From Anniella stebbinsi (lineage: Eukaryota; Chordata; Lepidosauria; Squamata; Anniellidae), in NCBI GenBank assembly GCA_029215795.1, contig JARDYH010000001.1:190285654-190349653 (forward strand): a stretch of 64,000 nt of DNA, given 5' to 3'. Positions within the stretch are counted from its first letter, which is position 1. Each line of letters opens with the position of its first letter. This document shows positions 1 through 64,000 of the stretch, one piece after another. Position numbers and translations under genes: made by a program. Below the pieces are notes generated by a model. It did no database searches and had not been told where the DNA came from. It worked only from the letters and a program-made list of their open reading frames with translations.

Positions 1-3000
1 GTAAAAATACACAAAGGTGTCAGAAACAAGTGAACTCACTGAAACTAGAGTAAATGCTTGTAACTAGTTCAAAATAGGTCATTTGCTGCTGACCTGCACG
101 GTTCCTGTACAATTTACCCAATTTACCATTTTGGGATTTTAAGGCTAGAACACGCGCCTAACTAGCGAGTGTTCAGTAAAAATACACAAAGGTGTCAGAA
201 ACAAGTGAACTCACTTAAACTAGAGTAAATGCTTGTAACTAGTTCAAAATAGGTCATTTGCTGCTGACCTGCACGGTTCCTGTACAATTTACCCAATTTA
301 CCATTTTGGGATTTTAAGGCTAGAACACGCGCCTAACTAGCGAGTGTTCAGTAAAAATACACAAAGGTGTCAGAAACAAGTGAACTCACTGAAACTAGAG
401 TAAATGCTTGTAACTAGTTCAAAATAGGTCATTTGCTGCTGATCTGGACGGTTAACTTTACAATTTACCCAATTTACCATTTTGGGAGTTTAAGGCTAGA
501 ACACGCGCCTAACTAGCGAGTGTTCAGTAAAAATACACAAAGGTGTCAGAAACAAGTGAACTCACTGAAACTAGAGTAAATGCTTGTAACTAGTTCAAAA
601 GAGGGCATTTGCTACTGATCTGGACAGTTAACTTTACATTTTACCCAATTCTCTCATTATGGGCTTTTAAGGCTTGAACACGCGCCTAACTAGCGAGTGT
701 TCAGTAAAAATACACAAAGGTGTCAGAAACAAGTGAACTCACTGAAACTAGAGTAAATGCTTGTAACTAGAACAAAATAGGTGATTTGCTGCTGATCTGC
801 ACGGTTCCTGTACAATTTACCAAATTTACCATTTTGGGAGTTTAAGGCTAGAACACGCGCCTAACTAGCGAGTGTTCAGTAAAAATACACAAAGGTGTCA
901 GAAACAAGTGAACTCACTGAAACTAGAGTAAATGCTTGTAACTAGTTCAAAATAGGTCATTTGCTGCTGACCTGCACGGTTCCTGTACAATTTACCCAAT
1001 TTACCATTTTGGGAGTTTAAGGCTAGAACACGCGCCTAACTAGCGAGTGTTCAGTAAAAATACACAAAGGTGTCAGAAACAAGTGAACTCACTGAAACTA
1101 GAGTAAATGCTTGTAACTAGTTCAAAATAGGTCATTTGCTGCTGACCTGCACGGTTCCTGTAGAATTCACCCAATTTACCATTTTGGGATTTGAAGGCTA
1201 GAAGACGTGCCTAACTAGCGAGTGTTCAGTAAAAATACACAAAGGTGTCAGAAACAAGTGAACTCACTGAAACTAGAGTAAATGCTTGTAACTAGTTCAA
1301 AAGAGGGCATTTGCTACTGATCTGGACGGTTAACTTTACATTTTACCCAATTCTCTCATTATGGGCTTTTAAGGCTTGAACACGCGCCTAACTAGCGAGT
1401 GTTCAGTAAAAATACACAAAGGTGTCAGAAACAAGTGAACTCACTGAAACTAGAGTAAATGCTTGTAACTAGTTCAAAATAGGTCATTTGCTGCTGATCT
1501 GGACGGTTAATTTTACAATTTACCCAATTTACCATTTTGGGAGTTTCAGGCTAGAACACGCGCCTAACTAGCGAGTGTTCAGTAAAAATACACAAAGGTG
1601 TCAGAAACAAGTGAACTCACTGAAACTAGAGTAAATGCTTGTAACTAGTTCAAAAGAGGGCATTTGCTACTGATCTGGACAGTTAACTTTACATTTTACC
1701 CAATTCTCTCATTATGGGCTTTTAAGGCTTGAACACGCGCCTAACTAGCGAGTGTTCAGTAAAAATACACAAAGGTGTCAGAAACAAGTGAACTCACTGA
1801 AACTAGAGTAAATGCTTGTAACTAGAACAAAATAGGTGATTTGCTGCTGATCTGCACGGTTCCTGTACAATTTACCAAATTTACCATTTTGGGAGTTTAA
1901 GGCTAGAACACGCGCCTAACTAGCGAGTGTTCAGTAAAAATACACAAAGGTGTCAGAAACAAGTGAACTCACTGAAACTAGAGTAAATGCTTGTAACTAG
2001 TTCAAAATAGGTCATTTGCTGCTGACCTGCACGGTTCCTGTAGAATTCACCCAATTTACCATTTTGGGATTTGAAGGCTAGAATACGTGCCTAACTAGCG
2101 AGTGTTCAGTAAAAATACACAAAGGTGTCAGAAACAAGTGAACTCACTGAAACTAGAGTAAATGCTTGTAACTAGTTCAAAAGAGGGCATTTGCTACTGA
2201 TCTGGACGGTTAACTTTACATTTTAACCAATTCTCTCATTATGGGCTTTTAAGGCTTGAACACGCGCCTAACTAGCGAGTGTTCAGTAAAAATACACAAT
2301 GGTGTCAGAAACAAGTGAACTCACTGAAACTAGAGTAAATGCTTGTAACTAGTTCAAAATAGATCATTTGCTGCTGACCTGCACGGTTCCTGTACAATTT
2401 ACCCAATTTACCATTTTGGGAGTTTAAGGCTAGAACACGCGCCTAACTAGCGAGTGTTCAGTAAAAATACATAAAGGTGTCAGAAACAAGTGAACTCACT
2501 GAAACTAGAGTAAATGCTTGTAACTAGTTCAAAATAGGTCATTTGCTGCTGACCTGCACGGTTCCTGTAGAATTCACCCAATTTACCATTTTGGGATTTG
2601 AAGGCTAGAATACGTGCCTAACTAGCGAGTGTTCAGTAAAAATACACAAAGGTGTCAGAAACAAGTGAACTCACTGAAACTAGAGTAAATGCTTGTAACT
2701 AGTTCAAAAGAGGGCATTTGCTACTGATCTGGACGGTTAACTTTACATTTTACCCAATTCTCTCATTATGGGCTTTTAAGGCTTGAACACGCGCCTAACT
2801 AGCGAGTGTTCAGTAAAAATACACAAAGGTGTCAGAAACAAGTGAACTCACTGAAACTAGAGTAAATGCTTGTAACTAGTTCAAAATAGGTCATTTGCTG
2901 CTGATCTGGACGGTTAATTTTACAATTTACCCAATTTACCATTTTGGGAGTTTCAGGCTAGAACACGCGCCTAACTAGCGAGTGTTCAGTAAAAATACAC

Positions 3001-6000
3001 AAAGGTGTCAGAAACAAGTGAACTCACTGAAACTAGAGTAAATGCTTTTAACTAGAACAAAATAGGTGATTTGCTGCTGATCTGCACGGTTCCTGTACAA
3101 TTTACCCAATTTACCATTTTGGGAGTTTAAGGCTAGAACACGCGCCTAACTAGCGAGTGTTCAGTAAAAATACACAAAGGTGTCAGAAACAAGTGAACTC
3201 ACTGAAACTAGAGTAAATGCTTGTAACTAGTTCAAAATAGGTCATTTGCTGCTGACCTGCACGGTTCCTGTACAATTTACCCAATTTACCATTTTGGGAT
3301 TTTAAGGCTAGAACACGCGCCTAACTAGCGAGTGTTCAGTAAAAATACACAAAGGTGTCAGAAACAAGTGAACTCACTTAAACTAGAGTAAATGCTTGTA
3401 ACTAGTTCAAAATAGGTCATTTGCTGCTGACCTGCACGGTTCCTGTACAATTTACCCAATTTACCATTTTGGGATTTTAAGGCTAGAACACGCGCCTAAC
3501 TAGCGAGTGTTCAGTAAAAATACACAAAGGTGTCAGAAACAAGTGAACTCACTGAAACTAGAGTAAATGCTTGTAACTAGTTCAAAATAGGTCATTTGCT
3601 GCTGATCTGGACGGTTAACTTTACAATTTACCCAATTTACCATTTTGGGAGTTTAAGGCTAGAACACGCGCCTAACTAGCGAGTGTTCAGTAAAAATACA
3701 CAAAGGTGTCAGAAACAAGTGAACTCACTGAAACTAGAGTAAATGCTTGTAACTAGTTCAAAAGAGGGCATTTGCTACTGATCTGGACAGTTAACTTTAC
3801 ATTTTACCCAATTCTCTCATTATGGGCTTTTAAGGCTTGAACACGCGCCTAACTAGCGAGTGTTCAGTAAAAATACACAAAGGTGTCAGAAACAAGTGAA
3901 CTCACTGAAACTAGAGTAAATGCTTGTAACTAGAACAAAATAGGTGATTTGCTGCTGATCTGCACGGTTCCTGTACAATTTACCAAATTTACCATTTTGG
4001 GAGTTTAAGGCTAGAACACGCGCCTAACTAGCGAGTGTTCAGTAAAAATACACAAAGGTGTCAGAAACAAGTGAACTCACTGAAACTAGAGTAAATGCTT
4101 GTAACTAGTTCAAAATAGGTCATTTGCTGCTGACCTGCACGGTTCCTGTACAATTTACCCAATTTACCATTTTGGGAGTTTAAGGCTAGAACACGCGCCT
4201 AACTAGCGAGTGTTCAGTAAAAATACACAAAGGTGTCAGAAACAAGTGAACTCACTGAAACTAGAGTAAATGCTTGTAACTAGTTCAAAATAGGTCATTT
4301 GCTGCTGACCTGCACGGTTCCTGTAGAATTCACCCAATTTACCATTTTGGGATTTGAAGGCTAGAAGACGTGCCTAACTAGCGAGTGTTCAGTAAAAATA
4401 CACAAAGGTGTCAGAAACAAGTGAACTCACTGAAACTAGAGTAAATGCTTGTAACTAGTTCAAAAGAGGGCATTTGCTACTGATCTGGACGGTTAACTTT
4501 ACATTTTACCCAATTCTCTCATTATGGGCTTTTAAGGCTTGAACACGCGCCTAACTAGCGAGTGTTCAGTAAAAATACACAAAGGTGTCAGAAACAAGTG
4601 AACTCACTGAAACTAGAGTAAATGCTTGTAACTAGTTCAAAATAGGTCATTTGCTGCTGATCTGGACGGTTAATTTTACAATTTACCCAATTTACCATTT
4701 TGGGAGTTTCAGGCTAGAACACGCGCCTAACTAGCGAGTGTTCAGTAAAAATACACAAAGGTGTCAGAAACAAGTGAACTCACTGAAACTAGAGTAAATG
4801 CTTGTAACTAGTTCAAAAGAGGGCATTTGCTACTGATCTGGACAGTTAACTTTACATTTTACCCAATTCTCTCATTATGGGCTTTTAAGGCTTGAACACG
4901 CGCCTAACTAGCGAGTGTTCAGTAAAAATACACAAAGGTGTCAGAAACAAGTGAACTCACTGAAACTAGAGTAAATGCTTGTAACTAGAACAAAATAGGT
5001 GATTTGCTGCTGATCTGCACGGTTCCTGTACAATTTACCAAATTTACCATTTTGGGAGTTTAAGGCTAGAACACGCGCCTAACTAGCGAGTGTTCAGTAA
5101 AAATACACAAAGGTGTCAGAAACAAGTGAACTCACTGAAACTAGAGTAAATGCTTGTAACTAGTTCAAAATAGGTCATTTGCTGCTGACCTGCACGGTTC
5201 CTGTAGAATTCACCCAATTTACCATTTTGGGATTTGAAGGCTAGAATACGTGCCTAACTAGCGAGTGTTCAGTAAAAATACACAAAGGTGTCAGAAACAA
5301 GTGAACTCACTGAAACTAGAGTAAATGCTTGTAACTAGTTCAAAAGAGGGCATTTGCTACTGATCTGGACGGTTAACTTTACATTTTACCCAATTCTCTC
5401 ATTATGGGCTTTTAAGGCTTGAACACGCGCCTAACTAGCGAGTGTTCAGTAAAAATACACAAAGGTGTCAGAAACAAGTGAACTCACTGAAACTAGAGTA
5501 AATGCTTGTAACTAGTTCAAAATAGGTCATTTGCTGCTGATCTGGACGGTTAATTTTACAATTTACCCAATTTACCATTTTGGGAGTTTCAGGCTAGAAC
5601 ACGCGCCTAACTAGCGAGTGTTCAGTAAAAATACACAAAGGTGTCAGAAACAAGTGAACTCACTGAAACTAGAGTAAATGCTTTTAACTAGAACAAAATA
5701 GGTGATTTGCTGCTGATCTGCACGGTTCCTGTACAATTTACCCAATTTACCATTTTGGGAGTTTAAGGCTAGAACACGCGCCTAACTAGCGAGTGTTCAG
5801 TAAAAATACACAAAGGTGTCAGAAACAAGTGAACTCACTGAAACTAGAGTAAATGCTTGTAACTAGTTCAAAATAGGTCATTTGCTGCTGACCTGCACGG
5901 TTCCTGTACAATTTACCCAATTTACCATTTTGGGATTTTAAGGCTAGAACACGCGCCTAACTAGCGAGTGTTCAGTAAAAATACACAAAGGTGTCAGAAA

Positions 6001-9000
6001 CAAGTGAACTCACTGAAACTAGAGTAAATGCTTGTAACTAGTTCAAAAGAGGGCATTTGCTACTGATCTGGACGGTTAACTTTACATTTTACCCAATTCT
6101 CTCATTATGGGCTTTTAAGGCTTGAACACGCGCCTAACTAGCGAGTGTTCAGTAAAAATACACAAAGGTGTCAGAAACAAGTGAACTCACTGAAACTAGA
6201 GTAAATGCTTGTAACTAGTTCAAAATAGGTCATTTGCTGCTGATCTGGACGGTTAATTTTACAATTTACCCAATTTACCATTTTGGGAGTTTCAGGCTAG
6301 AACACGCGCCTAACTAGCGAGTGTTCAGTAAAAATACACAAAGGTGTCAGAAACAAGTGAACTCACTGAAACTAGAGTAAATGCTTTTAACTAGAACAAA
6401 ATAGGTGATTTGCTGCTGATCTGCACGGTTCCTGTACAATTTACCCAATTTACCATTTTGGGATTTGAAGGCTAGAATACGCGCCTAACTAGCGAGTGTT
6501 CAGTAAAAATACACAAAGGTGTCAGAAACAAGTGAACTCACTGAAACTAGAGTAAATGCTTGTAACTAGTTCAAAATAGGTCATTTGCTGCTGACCTGCA
6601 CGGTTCCTGTACAATTTACCCAATTTACCATTTTGGGATTTTAAGGCTAGAACACGCGCCTAACTAGCGAGTGTTCAGTAAAAATACACAAAGGTGTCAG
6701 AAACAAGTGAACTCACTGAAACTAGAGTAAATGCTTGTAACTAGTTCAAAAGAGGTCATTGGCTGCTGATCTGGACAGTTACCTTTACATTTTACCCATT
6801 TTACCATTTTGGGATTTTAAGGCTAGGACACGCGCCTAACTAGCGAGTGTTCAGTAAAAATACACAAAGGTGTCAGAAACAAGTGAACTCACTGAAACTA
6901 GAGTAAATGCTTGTAACTAGTTCAAAATAGGTCATTTGCTGCTGATCTGGACGGTTAATTTTACAATTTACCCAATTTACCATTTTGGGATTTTAAGGCT
7001 AGAACACGCGCCTAACTAGCGAGTGTTCAGTAAAAATACGCAAAGGTGTCAGAAACAAGTGCACTCACTGAAACTAGAGTAAATGCTTGTAACTAGTTCA
7101 AAATAGGTCATTTGCTGCTGACCTGCACGGTTCCTGTACAATTTACCCAATTTACCATTTTGGGATTTTAAGGCTAGAACACGCGCCTAACTAGCGAGTG
7201 TTCAGTAAAAATACACAAAGGTGTCAGAAACAAGTGAACTCACTTAAACTAGAGTAAATGCTTGTAACTAGTTCAAAATAGGTCATTTGCTGCTGACCTG
7301 CACGGTTTCTGTAGAATTCACCCAATTTACCATTTTGGGATTTTAAGGCTAGAATACGTGCCTAACTAGCGAGTGTTCAGTAAAAATACACAAAGGTGTC
7401 AGAAACAAGTGAACTCACTGAAACTAGAGTAAATGCTTGTAACTAGTTCAAAAGAGGTCATTGGCTGCTGATCTGGACAGTTACCTTTACATTTTACCCA
7501 ATTTACCATTTTGGGATTTTAAGGCTAGGACACGCGCCTAACTAGCGAGTGTTCAGTAAAAATACACAAAGGTGTCAGAAACAAGTGAACTCACTGAAAC
7601 TAGAGTAAATGCTTGTAACTAGTTCAAAAGAGGGCATTTGCTACTGATCTGGACAGTTAACTTTACATTTTACCCAATTCTCTCATTATGGGCTTTTAAG
7701 GCTTGAACACGCGCCTAACTAGCGAGTGTTCAGTAAAAATACACAAAGGTGTCAGAAACAAGTGAACTCACTGAAACTAGAGTAAATGCTTGTAACTAGT
7801 TCAAAATAGATCATTTGCTGCTGACCTGCACGGTTCCTGTACAATTTACCCAATTTACCATTTTGGGATTTTAAGGCTAGAACACGCGCCTAACTAGCGA
7901 GTGTTCAGTAAAAATACACAATGGTGTCAGAAACAAGTGAACTCACTTAAACTAGAGTAAATGCTTGTAACTAGTTCAAAATAGGTCATTTGCTGCTGAC
8001 CTGCACGGTTCCTGTAGAATTCACCCAATTTACCATTTTGGGATTTTAAGGCTAGAAGACGCGCCTAACTAGCGAGTGTTCAGTAAAAATAAACAAAGGT
8101 GTCAGAAACAAGTGAACTCACTGAAACTAGAGTAAATGCTTGTAACTAGTTCAAAAGAGATGATTTGCTGCTGATCTGCACGGTTCCTGTACAATTTACC
8201 CAATTTACCATTTTGGGAGTTTAAGGCTAGAACACGCGCCTAACTAGCGAGTGTTCAGTAAAAATACACAAAGGTGTCAGAAACAAGTGAACTCACTTAA
8301 ACTAGAGTAAATGCTTGTAACTAGTTCAAAATAGGTCATTTGCTGCTGACCTGCACGGTTCCTGTACAATTTACCCAATTTACCATTTTGGGATTTTAAG
8401 GCTAGAACACGCGCCTAACTAGCGAGTGTTCAGTAAAAATACACAAAGGTGTCAGAAACAAGTGAACTCACTGAAACTAGAGTAAATGCTTGTAACTAGT
8501 TCAAAATAGGTCATTTGCTGCTGACCTGCACGGTTCCTGTACAATTTACCCAATTTACCATTTTGGGATTTTAAGGCTAGAACACGCGCCTAACTAGCGA
8601 GTGTTCAGTAAAAATACACAAAGGTGTCAGAAACAAGTGAACTCACTGAAACTAGAGTAAATGCTTGTAACTAGTTCAAAATAGGTCATTTGCTGCTGAC
8701 CTGCACGGTTTCTGTAGAATTCACCCAATTTACCATTTTGGGATTTTAAGGCTAGAATACGTGCCTAACTAGCGAGTGTTCAGTAAAAATACACAAAGGT
8801 GTCAGAAACAAGTGAACTCACTGAAACTAGAGTAAATGCTTGTAACTAGTTCAAAAGAGGTCATTGGCTGCTGATCTGGACAGTTACCTTTACATTTTAC
8901 CCAATTTACCATTTTGGGATTTTAAGGCTAGGACACGCGCCTAACTAGCGAGTGTTCAGTAAAAATACACAAAGGTGTCAGAAACAAGTGAACTCACTGA

Positions 9001-12000
9001 AACTAGAGTAAATGCTTGTAACTAGTTCAAAAGAGGGCATTTGCTACTGATCTGGACAGTTAACTTTACATTTTACCCAATTCTCTCATTATGGGCTTTT
9101 AAGGCTTGAACACGCGCCTAACTAGCGAGTGTTCAGTAAAAATACACAAAGGTGTCAGAAACAAGTGAACTCACTGAAACTAGAGTAAATGCTTGTAACT
9201 AGTTCAAAATAGATCATTTGCTGCTGACCTGCACGGTTCCTGTACAATTTACCCAATTTACCATTTTGGGAGTTTAAGGCTAGAACACGCGCCTAACTAG
9301 CGAGTGTTCAGTAAAAATACATAAAGGTGTCAGAAACAAGTGAACTCACTGAAACTAGAGTAAATGCTTGTAACTAGTTCAAAATAGGTCATTTGCTGCT
9401 GACCTGCACGGTTCCTGTAGAATTCACCCAATTTACCATTTTGGGATTTGAAGGCTAGAATACGTGCCTAACTAGCGAGTGTTCAGTAAAAATACACAAA
9501 GGTGTCAGAAACAAGTGAACTCACTGAAACTAGAGTAAATGCTTGTAACTAGTTCAAAAGAGGGCATTTGCTACTGATCTGGACGGTTAACTTTACATTT
9601 TACCCAATTCTCTCATTATGGGCTTTTAAGGCTTGAACACGCGCCTAACTAGCGAGTGTTCAGTAAAAATACACAAAGGTGTCAGAAACAAGTGAACTCA
9701 CTGAAACTAGAGTAAATGCTTGTAACTAGTTCAAAATAGGTCATTTGCTGCTGATCTGGACGGTTAATTTTACAATTTACCCAATTTACCATTTTGGGAG
9801 TTTCAGGCTAGAACACGCGCCTAACTAGCGAGTGTTCAGTAAAAATACACAAAGGTGTCAGAAACAAGTGAACTCACTGAAACTAGAGTAAATGCTTTTA
9901 ACTAGAACAAAATAGGTGATTTGCTGCTGATCTGCACGGTTCCTGTACAATTTACCCAATTTACCATTTTGGGAGTTTAAGGCTAGAACACGCGCCTAAC
10001 TAGCGAGTGTTCAGTAAAAATACACAAAGGTGTCAGAAACAAGTGAACTCACTGAAACTAGAGTAAATGCTTGTAACTAGTTCAAAATAGGTCATTTGCT
10101 GCTGACCTGCACGGTTCCTGTACAATTTACCCAATTTACCATTTTGGGAGTTTAAGGCTAGAACACGCGCCTAACTAGCGAGTGTTCAGTAAAAATACAC
10201 AAAGGTGTCAGAAACAAGTGAACTCACTTAAACTAGAGTAAATGCTTGTAACTAGTTCAAAATAGGTCATTTGCTGCTGACCTGCACGGTTCCTGTACAA
10301 TTTACCCAATTTACCATTTTGGGATTTTAAGGCTAGAACACGCGCCTAACTAGCGAGTGTTCAGTAAAAATACACAAAGGTGTCAGAAACAAGTGAACTC
10401 ACTGAAACTAGAGTAAATGCTTGTAACTAGTTCAAAATAGGTCATTTGCTGCTGATCTGGACGGTTAACTTTACAATTTACCCAATTTACCATTTTGGGA
10501 GTTTAAGGCTAGAACACGCGCCTAACTAGCGAGTGTTCAGTAAAAATACACAAAGGTGTCAGAAACAAGTGAACTCACTGAAACTAGAGTAAATGCTTGT
10601 AACTAGTTCAAAAGAGGGCATTTGCTACTGATCTGGACAGTTAACTTTACATTTTACCCAATTCTCTCATTATGGGCTTTTAAGGCTTGAACACGCGCCT
10701 AACTAGCGAGTGTTCAGTAAAAATACACAAAGGTGTCAGAAACAAGTGAACTCACTGAAACTAGAGTAAATGCTTGTAACTAGAACAAAATAGGTGATTT
10801 GCTGCTGATCTGCACGGTTCCTGTACAATTTACCAAATTTACCATTTTGGGAGTTTAAGGCTAGAACACGCGCCTAACTAGCGAGTGTTCAGTAAAAATA
10901 CACAAAGGTGTCAGAAACAAGTGAACTCACTGAAACTAGAGTAAATGCTTGTAACTAGTTCAAAATAGGTCATTTGCTGCTGACCTGCACGGTTCCTGTA
11001 CAATTTACCCAATTTACCATTTTGGGAGTTTAAGGCTAGAACACGCGCCTAACTAGCGAGTGTTCAGTAAAAATACACAAAGGTGTCAGAAACAAGTGAA
11101 CTCACTGAAACTAGAGTAAATGCTTGTAACTAGTTCAAAATAGGTCATTTGCTGCTGACCTGCACGGTTCCTGTAGAATTCACCCAATTTACCATTTTGG
11201 GATTTGAAGGCTAGAATACGTGCCTAACTAGCGAGTGTTCAGTAAAAATACACAAAGGTGTCAGAAACAAGTGAACTCACTGAAACTAGAGTAAATGCTT
11301 GTAACTAGTTCAAAAGAGGGCATTTGCTACTGATCTGGACGGTTAACTTTACATTTTACCCAATTCTCTCATTATGGGCTTTTAAGGCTTGAACACGCGC
11401 CTAACTAGCGAGTGTTCAGTAAAAATACACAAAGATGTCAGAAACAAGTGAACTCACTGAAACTAGAGTAAATGCTTGTAACTAGTTCAAAATAGGTCAT
11501 TTGCTGCTGATCTGGACGGTTAATTTTACAATTTACCCAATTTACCATTTTGGGAGTTTCAGGCTAGAACACGCGCCTAACTAGCGAGTGTTCAGTAAAA
11601 ATACACAAAGGTGTCAGAAACAAGTGAACTCACTGAAACTAGAGTAAATGCTTTTAACTAGAACAAAATAGGTGATTTGCTGCTGATCTGCACGGTTCCT
11701 GTACAATTTACCCAATTTACCATTTTGGGAGTTTAAGGCTAGAACACGCGCCTAACTAGCGAGTGTTCAGTAAAAATACACAAAGGTGTCAGAAACAAGT
11801 GAACTCACTGAAACTAGAGTAAATGCTTGTAACTAGTTCAAAATAGGTCATTTGCTGCTGACCTGCACGGTTCCTGTACAATTTACCCAATTTACCATTT
11901 TGGGATTTTAAGGCTAGAACACGCGCCTAACTAGCGAGTGTTCAGTAAAAATACACAAAGGTGTCAGAAACAAGTGAACTCACTGAAACTAGAGTAAATG

Positions 12001-15000
12001 CTTGTAACTAGTTCAAAAGAGGGCATTTGCTACTGATCTGGACAGTTAACTTTACATTTTACCCAATTCTCTCATTATGGGCTTTTAAGGCTTGAACACG
12101 CGCCTAACTAGCGAGTGTTCAGTAAAAATACACAAAGGTGTCAGAAACAAGTGAACTCACTGAAACTAGAGTAAATGCTTGTAACTAGTTCAAAATAGGT
12201 CATTTGCTGCTGATCTGGACGGTTAATTTTACAATTTACCCAATTTACCATTTTGGGAGTTTCAGGCTAGAACACGCGCCTAACTAGCGAGTGTTCAGTA
12301 AAAATACACAAAGGTGTCAGAAACAAGTGAACTCACTGAAACTAGAGTAAATGCTTTTAACTAGAACAAAATAGGTGATTTGCTGCTGATCTGCACGGTT
12401 CCTGTACAATTTACCCAATTTACCATTTTGGGAGTTTAAGGCTAGAACACGCGCCTAACTAGCGAGTGTTCAGTAAAAATACACAAAGGTGTCAGAAACA
12501 AGTGAACTCACTGAAACTAGAGTAAATGCTTGTAACTAGTTCAAAATAGGTCATTTGCTGCTGACCTGCACGGTTCCTGTACAATTTACCCAATTTACCA
12601 TTTTGGGATTTTAAGGCTAGAACACGCGCCTAACTAGCGAGTGTTCAGTAAAAATACACAAAGGTGTCAGAAACAAGTGAACTCACTGAAACTAGAGTAA
12701 ATGCTTGTAACTAGTTCAAAATAGGTCATTTGCTGCTGACCTGCACGGTTCCTGTACAATTTACCCAATTTACCATTTTGGGAGTTTAAGGCTAGAACAC
12801 GCGCCTAACTAGCGAGTGTTCAGTAAAAATACACAAAGGTGTCAGAAACAAGTGAACTCACTTAAACTAGAGTAAATGCTTGTAACTAGTTCAAAATAGG
12901 TCATTTGCTGCTGACCTGCACGGTTCCTGTACAATTTACCCAATTTACCATTTTGGGATTTTAAGGCTAGAACACGCGCCTAACTAGCGAGTGTTCAGTA
13001 AAAATACACAAAGGTGTCAGAAACAAGTGAACTCACTGAAACTAGAGTAAATGCTTGTAACTAGTTCAAAATAGGTCATTTGCTGCTGACCTGCACGGTT
13101 CCTGTAGAATTCACCCAATTTACCATTTTGGGATTTGAAGGCTAGAATACGTGCCTAACTAGCGAGTGTTCAGTAAAAATACACAAAGGTGTCAGAAACA
13201 AGTGAACTCACTGAAACTAGAGTAAATGCTTGTAACTAGTTCAAAAGAGGGCATTTGCTACTGATCTGGACGGTTAACTTTACATTTTACCCAATTCTCT
13301 CATTATGGGCTTTTAAGGCTTGAACACGCGCCTAACTAGCGAGTGTTCAGTAAAAATACACAAAGGTGTCAGAAACAAGTGAACTCACTGAAACTAGAGT
13401 AAATGCTTGTAACTAGTTCAAAATAGGTCATTTGCTGCTGATCTGGACGGTTAATTTTACAATTTACCCAATTTACCATTTTGGGAGTTTCAGGCTAGAA
13501 CACGCGCCTAACTAGCGAGTGTTCAGTAAAAATACACAAAGGTGTCAGAAACAAGTGAACTCACTGAAACTAGAGTAAATGCTTGTAACTAGAACAAAAT
13601 AGGTGATTTGCTGCTGATCTGCACGGTTCCTGTACAATTTACCCAATTTACCATTTTGGGAGTTTAAGGCTAGAACACGCGCCTAACTAGCGAGTGTTCA
13701 GTAAAAATACACAAAGGTGTCAGAAACAAGTGAACTCACTGAAACTAGAGTAAATGCTTGTAACTAGTTCAAAATAGGTCATTTGCTGCTGACCTGCACG
13801 GTTCCTGTACAATTTACCCAATTTACCATTTTGGGATTTTAAGGCTAGGACACGCGCCTAACTAGCGAGTGTTCAGTAAAAATACACAAAGGTGTCAGAA
13901 ACAAGTGAACTCACTGAAACTAGAGTAAATGCTTGTAACTAGTTCAAAAGAGGGCATTTGCTACTGATCTGGACAGTTAACTTTACATTTTACCCAATTC
14001 TCTCATTATGGGCTTTTAAGGCTTGAACACGCGCCTAACTAGCGAGTGTTCAGTAAAAATACACAAAGGTGTCAGAAACAAGTGAACTCACTGAAACTAG
14101 AGTAAATGCTTGTAACTAGTTCAAAATAGATCATTTGCTGCTGACCTGCACGGTTCCTGTACAATTTACCCAATTTACCATTTTGGGAGTTTAAGGCTAG
14201 AACACGCGCCTAACTAGCGAGTGTTCAGTAAAAATACATAAAGGTGTCAGAAACAAGTGAACTCACTGAAACTAGAGTAAATGCTTGTAACTAGTTCAAA
14301 ATAGGTCATTTGCTGCTGACCTGCACGGTTCCTGTAGAATTCACCCAATTTACCATTTTGGGATTTGAAGGCTAGAATACGTGCCTAACTAGCGAGTGTT
14401 CAGTAAAAATACACAAAGGTGTCAGAAACAAGTGAACTCACTGAAACTAGAGTAAATGCTTGTAACTAGTTCAAAAGAGGGCATTTGCTACTGATCTGGA
14501 CGGTTAACTTTACATTTTACCCAATTCTCTCATTATGGGCTTTTAAGGCTTGAACACGCGCCTAACTAGCGAGTGTTCAGTAAAAATACACAAAGGTGTC
14601 AGAAACAAGTGAACTCACTGAAACTAGAGTAAATGCTTGTAACTAGTTCAAAATAGGTCATTTGCTGCTGATCTGGACGGTTAATTTTACAATTTACCCA
14701 ATTTACCATTTTGGGAGTTTCAGGCTAGAACACGCGCCTAACTAGCGAGTGTTCAGTAAAAATACACAAAGGTGTCAGAAACAAGTGAACTCACTGAAAC
14801 TAGAGTAAATGCTTTTAACTAGAACAAAATAGGTGATTTGCTGCTGATCTGCACGGTTCCTGTACAATTTACCCAATTTACCATTTTGGGAGTTTAAGGC
14901 TAGAACACGCGCCTAACTAGCGAGTGTTCAGTAAAAATACACAAAGGTGTCAGAAACAAGTGAACTCACTGAAACTAGAGTAAATGCTTGTAACTAGTTC

Positions 15001-18000
15001 AAAATAGGTCATTTGCTGCTGACCTGCACGGTTCCTGTACAATTTACCCAATTTACCATTTTGGGATTTTAAGGCTAGAACACGCGCCTAACTAGCGAGT
15101 GTTCAGTAAAAATACACAAAGGTGTCAGAAACAAGTGAACTCACTTAAACTAGAGTAAATGCTTGTAACTAGTTCAAAATAGGTCATTTGCTGCTGACCT
15201 GCACGGTTCCTGTACAATTTACCCAATTTACCATTTTGGGATTTTAAGGCTAGAACACGCGCCTAACTAGCGAGTGTTCAGTAAAAATACACAAAGGTGT
15301 CAGAAACAAGTGAACTCACTGAAACTAGAGTAAATGCTTGTAACTAGTTCAAAATAGGTCATTTGCTGCTGATCTGGACGGTTAACTTTACAATTTACCC
15401 AATTTACCATTTTGGGAGTTTAAGGCTAGAACACGCGCCTAACTAGCGAGTGTTCAGTAAAAATACACAAAGGTGTCAGAAACAAGTGAACTCACTGAAA
15501 CTAGAGTAAATGCTTGTAACTAGTTCAAAAGAGGGCATTTGCTACTGATCTGGACAGTTAACTTTACATTTTACCCAATTCTCTCATTATGGGCTTTTAA
15601 GGCTTGAACACGCGCCTAACTAGCGAGTGTTCAGTAAAAATACACAAAGGTGTCAGAAACAAGTGAACTCACTGAAACTAGAGTAAATGCTTGTAACTAG
15701 AACAAAATAGGTGATTTGCTGCTGATCTGCACGGTTCCTGTACAATTTACCAAATTTACCATTTTGGGAGTTTAAGGCTAGAACACGCGCCTAACTAGCG
15801 AGTGTTCAGTAAAAATACACAAAGGTGTCAGAAACAAGTGAACTCACTGAAACTAGAGTAAATGCTTGTAACTAGTTCAAAATAGGTCATTTGCTGCTGA
15901 CCTGCACGGTTCCTGTACAATTTACCCAATTTACCATTTTGGGAGTTTAAGGCTAGAACACGCGCCTAACTAGCGAGTGTTCAGTAAAAATACACAAAGG
16001 TGTCAGAAACAAGTGAACTCACTGAAACTAGAGTAAATGCTTGTAACTAGTTCAAAATAGGTCATTTGCTGCTGACCTGCACGGTTCCTGTAGAATTCAC
16101 CCAATTTACCATTTTGGGATTTGAAGGCTAGAATACGTGCCTAACTAGCGAGTGTTCAGTAAAAATACACAAAGGTGTCAGAAACAAGTGAACTCACTGA
16201 AACTAGAGTAAATGCTTGTAACTAGTTCAAAAGAGGGCATTTGCTACTGATCTGGACGGTTAACTTTACATTTTACCCAATTCTCTCATTATGGGCTTTT
16301 AAGGCTTGAACACGCGCCTAACTAGCGAGTGTTCAGTAAAAATACACAAAGGTGTCAGAAACAAGTGAACTCACTGAAACTAGAGTAAATGCTTGTAACT
16401 AGTTCAAAATAGGTCATTTGCTGCTGATCTGGACGGTTAATTTTACAATTTACCCAATTTACCATTTTGGGAGTTTCAGGCTAGAACACGCGCCTAACTA
16501 GCGAGTGTTCAGTAAAAATACACAAAGGTGTCAGAAACAAGTGAACTCACTGAAACTAGAGTAAATGCTTGTAACTAGTTCAAAAGAGGGCATTTGCTAC
16601 TGATCTGGACAGTTAACTTTACATTTTACCCAATTCTCTCATTATGGGCTTTTAAGGCTTGAACACGCGCCTAACTAGCGAGTGTTCAGTAAAAATACAC
16701 AAAGGTGTCAGAAACAAGTGAACTCACTGAAACTAGAGTAAATGCTTGTAACTAGAACAAAATAGGTGATTTGCTGCTGATCTGCACGGTTCCTGTACAA
16801 TTTACCAAATTTACCATTTTGGGAGTTTAAGGCTAGAACACGCGCCTAACTAGCGAGTGTTCAGTAAAAATACACAAAGGTGTCAGAAACAAGTGAACTC
16901 ACTGAAACTAGAGTAAATGCTTGTAACTAGTTCAAAATAGGTCATTTGCTGCTGACCTGCACGGTTCCTGTAGAATTCACCCAATTTACCATTTTGGGAT
17001 TTGAAGGCTAGAATACGTGCCTAACTAGCGAGTGTTCAGTAAAAATACACAAAGGTGTCAGAAACAAGTGAACTCACTGAAACTAGAGTAAATGCTTGTA
17101 ACTAGTTCAAAAGAGGGCATTTGCTACTGATCTGGACGGTTAACTTTACATTTTACCCAATTCTCTCATTATGGGCTTTTAAGGCTTGAACACGCGCCTA
17201 ACTAGCGAGTGTTCAGTAAAAATACACAAAGGTGTCAGAAACAAGTGAACTCACTGAAACTAGAGTAAATGCTTGTAACTAGTTCAAAATAGGTCATTTG
17301 CTGCTGATCTGGACGGTTAATTTTACAATTTACCCAATTTACCATTTTGGGAGTTTCAGGCTAGAACACGCGCCTAACTAGCGAGTGTTCAGTAAAAATA
17401 CACAAAGGTGTCAGAAACAAGTGAACTCACTGAAACTAGAGTAAATGCTTTTAACTAGAACAAAATAGGTGATTTGCTGCTGATCTGCACGGTTCCTGTA
17501 CAATTTACCCAATTTACCATTTTGGGAGTTTAAGGCTAGAACACGCGCCTAACTAGCGAGTGTTCAGTAAAAATACACAAAGGTGTCAGAAACAAGTGAA
17601 CTCACTGAAACTAGAGTAAATGCTTGTAACTAGTTCAAAATAGGTCATTTGCTGCTGACCTGCACGGTTCCTGTACAATTTACCCAATTTACCATTTTGG
17701 GATTTTAAGGCTAGAACACGCGCCTAACTAGCGAGTGTTCAGTAAAAATACACAAAGGTGTCAGAAACAAGTGAACTCACTGAAACTAGAGTAAATGCTT
17801 GTAACTAGTTCAAAAGAGGGCATTTGCTACTGATCTGGACAGTTAACTTTACATTTTACCCAATTCTCTCATTATGGGCTTTTAAGGCTTGAACACGCGC
17901 CTAACTAGCGAGTGTTCAGTAAAAATACACAAAGGTGTCAGAAACAAGTGAACTCACTGAAACTAGAGTAAATGCTTGTAACTAGTTCAAAATAGGTCAT

Positions 18001-21000
18001 TTGCTGCTGATCTGGACGGTTAATTTTACAATTTACCCAATTTACCATTTTGGGAGTTTCAGGCTAGAACACGCGCCTAACTAGCGAGTGTTCAGTAAAA
18101 ATACACAAAGGTGTCAGAAACAAGTGAACTCACTGAAACTAGAGTAAATGCTTTTAACTAGAACAAAATAGGTGATTTGCTGCTGATCTGCACGGTTCCT
18201 GTACAATTTACCCAATTTACCATTTTGGGAGTTTAAGGCTAGAACACGCGCCTAACTAGCGAGTGTTCAGTAAAAATACACAAAGGTGTCAGAAACAAGT
18301 GAACTCACTGAAACTAGAGTAAATGCTTGTAACTAGTTCAAAATAGGTCATTTGCTGCTGACCTGCACGGTTCCTGTACAATTTACCCAATTTACCATTT
18401 TGGGATTTTAAGGCTAGAACACGGGCCTAACTAGCGAGTGTTCAGTAAAAATACACAAAGGTGTCAGAAACAAGTGAACTCACTGAAACTAGAGTAAATG
18501 CTTGTAACTAGTTCAAAATAGATCATTTGCTGCTGACCTGCACGGTTCCTGTACAATTTACCCAATTTACCATTTTGGGATTTTAAGGCTAGAACACGCG
18601 CCTAACTAGCGAGTGTTCAGTAAAAATACACAATGGTGTCAGAAACAAGTGAACTCACTTAAACTAGAGTAAATGCTTGTAACTAGTTCAAAATAGGTCA
18701 TTTGCTGCTGACCTGCACGGTTCCTGTAGAATTCACCCAATTTACCATTTTGGGATTTTAAGGCTACAATACGTGCCTAACTAGCGAGTGTTCAGTAAAA
18801 ATACACAAAGGTGTCAGAAACAAGTGAACTCACTGAAACTAGAGTAAATGCTTGTAACTAGTTCAAAATAGGTCATTTGCTGCTGACCTGCACGGTTCCT
18901 GTAGAATTCACCCAATTTGCCATTTTGGGATTTGAAGGCTAGAATACGTGCCTAACTAGCGAGTGTTCAGTAAAAATACACAAAGGTGTCAGAAACAAGT
19001 GAACTCACTGAAACTAGAGTAAATGCTTGTAACTAGTTCAAAAGAGGGCATTTGCTACTGATCTGGACGGTTAACTTTACATTTTACCCAATTCTCTCAT
19101 TATGGGCTTTTAAGGCTTGAACACGCGCCTAACTAGCGAGTGTTCAGTAAAAATACACAAAGGTGTCAGAAACAAGTGAACTCACTGAAACTAGAGTAAA
19201 TGCTTGTAACTAGTTCAAAATAGGTCATTTGCTGCTGATCTGGACGGTTAATTTTACAATTTACCCAATTTACCATTTTGGGAGTTTCAGGCTAGAACAC
19301 GCGCCTAACTAGCGAGTGTTCAGTAAAAATACACAAAGGTGTCAGAAACAAGTGAACTCACTGAAACTAGAGTAAATGCTTGTAACTAGTTCAAAAGAGG
19401 GCATTTGCTACTGATCTGGACAGTTAACTTTACATTTTACCCAATTCTCTCATTATGGGCTTTTAAGGCTTGAACACGCGCCTAACTAGCGAGTGTTCAG
19501 TAAAAATACACAAAGGTGTCAGAAACAAGTGAACTCACTGAAACTAGAGTAAATGCTTGTAACTAGAACAAAATAGGTGATTTGCTGCTGATCTGCACGG
19601 TTCCTGTACAATTTACCAAATTTACCATTTTGGGAGTTTAAGGCTAGAACACGCGCCTAACTAGCGAGTGTTCAGTAAAAATACACAAAGGTGTCAGAAA
19701 CAAGTGAACTCACTGAAACTAGAGTAAATGCTTGTAACTAGTTCAAAATAGGTCATTTGCTGCTGACCTGCACGGTTCCTGTAGAATTCACCCAATTTAC
19801 CATTTTGGGATTTGAAGGCTAGAATACGTGCCTAACTAGCGAGTGTTCAGTAAAAATACACAAAGGTGTCAGAAACAAGTGAACTCACTGAAACTAGAGT
19901 AAATGCTTGTAACTAGTTCAAAAGAGGGCATTTGCTACTGATCTGGACGGTTAACTTTACATTTTACCCAATTCTCTCATTATGGGCTTTTAAGGCTTGA
20001 ACACGCGCCTAACTAGCGAGTGTTCAGTAAAAATACACAAAGGTGTCAGAAACAAGTGAACTCACTGAAACTAGAGTAAATGCTTGTAACTAGTTCAAAA
20101 TAGGTCATTTGCTGCTGATCTGGACGGTTAATTTTACAATTTACCCAATTTACCATTTTGGGAGTTTCAGGCTAGAACACGCGCCTAACTAGCGAGTGTT
20201 CAGTAAAAATACACAAAGGTGTCAGAAACAAGTGAACTCACTGAAACTAGAGTAAATGCTTTTAACTAGAACAAAATAGGTGATTTGCTGCTGATCTGCA
20301 CGGTTCCTGTACAATTTACCCAATTTACCATTTTGGGAGTTTAAGGCTAGAACACGCGCCTAACTAGCGAGTGTTCAGTAAAAATACACAAAGGTGTCAG
20401 AAACAAGTGAACTCACTGAAACTAGAGTAAATGCTTGTAACTAGTTCAAAATAGGTCATTTGCTGCTGACCTGCACGGTTCCTGTACAATTTACCCAATT
20501 TACCATTTTGGGATTTTAAGGCTAGAACACGCGCCTAACTAGCGAGTGTTCAGTAAAAATACACAAAGGTGTCAGAAACAAGTGAACTCACTTAAACTAG
20601 AGTAAATGCTTGTAACTAGTTCAAAATAGGTCATTTGCTGCTGACCTGCACGGTTCCTGTACAATTTACCCAATTTACCATTTTGGGATTTTAAGGCTAG
20701 AACACGCGCCTAACTAGCGAGTGTTCAGTAAAAATACACAAAGGTGTCAGAAACAAGTGAACTCACTGAAACTAGAGTAAATGCTTGTAACTAGTTCAAA
20801 ATAGGTCATTTGCTGCTGATCTGGACGGTTAATTTTACAATTTACCCAATTTACCATTTTGGGAGTTTCAGGCTAGAACACGCGCCTAACTAGCGAGTGT
20901 TCAGTAAAAATACACAAAGGTGTCAGAAACAAGTGAACTCACTGAAACTAGAGTAAATGCTTGTAACTAGAACAAAATAGGTGATTTGCTGCTGATCTGC

Positions 21001-24000
21001 ACGGTTCCTGTACAATTTACCCAATTTACCATTTTGGGAGTTTAAGGCTAGAACACGCGCCTAACTAGCGAGTGTTCAGTAAAAATACACAAAGGTGTCA
21101 GAAACAAGTGAACTCACTGAAACTAGAGTAAATGCTTGTAACTAGTTCAAAAGAGGGCATTTGCTACTGATCTGGACGGTTAACTTTACATTTTACCCAA
21201 TTCTCTCATTATGGGCTTTTAAGGCTTGAACACGCGCCTAACTAGCGAGTGTTCAGTAAAAATACACAAAGGTGTCAGAAACAAGTGAACTCACTGAAAC
21301 TAGAGTAAATGCTTGTAACTAGTTCAAAATAGGTCATTTGCTGCTGATCTGGACGGTTAATTTTACAATTTACCCAATTTACCATTTTGGGAGTTTCAGG
21401 CTAGAACACGCGCCTAACTAGCGAGTGTTCAGTAAAAATACACAAAGGTGTCAGAAACAAGTGAACTCACTGAAACTAGAGTAAATGCTTGTAACTAGAA
21501 CAAAATAGGTGATTTGCTGCTGATCTGCACGGTTCCTGTACAATTTACCAAATTTACCATTTTGGGAGTTTAAGGCTAGAACATGCGCCTAACTAGCGAG
21601 TGTTCAGTAAAAATACACAAAGGTGTCAGAAACAAGTGAACTCACTGAAACTAGAGTAAATGCTTGTAACTAGTTCAAAATAGGTCATTTGCTGCTGACC
21701 TGCACGGTTCCTGTACAATTTACCCAATTTACCATTTTGGGAGTTTAAGGCTAGAACACGCGCCTAACTAGCGAGTGTTCAGTAAAAATACACAAAGGTG
21801 TCAGAAACAAGTGAACTCACTGAAACTAGAGTAAATGCTTGTAACTAGTTCAAAATAGGTCATTTGCTGCTGACCTGCACGGTTCCTGTAGAATTCACCC
21901 AATTTACCATTTTGGGATTTGAAGGCTAGAATACGTGCCTAACTAGCGAGTGTTCAGTAAAAATACACAAAGGTGTCAGAAACAAGTGAACTCACTGAAA
22001 CTAGAGTAAATGCTTGTAACTAGTTCAAAAGAGGGCATTTGCTACTGATCTGGACGGTTAACTTTACATTTTACCCAATTCTCTCATTATGGGCTTTTAA
22101 GGCTTGAACACGCGCCTAACTAGCGAGTGTTCAGTAAAAATACACAAAGGTGTCAGAAACAAGTGAACTCACTGAAACTAGAGTAAATGCTTGTAACTAG
22201 TTCAAAATAGGTCATTTGCTGCTGATCTGGACGGTTAATTTTACAATTTACCCAATTTACCATTTTGGGAGTTTCAGGCTAGAACACGCGCCTAACTAGC
22301 GAGTGTTCAGTAAAAATACACAAAGGTGTCAGAAACAAGTGAACTCACTGAAACTAGAGTAAATGCTTGTAACTAGAACAAAATAGGTGATTTGCTGCTG
22401 ATCTGCACGGTTCCTGTACAATTTACCCAATTTACCATTTTGGGAGTTTAAGGCTAGAACACGCGCCTAACTAGCGAGTGTTCAGTAAAAATACACAAAG
22501 GTGTCAGAAACAAGTGAACTCACTGAAACTAGAGTAAATGCTTGTAACTAGTTCAAAATAGGTCATTTGCTGCTGACCTGCACGGTTCCTGTACAATTTA
22601 CCCAATTTACCATTTTGGGAGTTTAAGGCTAGAACACGCGCCTAACTAGCGAGTGTTCAGTAAAAATACACAAAGGTGTCAGAAACAAGTGAACTCACTG
22701 AAACTAGAGTAAATGCTTGTAACTAGTTCAAAATAGGTCATTTGCTGCTGACCTGCACGGTTCCTGTAGAATTCACCCAATTTACCATTTTGGGATTTGA
22801 AGGCTAGAATACGTGCCTAACTAGCGAGTGTTCAGTAAAAATACACAAAGGTGTCAGAAACAAGTGAACTCACTGAAACTAGAGTAAATGCTTGTAACTA
22901 GTTCAAAAGAGGGCATTTGCTACTGATCTGGACGGTTAACTTTACATTTTACCCAATTCTCTCATTATGGGCTTTTAAGGCTTGAACACGCGCCTAACTA
23001 GCGAGTGTTCAGTAAAAATACACAAAGGTGTCAGAAACAAGTGAACTCACTGAAACTAGAGTAAATGCTTGTAACGAGTTCAAAATAGGTCATTTGCTGC
23101 TGATCTGGACGGTTAATTTTACAATTTACCCAATTTACCATTTTGGGAGTTTCAGGCTAGAACACGCGCCTAACTAGCGAGTGTTCAGTAAAAATACACA
23201 AAGGTGTCAGAAACAAGTGAACTCACTGAAACTAGAGTAAATGCTTTTAACTAGAACAAAATAGGTGATTTGCTGCTGATCTGCACGGTTCCTGTACAAT
23301 TTACCCAATTTACCATTTTGGGAGTTTAAGGCTAGAACACGCGCCTAACTAGCGAGTGTTCAGTAAAAATACACAAAGGTGTCAGAAACAAGTGAACTCA
23401 CTGAAACTAGAGTAAATGCTTGTAACTAGTTCAAAATAGGTCATTTGCTGCTGACCTGCACGGTTCCTGTACAATTTACCCAATTTACCATTTTGGGAGT
23501 TTAAGGCTAGAACACGCGCCTAACTAGCGAGTGTTCAGTAAAAATACACAAAGGTGTCAGAAACAAGTGAACTCACTGAAACTAGAGTAAATGCTTGTAA
23601 CTAGTTCAAAATAGGTCATTTGCTGCTGACCTGCACGGTTCCTGTAGAATTCACCCAATTTACCATTTTGGGATTTGAAGGCTAGAATACGTGCCTAACT
23701 AGCGAGTGTTCAGTAAAAATACACAAAGGTGTCAGAAACAAGTGAACTCACTGAAACTAGAGTAAATGCTTGTAACTAGTTCAAAAGAGGGCATTTGCTA
23801 CTGATCTGGACGGTTAACTTTACATTTTACCCAATTCTCTCATTATCGGCTTTTAAGGCTTGAACACGCGCCTAACTAGCGAGTGTTCAGTAAAAATACA
23901 CAAAGGTGTCAGAAACAAGTGAACTCACTGAAACTAGAGTAAATGCTTGTAACTAGTTCAAAATAGGTCATTTGCTGCTGATCTGGACGGTTAATTTTAC

Positions 24001-27000
24001 AATTTACCCAATTTACCATTTTGGGAGTTTCAGGCTACAACACGCGCCTAACTAGCGAGTGTTCAGTAAAAATACACAAAGGTGTCAGAAACAAGTGAAC
24101 TCACTGAAACTAGAGTAAATGCTTTTAACTAGAACAAAATAGGTGATTTGCTGCTGATCTGCACGGTTCCTGTACAATTTACCCAATTTACCATTTTGGG
24201 AGTTTAAGGCTAGAACACGCGCCTAACTAGCGAGTGTTCAGTAAAAATACACAAAGGTGTCAGAAACAAGTGAACTCACTGAAACTAGAGTAAATGCTTG
24301 TAACTAGTTCAAAATAGGTCATTTGCTGCTGACCTGCACGGTTCCTGTACAATTTACCCAATTTACCATTTTGGGATTTTAAGGCTAGAACACGCGCCTA
24401 ACTAGCGAGTGTTCAGTAAAAATACACAAAGGTGTCAGAAACAAGTGAACTCACTTAAACTAGAGTAAATGCTTGTAACTAGTTCAAAATAGGTCATTTG
24501 CTGCTGACCTGCACGGTTCCTGTACAATTTACCCAATTTACCATTTTGGGATTTTAAGGCTAGAACACGCGCCTAACTAGCGAGTGTTCAGTAAAAATAC
24601 ACAAAGGTGTCAGAAACAAGTGAACTCACTGAAACTAGAGTAAATGCTTGTAACTAGTTCAAAATAGGTCATTTGCTGCTGATCTGGACGGTTAACTTTA
24701 CAATTTACCCAATTTACCATTTTGGGAGTTTAAGGCTAGAACACGCGCCTAACTAGCGAGTGTTCAGTAAAAATACACAAAGGTGTCAGAAACAAGTGAA
24801 CTCACTGAAACTAGAGTAAATGCTTGTAACTAGAACAAAATAGGTGATTTGCTGCTGATCTGCACGGTTCCTGTACAATTTACCCAATTTACCATTTTGG
24901 GAGTTTAAGGCTAGAACACGCGCCTAACTAGCGAGTGTTCAGTAAAAATACACAAAGGTGTCAGAAACAAGTGAACTCACTGAAACTAGAGTAAATGCTT
25001 GTAACTAGAACAAAATAGGTGATTTGCTGCTGATCTGCACGGTTCCTGTACAATTTACCAAATTTACCATTTTGGGAGTTTAAGGCTAGAACACGCGCCT
25101 AACTAGCGAGTGTTCAGTAAAAATACACAAAGGTGTCAGAAACAAGTGAACTCACTGAAACTAGAGTAAATGCTTGTAACTAGTTCAAAATAGGTCATTT
25201 GCTGCTGACCTGCACGGTTCCTGTACAATTTACCCAATTTACCATTTTGGGAGTTTAAGGCTAGAACACGCGCCTAACTAGCGAGTGTTCAGTAAAAATA
25301 CACAAAGGTGTCAGAAACAAGTGAACTCACTGAAACTAGAGTAAATGCTTGTAACTAGTTCAAAATAGGTCATTTGCTGCTGACCTGCACGGTTCCTGTA
25401 GAATTCACCCAATTTACCATTTTGGGATTTGAAGGCTAGAATACGTGCCTAACTAGCGAGTGTTCAGTAAAAATACACAAAGGTGTCAGAAACAAGTGAA
25501 CTCACTGAAACTAGAGTAAATGCTTGTAACTAGTTCAAAATAGGTCATTTGCTGCTGATCTGGACGGTTAATTTTACAATTTACCCAATTTACCATTTTG
25601 GGAGTTTCAGGCTAGAACACGCGCCTAACTAGCGAGTGTTCAGTAAAAATACACAAAGGTGTCAGAAACAAGTGAACTCACTGAAACTAGAGTAAATGCT
25701 TGTAACTAGAACAAAATAGGTGATTTGCTGCTGATCTGCACGGTTCCTGTACAATTTACCAAATTTACCATTTTGGGAGTTTAAGGCTAGAACACGCGCC
25801 TAACTAGCGAGTGTTCAGTAAAAATACACAAAGGTGTCAGAAACAAGTGAACTCACTGAAACTAGAGTAAATGCTTGTAACTAGTTCAAAATAGGTCATT
25901 TGCTGCTGACCTGCACGGTTCCTGTACAATTTACCCAATTTACCATTTTGGGAGTTTAAGGCTAGAACACGCGCCTAACTAGCGAGTGTTCAGTAAAAAT
26001 ACACAAAGGTGTCAGAAACAAGTGAACTCACTGAAACTAGAGTAAATGCTTGTAACTAGTTCAAAATAGGTCATTTGCTGCTGACCTGCACGGTTCCTGT
26101 AGAATTCACCCAATTTACCATTTTGGGATTTGAAGGCTAGAATACGTGCCTAACTAGCGAGTGTTCAGTAAAAATACACAAAGGTGTCAGAAACAAGTGA
26201 ACTCACTGAAACTAGAGTAAATGCTTGTAACTAGTTCAAAAGAGGGCATTTGCTACTGATCTGGACGGTTAACTTTACATTTTACCCAATTCTCTCATTA
26301 TGGGCTTTGAAGGCTTGAACACGCGCCTAACTAGCGAGTGTTCAGTAAAAATACACAAAGGTGTCAGAAACAAGTGAACTCACTGAAACTAGAGTAAATG
26401 CTTGTAACTAGTTCAAAATAGGTCATTTGCTGCTGATCTGGACGGTTAATTTTACAATTTACCCAATTTACCATTTTGGGAGTTTCAGGCTAGAACACGC
26501 GCCTAACTAGCGAGTGTTCAGTAAAAATACACAAAGGTGTCAGAAACAAGTGAACTCACTGAAACTAGAGTAAATGCTTTTAACTAGAACAAAATAGGTG
26601 ATTTGCTGCTGATCTGCACGGTTCCTGTACAATTTACCCAATTTACCATTTTGGGAGTTTAAGGCTAGAACACGCGCCTAACTAGCGAGTGTTCAGTAAA
26701 AATACACAAAGGTGTCAGAAACAAGTGAACTCACTGAAACTAGAGTAAATGCTTGTAACTAGTTCAAAATAGGTCATTTGCTGCTGACCTGCACGGTTCC
26801 TGTACAATTTACCCAATTTACCATTTTGGGATTTTAAGGCTAGAACACGCGCCTAACTAGCGAGTGTTCAGTAAAAATACACAAAGGTGTCAGAAACAAG
26901 TGAACTCACTTAAACTAGAGTAAATGCTTGTAACTAGTTCAAAATAGGTCATTTGCTGCTGACCTGCACGGTTCCTGTACAATTTACCCAATTTACCATT

Positions 27001-28712
27001 TTGGGATTTTAAGGCTAGAACACGCGCCTAACTAGCGAGTGTTCAGTAAAAATACACAAAGGTGTCAGAAACAAGTGAACTCACTGAAACTAGAGTAAAT
27101 GCTTGTAACTAGTTCAAAATAGGTCATTTGCTGCTGACCTGCACGGTTCCTGTACAATTTACCCAATTTACCATTTTGGGATTTTAAGGCTAGAACACGC
27201 GCCTAACTAGCGAGTGTTCAGTAAAAATACACAAAGGTGTCAGAAACAAGTGAACTCACTTAAACTAGAGTAAATGCTTGTAACTAGTTCAAAATAGGTC
27301 ATTTGCTGCTGACCTGCATGGTTCCTGTACAATTTACCCAATTTACCATTTTGGGATTTTAAGGCTAGAACACGCGCCTAACTAGCGAGTGTTCAGTAAA
27401 AATACACAATGGTGTCAGAAACAAGTGAACTCACTTAAACTAGAGTAAATGCTTGTAACTAATTCAAAATAGGTCATTTGCTGCTGACCTGCACGGTTCC
27501 TGTGGAATTCACCCAATTTACCATTTTGGGATTTTAAGTCTACAATACGTGCCTAACTAGCGAGTGTTCAGTAAAAATACACAAAGGTGTCAGAAACAAG
27601 TGAACTCACTGAAACTAGAGTAAATGCTTGTAACTAGTTCAAAAGAGGTCATTGGCTGCTGATCTGGACAGTTACCTTTACATTTTACCCAATTTACCAT
27701 TTTGGGATTTTAAGGCTAGAACACGCGCCTAACTAGCGAGTGTTCAGTAAAAATAAACAAAGGTGTCAGAAACAAGTGAACTCACTGAAACTAGAGTAAA
27801 TGCTTGTAACTAGTTCAAAAGAGGTGATTTGCTGCTGATCTGCACGGTTCCTGTACAATTTACCCAATTTACCATTTTGGGAGTTTAAGGCTAGAACACG
27901 CGCCTAACTAGCGAGTGTTCAGTAAAAATACACAAAGGTGTCAGAAACAAGTGAACTCACTGAAACTAGAGTAAATGCTTGTAACTAGTTCAAAATAGGT
28001 CATTTGCTGCTGACCTGCACGGTTCCTGTACAATTTACCCAATTTACCATTTTGGGAGTTTAAGGCTAGAACACGCGCCTAACTAGCGAGTGTTCAGTAA
28101 AAATACACAAAGGTGTCAGAAACAAGTGAACTCACTGAAACTAGAGTAAATGCTTGTAACTAGTTCAAAAGAGGTCATTGGCTGCTGATCTGGACAGTTA
28201 CCTTTACATTTTACCCAATTTACCATTTTGGGTTTTTAAGGCTAGAACACGGGCCTAACTAGCGAGTGTTCAGTAAAAATACACAAAGGTGTCAGAAACA
28301 AGTGAACTCACTGAAACTAGAGTAAATGCTTGCAACTAGTTCAAAAGAGGGCATTTGCTACTGATCTGGACGGTTAACTTTACATTTTACCCAATTCTCT
28401 CATTATGGGCTTTTAAGGCTTGAACACGCGCCTAACTAGCGAGTGTTCAGTAAATACACAAAGGTGTCAGAAACAAGTGAACTCACTGAAACTAGAGTAA
28501 ATGCTTGTAACTAGTTCAAAATAGGTCAGTTGCTGCTGATCTGCACGGTTCCTGTACAATTTACCCAATTTACCATTTTGGGATTTTAAGGCTAGAACAC
28601 GCGCCTAACTAGCGAGTATTCAGTAAAAATACACAAAGGTGTCAGAAACAAGTGAACTCACTGAAACTAGAGTAAATGCTTGAAACTAGTTCAAAATAGG
28701 TCATTTGCTGCT
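1..28712 (+). repeat. Satellite array, 175-177 bp monomer, higher-order repeat organisation
   Basis: Head-to-tail monomers start with gtaaaaatacacaaaggtgt (for example at 1, 176, 351, 527, 704 and 3164) and repeat every 175-177 bp, about 163 copies. Monomers fall into about ten recurrent types that differ in the central and 3' thirds. One type has gtagaattcaccc (an EcoRI site), one has aactagaac instead of aactagttc, one has ctctcattatggg, and one has gagtttcagg. Copies of the same type are almost identical, while different types differ at many positions; this is the signature of higher-order repeats homogenised as blocks. Every monomer keeps an imperfect dyad (148-174 in the first). The size is like vertebrate centromeric satellites, but centromere function is inference. 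I saw no CENP-B box. No open reading frames of interest run through it. Confidence 0.98.
21607..24240 (+). repeat. Three exact 878 bp pentameric higher-order repeat units
   Basis: Units start at 21607, 22485 and 23363 and the next monomer starts at 24241, so three units fill exactly 3 x 878 bp. Each holds the same five monomer types in order: a gagtttaagg type, the EcoRI type, the gagggc/ctctcatt type, the gagtttcagg type and the aactagaac type. The gaattc sites at 21891, 22769 and 23647 are 878 bp apart. Differences between units are isolated substitutions, for example cgagttc near 23075 and tatcggc near 23847. The same five-type order recurs in shuffled and partial form elsewhere in the array. 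Confidence 0.93.
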
Positions 28713-29474
28713 TGTTGCGGGAATATTTCAGGTATGATCATAACAATAGCTTGTGATAACAACATTTAAATGATTGAGAAACTAATATTGATTTCATGCT
28801 TCTAATAAAACCATGTATCTGTTCTCCTGTAAAATAGAACCAGCAATGTACTAGCTAGATGTGTTGAGCCTCATCATAATGAACTTTGGTCCACTAGCAA
28901 CTATATGCATTCTGTATTGTTTTAGGTTATCTTGACCTCCGTCATTCATATGTGGCGCCTTTCTCTGTTTTGACTTAGAGACAAATTACATCATTCTTCT
29001 GTGCTACCCTGTATTATTGTAAACTTTCCCCTGGTACAAAGGTGATTCTGTACAAAAAGCTAGATATGCTAATTCTGATGTTTCCAGTTTCCTATATAAG
29101 AGTGATACCCAATATACTTAATGCAGTCAGAGGTCTATCTCTGGCTCCCTCAGCTGATGTGTCTTCCTCAATAAACCTATTCTTTAAGAACCCAATACGT
29201 GAGTATCTTTGGACTCCACTGTAACTGAGTTTAATTGCTTGCATGAATATAACTCCTTTGAAGTTATTGGGTGGGAAGTCACTGATCTATGGGAGGTCTC
29301 TTCCCCATCTTAAGGTTATTCATCCCTAGTCTACATTTAGGCCAGTTACTGTATCAAAGCATTATAAAGAATTAGCGTAAAGATCTTTCTCATAAGGGAT
29401 CTGTGACAATAAATGACCCCTTTCTCATAAGAGGGAGTCATATGCCTCCCTAGGGGACTCAAATTCCTGCCACA
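28713..29474 (+). mobile_element. Solo LTR inserted in the satellite array
   Basis: A 762 bp non-satellite segment begins tgttgcgggaat and ends attcctgccaca, so its ends are an imperfect inverted repeat bounded by TG and CA. The satellite on each side is cut inside the same monomer position, and ctgct is repeated at 28708-28712 and 29475-29479: a perfect 5 bp target-site duplication. Inside, a TATA box (ctatataag, 29092-29100) is followed 70 bp later by a poly(A) signal (aataaa, 29170-29175), which gives the U3-R-U5 order of a plus-strand LTR. There is no internal retroviral sequence, so it is a solo LTR left by LTR-LTR recombination. A 60-codon open frame inside (29042-29224) is incidental. 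The 5 bp duplication fits ERV-L-like or Ty3-like elements better than a gammaretrovirus (usually 4 bp), so it is probably not from the provirus at 60-64 kb. Confidence 0.9.
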
Positions 29475-29914
29475 CTGCTGATCTGCACGGTTCCTGTACA
29501 ATTTACCCAATTTACCATTTTGGGATTTTAAGGCTAGAACACGCGCCTAACTAGCGAGTGTTCAGTAAAAATACACAAAGGTGTCAGAAACAAGTGAACT
29601 CACTGAAACTAGAGTAAATGCTTGTAACTAGTTCAAAATAGGTCATTTGCTGCTGATCTGCATGGTTAACTTTGCAGTTTACCCAATTCTCTCATTATGG
29701 GCTTTTAAGGCTTGAACACGCGCCTAACTAGCGAGTGTTCAGTAAAAATACACAAAGCTGTCAGAAACAAGTGAACTCACTGAAACTAGAGTAAATGCTT
29801 GTAACTAGTTCAAAATAGGTCATTTGCTGCTGATCTGCACGGTTCCTGTACATTTTACCCAATTCTCTCATTATGGGCTCTTAAGGCTTGAACACGCGCC
29901 TAACGAGCGAGTGT
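29475..29914 (+). repeat. Satellite continuation right of the LTR
   Basis: About two and a half forward monomers continue in register with the main array after the LTR. They are more diverged than the main array (for example aagctgtcag and ctaacgagcga), which marks the start of the decayed array edge. Confidence 0.93.
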
Positions 29915-30195
29915 TTGTGACATCTTTGTCTATTTTTACTGAACACTCGCTAGTTAGGTGCGTGTTCTAGCCTTAATAGCCCAAAACGAGAGAATTGGGT
30001 TAAATGTACAGTCACCGTGCAGATTACCAGCAAATGACCTGTTTTGAACTAGTTACAAGCATTCATTTCCAGTGATTTCGCTTGTTTGTGACAGCTTTGT
30101 GTAGTTTTACTTAACCCTCGCTATTCAGAAACCTTTTCTATCCTTAAAAGCCCAAAATGACAGAATGGGGTAAAATGTACAGTCACAGTGCAGAT
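29915..30195 (-). repeat. Inverted satellite dimer, first copy
   Basis: The satellite flips orientation: the reverse complement of the monomer (tttttactgaacactcgc) begins directly after a forward monomer end and runs for about 1.6 monomers. The second inverted monomer carries a private variant, ccctcgctattcagaaacc, that is not seen in the main array. Forward satellite resumes near 30196. Confidence 0.88.
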
Positions 30196-30581
30196 ATGTC
30201 AATAGCGAGGGTTCAATAAAAAGACATTAAACGCTTGTATGGTTACTGTATTTAACCCATTCTCTCATTTCGGGCTTTTAAGGCTAGAACACGCGCCTTA
30301 CTTGCGAGTGTTCAGTAAAAATACACAACGATGTCACAAACAAGCGAAATCACCGGAAATAGAGCAAATGCTTGTTAGTAAGTCATTTGCTGCTGATCTG
30401 CACGGTTCAATAAATATACACAAAGATGTCACACACAAGTAAAATCACTGGAACTAGAGTAAATGCTTGTAACTAATTCAAAATAGGTCATTTGCTGTAA
30501 CTCTGGATGGTTACTTTACATTTTACCCAATTCTCTCATTATGGGATTTTAAGGCTAGAAAATGCGCCTAACTTGCGAGGG
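30196..30581 (+). repeat. Diverged forward satellite between inverted segments
   Basis: Forward, heavily substituted monomers with small deletions. A short cttgttagtaagtcatttgc junction and a truncated monomer at 30400-30420 show old rearrangement. A 67-codon open frame here (30239-30442) is chance. Confidence 0.85.
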
Positions 30582-30848
30582 TTTTGACATCTTGTGTATT
30601 TTTACTGAACACTCGCTAGTTAGGCGCGTATTCTAGCCTGAAACGCCTGAAACGCCCAAAATGAGAGAATTGGATAAAATGGACAGTAACAGTCCAGATT
30701 AGCAACAAATTTACTCCATTTTCAGTGATTTCACCTGTTTGTGACATCTTTGTTTATTTTCACTGAACCCTCGCTATTCAGAAACCTTTTCTACCCGTAA
30801 AAGCCCAAAATTTCAGAATGGGGTAAAATGTACAGGCACCGTGCAGAT
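30582..30848 (-). repeat. Inverted satellite dimer, second copy
   Basis: It has the same start and end points within the monomer as the inverted segment at 29915-30195 and shares its private variant ccctcgctattcagaaacc, so the two inverted dimers are copies of one rearrangement rather than independent flips. Confidence 0.87.
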
Positions 30849-31612
30849 GTGGACGTTTACTGTATATTTTACCCATTTCTCTCATTTTGGGCTTTTAAGG
30901 CTAGAACACGCGCCTAACTAGCGAGTTTTCAGGAAAAGTACACAAAGATGTCACAAACAAGTCAAATCACTGGAAATAGAGTAAATGCTCGTAACTAATA
31001 CAAAATAGGTCATTTGCTGCTAATCTGCAAAGTTATTGTACATTTTGCCCAATTTTCCCATTTAGGGCTACTAAGGCTAGAACACGTGCCTTACTAGCGA
31101 GTGTTCAGTAAAAATACACAAAGATGTCAGAAACAAGTAATATCATTGGAAATAGAGTGAATGCTTGTAACTCGTTCATAGGTCATTTGCTGCTAATCTG
31201 CACGGTTACTGTTCTTTTTTCCCAATTCTTTCCGTTTGGGCGTGAAATCACTGGTTACAGTTCATTTTACCCAAATCTCTCATTTTGGACAATGAAGACT
31301 AGAATACGCACCTTATGAGCGAGGGTTCAGTAAAAATACACTAAGATATCATCAGCAAGTGAAATCAAAGGAAATAGAGTAAATGCTTGTTACTAGTTCA
31401 AAATAGGTCATTTGCTGTTAATCTGCACGGTTAGTTCATTTTTCCCAATTCTCTTATTTTGGGCTATTAATGTTAGAACATGCGCCTTGCGCCTTACTAG
31501 CGAGGGTTCAGTAAAAATACACAAAGATGTCAGAAAGAATTGAAATCATTGTAAATAGATTAAATGCTTGAAACCACGGCAAAACAGGTCATTTGATCCT
31601 GCTCTGCAGGGT
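30849..31612 (+). repeat. Decayed satellite edge
   Basis: Four to five forward monomers of increasing divergence (aaagatgtca, gaaatcactgg, acttgcgagg). The last recognisable piece ends near 31612 at aaacaggtcatttgat, after which unrelated sequence begins. Divergence rising towards the edge is expected at a satellite border. Confidence 0.87.
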
Positions 31613-32371
31613 GGATATTTCCAGGTGGAAATTTACCGTAGCTTTTGGAAAACTACATGGTTTGTCTTGTAGCTGCAGTTAAATCAACATGTGGGGAGTG
31701 GTTTGGTTTGTTAGTATGTAGCAGTGTTTCTCAAAAGTCTGAAATTATGTTGCCTTTCTAACTTTCTATTCCTCAAAACTTCTCTCTCACTGATTTATAT
31801 ATTGCTCTTCAATATATCATTTCTAGGCTGGGGGAGGGGAGAGAAAGCCTAGAAACTTCAGGGAGGAATCTATCATTCAGTCCATGATTTATGTGTTGTG
31901 AACACCATTTTGGGGAACAAATGATTATTTCATACAACTATAGCTATTAAACCATTGCAAATTGTTTTGTGTCTTTCATCCCCTCCTTTTGTTAGCCTTT
32001 CACAGCCCCACTAAGATGCAATGTTTAATGGGCATTTTAATGTATAGGTTTTACTTGACTTTGTAAGCATTGTTACTTGCCTCCAGTCTTCCAGATATGG
32101 TATGTTAAAAATGTAGTCAAATACGTACCAGGGCAACCAGGCATGTGTCATGAGGCAGTGATGTCGTCCATTTGGAAGTTTTCAATAGTGCTAATTATCC
32201 CAATGGAGCCAGTGGGTTGATCCTGCAATCCCAGTATTGTAATCTAGAGTGGCTTTTCCAATTCTGACTCTTATACTAATCATTCTGTGGGAATATGCTT
32301 ACTTCCGTTTGATGTGCTTATGCAAGATTTGGAATTGCCCTTATCAAGAAAGATAGCATATTGCTTTTTTA
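31613..32371. other. Unique-looking non-coding sequence
   Basis: AT-rich sequence between the satellite edge and the first MITE. I see no open frame, repeat unit or RNA gene that I can support. Confidence 0.6.
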
Positions 32372-32508
32372 CCTTGGCTCCTGTATCTTAACAGTTGTAT
32401 AGAAAAGGAAATTTCAGCAGGCGTCATTTGTATGCATGCAGCACCTGGTGAAATCCCCTCTTCATCACAACAGTTAAAGCTGCAGGAGCCCTGTCCTCTT
32501 TTGTATCT
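32372..32508 (-). mobile_element. Short palindromic MITE, copy 1
   Basis: Holds the family hallmarks: ggctcctgtatcttaacagttg at the left, ggtgaaatcccctcttcatc in the middle, and cagttaaagctgcaggagcc at the right. The two ends are near inverted complements. Similar copies lie at 35385, 45833, 48031 and 57845. Open frames that cross it on both strands are incidental. Confidence 0.7.
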
Positions 32509-34555
32509 GTATTTGTATAGAGTCAGTTCCACAGATCTTTTACAGCAGATCTGGGGAAAACTTGAAAGAGAGTTTAGAACAGGCCCACAGACCTTGTGGC
32601 TCACCAAGCCAAACACAGCCTTTCGGCCGCACACTGTAGCCTGTCAAGTGCCTGGCAATCCTGTTTTGTTTTTGGGTTCCCCTTCACCTCAGCCCCAGAC
32701 ATGACGTACTGTGGTCAGCTTTTGCAGGTGTGCTCCCAAGTTTAGTTTATGGGCTCTTTTATTAAGGTGCCAAGTACAAAGAATGCTGGTTTGTCTTCAT
32801 CTCAGGCAACTCCTTAGGTCATCTTAGATCAGTGCTCACTGAGGTGGTATAATCTGTGGCTGGGCTGTACCACTTCATACTGCAGGTAGGGGCTTACATG
32901 CTTGAATGCTCCTCCATACAGAAAAATAATAGAAAACAAACACGTTGACATAGAAAACACAGAAACATCAAAGACCATAGAAAAGAAACATGTTGAAGTA
33001 AAAACCGAAAGACAAAGAAAAGAAACATATTGAGGTAAAAGTTGAATATGGAGGAGAGTTTCTTGTATGTCCTCCATCATTCCATCATGTCTGCCCCCAC
33101 CTGTATGCTGAAGACAAGAGTTGATCCATTTCAGTGAGAACGATGCCAACATTTTCCAAAAGAGCAACCAATTCTAGGTCTAGTCTCAGTTCCTGAAAAT
33201 TTATACTTGGGGTGGTTTGTTTCCCATCGAAAGTCAGAGCAAACAGAGGAGAGACAAATACCATATCCTTGTTCTGAGCAACTTGAGACAGGGCCCTTCA
33301 GACAGCAAACAGCATGCTACTGCTGGGAAAAGAAGGCTTCCTGCAAAGAAGGCTTCCTCTCTCTCCTACACACACACACACACACGAACTGTGGCTGTGT
33401 GTAGAATCTAGCTATGGTTAGGGCTGGACCCCTTTAAGAAGCTGACCTATGTTGGGTTTTATGAATGAAGATATGCCATGGTTCTTGAGGGATGGAAGTG
33501 ACACAGCACAGCGGTCTTTGCTGGTATAAACAGCACAGCTGCCTCCCTATAGCAGCTTCACTGATTAACCAATATTTTCCTCTTGTCTCTAGACGCCACT
33601 TCCAATAAATCTCTTTGCTGTTTTGCTTTGGAACAGAGCTGGAAGGCTGAAGCAAACTTGTTCCTTCGTGCTCCCAGGCCCAGGCAAACAAGGAATCATT
33701 TGAAAGAATCCTGGAACCAACTTTGGTCTGGAGCATGCAATGTTTCAGGGCCAATTCTAGACAAGTTTTAAACTTCATCAGGGAGAACAAGTTTCATTTG
33801 GCAGCTGGTAACTCAGAGGTGCTAGGCTTTCCTGAGTAGGCTGATAAGCCCACATACTTCAGGTGAGCAGTTTCTGCCAGTGTTTAGGCACAAGTTTGAA
33901 CTTAGGCCCCCTTCTACACTGAATTTTTCATGTGCTCGGCCCCAGCTATCATTCCACACAGAGTATATAGAGATCCTTCTATGTGTCTCTATGCATAATG
34001 CTACCTGTTGCTGTGTGCAAAAGATCTGTGGACTGGGGCATAATCCACAACTGAGATTAAAAATGGGAGGGGGAATAGGCAGGGGCGTAGTTCAGGGAAT
34101 GGGGGCTGGTCTACTTTAAAGCAGGGGTGGGCAATTTCCCTTGGATTGAGGGTTAGGATTAGGGTTATAACTCTGCATGAGTCAAGGGATGGATGTACAC
34201 ACACAGAAACAAACACGCATACCCACACACCCTCCTGCAAATCACTGGGGGGGGTCTTTAGCCTCCTTCCATCCCAGTGATATTTAATAGTATTTTTCAA
34301 ATGGGATGAAGTTGAAGATTGCTGTGGTGGGGAGGAGGCTTTTATCTTGCACCCATTGCAGTAATACTCCAGGAACCGAAGGAGTGTGAGGATGACACTT
34401 TGTGCATCCTCTTTCTCTGCAGCATTGGGCTCCTGCTAGCTTGCCAAACAATTGTTTGGTGGGTTGGCAAGAGTGTGTTGCTTGGTGCTTTCAAAGGGAG
34501 CAGTAGGGAGGCAGGTACATGCAAGGGCTGCACTAACAGCTCTTGAAGGCCACAT
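32509..34555. other. Non-coding sequence with short simple repeats
   Basis: No gene recognised. It contains a (CA)n run at 33367-33386 and an AC-rich stretch near 34195-34235. Open frames of 60-118 codons occur on both strands but show no family resemblance and overlap one another. Confidence 0.5.
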
Positions 34556-34680
34556 TTCGTTGTATTAATTTATTACATTTCTATACTGCCTGATATCCAA
34601 AATCCTCTGGGTGGTTCACGTTTGGACTGCAGGATTCTCAGTGCTTAATCTTTTACTTGTGTTGTATTAAAATATAAAAT
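34556..34680 (-). mobile_element. LINE 3' end fragment (CR1/L2 type)
   Basis: The reverse complement reads as a LINE tail: gaaccacccagaggatttt followed by a degenerate ggcagtatagaaatgtaataaatt, resembling the GCGGTATATAAAT(AATAAA) ends common on sauropsid CR1/L2 copies. This is a resemblance recognised from memory; only about 100 bp remain. Confidence 0.45.
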
Positions 34681-35384
34681 AATAACAATATTTAGAATAT
34701 TAAAATGTGCTAATGTACTCCATCTACAGGCAAATTTTCTAGCCTACATGTTATATGTTTCGTGATTTGGTCTGGATGGGGATCATGTGCTTGAGTTTTT
34801 GGTTCTGCTCTATTTCTAGATCCTGTTTTTTTGCTTTTGACACAAGTTAGTAATCTCGATGATCATCCAGTAATTATCTGTTTGAGCCTACCTTCTTCTT
34901 GAGATAGAATTCCATTCATGAGAATTGGGTCCCATCTTCATGGGGCATTTATTCCAGTTCTACTGCACCTCCAAGGCCATCGTGGTATATGATGCATGCT
35001 CCTCTCCATAGCAAATGCAGGTGTTCATGCTGTTAACTCCCCCCCCCTTTTTTTTTTGCAAACTCATTTTGTAACACATTTTCCTGCCATAGCAATTTCA
35101 GTGCAGTTTGGGAGTCTGTGTGATCTCAATTGCATTTGGTGTGGGCAGGGAAAGTGCAGCACTGATTGGTGGAAGGAAAAGCTGCATCATAAAAAGATGA
35201 ACCGTCACATGTGCTCATAACTATAGTTTAAAAACTGATCAACCCCAAATGTCCCTTACTCCCATCACGAAACGTTGGAAGTGGGCTAAACATCTCTACT
35301 CAGAAGTAGTAACTCATTGCCTTCCATGGCACTTTGCAGAGCACAAATGGAGAGAGGTGTGGGGAGAATTCCTAGTATAGCTAG

Positions 35385-35587
35385 AGTAACCAGTTACAAA
35401 AGAGGCCAGGGCTCTTGCAGCTTTAACTGTTGTGATGAAAAGAGGATTGCTGCATGCATAGAAATAAAACCTGCTGCATGCATAGAAATATGTGCTGCAT
35501 GCATAGAAATAAAACCTGCTGAAATTCCATATTCTTTGCAACTGTTAAAGATACAAAAGCTCTGTCCTCCTTTCCAAATGGTCACCC
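35385..35587 (-). mobile_element. Short palindromic MITE, copy 2, with internal tandem repeat
   Basis: Ends gagtaaccagttacaaaagagg and tccaaatggtcacccc are inverted relatives, and the interior has ctttaactgttgtgatga and gaaattccatattc as in other copies. The centre is expanded by three copies of a 21-24 bp unit, gctgcatgcatagaaata (35450-35520). Confidence 0.7.
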
Positions 35588-36104
35588 CAATTTCATGAAA
35601 ATCCAGATTTAAATGGAATCATCTCAGAAAGCATCTCTGTGTAGATGGGCCTGAAGACAAAATATCACTGATCTCTCTAAGACCACTCACAAGACAGAAA
35701 CATTAGAGAAAAGCAGCAGCTTTTCCCAGATCAGGTCGTGACAGTGGGGAAGTGGTCACCCCCACAAATCCAATGTAAATAGATTAGAATCCTCTGCTAT
35801 AGGGTATTCAACCCTGTGGTGATGTGAGACAGGCTCTGCCTGCCTCAGGATCTTATTCTTCACTTTCAGTCTATCAGATGACAGGATGCTGTTCTGCTTC
35901 TGGCCCAGGATACCACTATGGCAGGGCAGGCAGTTATGCATCCAAATGCCATTGGGGTGATTGATTCTGCCTCTTCTGATTGTCCTCCATGCCTTTATAT
36001 TATGGATCTTACCCAAACATGAGGGTTTTCACTGATTTTATGGTGACCCTAGCCACTTAAACATGTATAAGAGAAAGTATGGCTAAGCAGGGGAGAGGGC
36101 CAAA
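35588..36104. other. Non-coding sequence
   Basis: No gene or repeat recognised. The open frame on the minus strand at 35756-36016 has no family resemblance. Confidence 0.5.
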
Positions 36105-36139
36105 GAGAGAGAGAGAGTGTGTGTGTGTGTGTGTGTGTG

Positions 36140-36177
<38 letters not shown>

Positions 36178-36178
36178 G

Positions 36179-36224
<46 letters not shown>

Positions 36225-36226
36225 CT
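36105..36226. repeat. Compound microsatellite (AG)n(GT)n(GTCT)n(ATCT)n
   Basis: Consecutive runs: AG to about 36117, GT to 36142, GTCT to 36170, then ATCT to 36226. The order suggests stepwise conversion of one motif into the next. The 60-codon open frame across it is an artefact of repeat translation. Confidence 0.97.
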
Positions 36227-36533
36227 ATCACATAGTAGGACCTATGGATGAAGTAGGCTAATTGCTTTTGGTATGAAAGATTGTGGACAGATAAAGAAGA
36301 CTGAATTTCACTTATTAGCTTTTTAGGGGCAAGTAATGCTAAGCCAAGAACAAAGGGATGAAGCTCATGACTAGTGTGTCTTCTTTTGTAAGTTAATCAA
36401 TAGGAGTTGCCATCCTACGAGTATGCAGTCAATGGGGCTCTTTGCATGATAGTCCAGCATAGGTTATTTAAACCATGGTGAGGCTGCAGTGTGTATGCAG
36501 CTCCTATTTTTTATATGCAACCCCCGCTCAGAA

Positions 36534-36604
36534 GTTGTTGTGTCATGTAAACCCAGAGTGTAGGTTATGTGAGGGTTTCACTGGGTTCACACAACATGAC
36601 AACC
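36534..36604. repeat. Short imperfect inverted repeat
   Basis: Arms gttgttgtgtcatgtaaaccc (36534-36553 region) and gggttcacacaacatgac (36583 onward) are complementary with a few mismatches around a ~30 bp spacer. It could be the core of a small MITE; no target duplication was identified. Confidence 0.5.
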
Positions 36605-37169
36605 CTGACTTTGGGCTCAATGTGCAAGCTAGAACCTGTGGGTGCTGCAGCTCATTGGGGGGTTAAATACACCTGACCAGGAATGGGGGGTTGGGGAACT
36701 AGTTCATTGGGTTGGTGGAGCACAACTCAGCCAACATAAGTAGACTCAGAGATGCATTGCGTCTGCCTCCAAACCCACCTCAAATTCCTCCCCTCAACGA
36801 TACTTCAGAAGTATCTCTCCCCACAGTGAATGCCTTGGAGGCAAAGGGAGGCTACATTTAACCTATGTAGAAAAATGACAGGGTACTCTGTTGCTTATCC
36901 AGAGATGGGTGTGGCGGGCCTCATTGCGTGTACTGTGCATTATTTCCATTGGCCACAAAGTTCTTCGGCAGGAGCAGGCGAAAACACCTCAGACGCTCCT
37001 GTACAGCCTGCAGAACTTGCATAGCATGATGGGATAGGGCCGGGAAGACTGAGGGAGGAGCACCAGCCACCTGGAAGGATGACAGGAGTTTCAGCTGTGT
37101 GGCAGGGGGCAGGGCAACATGCTCTGTGGGGAGTACTGGCAACATAACACACGGTGAGTTGCCTATCCA
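36605..37169. other. Non-coding sequence leading into Harbinger ends
   Basis: GC content rises from about 36900. A minus-strand open frame of 131 codons (36921-37316) runs across into the Harbinger terminal sequence; I see no domain in it. It may be internal sequence of an older, truncated Harbinger copy whose right end lies at 37170-37203. Confidence 0.4.
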
Positions 37170-37203
37170 CCCCCGGTTGTCTAAAGTGTCATCCGAACTC
37201 AGA
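37170..37203. mobile_element. Stray Harbinger-type right end
   Basis: cccccggttgtctaaagtg followed by tcatccgaactcag aligns with the true right end at 39944-39978 (ctccgttgcttaatatg, then tcttccgaactgag). It lies head to head with the left end at 37208, forming a palindrome (gtcatccgaact ... agttcggatgac). Confidence 0.6.
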
Positions 37204-37433
37204 CAGCGGCTCAGTTCGGATGACATATTAAGCAACGGAGGGTTGGGGCAACAACTATCAGTTGAGTTGCTTATCGTGTTGTCTGGAGGGAGACACACAA
37301 TGCACACACAACCCACAATACGTTATTCGGGAGAATTAAACAACGGAGCGAAACAACGGGCTTGCACGTTGTTTAGGAATTAGTCAATTGAGTAATATGT
37401 CATCTGGAGGGGAGCGTGCGTTAAACCCCTGCA

Positions 37434-39060
37434 TTGAGTACGTTAGCATGGAAGACCAGAGAGGCAAACGGCAAGAGCGGCAGAACGTGGGTGGCCACTC
37501 AGCCACGTCCACAACAGATCCCCGGCTGCACTGCCATAGCAACCAAGGACACCCGCCTCCCCCACCAGGCAGCCGGCATGGAGTGCAACAAGGGGCCAGC
37601 TCCTGCAAGCACGTACGCTGGGTGCCCAGGCAGCTACCTAAATGGAAACGGAAGCGCGCCAGAAGGGAACCACTGCAAAGAGGGGGAGGGTACAGAACAA
37701 AATCCACCCCCAGACACCCAGGAACAAGGGGCAGGCCCTCCCCCACTCCAACAGGGAGCACAGCAACCCACCCGAAGCAGACCCCCACTGCCCTGCCACC
37801 TCGCCCGTCGCTTCACCAGGAAGCACGAGGGACAGGGAACCAGCAACCGCCAAACCCCCCTCATCCGCCCAACATGGCCATGCACATCCTCAAGAGTTGC
37901 GAAACGCCAAGGCAAAGAGCGCCTGTGGGGCAGCCCGGAAGCCAGGAAGATCATGGCCACAGCCAGGCACGACCAGCTCTACCCATGGCTCGCCAAGCAG
38001 ATGCAGGAACGGGGACACAACCACAGTGGCAAGCAATGCAAGGACAAACTGCCTCGGACTAGTGCTGGACGCTGCATCTTTCCGGGGGGGGGTTCCTGGC
38101 TGCACACCCGCAGGCAACATGGAGCCAGAGGGAGAGGAGGGCTGGGGCAACCCGCCCAAGGACACCGGCTCACAAACCCCAGGAGAGCATGGACACAGGC
38201 CACCAATGACACCTTCATGGAGTTGGAGGCGATGGAGGAGGACGCATCTCTGGAAGCCGAGCTCGAGGTCGGGGAGGCCATGCTTGAGGAGGAGATCTTA
38301 GGGGCCCCCATAGCAGGAGGCCGTGGCAATGGAGGGTGCAGCCCCCCTGGAGGAGGAGCCATCGCCACTGCCCGCAGGCGAGGTCAGTGCGGCCCCGGCC
38401 GCAGAAGCCCATCCCCTGACCAACGCGCAGAGGTGTGTCTGGATGCACAACAGGCGCAAGGCAGACCGGCTGCAGGTGGAGAGGGACTTGTTCATGGCCA
38501 CGGAGACAACAGGGGGATGCATCCACGAGCTGTTCACATGCATGGTGGGCGAGGAGGAGGCCAGGCACACCAAGGAGCACGTCCACACCATGTGGGCCAT
38601 GCGCATGGCCACCCAAGCCGTGGAAGATTGCGCCCAAGCCATACGGGAGGCAGGGAGGGACGTGCGTCAAGGTCTAGGGAACCATGTCAATGGGATGACT
38701 GAGGCCATGGCAGCCACTGATGCCATCATTGACCGAGGCATGCGGGAGCGCACAGCAGCCATCGACCACCAAACCAAGGTGCTCAGGGAGCTCACCCAGT
38801 CATTCCGGGGCGCATACCATGGGCCCCCGCAGCCCGCCCCCTACATGGCGTCATATGGATACATGCCGCCACTGCCACAGTACCTGCCTCCACCAGCGAC
38901 CGCAGCATATCAGGCCCCATGTGCTGCATCGGCAGCAGCAGGTGCCCATCATCCTGGACATCATGGTGTGCTGCTGCATTCTACACAACATCTGCGAGTC
39001 CCGTGGGGACGTGTTACTGGCCGAGCACCCCGACCTCCCCCGGGCGGGCGAGGATGCTGA
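37434..39060 (+). pseudogene. Myb/SANT-like and coiled-coil protein gene of the derivative, frameshifted
   Basis: In the frame of 37434-38702, residues read near 37905-38055 as GSPEARKIM, then a spacer, then MQERGHNHSGKQCKDKL. This is the C-terminal half of a Myb/SANT-like DNA-binding domain in which a helix ending RGHxRTxKQCxxK is typical. A second frame (38323-39060) takes over with a helical, charged stretch (EEEARHTKEH, REAGRDVRQGL, GMRERTAAIDHQTKVL) and a proline/tyrosine-rich tail. That layout, Myb-like domain then acidic linker then coiled coil, matches the partner proteins of Harbinger elements, including the two in the 43.7-53.0 kb element. The frame change between the two parts, with no obvious splice site I can defend, indicates a pseudogene, though an unrecognised intron is possible. 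No start codon choice is secure. Confidence 0.55.
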
Positions 39061-39151
39061 TGCCATCGCTGTGGACAGACGAGACATTGCCGGGCCCCGG
39101 GAATCCTGTTGGGGAGCGACTCGCCCGTTTGGAGGCTTCACGGGTGTGTGA
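38942..39151 (+). pseudogene. C-terminal remnant of a Harbinger transposase
   Basis: In the frame ending at 39151 the sequence reads LDIMVCCCILHNICESRGD and continues with an acidic tail. The cILHNICES block is the conserved end of HARBI1-type DDE transposases; the complete transposase at 50809-52263 has VILHNICESQG at the same place. None of the catalytic D, D or E regions lies upstream; instead the coiled-coil gene runs directly into this remnant. About 65-70 codons survive. It is either the 3' scar of an internal deletion or, if transcribed, a tail fused to the Myb-like protein. Confidence 0.75.
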
Positions 39152-39978
39152 GAGCATCAGTGCCTGGATCTGGCTCCACTACCCCCACCCCCTGTGAGCA
39201 TTGGCTGTGGGGTTCCATCTGTGCCCCCTCTTGCCTTCTTTCCTGTGTGTGTGGGTGGATGCTCTGGGGGGGAGGTGGTCGTGGCTGGGGTCTGGGGGAC
39301 GTGGTTCGCCCTGGCGGCTGCTGAGTCTCCCATGTAGGGTGGACGGGGGTCGCTCCCTGGGGCTGGTTGCCTGGGGTCCGCTTGTAGGGGCCAGGTGTGC
39401 ATTTCGGCAGTGCCTTGCCCGTTCCTTTGCCATGCTTGGCTGTCCTTGGCTGCGGATGTGTCTGTATGGGGCGCTGTGGGGGCTGGTTGAGGGGTGGCAA
39501 TGCGCGTGTGTGGGCCTGCCAGCCTGCTCTTTCCTGGCCCCATCGGGGCCATGGGTGTGCTGGGGTGTTAGAGCCAATGGTTGGGGCACAGTGCTGGGTG
39601 CGGGGGACGGCCGCTGTATTGGTAAGGCCATTCCTCCTGGCTGCCTCTTTGCCTGAGGCTGCTGTGTCCCACCCATTGCCTGAGGCAGCCAATGGGGTTT
39701 GGGAGGCGTGTCCTCCAGCAGCTTCAATGGTGGCGCCCATGGGTTTTCAGCCACATTGTGTGCTGGGATACCTGCAGGAGGACTAGTGGAGGTTGGTAGG
39801 TGGAGAACATTGTGGCTGGGTTGTCAGTCAGAGCCATGTACATTATTAACAATCGGGGTGTGTGCTGGTTCTGAGCAGCGCCGGCTGCAGCATGTCGTCT
39901 GTGGAGCTCCTCCTGCCTAATACACGGTCAGTACACTATTTACCCCTCCGTTGCTTAATATGTCTTCCGAACTGAGCC

Positions 39979-40719
39979 AGAGTGTCCTTTGGTGGGATCT
40001 CTGAGCACAATCCCTCCCCTCAGCAATTGATTCATCAGCAAGTGTTTTTTGTCAGCCAAAGCAATCACCTGGACACACAAGGGGTTCTCCTTTGAATTTT
40101 ACATGTAGATACAGAATGCGTTTTCAGTCAGCTGCCCTGTTTCAGAGGCAGGAGTAAAGTGCTGAAATTGTCCTTGACATCCTATAACTTCATAACATGA
40201 TAGGAGAGGATAGGGCTGAAATCTAGCTCAAAATGAGCTGCTAAATTGTCTACATAAAAAAGGGACATAATCTTCTAAATCAATCATTCAAACAATAGAA
40301 ATGTAACAAAAAGCCATACATCTGTTTTTTGTTACTGTGTATGATTTAAAGCACAAAGAATATTACAATATTACAGAGATCTGAATGAATTGTTGTTGCT
40401 GGGTTTTTTTTCTGGTGGGCCAGATTGAAAATAATAAATAACTTAATTTTGGCTTCAGTTTAATCACCATTTTATTTTCATTTTGTCTTCACTGTGGTCT
40501 CAAAAGCCAGGGGTATGTGCATACACACATGCATGCAAACGAAAGATGGTGCAAATCTGCAACCGATTGTCTTTGACTAACTGTTTATTGGTTTGGGGGA
40601 AATTATATGTCAGTAGATTGACAGGCACTCACACAAATCGTAGTTGCTGGAGCTGATTAAGGAATTTGATGGGAAAGGGAGGAGCCAAAGCCGGGATCAG
40701 GGATCCGCCTCACCAGGCA
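39979..40719. other. Non-coding sequence
   Basis: AT-rich sequence with no gene or repeat that I can name. Confidence 0.5.
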
Positions 40720-41135
40720 CCTACCAAGATTGATGCGGTTGGTGGACTTGAAAGATAAGGCCTTTTCAGTCAGCTCTGAGACTCACCGCCTGCTGAGGTG
40801 CATATGGCCTCAAGCCTGCACATCTTTGAGAAAGCTTGACTGAGAAGTCTAAAATTTGTGTGAAAGGTTTTAGTTTGCTTGGCTGCTGTGTTAATTACTT
40901 TTTTCTGGTTTGTAATTTCAACTAATTATGTTCTGCTGTTAAGTAAATTGTTTAAAACAATTTTATCCGACTGTAATTTTCTTGTTTGTTTTTGTTTTAA
41001 CTTGTATTATATCTTTTAAGGATTTTACTATGTGAGCTGCCTTGTGTAGACTAAGTCTAAAATTAAGCATAGAGATGAGTAAATGAATAAATGAATATAT
41101 AAATACATAAATACATAAATAAATAAATAGTGAAT
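40720..41135 (+). mobile_element. LINE 3' UTR and tail fragment
   Basis: Reads as a degenerate LINE 3' end: gataaggccttttcagtcag, later gtgagctgccttgtgtagac, ending in an A-rich tail with taaataaataaatag near 41118-41133. The layout matches CR1/L2-type 3' ends of sauropsids from memory. No reverse transcriptase coding part remains. Confidence 0.45.
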
Positions 41136-41572
41136 ATTCTCCTTTCTTGTTATTTGGAAACAGGGAGTGTGAAGTGAAGCATTTTGAGACCCGGATTATA
41201 TACTCAGCAAAATGCAGTGGTAGAATTGATTGAGGCTGGACAGATGCCACTTTTGAATACTTTTCCACATTAAAACTAAAAAACAAACAACCAAAATATT
41301 ATCACAGCAGGCAAAAAGGTGACTACTATAATGTATTTCCAGTTGTGCCGTTGTTCTACTTGCAGGAGATGTTTCTTTATACAGAGCAGCATTACAAATG
41401 TCATCCCCCATCTGCAGTTTGAAGTGATTCAGTCCATTCTTGCAACCCCAATACTCTCCCACTTCATTCCAATATTCTGCACAAAATAAGCAATTCCAGA
41501 TTTATTTCTCTCCAAATATATTTTCAAAATTTATACTCCTCCTTCTCAACGAAGTCTTGAAGTGTCTAACAA

Positions 41573-41937
41573 AAAGGGGTGTACACCAACCAAACTATTT
41601 GGTTTGGATCTTGATTGGGTGGTTTGGGAAACAGTTCAAATTATCCAATGGAATGAGAAGCTAGAGCTGTCAGTCAAAAATTACAGCCTGTCCTCTCCCT
41701 GCTCTGCTGTTCTCCTTATATGGAGAGCTTGGGGATAAATGTGTCAGGTTTTGTAAACACACTGGCTGGATCTCTGTGTCCCTCCAAATCTGAATCACTA
41801 ACGAGCTTCAGGAGGGTTCAAATTTGGACTTGGTCCTCTTCGGAGGAGCCCCACTTTGATTTGAACATCCTGTGAATTTTTCCAAATCAATCTGATTCAG
41901 TTTGAGATTCAGACGAATCCAAAGCACACCCCTACTA
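41573..41937. mobile_element. Small element with inverted ggggtgtac/gcacacccc ends
   Basis: Begins aaaaggggtgtacacc and ends agcacacccctact, so its tips are inverted complements, and both subterminal parts hold repeated attcgattc-like and ttggtttgga-like motifs. There is no coding capacity. It resembles the element tips at 42481-42495 and 56146-56160. Confidence 0.5.
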
Positions 41938-42039
41938 ACAACAACAGTTTGTAGTAAAAGGAACAAAAAAGCAATAGCAATCCATAATACAACTAAGAAA
42001 CAGTAGACAAAAAACAAATCAATAAAGCACCCAGTACAC

Positions 42040-42495
42040 AGCCCCCGCTGCCCAGATCTGGTCCAGATGATTAGGATCAGGCTCAATCCAATCTGGTCTG
42101 TAATTGAGATCCGGAGACCCTTCTTTTTCCCCATAGACTTTCAAGTCTATGGGGAAAAGGACTCACCACCCTCCCCCCCCACTCTCCCTGCTTACCTGCT
42201 GCCTTCTCGTCGTCACTGCTGTCCGCCACTGCTGCTGCTTCCTCTCTACTGAGGTTCTCAGTAGAGAGGAAACAGTGGCAGCGGCGAAGATGAGGAGGCA
42301 GCAGGTAAGCAGGGAGAGTGGGGGGAGGCGGTGAATCTGGAAAGGCAATTGGCCTCAGATCTCCGGATTGATCTGGAATGATCCGATCTGGCCCAGAATG
42401 ATCTGGACCTCCCCCGATCCAGTTTGGATCCAGAAGGTCCAGATTACCTCGATCCGCTTCGGATTCGAGATCCGGATCTGTGCACAGCCCTAAGA
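42040..42495. mobile_element. Palindromic non-coding element with a long central hairpin
   Basis: Centred near 42254, arms of about 90 bp are inverted complements with small gaps: cactctccctgcttacctgc (from 42180) pairs with caggtaagcagggagagtg (to 42320), and ttcctctctactgag pairs with ctcagtagagaggaa. A second short palindrome at 42129-42157 surrounds the word actttcaagt. The right flank is rich in gatccgg/ccggatc words and ends tgtgcacagccct. Confidence 0.6.
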
Positions 42496-42599
42496 GACAG
42501 TTTCCTGTTTTTGTCAGGCATAAATGGAATGCTTCATATTTGTAGTATGGCACTTTAGTATATTTGAAATTAGTTTTTAAGTCTTATTTACTTACTATA

Positions 42600-42746
42600 T
42601 TTATATATTTTCTTTCCTTCAAGGAATTCCAGGTGGCATGACTGGCCCAAGGTCACTCAGTGAGCATCATGGTTGAGTGGGGATTTGAACCAGGGTCTTC
42701 CTAGTTCTATCCCAACACTCTAACCACTACACCATACTGGCTCTCT
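42600..42746 (-). mobile_element. tRNA-derived SINE
   Basis: On the minus strand the head reads gccagtatggtgtagtgg then ttagagtgttgg (box A region, 42719-42735), and ggttcaaatcc (box B, 42681-42691), the internal RNA polymerase III promoter of a tRNA-derived SINE. The body (cactgagtgaccttgggcc) matches a SINE widespread in squamates as I recall it. Mismatches and the absence of a clean tail show an old copy. It is not a functional tRNA gene because no cloverleaf can be completed. Confidence 0.7.
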
Positions 42747-42780
42747 TACGGCATGATCTATCCTCATGCATGCACAGTCA

Positions 42781-42872
42781 GCATGAATCTGAGCAAAATT
42801 CCCTCCCATCTCTTGGGGCACAGGGACTGGCATGAATCTGAGCAAAATTCCCTCCCATCTCTTGGTGCACAG
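42781..42872 (+). repeat. Direct tandem duplication, ~48 bp unit x 2
   Basis: gcatgaatctgagcaaaatt followed by ccctcccatctcttgg occurs twice back to back with only a couple of differences, indicating a recent local duplication. Confidence 0.9.
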
Positions 42873-43735
42873 CGAATATTGGTCTTACATGTATACATAT
42901 ACCTCTCATATAACCATCCAGGTTTCCCGATCTCATGGCCAGTCTAATGTTACTGTAGGCAAACATTACTGTAAAAGTGAAAATGTTGTAAGAGGAGCAC
43001 TTACCAAGTTGGACATGTCACAAAATCTACTTTATTTAATGTTGCTTGTTTGTTTTTCTGTGAAATCTGTGGCTGAAGTTCTCTAAGGTTTGGAAGCTTA
43101 GAAAACTAATCTGGAAAGCCACTGGTTGGGCTACAAAAAGGTCCTTTTTTACTTGCCTGTGATCCTCAAGGAATTTTTTTTTAAATCCACTGTAATGCTG
43201 AAAGATTCTCTGAGCAGTAATTTCCTTTCTGAAAATGGGTTCTCCTGTGCTGTGCACAGTAACTTTGCTCTTTCTCTGGTCATGAGCTGATACCCATATT
43301 ATAACAGGGATGCTTCCACACTAGTCCTTAGCTCTGGAATTGCCATCTTCTGTTCATTAAATTTCTGGAGAGCATCTGGTAGACTTCCATTGTTTCCTGT
43401 GTTCCCCTCTAGTGCTTATTCAGACCTGATTTGCTCAACAATAATGGAATCAAATCTGAGAGAGGGGATATGGAGAGGAAAAATACATGAGTCTTCTGAT
43501 ATGATTTGGGGGAGTCACTGATTGCAATGCTCTCCCCCACCCCAAATGTTGGATCTATCCTTATGGCAGTGAGCAGCAAAGTAATCACAAACCCCAGTGT
43601 GGGGTACTTGCCCCTGGGAGTGATCCACGTTCCTTCCTTCCTGGTACCATGTGTGCTGTAAGGACTGTTTCAACTCTGATGATGACATATAATATATATT
43701 CTATTTCCAGTTGAGAGGGGGAAAACAATGGCTTA
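42873..43735. other. Non-coding sequence left of the Harbinger element
   Basis: No gene or repeat recognised. The element begins at 43736 directly after a TTA. Confidence 0.5.
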
Positions 43736-44029
43736 GGCCTCCTCCACACGAGACGTTTAATGAGCCTTAGAGGCTCATTATAAATTTTACCTCCACACCA
43801 GCGGAGCGCAAAACGGGCGTAGAGGCGCGTTATCTCCCGGATTATGCGCATTATCGAATGCGCGTTAAATAGCGACTTTTATTTTGCGGCGGGATGTAAA
43901 GCGCGTTATGCCCATGTGTACAGTTTTTCAGTGAAGTGCATTTTCGGAGAGGTGTGAGCAGGTAGAGGGCAGGTTTTGACGAGATGGGCGGGGAGAGGGA
44001 AGGGATTTCTGGCGGGAAATTTGAAAAAA

Positions 44030-44218
44030 GGCCCTCGGGTTATGCGCAGCCGCGCGGGTGTGTTCACGCAACGGATTGGCTGGAGGCACAGGTGTGGTCG
44101 CGCGCCTATGCATATAAGCGCGTGCGCGCGATCCGACCGTTGACCTCATTTAACTTCGCGACGCCAGAGAGACTGCATCCTGAGTTATTTCCTCTCTACA
44201 CCTTTTCCACCTAACGAA
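44030..44218 (+). promoter_or_regulatory. Promoter region of the plus-strand Myb-like gene
   Basis: A TATA-like catataag (44111-44118) lies in CpG-rich sequence about 100 bp before the ATG. The stretch gaccgttgacctcattta (from 44134) and gttatgcgca (from 44039) recurs in inverted orientation at the other end of the transposon in front of the transposase, so both outer genes use related promoters. Confidence 0.55.
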
Positions 44219-47200
44219 ATGGCTGCTCCAGGAAGGGGAGTTTCTTGGAAAAAGGCAGAGATCCTCGACCTTCTGGACATTTTTGGGGAGCAGAAAGTTC
44301 AAGCTCAACTGAATGCCAGCCATAGGAACTTAGATGCCTATGAATCCATTGCTCAGGAAATGCAAAGAAGGGGCCATATCCGTACAGCGAAGGAGTGCAG
44401 GACCAAGGCAAAGGCAATGAGGCAGGAATATCGCAGGGTCGTGAATCATAATTCACGATCAGGGAATGATGCTGCCACCTGCCCCTTTTTTGAGGAGCTT
44501 CATAGCATTTTTCGGGGGGATGCTACTATTCAACCAAATCGCGTGGGCAGGAGTCTGAACATCCATCGTGTCCAAGCACCTGCTGCTGCTCCCCCAGTAA
44601 GTTCCCCCCTGGCTTTCCCGCTCTCAGAAGGCTCAGAAGAACTGTTCAGCAGTGAACTTCAAACAATAGATGTGGAGGACTACCTTGGAACGCCCTACTC
44701 TCCCGGAGGTACATTGATTGTAATTGCCATTTTTAAAAAAATCTCGTTCTTCCTTCTATTTCATGCCTATAGCTCACATCTGATGTTTTCCCCTTTTAGA
44801 ATTCGAGACACCAGAAGATATTGGAAACGAAGAACCTGAAGGTATATACTGTTTCTTTTGTTGGGTTGGGAAGACTCTTAACTTTACAACTTAATATTGT
44901 GTTCCATGGAATAAAAAATTGTATTCTAAAATGGGGCAGGCAGATGCGGGTGAGCGGGTGGGGCAGGAGAGGGCAGGAGAGATCTCCTCTAGCTACCCAG
45001 CATTTCTCTGGTCTCTCCAGGGCGGGGGGGGGAAAAGGATAAGGAGCAGGCAGCCATTTTGAACAACCACCCCCATTTAAACAGGAGGGAGGTTTGTGAT
45101 TGTGCCTATTGATGAAACCTCCTAAAAGCTCTTCTTTTTCTGCCACGGCAGGAGCCTACAGTACCACCAGTGCATCGGAATCCATTGAGCAAGCAGATTT
45201 GAGGGCCAGAAATCTCCAGCAGCATCCTGCAGCAGCAGCACCGAGTAAGTACAGGCCTAGCTAATTTCTGGGGTCAGACATCATGGAAGGAAGGGAGTTC
45301 CATTTAGGCTGGGTTTATGGGGGGGGAGGGGGAAAGGGGGCCATTGGACACAACATTGTGGTGCATGGGACCAGAAATTGTGGTCTATGGGAGGGATTCC
45401 CGCCTTTTTCTCCACAGCAGTTAAAGTTACATGAGCCCTGACCTCCTTTTCATGTGGTCAGCCTAGGCAGGCAGCCATTTTGAACACACAAACAACCCCC
45501 CCTATTTAAAATGGAGGTTTGTGATTGTGCCTATTGGAATGAAACCTCCTAATAGCTCTTCTTTTTCTTCCACGGCAGGAGCCTCCAGAAGCAGCGGTTC
45601 CACCAGTGCGTCAGAAACCAGTGAGCAAGCACATTTGAGGGCCAGAAATCTCCAGCATCCTGCACCAGCACCACCGTGTAAGTACTGGGCTAATTTCTGG
45701 GGTTCATGGGACAAGAAATTGTGGTCTATGGGAGGGATTTCAGCCTTTTTCTCTACAGCAGTTAAAGTTACATGAGCCCTGACCTCCTTTTCATGTGGTC
45801 AGCCCTGCCCTCTTTTGTATATGGTAACTGTAGTATAATACAGCCTGCAACTTTAACTGTGGTGATGAAGAGGGAATTTCACCAGGTGCTGCATGCATAC
45901 AAACGGCACCGGCTGAAATTCCCTTTTCTCTACAGCAGTTAAAGTTACATGAGCCCTGACCTCCTTTTCATGTGGTCAGCCTAGGCAGGCAGCCATTTTG
46001 AACACACAAACAACCCCCCCTATTTAAAATGGAGGTTTGTGATTGTGCCTTTGGAATGAAACCTCCTAATAGCTCTTCTTTTTCTTCCACGGCAGCCTAC
46101 AGAAGCAGCGGTTCCACCAGTGCGTCAGAAACCATTGAGCAAGCAGATTTGAGGGCCAGAAATCTCCAGCATCCTGCACCAGCACCACCGTGTAAGTATA
46201 GGGCTAATTTCTGGGGTGCATGGGACCAGAAATTGTGGTCTATGGAAGGGATTTCAGCCTTTTTCTCTACAGCACTTAAAAGTTACATGAGCCCTGACCT
46301 CCTTTTCATGTGGTCAGCCTAGGCAGGCAGCCATTTTGAACACACAAACAACCCCCCCCTATTTAAAATGGAGGTTTGTGATTGTGCCTTTGGAATGAAA
46401 CCTCCTAATAGCTCTTGTTATTTGCTTGATAAAGTTTCAGTCAGTCCTGCAATTCTTATAAATGTGTGAAAGGACATTCTCATCTTCAGGATGAGGGTGC
46501 GAGAGAACCCATGGGACAGGCTGGACATGGAATAAATGATTTTTAAACACACTAAACTTTGCCCTTTCCCTTCAGGTACAGATGAAGGAAGGAGACATCC
46601 CATCCCAAAGGCAGCACTCTCGCCCCCACGCAGCAGGGACACAGAACGCATTCTGGAGCATGCCTCTGCACACAACGCAAACCTCTTGCAGATGCATGAG
46701 CAGATGCATGCGCAGATGTTGCAGAGAAATGACCAGATGTTGGAATACTTGAAAACAGAAGATGCAAGGGACCAAAGAAATCAAGATGCCCTTCTCAGAA
46801 TTCTAGAAAGACAATGTGTCACGATGGAGAAGATGGTGACGGTGGTGCAACAGGAAGAACCGGGAACATCAACACATACAGCCAACCCATCATCTGCTAG
46901 CCATGGAAAACGCCAGCCAATAAAAAGACGGTTGGCTATTGACAGTATGGAGGGGACCAGCTCTAAGCCAAATGACTTAGGTGGGGACTCAGGAGAGGGT
47001 GAGGGGAGAAAATGCCTGGCTAAGAAGAAACGTAAAGTGAAGGTGCAACAACCCCAGTTAGTGGGCACTTGTCCTAGGTCTGCCCAGTTGCAAAATCCCC
47101 AGAATGACATTTTAACCAAAGACTTGGACGAATCACTGCTCCCGTGCTCCCATACAGTACTCCCACAGCGCTCATCATCACCACTTCAAGGTGAGCCAAG

Positions 47201-47252
47201 CATAAAGCGCACGGCACGGGAGGTAAAAAAACCCTTAAAGTTCTCCCCTTAG
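44219..47252 (+). CDS. Harbinger Myb/SANT-like partner protein, six exons with a triplicated exon
   Basis: Predicted exons 44219-44708, 44800-44841, 45152-45244, 45579-45677, 46096-46191 and 46576-47252 all have AG/GT borders and join to 1,497 nt, a 498-residue protein. The start is the ATG in acgaaATGg. Residues about 8-100 form a Myb/SANT-like domain (VSWKKAEILDLL, RGHIRTAKECRTKAK, CPFFEEL), close in style to the domain of ZSCAN20/29-type and Harbinger partner proteins. About 295-365 is a coiled coil (HEQMHAQMLQRNDQMLEYLK), and 423-430 (KKKRKVKV) is a basic nuclear localisation signal. In studied Harbinger elements such a protein binds the transposase, brings it into the nucleus and helps it bind the ends; the same role here is inference. 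Exons 3a, 3b and 3c are near copies (SASESIEQADLRARNLQ in one) and all are phase 1-1, so any number can be included without a frameshift. Splicing is predicted, not observed. Confidence 0.88.
45040..46430 (+). repeat. Tandem duplication of an exon with its flanking intron
   Basis: The unit holds a cctatttaaa-type intron stretch, the exon of 93-99 nt, a gggctaatttctgggg stretch and half of a MITE (cagttaaagttacatgag). Exon starts are 427 and 517 bp apart (45152, 45579, 46096), and a fourth intron part without exon follows at 46321-46415 before the sequence diverges at tagctcttg. The second spacer is longer because it also holds a complete MITE at about 45833-45981. Confidence 0.9.
45833..45981 (+). 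mobile_element. Short palindromic MITE, copy 3
   Basis: ctgcaactttaactgtggtg at the left and cagcagttaaagttacatga at the right are inverted relatives, with tttcaccaggtgctgcatgc between. It lies in the intron between exon copies 3b and 3c; partial right halves recur with each exon duplicate (45408-45466, 45750-45805, 46258-46318). Confidence 0.7.
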
Positions 47253-47270
47253 AATACATGTTTTATGTTA

Positions 47271-47535
47271 TTGTTAATAATTTGCTGTTAATTATGGGTT
47301 TTTTTGCTGTTATTTATGTAATTGTTATGTTATTTGCTGTTAATTATGGTATTTTTTGCTGTTATTTATGTAATTGTTATGTTATTTGCTGTTAATTATG
47401 GTATTTTTTGCTGTTATTTATGTAATTGTTATGTTATTTGCTGTTAATTATGGTATTTTTTGCTGTTATTTATGTAATTGTTATGTAATTTGCTGTTAAT
47501 TATGGTATTTTTTGCTGTTATTTATGTTGTATTTA
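47271..47535 (+). repeat. 52 bp AT-rich tandem repeat, about five copies
   Basis: The word gctgttaattatggt recurs at 47284, 47336, 47388, 47440 and 47492, exactly 52 bp apart. The repeat starts just after the stop of the plus-strand gene. An attaaa poly(A) signal variant lies directly after it (47539-47544), so the repeat probably belongs to the 3' UTR and separates the two convergent Myb-like genes. Confidence 0.93.
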
Positions 47536-47742
47536 ACCATTAAAATATAGTTTTCATATCTCACTGTGTGGTTGGGACTGTGCTTCCTATCTATTATTAA
47601 AACAGTTAGGCATCCCTCCTTAATACTGCACCAACCTGAAAATGCTAAGGAAAACCAAAACAATGTTTTAGTAACAAAAATAAAGATTTAGTTTTTTAAA
47701 CAAATATTATTTTCAACTATTTACAATATTTTTTTCAACTAT

Positions 47743-49543
47743 TTACAATTTATTGAGGATCTTGTCCAACTTTTCCTCCATGGAGGACATGCGATTCTGC
47801 ATGCCTCCAACGGCTGCCTCAAGCCTCTCCAGCCACTCCTGAGTGGGAACTGCATGGGATGGTAAGAAATTTTTTTTGTTTAAAATCATATAATATAACC
47901 AACAGAAAAACAGTTCAAGATGTACTACTCAATGACATTGGCTATTCAATGCGATTCAATTTACAGGAATGTGAATATAGTTTTTCTTTTTTTAATTAAA
48001 AATTTAAACCATTAGTCCTGTACTGTACAATAGGGTGACCACATAAAATCCAGGTCGGTTAAACTGTTGTGATGAAGAGGGGATTTCACCAGGAACTAAT
48101 TGCATACAAATGACACTGGCTGAAATTCCCTTTTCTCTACAACTGTTACAGATACAGGAGCCCTGACCTGGATTTTATATGCTCAATGTACTCTACATTA
48201 TACAAAGCAATGGAACTTCTATTACCTGCTGGAGACACAGCAGCAGGTGAGACAGGTGGGGGTGCATCCTCCTCTTCCTCCTCTTCCTGCACCTCCTCCT
48301 CCACCTCCTCCGCAGACGGTGACGGCAATGGCGATGGACTGAGTATCCCTTCAAAATTGGAAAAAAAATGTTATTTTAAGTTTCTATCATGGTGTTCCCC
48401 GCCTCGATCCATTGGGAGAGTCTGTTAATTAATAAATAAATAAATACATATATCATTACAATTATTAATATTAATAATATTATTAAAGTACGCTGGGCAA
48501 AAATAGTATTCCTAATTAATCTGGCTTGCATTTAACTTACGTGCCCTTCTGCGGAGGGTCATCCGAGGAGGAGAAGGAGGAGGAGGAGAAGGAGGAGGAG
48601 AAGTCCCCCCAACCTCCTCCACTTCCGGAGAAGGCGCTGCCTCCTCCGCCGTCCTGTTTTGTGCTAAGAAAAAGAGGGAAAAAGGGAAATAACATTAAAA
48701 TGTGGAAGGGGTCCCTGAAGGGCATCTAGTCCCACCCCACCCAAGATGAATGCTGGAATCCACCTTAAAGCCTCATTGTGTGAGGGGTCATTGTTTTTGG
48801 GGCATTCCCCCCCCCCCCCAACCTGCACATCCACCAGAGAATACACAATGAGCAGTGGGCAGAATCACCAGCACACAGGGCTCCTGAAGGGCATCTAGTC
48901 CCACCCCACCCAAGATGAATGCTGGAATCCACCTTAAAGCCTCATTGTGTGAGGGGTCATTGTTTTTGGGGCATTCCCCCCCCCAACCTGCACATCCACC
49001 AGAGAATACACAATGAGCAGTGGGCAGAATCACCAGCACACAGGGCTCCTGAAGGGCATCTAGTCCCACCCCACCCAAGATGAATGCTGGAATCCACCTT
49101 AAAGCCTCATTGTGTGAGGGGTCATTGTTTTTGGGGTCCCCCCCCAACCTGCACATCCACCAGAGAATATACAATGAGCAGTGGGCAGAATGCTAATGCA
49201 CTCACTCACCTGCGGTCAGCCTCTCCTCAGGGCTTGGTCTCCCTGCCTTCCGCCACAGCTCCCTGAATTCATTGAAGTAGGGGGGCCGCTGGCGAAAGGG
49301 GGGATGCTCTCCGTGGGCACTAATGGCCCGAAAAAACCCACCCTTGATATACTTAAACTTCGTCCTGCACTGCAGGGCAGTGCGGACGAAGTTTTGCTGG
49401 CGCAGAGCAGCAGCCGCCCTCCTAAACAGCCTCATAGTTGGGAGGCTGCTGCTCCGCACAATCCTTCCCACGAGGGAGGATTGGAGGAGGAAGGCCAACA
49501 ATATGCGGACCTCCGCATCGCTCTAATACCTCCCTCTCGGCAT
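47743..49543 (-). CDS. Second Myb/SANT-like protein of the Harbinger element, interrupted by one TAG
   Basis: Predicted exons on the minus strand: 49543-49210, 48663-48541, 48348-48226 and 47849-47743. All have consensus borders, all junctions are phase 1, and together they make 687 nt (228 codons plus stop). The only break is an in-frame TAG at 49523-49525, codon 7, where the family usually has tryptophan of the Myb-like domain (here MPRGRY, stop, SDAEVRILL). The domain continues to about residue 95 (RTALQCRTKFKYIKGG, PPYFNEFRELW). Exons 2 and 3 encode a proline-rich and then strongly acidic linker (VEEEVQEEEEEED). Exon 4 is a short leucine-spaced coiled coil (WLERLEAAVGGMQNRMSSM) ending 35 residues after the splice. 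It shows no close likeness to the plus-strand Myb-like protein beyond fold. Likely a DNA-binding accessory of the same transposon, now probably disabled unless translation starts downstream or the TAG is read through. Confidence 0.8.
48031..48187. mobile_element. Short palindromic MITE, copy 4, in an intron
   Basis: agggtgaccacataaaatcc and tggattttatatgctc are inverted ends around the usual gatgaagaggggatttcacc core. It lies inside the last intron of the minus-strand Myb-like gene, so it inserted into the Harbinger element or was carried by it. Confidence 0.75.
48711..49192 (+). repeat. ~167 bp tandem repeat, three copies, in an intron
   Basis: ggcatctagtcccaccccac recurs at 48721, 48890 and 49055, with a variable C run in each copy (12, 8 and 7 or so). 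All three copies are inside the first intron of the minus-strand Myb-like gene. Open frames on the minus strand repeat in step with it and are not coding. Confidence 0.92.
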
Positions 49544-49700
49544 CTTGAAGGATTGTGAGGAAGTGTAGGCCTCACTTCCGGTTTGCGATGTTTCCGCGGA
49601 CCGGTTTAGCGGTTGCGCGCATGCGCGCGGAACCGTCAAACCACCATTCCTGAACAGCGCGTAAGTGATTAAACACTGTCGCGTTTGTTCGGAGCAGTGG
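49544..49700 (-). promoter_or_regulatory. CpG-rich promoter region of the second Myb-like gene
   Basis: A CpG-rich island in AT-rich surroundings. On the minus strand ccggaagtgagg, an ETS-type site common near start points of TATA-less promoters, lies about 30-40 bp before the ATG at 49543. No TATA box was seen. Confidence 0.4.
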
Positions 49701-50808
49701 GAAAGTTACCAGATGTGTTTTGGGTGTCCTGAATGTACCTTTGGCTGTCCTGAACTGAAAACATGAGAATATTATTGACTAGATTGTAGTATGTTATTCT
49801 CTCGAAAACAACCCTGTGAGGTAGGCACGGGCTGTGGTCCTGTTACTTGCCCTTCTGCAATGTTCACTGTACTGCATATGTGTGTTGGGTTACCTGAAGT
49901 CTTATTGTCTAGGAATACTACTATCAACATTGTTTGAAAGTTGTAGGAACATATTTTATTTAGGATAAGCATTTTTAAAATAAGCATTTTTAATATGGCA
50001 ACAACAATTTCAGCATAGAAAATAAAATTTACAGCAAACAGCATTTACAACAGCATTTAAGTTGACATTGAAAGACACATAGTTGAAAGTCACATTATTA
50101 TGAACATCTCATCTCAAAACAATATCTAATTAGTAACAGCAATGTAAAAGAAAAATCAACAAAGAACATAAAATGAACAGCATTTGAAACAGCATTGCAT
50201 TACACATTGAAAGAAACATACGTTACTTTAAACTCACATAATGAATATCTCAAAACAGCAATGAAAAAGCAAAATCAACATAGAAAATAAAATTCACATA
50301 TTCTAAAGGGATGGTCTATCAGTAGTCTCATTTCCTAATGCTGCTTCTTCTTGAGGAAAAAAGGAAAAAACACAGTCAGTGCTGCCTGAAGCGGGACTTT
50401 TGGCTTTGGCTTGAAGAATGAATGATCCAGAAAAAGGAAGCGGTTGCCTTCTGGTCTGGTCACATCACAGCGGTTCCACACGACACCATCTTTGATCCCC
50501 TGCAGTTCTCTCTATGCTATGTTCTAAGGGAAATTTAGAGATGGATTGTTTTAGCATAGGATGTAATAACAATATCCCACCCTCTACACATTCATTCATT
50601 CATTCATTCATTCTCAGGCCATGAAGCCTTTATGCGGAAACTTTCCTTATTTGTTTATGCACTTTCCTTATTTGTTTATGCTTCTAGCAGGTATTGACAC
50701 ATGGTTCCTTCCTGTGACTTGCTGAAATAGAGTAAATAGAGTAAAAGTTAGGGAAAACATGGCTTACACAAGTTTGGCACAGGGTTTTGGCACTGAACAC
50801 TCACCTCC
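49701..50808. other. AT-rich 3' region of the transposase gene
   Basis: It is mostly A-rich with loose internal repetition (gcatttgaaacagcattg, aaaatcaacaaagaac). It contains an (ATTC)n run at 50588-50612 and a doubled ctttccttatttgtttatgc at 50641-50681. A minus-strand open stretch at 50335-50513 (GVVWNRCDVTRPEGNRFLF in part) ends at a stop and might be a 3' exon; that is weak. A donor-like ggaggtgagtg sits just after the transposase stop. Confidence 0.4.
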
Positions 50809-52263
50809 CTAAGGGTTCTGCCCACGCAGAGACCAAAGCATGCCTCTTAAGGCATCTCTGACCTTTTCCCCAGCAGCCTTTTCTTGAATTTCCTCATGTG
50901 CCATTGGCAGCGGGGCACCCAGGGTTGCCAGTTCAATTTGCCTTGCTTCTGGGAGATCCAATTCAACATCATGTCCTTGACTTTCACAAATGTTGTGCAG
51001 AATGACACAGGCAGATATCACTGAAATGATGTTTTCTTCAGCGAGTTCTATCCTGGATGACAGGCATCTCCACCGTGCTTTTAACCTTCCAAAGGCACAT
51101 TCAACAACATTCCGCGCCCGTGACAGACAGTGGTTGAAATGTTGCTTTTGCTGGTCCAGGGCTCCACCGTAAGGTTTCATCAGCCACTTCCGAATGGGGT
51201 AAGCGGAATCAGCCACCACCAGTGGAGGAATCTGCACGTCATTAACAGTAATGGTAGGGTTCCCTGGGATGAAGACACCAGCTTCCATGGCCTCAAAGAG
51301 TGCAGAGTTCCTGAAGACATGGGCATCGTGATTTCTCCCACTCCAACCTATTTCCACATCCATGAATCGCCCACGGTGGTTCACTGTGCCTTGAAGGAGC
51401 ATGGAAAAAAAGCGTTTCCGGTTTATGTAGTCAGGGCCTTGCCTAGGAGGACAGGCAATTTCAATGTGACATCCATCTGTGGCTGCAACACAATGAAAGA
51501 AGCCCAGTTTGGAAAATCCACTCATGATCTGAGAGAGAAAACATAAATAATGGAAAATAAATCATTATTGCTTCACCGGCTGGCATGCTTGAGATACAAT
51601 GATCAAGTTCCATTAGGCCACCTATATAACAGCCTAGTCCATCTTTTCCTATCCCAAATAATAAAAAACAAGACTCACCTCTGGAACATTGCCAAGGCAA
51701 ACTGTTTGTCTCAGAAGCGCATGCTCCATGGCTAGGCAGACCTCCACAACGATCATGGCTGCCGTTGTTCTACCGATCCCAAATTGCTGAGCCACCACCC
51801 GGTAACCACCAGGATTTGCTAGCCTCCATATACAGATGGCCACGCACTTCACCATTGGAATGGCTTCCCTCATGTTCGTATTGCGACGTTCAAGAAATGG
51901 CCGAAGATGGTCTGCAATCTTGAAAAGGGTCGCTCTGGTCATCCTAAAGTGCTCTAGCCACTGCTCATCACCCCAGAGGGCTAGAACATCGTTTTCCCAC
52001 CAGTCACGACTCCTGGGGAAGCACCACCATCTTCTTGGTCTCTGTTGTTTCATCAAAGGAACATATAATAAATTCTCTTGGAGCCTATCTTGTTGGAGCC
52101 TTAAAAGATATGAGTTGTTCTCTTGGAGCATTCTCATGATGATTCGTCTTCTTCTTCTTCTCCGTTGAATCGTTCTCCTTAGGCAAGTCAATGTAAAATG
52201 CATATTTGCGATCATAAGTTGAATTGCATACACGAGGGAACGAGAAATCGAGGTAGGAGCCAT
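50809..52263 (-). CDS. PIF-Harbinger DDE transposase (HARBI1-like), two exons
   Basis: Exons 52263-51679 and 51528-50809 on the minus strand join in phase 0 (gag|gtgagt donor, ctctcag| acceptor) to a 434-residue protein. The open frame extends upstream to 52290 only through a TTG, so the ATG at 52263 is chosen. Residues about 130-175 include a helix-turn-helix-like region (YRVVAQQFGIGRTTAAMIV). The DDE_Tnp_4 catalytic residues are present: D213 (AATDGCHIE), D302 (VVADSAYP) and E338 (VVECAFGRLKARWR), with 35 residues between the last two. The end ACVILHNICES is the family hallmark. It would cut and paste the element at TTA sites, with help from the Myb-like partner. The gene is complete with no stop or frameshift. 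It is transcribed inward from the right end, opposite the plus-strand Myb-like gene. Confidence 0.95.
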
Positions 52264-52440
52264 ATCGCCTTCTCTTCCCGTCCAGCTCAAAATGGCGTTT
52301 CAGAAAGAGAAAAGGGGAACCAAACTTGCTTCTCTGGTGTCGCCTAGGTAAATGAACTCAACGGTCGACGAAACTCAGATCACGTGCTTGTATGCATATG
52401 CTCACGCGCGAAGGTGCGCGTAACCTGAAGGCATTTTTTC
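52264..52440 (-). promoter_or_regulatory. Promoter region of the transposase
   Basis: The minus strand here (gcatatgcatacaagcacg, then cgaccgttgagttcattta) closely follows the plus-strand sequence at 44105-44152 in front of the Myb-like gene. A common promoter design at both ends would co-express transposase and partner. Confidence 0.5.
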
Positions 52441-52759
52441 CCCCCGCTCAGCTCTGCCCTCTCCCCCCCTCCCATCTCGTTGCCGGGCAACCCGAAATTA
52501 CGTAGGCAGGCAGGTACATTCCTGTGGGTGGAGTACAGGAAGGGAGGGCTGGGAAAGGGGTTGGCTCTGATCACGTGCTTGTATGCATATGCACGCGTGC
52601 GAAGGTGCGCGTAACCTGAAGGCATTTTTCCCCCCCCCGGTCAGCTCTGCCCTCTCCCCCCCTCCCATCTCGTTGCCAGGCAACCCGAAATTACGTAGGC
52701 AGGCAGGTACATTCCTGTGGGTGGAGTACAGGAAGGGAGGGCTGGGAAAGGGGTTGGCT
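52378..52759. repeat. 191 bp tandem duplication in the right subterminal region
   Basis: gatcacgtgcttgtatgcat starts at 52378 and again at 52569, and the following sequence (cccatctcgttgcc, gaaattacgtaggcaggc, gggtggagtacagg) repeats with few differences. The left end of the transposon has only one counterpart. It doubles the promoter-proximal sequence of the transposase gene. Confidence 0.92.
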
Positions 52760-52968
52760 TTAGGTAAAAAGCGAATTAAAATGTCTGTTTCCTCCTCCCG
52801 AAGCCCCGCATGTGAACAATTAAAACGCGCGTCGGAGAAAAGCGATAATGCGCTTCAACGCCTCTCGCTGCCTCCCGTGCAGAGGGATGAGGCGTAAATG
52901 CGCCTCCGCGATAGTGCGCATAATCCCACAAACGGGCGCAAAAGCGCATCCTTGTGGAGGGGGCCTTA

Positions 52969-55900
52969 GCAGCATCCTAAAAAACTTTGGGTGCTTCCAG
53001 ACACAGGACTCCAAGCAATCCAAAGGCATTGTGCAGCTATTCATTCATTTCTTCTTGAACTGTTTTTTTTTTTTTTTGGTGGTAATTAAAAAGATAGGGA
53101 AAGCACTAGGAAAATACAGGACTACAAATTGAAGATACTGTTGTCTGGACACACAGACACACACGTAAGGCAATGCAATCGTGCAATGCAATCGCACAAG
53201 GCAATAACTCAATTAAAGTCTTACCTGGAAGCATCCTGAGAGTTCTTCAGACAGCGGGGGAAACTGCATTTTCCTCCCGTTGCTTTGCCTCATGCTATTG
53301 TCCCACAATAGGGACAAGCAGCTTCCTCGTCCTTCACATGCTGAAGAAAGAGGAAGTAAACAAAGATCATGTGGCCCATTGAAGTGGGCACACAGCAGGA
53401 AATGGCAGCACATTTTGCTGTTGGAGGAAAAATCGGATTTTCCTGGATCTTTTTTTTTAATGGGAAAACATCCAGAAGCAGCAAGAGGCGTGCGGAAGGT
53501 GGATGGTGTCGTGAAAAAGACCTGTGAAAATCTGTGAGTGCCCAGTAACGAACATGCTATAAAATGCTCATCTGATGATCCACTTAGTGTTTTCCACAAT
53601 ATTTCCACATTTTCTTCTCACTCCCCCCACTCAATTCTGGACCTGTCAAAGAACGTTTTGCTTTAAAAACAAAACAAAACATGTGAATAGATCAAGGTTT
53701 CTGCATCCCCCACCCCAAAAGCTAGCTTCAATAAATGGATACAGTTCATAGAAATTAAAACAACATATTTTGAACCCGAAACTTCCCTTTTCTTACTGCA
53801 ATATTGGTGTTCGTTTGGCATCAACATATGTGTAGCTCTGGTTACTTCAAGGGACCTCATGTGAATCAGAGCGGAGTCTCATTCTACTCAACTATGCACA
53901 TTTCCCCATGCGTTCTACCACACATTTACCGCATGTCTGCATTAATAAGAGGTAAAATTCTCCTTCCCATTCGGCTGGATGATACAGATGACCAAGTAGT
54001 CTTGGGCTGGAGTATTCATGATGGGTTAGTTTGCTTGGTCATATGGACTCCCTAACTGTACCTGGTGAATCCTGAACCTAATACAGTACCTAAACTTCCG
54101 CTGCCTGAATGCATTATTTAGAGAACAGTACAAACATTTGTTAACTGCCCTTCATTCCTACAGTTCTTTCAGGATTATGTTGAAATACCTCTAAAGGAAG
54201 TGCCACACTTTTCCTAACTTATGACTGATATGTTTTTAGAAAGCTCATTTTATATATACCCTAATTAAAAAGTATTGTGCTAGGCTTTTTTGCAAAGCAT
54301 CTAGGGAACTAATATGGCGAGAGATAATAATGGGCTGCATAGTCCCTTGTTAAGTGCTACAGTCTGTTTGGGGATTCTGCCTGTGTAATAGAGTAGGAAT
54401 CTCCTTCTCTGCCTTGTTGGTCTTGGGCCAGAAATGTAGGGGTAAAACAAACACCAAGGGGAAAGTGGGCAGGAAATGGGAATAGATGAATTTTCACTCT
54501 GCTGTGTTCACGACCCATGACGTGTATGCTACGCAAGCCAACAGAGGGGCATCGACTCTTAGCACTGAGAAATGACAGCTCTTTTTGAGAATGAGAAGAA
54601 ACTATTAGAGGAGCTGTACTATGTGGGACATCCTCCAAGTGACGTGTCTCCTGGGATGCTCAAGTCAGGGATATGCAAATCAGCAAAGCCCTGAGCTTGT
54701 TGAGGTTCTCCGGACCACCTTGAAGCTTGTTCCAGCTCATGTCTGTATCAGATTGTGAGCTCAGTTTTATTATTTTCATATGACAATTCATGCATACTTT
54801 TGTGTGCAGTTGTGCCAATTTTGGAAAGGAATGCATTTTTTTTCTCCCACTGAGTTCTCCAACATCAAGCTATGTTGGGTTTTGTGTCCTCCCAACCAAG
54901 CTTGATGGCTTTTGTGGGATGGATTCTTACATGCACTTGACTAGGGATGTATGAGAATTTCATTTCCTCCATTCACAACTCTGAACGCAAACAGCAGCAC
55001 AATTTTCCAGAAAACCTGGCAAATTCCTGAACTTGTGTTTACCTTCACACTTTAGCCTATGGGGAAAATGAGCACATTTTCAGTGTGTACGTCTAAAATG
55101 TGTACGTTTTGGTTTGAAAAGGGAAAAAAACACCTCCTCACATTTGGGAAAGGGAATGAGATGAACTGAGCTCAGAGATGAAAATAGCAGAATCTGGATG
55201 AGCTTGAACCTCACTGGTTCTCCCATCCCTTCATTTGTGGTTTTTGTGGTTGTTGTCTTTGATCCAACAACTTCTAGCAGATCATTCATTGACATGTTTG
55301 TCAGATTATGTCAACAACAATAACAATTTGTAATCCAGTCTTATGTGTGTTTATCTGGTAGTACATTCCATTGAGTTCAGTGAGCCTTAGTCCTACGTAA
55401 GGGTGCATAGCACTGCAGCCTTAATTTCTAGGGTAAAGCTCTCTCCATTTTGAGATACAACAACATCATGCCTCTCAAAGTATACAATCAGAAAGACCGA
55501 TGAGGTTGTCATTGGAGGCATGTGACTGCCCTTGATGTGCTCATGTGCAATCTGTGTAGAGAAATACAAAGTTCAAGCATATTAGCTGCACAGACACATT
55601 TATCTTTGATTTCTGAGCAGACTACATCTGAGCACACATAATACTGAGGAACTTGGATTAATAAACCAGGATATGCTTGAGCTGCCCCATCACTCCTGCC
55701 TTTTTGAATCACATGCTTAAATCCACATGTAGCTTGACTCTGTTTTTTCCCATTGCTTTGAGTACAGCTCATAGTTAACGTTTAGGTGCTTGGACTCCAA
55801 TATCAGGTTGCTGATGCCTTTTTCTGCCTGTCTAACCACAACTTGTCTTAATTATAATGTTTCAGTAATGTAGCTGCCCACATTATATATATAATACACT

Positions 55901-56145
55901 CCTTTTTAAAAACAACGGCGGTGGAAAATTGTAGGACACTTGTGAATAGCCAGGTAAAGAGTCACAGCACAAGTGTTGGCTCTGCTGACAATGTCCATGA
56001 ACGACAAGAATCAATGAACTAGAAGGGGAAGAAGAGTGAACCATTTCAGGGGTGGGACCATCTTAATACTTGGGGAGTTTCATAATGAGACAGGTGGCCC
56101 TTTAGATAACCAGGTCCTAAACTGATTAGCGCTTTAAAGCTCAAA
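52969..56145. other. Non-coding sequence right of the Harbinger element
   Basis: No gene recognised. It includes a poly-T run near 53062-53080 and a short degenerate element tip at about 54943 (tagggatgtatgag). Open frames of 60-131 codons occur on both strands without domain signals. Confidence 0.5.
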
Positions 56146-56935
56146 ACTAGGGATGTGCACTGACCCCCAGGATCGGATTGGATAGCGGATCGGAATCGGA
56201 CCTGGGGGGGCAGATCGGATTGGAGGCCAGGCGGATCGGATCGGATTCCGATCCGTGGATCGGATTTTCGATCCGGTTCGGACACCATTTTGAATGCATT
56301 TCCCCATAGTGTAGTATTGTGTTACAAAAATGCCTATAACTTTTTCATTTTTAAATATAGAAGGATGAAACTTGGGAACTTTGTAGATGGATTAGGGGTT
56401 GTTATCTGGGAGAAATTTCAGAACGATTGGTACAGGCATTTGGGGGCAATTAATTTTTTAATAAATTAATTGCCCCAAAATGCCTATAACTTTTTCATTT
56501 TTAAAGTTACACACATGAAACGTTGCCACATTGTAGGGGGTACATTGGGACCCATGTGTTTTAAATTTCAGAAACATAGGTGCTTGTCTGGTGTGGCAAT
56601 TAATTTTAGAAAAATGGGTAGTAGTGGGGTAAATACAGTTACGGCTCCCACTTTTTTTATTTTTAAAGATATAAACAGGAAACTTGGGCACATTACAGGG
56701 AACACTTGGCTTGATATGTGTGTGAAATTTTAGAAACATAGGTGCTTGCCTTGTGTGGCAATTCAGTTTTGAAACATTGAGGGAAGAAACACCTATAACT
56801 TTTTCATTTTTAAAGTTACACACATGAAACTTTGCCACATGGTAGGTGGGTTAGGGGTAGTTGTTATCTGTCAGAAATTTCAGAATGATAGGTCCAGGCA
56901 TTTGATGACTATGGATTTTTTAGATTAAAAGTTAC
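56146..56935. mobile_element. Interspersed repeat with gatcggat-rich tip and internal ~170-bp repeats
   Basis: Begins agggatgtgcactgac, followed by a run of gatcggat/atccgatc words (56165-56280). Then cctataactttttcattttt followed by aaa(g/t)-ta recurs near 56331, 56482 and 56801, with a degenerate copy near 56650; each is followed by gaaacttgggaac-like and ttagaaacataggtgcttg-like sequence. There is no coding capacity. The tip resembles the tips at 41573 and 42495. Confidence 0.6.
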
Positions 56936-56940
56936 AAAAG

Positions 56941-57098
56941 TTTTTCCACAGAAGCTTGGGCTGTTGCATCCCCCTCCCCTGCCTCCCCCTCCCCTGCCTC
57001 CCCCTCCCTCTTTTATCTGTCAAAACTCCATGTTGTTGTAAACGCAATGTTGGGGACTCGGTGAGGTTCTCCTTGAGGGAGGACCCAGAGTCCCGTGG
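56941..57098 (+). repeat. Duplicated block, first copy
   Basis: tttccacagaagcttgggct through gggaggacccagagtcccg is repeated almost perfectly at 58959-59117, 2,018 bp away. It contains (ccctcccctgcct)n. Confidence 0.93.
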
Positions 57099-57475
57099 CT
57101 TGTGCAAGGAGGGTGGCTTGCTCTCCTCGCAGGTGATAGGATCTGGAAGGCAGCAACAGCAGGCAGGCAGGAATGCAGGCGGGCATGGCAAAATCCAACG
57201 TTGGGGACTCGGTGAGGTTCTCCTTGAGGGAGGACCCAGAGTCCCGTGGCTTGTGCAAGGAGGGCGGCTTGCTCTCCTCGCAGGTGGTAGGATCTGGAAG
57301 GCAGCAACAACAGGCAGGCAGGAAGGCAGGCGGGCATGGCAAAGTCCAACGTTGGGGACTCGGTGAGGTTCTCCTTGAGGGAGGACCCAGAGTCCCGTGG
57401 CTTGTGCAAGGAGGGCGGCTTGCTCTCCTCGCAGGTGATAGGATCTGGAAGGCAGCAACAGCAGGCAGGCATTCA
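57047..57475 (+). repeat. ~152 bp tandem repeat, three copies
   Basis: gttggggactcggtgaggtt starts at 57047, 57200 and 57351 (153 and 151 bp apart). Each unit goes through ggcttgtgcaaggaggg and ggatctggaaggcagcaaca. The two spacings differ by 2 bp, so no protein frame is kept from unit to unit. All minus-strand frames happen to be open because the sequence lacks stops. Confidence 0.93.
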
Positions 57476-57844
57476 ATGGGCGAATTCACTCCTTTCTGGG
57501 CCACTGTGGCAGAGAGAGTTCCATAGGCTGCAAAAGAAGAAGGGAAAAAATGAATATTAGATAAATACTTTATTACTGCAAAAGAAGAAGGGAAAATAAA
57601 GATTTGTAAAGAAGGCAAGGCCTAGTCTCCCCCGGCCACACCCTTCTTGTTTGTTACTCCCAATCCTCCTTCTCCTCTCCCTTTCTTAATCACTCGTTTG
57701 AGCCTTTTGTTAGAGTGATTGGCTATCCTTTTGTGTCTGGCACAGCTGTCCACAGATCACAGAGCCATTACTGGAGCATTAGAGAATTACCATTTGTTTT
57801 GTCCTTGGGTTTTTGTTATCTCCTAATCAATAATCACCCTACTT
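57476..57844. other. Non-coding sequence
   Basis: ttccataggctgcaaaagaa followed by aaggg (57517-57543) recurs at about 58330-58355, so 56.9-59.1 kb appears to be one family of rearranged repeats. Nothing else recognised. Confidence 0.45.
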
Positions 57845-58155
57845 TAGGGTGACCAGATCCAGGTCAGGGCTCCTGTAACTTTAACAGTTGTAGAGAAAAG
57901 GGAATTTCAGCCAGTATCATTTGTATGCAATTAGTTCCTGGTGAAATCCCCTCTTCATCACAACAGTTAAAGGTGCAGGGGCCCTGCCTTCTTTTCTATA
58001 TGGTCACTCTGCCTGCACCTTTAACTGTTGTGAGGAAGAGGGAATTTCAGCAGGAACTAATTGCATACAACATGACACTGGCTGAAATTCCCTTTGCTCT
58101 ACAACTGTTAAAGTTATAGGAGCCCTGACCTGGATTTTTATCTGTTCAGCCTACC
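57845..58155. mobile_element. Two adjoining copies of the short palindromic MITE
   Basis: A full copy (57845-58010: agggtgaccagatccagg ... tatatggtcactct) is followed directly by a second (58012-58150: ctgcacctttaactgttgtg ... gagccctgacctgg). Both hold the gatgaagagg/ggaagaggg and ctggctgaaattccc words of the family. Confidence 0.75.
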
Positions 58156-58958
58156 CTACTTCACATACAGTGAAACCTTCACTACATACTACTTTAACAA
58201 CTAGCTCTCAGACTGCCCCTTACCTGAGTCATGCGGGCGACGTGGTTCGATGGGCCACCTCCAGGCGGCCTCCAGGCGGGAAGATGGTCAGTCAGGATTC
58301 CCATCTCTCCTGGGCACTGTGGCGAAGAGTTCCATAGGCTGCAAAAGAACAAGGGGAAAAAAGAATGAATATGAGATGAACACTTAAACACAACTGGCTC
58401 CCTCCCACCCAGGACTGGCCTCTTGGCCGTTCCTGAGTGCCCATGCCCCAGTAGGCACACGGGGCTGCCTGCTTGCTTACTCATAGGTAAGCTCTCTGAC
58501 AGCCTCTTACCTGAGTCGTGCTGTCGAATTGGCAAAGTCCAAACAGCAACATTGGGTGGGCGAGTCCCATGGCTTGTGCAAGGCTCTCCTCGCAGGAAGG
58601 ATCTGGAAGGCAGCGGGCAGTGTTGCATAAATTATGCTATTCCCAAGTGTCCAAAGTCCAGATATGAAACACTTGACGAAAGACTTCCTGAAGCTTTGGA
58701 AACTAATATATTATTCTGCGCAGAATAGGTGACCTCCGGACGCTAACGCTGCTTTCCAGAGTCACACCACACCAAGGTTCAAACAAAGCTTTTGTACTCC
58801 AAAAGTTACACATCATCAGCCCTCATCCCATTGGTTTATAACCCCAGTGGCATCATTTGGCCAACTCTATTTTACTCTTGAGTAGTCCCTAGTAGTGGCC
58901 AGATGTGGCGTTGCATTGCCATGTGCTATTTTACTTGTACCCAGAGATGCTTTGCAAT
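58156..58958. other. Rearranged GA-rich repeat pieces
   Basis: Pieces of the 57.0-57.5 kb tandem unit reappear (ggcttgtgcaaggctctcct, aaggatctggaaggcagcgg near 58570-58615). The rest is not recognised. No gene seen. Confidence 0.45.
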
Positions 58959-59117
58959 GTTTTCCACAGAAGCTTGGGCTGTTGCATCCCCCTCCCCTGC
59001 CTCCCCCTCCCCTGCCTCCCCCTCCCTCTTTTATCTGTCAAAACTCCATGTTGTTGTAAACGCAATGTTGGGGACTCGGTGAGGTTCTCCTTGAGGGAGG
59101 ACCCAGAGTCCCGTGGC
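58959..59117 (+). repeat. Duplicated block, second copy
   Basis: Near-identical to 56941-57098. Here the homology stops at gtcccgtggccacggtcac, that is, inside the first tandem unit. Confidence 0.93.
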
Positions 59118-59856
59118 CACGGTCACATCTGGATGAGTTACAATGGAGGCTGACCTGGAGAAGAAGGAGCAATGGCAATATTGACAAGCTCCTAGCTCTT
59201 GCGCCGCTAAATCACTTGCAAGCAACTTGACTTTTGCAGAAATGGATACAATGGGCAGGCAGTGGGGAATGGGGCTTTGGGGTGCTGTGTGTGGATGGTT
59301 TGGGTGTGTGTATCAGTGAACACATGTAGGATGCGTGTAAGATGCGTGTAAGATGCATGTCAGGGGAAATGGACATGTTTTGGGGTGCAAATCATAGATC
59401 TGTTCAGATTTTTACAATAGTCCCTCTTCAAGGCTCTCCTTAATTGAAGGGGCTGGTTGTCCCTCTAACTGGCTCTCCCATACCTGCATGTCTTGTAGGC
59501 AGCCGTCAAAGAAGTTGTACAATGGAAACAGCAACCAGCAATGATACAGAAGCATATAGCCAGAAAAACAGTCATTCTCACATAACAGCTTCTACTCTAA
59601 TCTACTGGGGGTCGCTTGTAAGCATATTTCCTACATATCAACCACAACCTGTGTGTTGATCTGTGTTTTTCTATCAAAGTCACCAGGGTTTGAGAAGTTA
59701 AATACCTGTGACTTTGGAAAGAGTGTTCTTAATTATCACAATCTTACCATATTTTTCCATCAGCAATCATAACTATTCACTTTCAAGAACCCATTACATT
59801 TCTACAAAGCAGGTTCCCACAAATTTTCCAGTCTCCTTCTGCAATTAGCACACACA
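59118..59856. other. Possible 3' LTR region of the provirus; unresolved
   Basis: If the purine-rich tract at 59855-59866 is the polypurine tract, an LTR should start at about 59857 and run leftward here. I could not identify its other end, a TATA box or a poly(A) signal with confidence. A short tandem aggatgcgtgtaagatgcgtg lies at 59329-59358. Confidence 0.3.
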
Positions 59857-60099
59857 CTCCCCTTTAGGAGTGTGGGTCAGTCTCATTCTTCTTCCAATAA
59901 CTTATCAGTTAGTAAGGCTATCAAGTTGATGGGGTGGGCCACAAAAGGCAGCCCTCCTGTGTGTGTGACAAAGGGGCCATTTCACAGGCCAAACAGGTGT
60001 TGTTGGTCTAGATTTTTGTGAAGTTTACAATAAGTTTCACAAACTGGTTCTCGTTCAGAGCTTCTCAGAGGGAGATCTAAACCAAAATCCCTCCCCCCG

Positions 60100-61230
60100 A
60101 GTGACACAGAAACCATATCAAGTTCATGGCCCTTGCTTTTGCTTGAACAACAGCTTTAGGTCCGAATTACTTTTCTTCACCGACCACTCTTCTTTGACTG
60201 GTGCTGTGTTGGCCTGGATTGTTGGTGGAGCTCTGTTGACACACGAGTAATGGGTCCACCTCTTTCTTCCAGCAACTTTAACAGCAGAGTTGGAAATCAG
60301 CAAAACTTGGTACAGCCCTCTTTATTTCTCAGCAAGAGGCTCGTCTTTCCAAGTTCGAATTAGGACCCAATCGCCTGGATTGAATGGGTGTGCAGGCACG
60401 TCCAAGGGCAGTCTTTGGAAAGGCACCACATACCTATGCAAGGTGGATAAAATCTTGCTCTTGTATCTCCTGACAACCTATCTCTAAATTAACATTTTCA
60501 GCTACGGTCAGAGGCAGGATGCAAGGCTGCCTCCCATATACAGTTTCAAAAGGTGACAATTTAGACCTATCCCTGGGGGTGCACCTGATTCGCATAAGGG
60601 CAAGAAGCAGTGCTTGTGGCCATTTCAACCCCATAGCTAGTTTCGTTAGGGCTGTTTTTAGAGTCCTGTTCATCTTTTCTACTTGACCACTGGCTTGTGG
60701 TCTCCAGGGCGAGTGGAGAACCTATTCTATTCCCAGGGCTATCAACACTTCACGAACTACCTGTGCAATAAAGTGTGATCTTTGATCAGACTGTATCACC
60801 TCAGGCACCAGGAAACGGGGAATGATTTCTTTCAAGAGGACTTTGGCTGTGGCCTGTGCCGTGGCCTTCCTTGTGCAAATGCTCCCACCCACCCCTTGAG
60901 CTGGCCTACGATTGCTAGCAAGTATTTGTACCCGAGGGCTGGCATCAGCTCAGCAAAGTCAATTTGAAATCTTTGAAATGGGTAGAAGGCTCATGGCCGG
61001 CCACCTGTAGGTTGGGGATGAGAGTGTCCCTTTGGGTTGGTTTTCTGACAAGTGGGGCAATTTGCCACAGCTCTATGCGTTTCAACATACAGTCCTGGTG
61101 CCACCACTTCCCGTGTCATTAAGTCTCCCAGAGCACTCCCTTCCAGGTGAGTGCTTTGGTGTAAGGCTGGATCAACAGAGGTCTTGGCAACACTACTTTT
61201 TCTCCTGGAAGAACCCACCATCTTTCTGAA
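60100..61230 (-). pseudogene. Retroviral integrase remnant
   Basis: The zinc-binding N-terminus shows its histidine pair (HQSTH near 61150) and cysteine pair (CPTC near 61050). The core keeps the first catalytic aspartate (QIDFAEL near 60955), the second (SDQRSHF near 60785) and the glutamate (GQVEKMNRT near 60685), with spacings of about 55 and 33 codons, as expected for the family. The C-terminal part (60150-60400) resembles the gamma-type C-terminal domain, with a tryptophan- and lysine-rich ending. Stops and frame changes between these blocks prevent one continuous frame. This is the best preserved part of the provirus. Confidence 0.85.
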
Positions 61231-61996
61231 GTCTTTGTTGCTTGGCACTCTTTGGCGACTGCTGCTTCTTTTGTTGAGTAAACTGGTGTTGTCTCTTTCC
61301 ACTTGACCGGTAGGAGATTCAGCTGCTTTGCTGGTTCTGGCTCCAATCCCTCTATAGCTGCCTCTTCGTCTGCCAGTCGGTCCCTTTTCTTTCTTCTGGG
61401 CAACTGCTTTTTCTATGCGCACGGACATGCATCACTGATACTCGAAGTGGCTTCTTTCATGCTTCCAGCAGTCTTTCAATCTGTGGTCCATTGGCGATCT
61501 TCTGTCCTGATGAAACCTCTCTCTCTCTCTATAGCATCTCATGCCCTCTGCATGTTCTAGGGCTTTCGCAAGTGCTGTCAACTCTGCAGCTTGCACTGAC
61601 CAGCTGGTTGGAAGTCTTTCTTTAAAGTTTCTCCTTTCAGGACTACTACAGCACAACCTGTGTAGCACTTGCCTCCTATGACACAACTGGGTCCGTCCAC
61701 GTACATCTCTACTTCTGCTGAGGCAAATCTTACAGGTCTGGTTGTGCGATTGTCACTTGCTCTAAGACTTCCACATAGTCATGTTCTATCGTTCCTTCTA
61801 CTGGCATGAGGGTTGCTGGGTTCAGGATGTTGCTGAGTTTGAAGGTCAGTCCCGGTGTCCCTAGCATAGCTATTTCATAGCGGGACTGTCTGCTGGGATT
61901 CAGAGGTTTCTCTCCAACTGTGCCTAAAATTTGGGTGGCATCATGTGGGACATGTACCTCGATGTCTCCTCCCATTCTTTGAGTCAGCACTCCCAA
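61231..61996 (-). pseudogene. Retroviral RT connection and RNase H remnant
   Basis: GVLTQRMGG (near 61985) is the start of the connection region. The part that usually follows, before the PHD-type stretch, is shorter than in the family, which suggests a small deletion. RNase H shows its first aspartate (YVDGPSC, near 61700) and its glutamate (AAELTALAKAL, near 61570). The later TDS-type aspartate motif was not found. Frame changes occur near 61580 and 61430. Confidence 0.7.
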
Positions 61997-62433
61997 AGCT
62001 ATGCCTTTCTGGAGGTGACATCAAAGCCTTCTTCAATTCAAGGAAAGCCTTCTCCATGATTGGTGTCCATTTCCAATAGCAGATCTCTTTTTTTCAGGGA
62101 GTCATACAAAGGTTGGGCCTTGTCTCCATATTCAGGAATCCATAGCCTGCAGAACCCAGTCAGTCCAAGAAATGCCCCAAAGCTTTTGGGTTCTCTGGTC
62201 TGGGGACTCCTTGGATAGCCTTGACTCTTTCATGATCTCATGTCCAAGGAAGGTGACTTTCTGTTGGCAAACTTGTGCTTTTTCTTTTGACACCTTGTAT
62301 CTTTTCTCTCCTAGTTCTTTCAGGAGAGAAATGGTGGCATTTTTGCACTTGTGACAGTCTTTGTCTTATTCCTTGAGTCGTCAGTGTACTGCAGCAACTT
62401 TGCCTCTGGGTGGCGCTTGCTCTAAGAGGTGAA
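61997..62433 (-). pseudogene. Reverse transcriptase remnant lacking fingers and most of the palm
   Basis: The catalytic YxDD box is present as YTDD (62378-62389) instead of the usual YVDD, and a thumb segment with KEKAQVCQQKVTFLG follows in another frame near 62250. Only about 190 bp separate the protease LLGCDL motif from YTDD. In intact relatives this distance is roughly 700 bp, so about 500 bp, including the first catalytic aspartate of the palm, are missing. Confidence 0.7.
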
Positions 62434-62789
62434 TCAAAACATGATCTTCTTTTGCTGTCTGTTCAGCACTTTTCTCAAAAATGGCCATCTGATAGAGCCA
62501 TGTTGTTTGGATAACTCTACTATCATTTTTCTTCTTTCTAAGTAGATTTGTGCTTGCAATTTTGCTACCAGATCACAACCAAGCAGGGTGACTGGGCACT
62601 TTTCTGACACCAAGAATTCGTGTTTCAGCTTTGCTATCCCCACCTTTGTGATGAGGGGATATGTGCTGAACACATGAAATACTTCTCCCTCTATTCACAT
62701 CCTCTTCCTCCACTTGGGGCAACATTGAGTATGTTGCTCCCCGTGCCAACCGATCCCTGGATTTTTTTCACTCCCTGCCTCTATTTTGA
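62434..62789 (-). pseudogene. Retroviral protease remnant
   Basis: GATYSML (near 62735) marks the active-site region, but the catalytic aspartate of the usual DTGA is replaced by arginine-bearing sequence (LARGATYS). The conserved C-terminal LLGCDLVAKL (near 62575; usually LLGRDLL) is in the open frame 62434-62673. The protein would be inactive as it stands. Confidence 0.7.
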
Positions 62790-64000
62790 CCAACGGATCC
62801 TCTTCAATTGCTGTCAGCAACTGGGTCGTGGGGGCAATGGATCCGGGCCACCTTCAGCTTCTTCTCTATCACTGGAGGAACCAACATTCTGGCTCTTCTC
62901 TCTTTCTACTCCTTCGCCTTCTTTCAGTCATCCAGGGGGCCTTGGCTTCCCCCTCTGTCAGTTTTCTAACCCAGTTCTTGCTTGAGCTAGTAGACTTTAG
63001 TTTGATCCACCTTGTGCACTGAAGCAGCCATTCCATGTAAAATCAGCCTGTGGTAGCATTCCAGTCTTGCTCTGCCATCTAGGGTATGCGGTTCCCAGTT
63101 TGGAATGCTGCGTGGCACAGCCAATGTTGCTGTTGGAACGCTTGGGTCCGGTTTCTTTTCCCCAAACTCTCTTTTGGTTGCTGCTTCCTGCGAGTGGAGG
63201 TGCTGGGGAGATAATTCTTTGGCTCCATGCAGCTTGTCTAGAGCATTGCTAGCTTCCTGAAGGACCTTTGCTATAACCAGGGTGTCCTCTTGGCTATTCA
63301 CTCCCAATTGCTCATTATGGAGCCCATGGATCTCCAAAGCTAGCAATGGGTTGGTTGCGCTCGGCGCAGCAAGGCTTCCTCGCACACGCCCTTGTGTCCT
63401 AGCAAGATCCAACCACTGGGGGGGGGTCATTGCAGCTTGCTCCTTGCCATCCTGGATTTAAAGCTGGCTGGACTGCTGCCACATGGCTCACTAGCCCACC
63501 AGATGTTTGGGGTGTAGGGCTTGCCTGCGGTTGCTGGTATGATTAGAACCCAGGGCTTTCTAAAGCGGCAAGGCTGCTTGGCTCTGGCTGGCCAATGCTA
63601 GAAAACGTTTTGCCCACCTGATCTGGGTAGGGGCTGAGCATTCCTCTCAGGCGGAAGGGGTTGCTGAGGAGGAAGGGGGAAGTGTTGCTGTTGCGGCCAG
63701 GGCTCACAGCTGCTTGGCTCACCTGGGCCACATGCTGTTGGGCCTCCAGGGCCTCCGGAGGGGGTTGGGGAAAATCCCGGGTTGCCTGAGCTGCTGGGCT
63801 GGGCACCCCAGGAGGGGGGGCTTGTGCCACGGATTGTTGTGGTGGAAGGGGCACCTGGACAAGCATGGGGGCGTAGGGAGGGGGTAAGTCGTCCCATCCC
63901 TTCCCCTCTCAGTTCCCCACCACCAAGCCCATAGACTTCAACTCTTAAAACTGCTTGGGGAGAGAGCAGGGCTTGTGCAGCGAGGCTTGCTTTTGAGCAT
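62790..64000 (-). pseudogene. Retroviral gag remnant
   Basis: A proline-rich frame (63543 upward) contains a late-domain motif PPPY (63873-63884, in DLPPPYAPM), as in the p12 part of gamma-type gag. A second frame (62987-63430) ends CYHRLILHGMAASVHKVDQTKVY, which resembles the capsid segment before the major homology region of gamma-type gag. The two are in different frames with stops between 63430 and 63543, and capsid sequence between them is much shorter than expected. The N-terminus lies beyond the window. Confidence 0.7.

Follow-up and report, generated by a model that had tools for sequence, protein, structure and literature searches.

Little is understood so far of why Harbinger-like transposons need a DNA-binding protein of separate origin from the transposase gene. 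The locus presented here, which lies in a window of 64,000 nucleotides of DNA from Anniella stebbinsi, raises the question of what two such proteins would do in one element. In Harbinger3_DR, according to the available excerpts of the reports (PMC9710019, PMC9179366), a Myb-like partner binds near the element ends and mediates nuclear import of the transposase. The surveyed Harbinger-like groups, in the extracts at hand, have at most one separate DNA-binding partner each, and two Myb-like partner types in one Harbinger-like family are unusual compared with this customary one. We give about an even chance to the reading that the element belongs to a recently expanded family of Harbinger-like (PHIS) DNA transposons with three genes, the middle one encoding a further DNA-binding partner.

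Ends, target sites and transposase

The element carries a transposase gene, gene 1 and a middle gene, with all exons predicted from GT-AG sites and an open frame alone. Its bounds and transposase are:

43736..52965, + strand: whole element, 9230 bp, delimited by tips, target site duplication (TSD) and alignment to other copies
43733..43735, unstranded: left TSD, TTA
52966..52968, unstranded: right TSD, TTA
43736..43749, + strand: left terminal inverted repeat GGCCTCCTCCACAC
52952..52965, - strand: right terminal inverted repeat (reverse complement GGCCCCCTCCACAA)
51679..52263, - strand: transposase exon 1
50809..51528, - strand: transposase exon 2, DDE_Tnp_4 domain (profile match), stop included

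The inverted tips had been described as matched, and the left tip indeed agrees with the reverse complement of the right one at 12 of 14 positions. The TTA duplication claimed with them is present on both sides of the element in the window, but fails as a rule for the family. Of the 31 insertions that have both ends, 22 bear an exact 3-bp duplication (14 of 20 in one subset; the cross-paired end match L017 190-8637 was left out), and only 4 of the 22 follow the TWA target of PIF/Harbinger elements. The target preference may be a relaxed form of C|TNA|G, the preference given for the NuwaII group of PHIS elements in the part of the survey available (PMC4482050): the flanking C or G is present in 26 of 42 cases (p 6.6e-09) and a TNA core occurs in 7 of 21 sites (p 0.0014), both patterns having been sought after the sites had been seen, and one of the 22 sites having too little flank to be counted.

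The transposase is complete and of the DD35E type, as predicted. Its frame is open, it matches DDE_Tnp_4 at 1.9e-35, and its catalytic triad consists of D213, D302 and E338 in joined-exon numbering, D302 and E338 being separated by 35 residues. Together with terminal inverted repeats and a short TSD, such a transposase is characteristic of Harbinger-like (PHIS) elements. Several of its relatives are annotated as HARBI1-like; their tree holds 35 of 120 among the matches listed, hand-picked for taxa. Among the transposases found, the nearest is from Elgaria. Over all 11 copies its dN/dS is 0.72, a value pushed up by two frameshifted copies, and which therefore does not cleanly show purifying selection.

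Gene 1 and the candidate end motifs

44219..44708, + strand: gene 1 exon 1, encoding the trihelix Myb/SANT-like domain (profile Myb_DNA-bind_4)
44800..44841, + strand: exon 2
45152..45244, + strand: exon 3 (repeat unit)
45579..45677, + strand: exon 4 (repeat unit)
46096..46191, + strand: exon 5 (repeat unit)
46576..47252, + strand: exon 6, C-terminal part, basic stretch, stop included
43825..43908, + strand: four GCGCRTTA motifs (43825, 43846, 43860, 43901), candidate binding sites
52846..52853, - strand: right-end GCGCATTA motif

Gene 1 is a separate spliced Myb/SANT-like gene, as had been proposed: its six exons join in frame to encode 498 aa, and its match to Myb_DNA-bind_4 (9.1e-19) provides the separate partner expected of PIF/Harbinger elements, most autonomous ones of which have two ORFs (PMC4482050), against the three genes here. 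Exon 6 contains KKKRKV, which we take to be a basic NLS-like stretch. The dN/dS is 0.13 for exon 1 (7 copies) and 0.74 for exon 6 (8 copies), and the protein is shown as 100% identical in 148 of 150 among the matches listed. Structure prediction for the gene 1 protein yielded a model of low quality (mean pLDDT 58.6).

The GCGCRTTA motif was spotted by eye in the element ends and then counted in the same data, where it occurs 5 times in 64 kb against 0.95 expected; none of 100 shuffles reaches 5. Seven other full copies carry it at comparable positions, and in the 8 full copies inspected it is confined to the two ends.

The middle gene

49210..49543, - strand: exon m1, second trihelix Myb/SANT-like domain
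48541..48663, - strand: exon m2
48226..48348, - strand: exon m3
47743..47849, - strand: exon m4, with the C-terminal coiled coil and the stop
49523..49525, - strand: codon 7, TAG in the window
49544..49750, - strand: CpG-rich stretch upstream of the gene, CpG o/e 1.19

A second Myb/SANT-like gene had been placed on the opposite strand, and the four minus-strand exons with a Myb_DNA-bind_4 match of 2.2e-07 agree with this. Codon 7 is TAG in the window and tryptophan in 16 of 16 other copies translated, so that "complete" is true of the transposase and gene 1 only. C-terminal coiled coils had been assigned to both Myb-like proteins. That of the middle protein passes a simple heptad shuffle test (0.0002, with the peptide of another copy), whereas that of gene 1 is not supported (0.22; sub-helices 0.37–0.47). 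The sequence directly upstream of the middle gene is CpG-rich, in line with the prediction, compared with an o/e of 0.23–0.39 for three stretches inside the element and 0.35 for 13 kb of flanking host DNA; no GCGCRTTA lies in this region.

The two Myb types are 19–23% identical, and the middle type is only distantly similar to that of gene 1. For both, the nearest solved structure by profile is the DNA-binding domain of the plant trihelix protein GT-1 (2jmw; E 0.87 for the middle type, 0.0014 for gene 1), which, unlike them, is not a transposon protein. It is also the first, weak Foldseek match of the middle model (E 0.86, probability 0.93), a search in which no hit reached E 0.001. Two protein database searches with the middle protein, covering 3809 and 7991 candidates, gave no match; the second search, which scored the candidates with most shared words, was probably swamped by proline-/glutamate-rich words, so that relatives may exist elsewhere.

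Conservation across copies and families

Exon m1 is whole in 18 of the 21 other copies of the same family examined, the rest comprising one copy in which m1 and gene 1 were both not found, one with a deletion that ends within m1 and one unclassed copy. Of 17 stretches of 10 kb from the same family, 16 contain m1, and so do two (L033 and L037) of another four. At first look, the genome has 752 candidate m1 exons. None of the 21 lacks the middle gene cleanly, the observation on which its status as part of the element had been made to depend, and nested insertion in this copy is rejected on the basis of L033, L036 and a second family. Among the gene 1 matches listed, 85 of 150 are accompanied by a listed middle match and a listed DDE match in the expected order. 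Six middle matches without a listed DDE match, at C5 181.7–182.1 Mb, were considered as a domesticated cluster; L037, read from there, looks like an ordinary element piece.

Of 17 copies compared, the one in the window among them, 14 have a middle gene with an open frame along its whole length; exon lengths differ by threes, except in m1 of L013 and m3 of L015, and splice sites are kept. The dN/dS values of 0.18 for m1 (11 copies) and 0.25 for the whole gene (10 copies) indicate purifying selection, at about 0.2.

The second family, represented by L016 in the same genome, repeats this layout, with all three genes in identical order and on the same strands. Between the two families, the transposase exons are 57% and 63% identical, the gene 1 type 61% and the middle type 36%; a heptad stretch further 3', whose place in the gene is presumed, passes the shuffle test (0.0002). 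By this sequence comparison, transposase, gene 1 and middle gene have been passed on as a set with a fixed order in this family and in the diverged second one. The three-gene architecture is solid, and the functions of the encoded proteins are putative.

Partner or regulator

We infer that the middle protein is a partner and not a regulator. A regulatory role is a real but doubtful possibility: the protein would repress or license transcription of the element, or titrate a host response, and its diversity would reflect an arms race or copy-number control. The CpG-rich upstream region, which the middle gene has to itself inside the element and which is free of GCGCRTTA, would suit such a role, as would the broken middle gene that L009, L010 and L011 have in common. 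In these three copies, the parts of the transposase and of the gene 1 exon that could be aligned have open frames, apart from a single stop in the L010 gene 1; the middle gene can therefore be lost while copies still spread, perhaps with help in trans. A third family (L019–L021, extended by L035) speaks against the regulator: the lone Myb gene recognised in it is of the middle type (32–34% identical) and stands in the orientation of gene 1 relative to the transposase, though the family is known from incomplete copies and the Pfam match (E 0.0028) lies under the curated cut-off. This suggests that a middle-type Myb can serve as partner.

Exchange or fast evolution of m1

Exons m1 and m4 of the middle gene differ unexpectedly in divergence from their surroundings. 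Between copies, m1 and m4 diverge by a mean of 9.4% and 11.7%, compared with 1.4% and 2.9% for middle-gene introns 2 and 3 and 1.6% and 2.6% for the transposase exons; gene 1 differs within 1–3%, like these. The comparison omits L013, L026, region matches covering <60%, and intron 1 with its tandem repeats. A phi-type recombination test on m1 in 17 copies (without L013, L036 and L037) gave 0 of 2000 permutations, and by this test m1 is a recombinant mosaic, apparently exchanged between copies in short tracts, probably by gene conversion.

Plain fast evolution of m1, by mutation or positive selection, is unlikely. It would account for a pN/pS of 1.13 in codons 47–53, against 0.09–0.18 elsewhere in m1, and for m1 divergence tracking transposase divergence across pairs (r 0.84), a correlation from which it follows that exchange has not erased subfamily history. 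However, synonymous sites of m1 are raised too, with dS of 0.24–0.44 against 0.01–0.06 for the transposase in 7 of 8 window pairs with open transposase (0.026 against 0.014 in the eighth, L024); L027 and L033 change allele type near codon 48; and the permutation result argues for exchange.

It is very unlikely that the middle gene is a passenger, a captured host gene or old nested insertion, as the breadth of the Myb_DNA-bind_4 family and an element about twice the 4.7-kb NuwaII average (PMC4482050, in the part available) might suggest, given purifying selection on the gene, a middle-type gene in the same place in two families with transposases about 61% identical, the shortest-spacing copy (L036), where a deletion stops within m1 and leaves no clean gap, and the finding that, of 84 inverted pairs, the 25 longest include no matching tips around the gene.

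Comparison with known elements

Like Harbinger3_DR, as far as the excerpts describe it (PMC9710019, PMC9179366), the element combines a DDE_Tnp_4 transposase with a separate Myb/SANT-like protein, and has short inverted tips, 3-bp duplications and short end-only derivatives. Unlike that type, it has two Myb-like genes, the second with a recombining exon, and its family makes mostly non-TWA duplications. With NuwaII it has in common a Myb/SANT partner beside the transposase and possibly, in relaxed form, the target preference, although a TNA core stands in only 7 of 22 sites; most autonomous elements in the available part of that survey have two ORFs (PMC4482050), against three genes here. Harbinger-Snek of sea kraits, likened by description, is likewise a squamate case of a Harbinger burst, accompanied by derivatives with a solo ORF, but encodes two proteins according to the excerpt at hand (PMC8437027). 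Our literature search found no description of a three-gene Harbinger-like element with two Myb genes. The suggestion of an undescribed subfamily keeps its footing in this respect and in the layout kept in copies and in the second family, without the gene 1 coiled coil.

A possible compatibility system

In the proposed mechanism, the transposase would cut at the element tips, and gene 1 would be the usual partner, binding near the ends and bringing the transposase into the nucleus as in Harbinger3_DR. The middle protein, self-associating through its coiled coil, would help to read or pair the ends. With m1 traded between copies in short tracts, copies would therefore carry differing versions of the reading head on an almost identical backbone. 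More speculatively, the middle gene may be a modular specificity factor: copies would trade the second half of the DNA-reading domain and the coiled-coil exon by gene conversion, and sublineages would thereby keep switching the ends or partners that they recognise.

If the specificity-factor reading is true, this would be a compatibility system among selfish elements. A two-partner family in which the middle type is broken in some sister-family copies, and is possibly the sole one in another family, would make the two roles separable experimentally. A swapped DNA-binding exon beside near-identical introns and neighbour genes also offers a clean system for gene conversion among transposon copies, and such exon swapping bears on how transposon sublineages stay separate.

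Architecture of the element

Three genes, arranged as follows, very likely make up one integral element.

43736–52965: whole element, with tips and TTA on both sides
44219–47252, plus strand: gene 1 (Myb gene), six exons whose in-frame join gives 498 residues
49543–47743, minus strand: middle gene (second Myb gene), four exons (m1–m4), 228 codons plus stop, between transposase and gene 1
52263–51679 and 51528–50809, minus strand: transposase, 434 residues, DDE_Tnp_4 match at 1.9e-35

The transposase is a DD35E enzyme, as originally predicted, with residues D213, D302, and E338 and a D302–E338 spacing of 35 residues. The second spliced Myb/SANT-like gene claimed for the opposite strand is likewise present, its four exons including a Myb_DNA-bind_4 (trihelix Myb) domain of its own (2.2e-07), alongside that in gene 1 exon 1 (9.1e-19). 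Codon 7 of the middle gene is TAG in the window vs tryptophan in 16/16 other copies compared. The gene is open to its end in 14 of 17 copies (L012, L014, L017, L018, L022–L025, and L027–L032, all stretches read elsewhere in the same genome), the exceptions being the window, L013, and L015.

Two tandem repeats were also observed. In gene 1 (45152–46191), an in-frame exon of 93–99 bp is repeated together with its intron; 13 of 16 other stretches, some of them truncated, contain the repeat core 3–6 times, and it was not found in the remaining three (L013, L015, L022). At the right end, about 190 bp are duplicated (52374–52759).

The middle gene as part of the element

The reading covered 24 stretches of about 10 kb, 17 from the window family (family A) and 7 from other families. 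The Myb exon of the middle gene, m1, is present in 16 of the 17, and gene 1 exon 1 falls wholly or partly within 11 of the 17. The exception for m1 is L026, in whose ~10 kb the transposase alone was found, and neither the middle gene nor gene 1. Four further window-family stretches were read later: m1 is present in L033 and L037, a deletion ends inside m1 in L036, which has the shortest gene spacing, and another insertion begins before the m1 position in L034. Copies cleanly without the middle gene would have pointed to a nested insertion; none of these 21 window-family stretches shows a clean empty site in its place.

Middle gene exon lengths vary by multiples of three, except in m1 of L013 and m3 of L015, and splice sites are kept. 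The dN/dS ratio is 0.18 for m1 and 0.25 for the whole middle gene. In gene 1 it is 0.13 (exon 1) and 0.74 (exon 6), and in the transposase 0.72, a value raised by two frameshifted copies. We give an even chance to the middle protein being a second, putative transposition partner. In L015 (5700–9834), extra diverged middle-gene pieces, one of them a 117-aa open Myb exon with 73% identity, lie beside a middle gene whose start codon is altered and which carries a frameshift.

Abundance in the genome

The genome (1.89 Gb, 91 contigs) was searched with the transposase domain, the middle exon, and the gene 1 exon, and the best 150 of 1746, 752, and 1782 candidates, respectively, were scored, so that all counts are lower bounds. 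At least 127 transposase domain hits share an identical score (127/150 among the matches listed), and the gene 1 exon 1 protein is 100% identical in at least 148 copies (148/150 among the matches listed), which we take as a sign that the family expanded in a recent burst. Among the matches listed, a same-strand transposase hit lies 1.4–3.4 kb from 100 of 150 middle hits, and 85 of 150 gene 1 hits have both other genes in the expected order. Another 31 have a transposase and no listed middle hit, 24 the reverse, and 10 neither; these groups do not show gene absence, because each list holds the best 150. L033, one of the 31, carries an open m1 of a more distant allele.

On contig C5 of this genome (G000), six m1 hits fall within 0.36 Mb (181.71–182.07 Mb), with no transposase among the matches listed; L037, the single member read, looks like an ordinary element piece.

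Ends, target sites, and short derivatives

The original prediction of matched inverted tips and TTA duplications holds in part. In the window, 12 of 14 tip bases are alike, an imperfect match, and TTA stands on both sides, but across insertions TTA accounts for only 4 of 22 duplications. An exact 3-bp duplication was found at 22 of 31 insertions with both ends; 7 of the 22 read TNA. Of the 42 positions next to the duplication at 21 sites with enough flank, 26 are a preceding C or a following G (p 6.6e-09 vs base composition). This preference resembles a loosened version of the C|TNA|G described for NuwaII, a group within the Harbinger-like superfamily PHIS, in the cited part of PMC4482050, and differs from the TWA of PIF/Harbinger.

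The motif GCGCRTTA, spotted by eye in the element ends and then counted, occurs 5 times in the 64-kb window vs 0.95 expected, every time within one of the element's two ends. Eight full copies, the window's included, hold 2–5 each: one lies 110–120 bp from the right tip and the others are confined to the left 175 bp. Three 355-bp end-only derivatives hold 3–6 each. One of the Myb proteins may bind this motif.

These derivatives consist of the left 172 bp, a short middle, and the right ~120 bp:

L026:2591–2945, copy of the 355-bp derivative, adjoining the transposase-only copy
L010:4110–4464, copy of the 355-bp derivative
L017:190–544, copy of the 355-bp derivative
L038–L057, further copies of the 355-bp derivative

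Among the best 40 of 934 candidates scored, eight are 99–100% identical, so the derivative was probably recently mobile.

Related families and described Harbinger elements

In L016, from a second family (B), transposase, middle-type, and gene 1-type genes occur in the same order and on the same strands as in family A, with identities of 57% and 63% (transposase exons), 61% (gene 1 type), and 36% (middle type). The middle-type call rests mainly on tblastn (1.2e-15), since the Pfam match (E 0.025) is below the curated cut-off. The middle genes of L009–L011, from a sister family, share one and the same defect; where the transposase and gene 1 exon 1 align they read through, apart from a single stop in gene 1 of L010. 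Between the two Myb types identity is 19–23%, and each is more similar to its counterpart from the other family. Judged from these sequences, the three-gene layout appears older than the A/B split.

A third family (C; L019–L021, extended by L035), known from incomplete copies, has one middle-type domain on the opposite strand about 7 kb off (Pfam E 0.0028, short of the curated cut-off); the stretch read showed no gene 1. If family C really is without gene 1, its loss would explain this layout. A 38-transposase tree places families B and C together with an Elgaria protein (100/100); the window family belongs to the same 16-row clade, without a settled position there. Among the 120 relatives listed of 403, those named come from squamates, turtles, and crocodilians, the closest being from Elgaria (55% identity). 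The host is probably a squamate.

Some squamate proteins, and one from a turtle, join a Harbinger transposase domain to a KRAB domain (P0003, P0009, P0013, P0027, P0033, P0044, P0050, P0055, P0057, and others), with a SCAN domain also in P0013. They are possibly domesticated fusions.

The cited parts of earlier papers describe 380 PHIS families (in the majority of groups most autonomous candidates carry two ORFs, and in Spy a single one; PMC4482050), two ORFs with congruent phylogenies in fish Harbingers (PMC9179366), two proteins encoded by a sea krait Harbinger (PMC8437027), and two genes in all known PIF elements (PMC9710019). For Harbinger3_DR, the part cited reports a 9-bp subterminal motif bound by the Myb protein, and a requirement for that protein in the nuclear entry of both (PMC9710019). 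Among the open-licence papers listed in literature searches, none was found to describe a three-gene Harbinger.

Probable exon mosaic of the middle gene

Averaged over pairs of up to 16 copies, m1 differs by 9.4%, m2 by 6.7%, m3 by 3.7%, and m4, the C-terminal coiled-coil exon, by 11.7%. Introns 2 and 3 differ by 1.4% and 2.9%, the region upstream of m1 by 3.2%, the transposase exons by 1.6% and 2.6%, gene 1 exon 1 by 1.5% (9 copies), and the right end by 3.1%. In 116 of 120 pairs m1 is more divergent than the transposase region; their divergences nevertheless correlate across pairs (r 0.84). Between the window and L027, m1 differs by 10.2%, the transposase region by 1.6%, and introns by 0.3–0.5%.

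In 15 distinct m1 alleles (17 copies, 65 informative sites), compatibility between adjacent sites exceeds the order-free expectation (0.430 vs 0.525, sd 0.021; 0/2000 permutations), the mark of recombination. L033 and L027 carry one allele type to about codon 47 and another beyond. Exons m1 and m4 can move separately: L032 and L028 are nearly alike in m1 and differ in m4.

The pN/pS ratio is 1.13 in m1 codons 47–53, a figure from few codons, vs 0.09–0.18 elsewhere in m1. In a model of the Myb domain (mean pLDDT 85.1), these codons are predicted to form the end of helix 34–49 and the turn preceding the long helix 56–77, within which further variable codons would sit. The last helix of Myb and trihelix domains is expected to read DNA. 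It is highly probable that the DNA-reading exon of the middle gene has been exchanged between copies.
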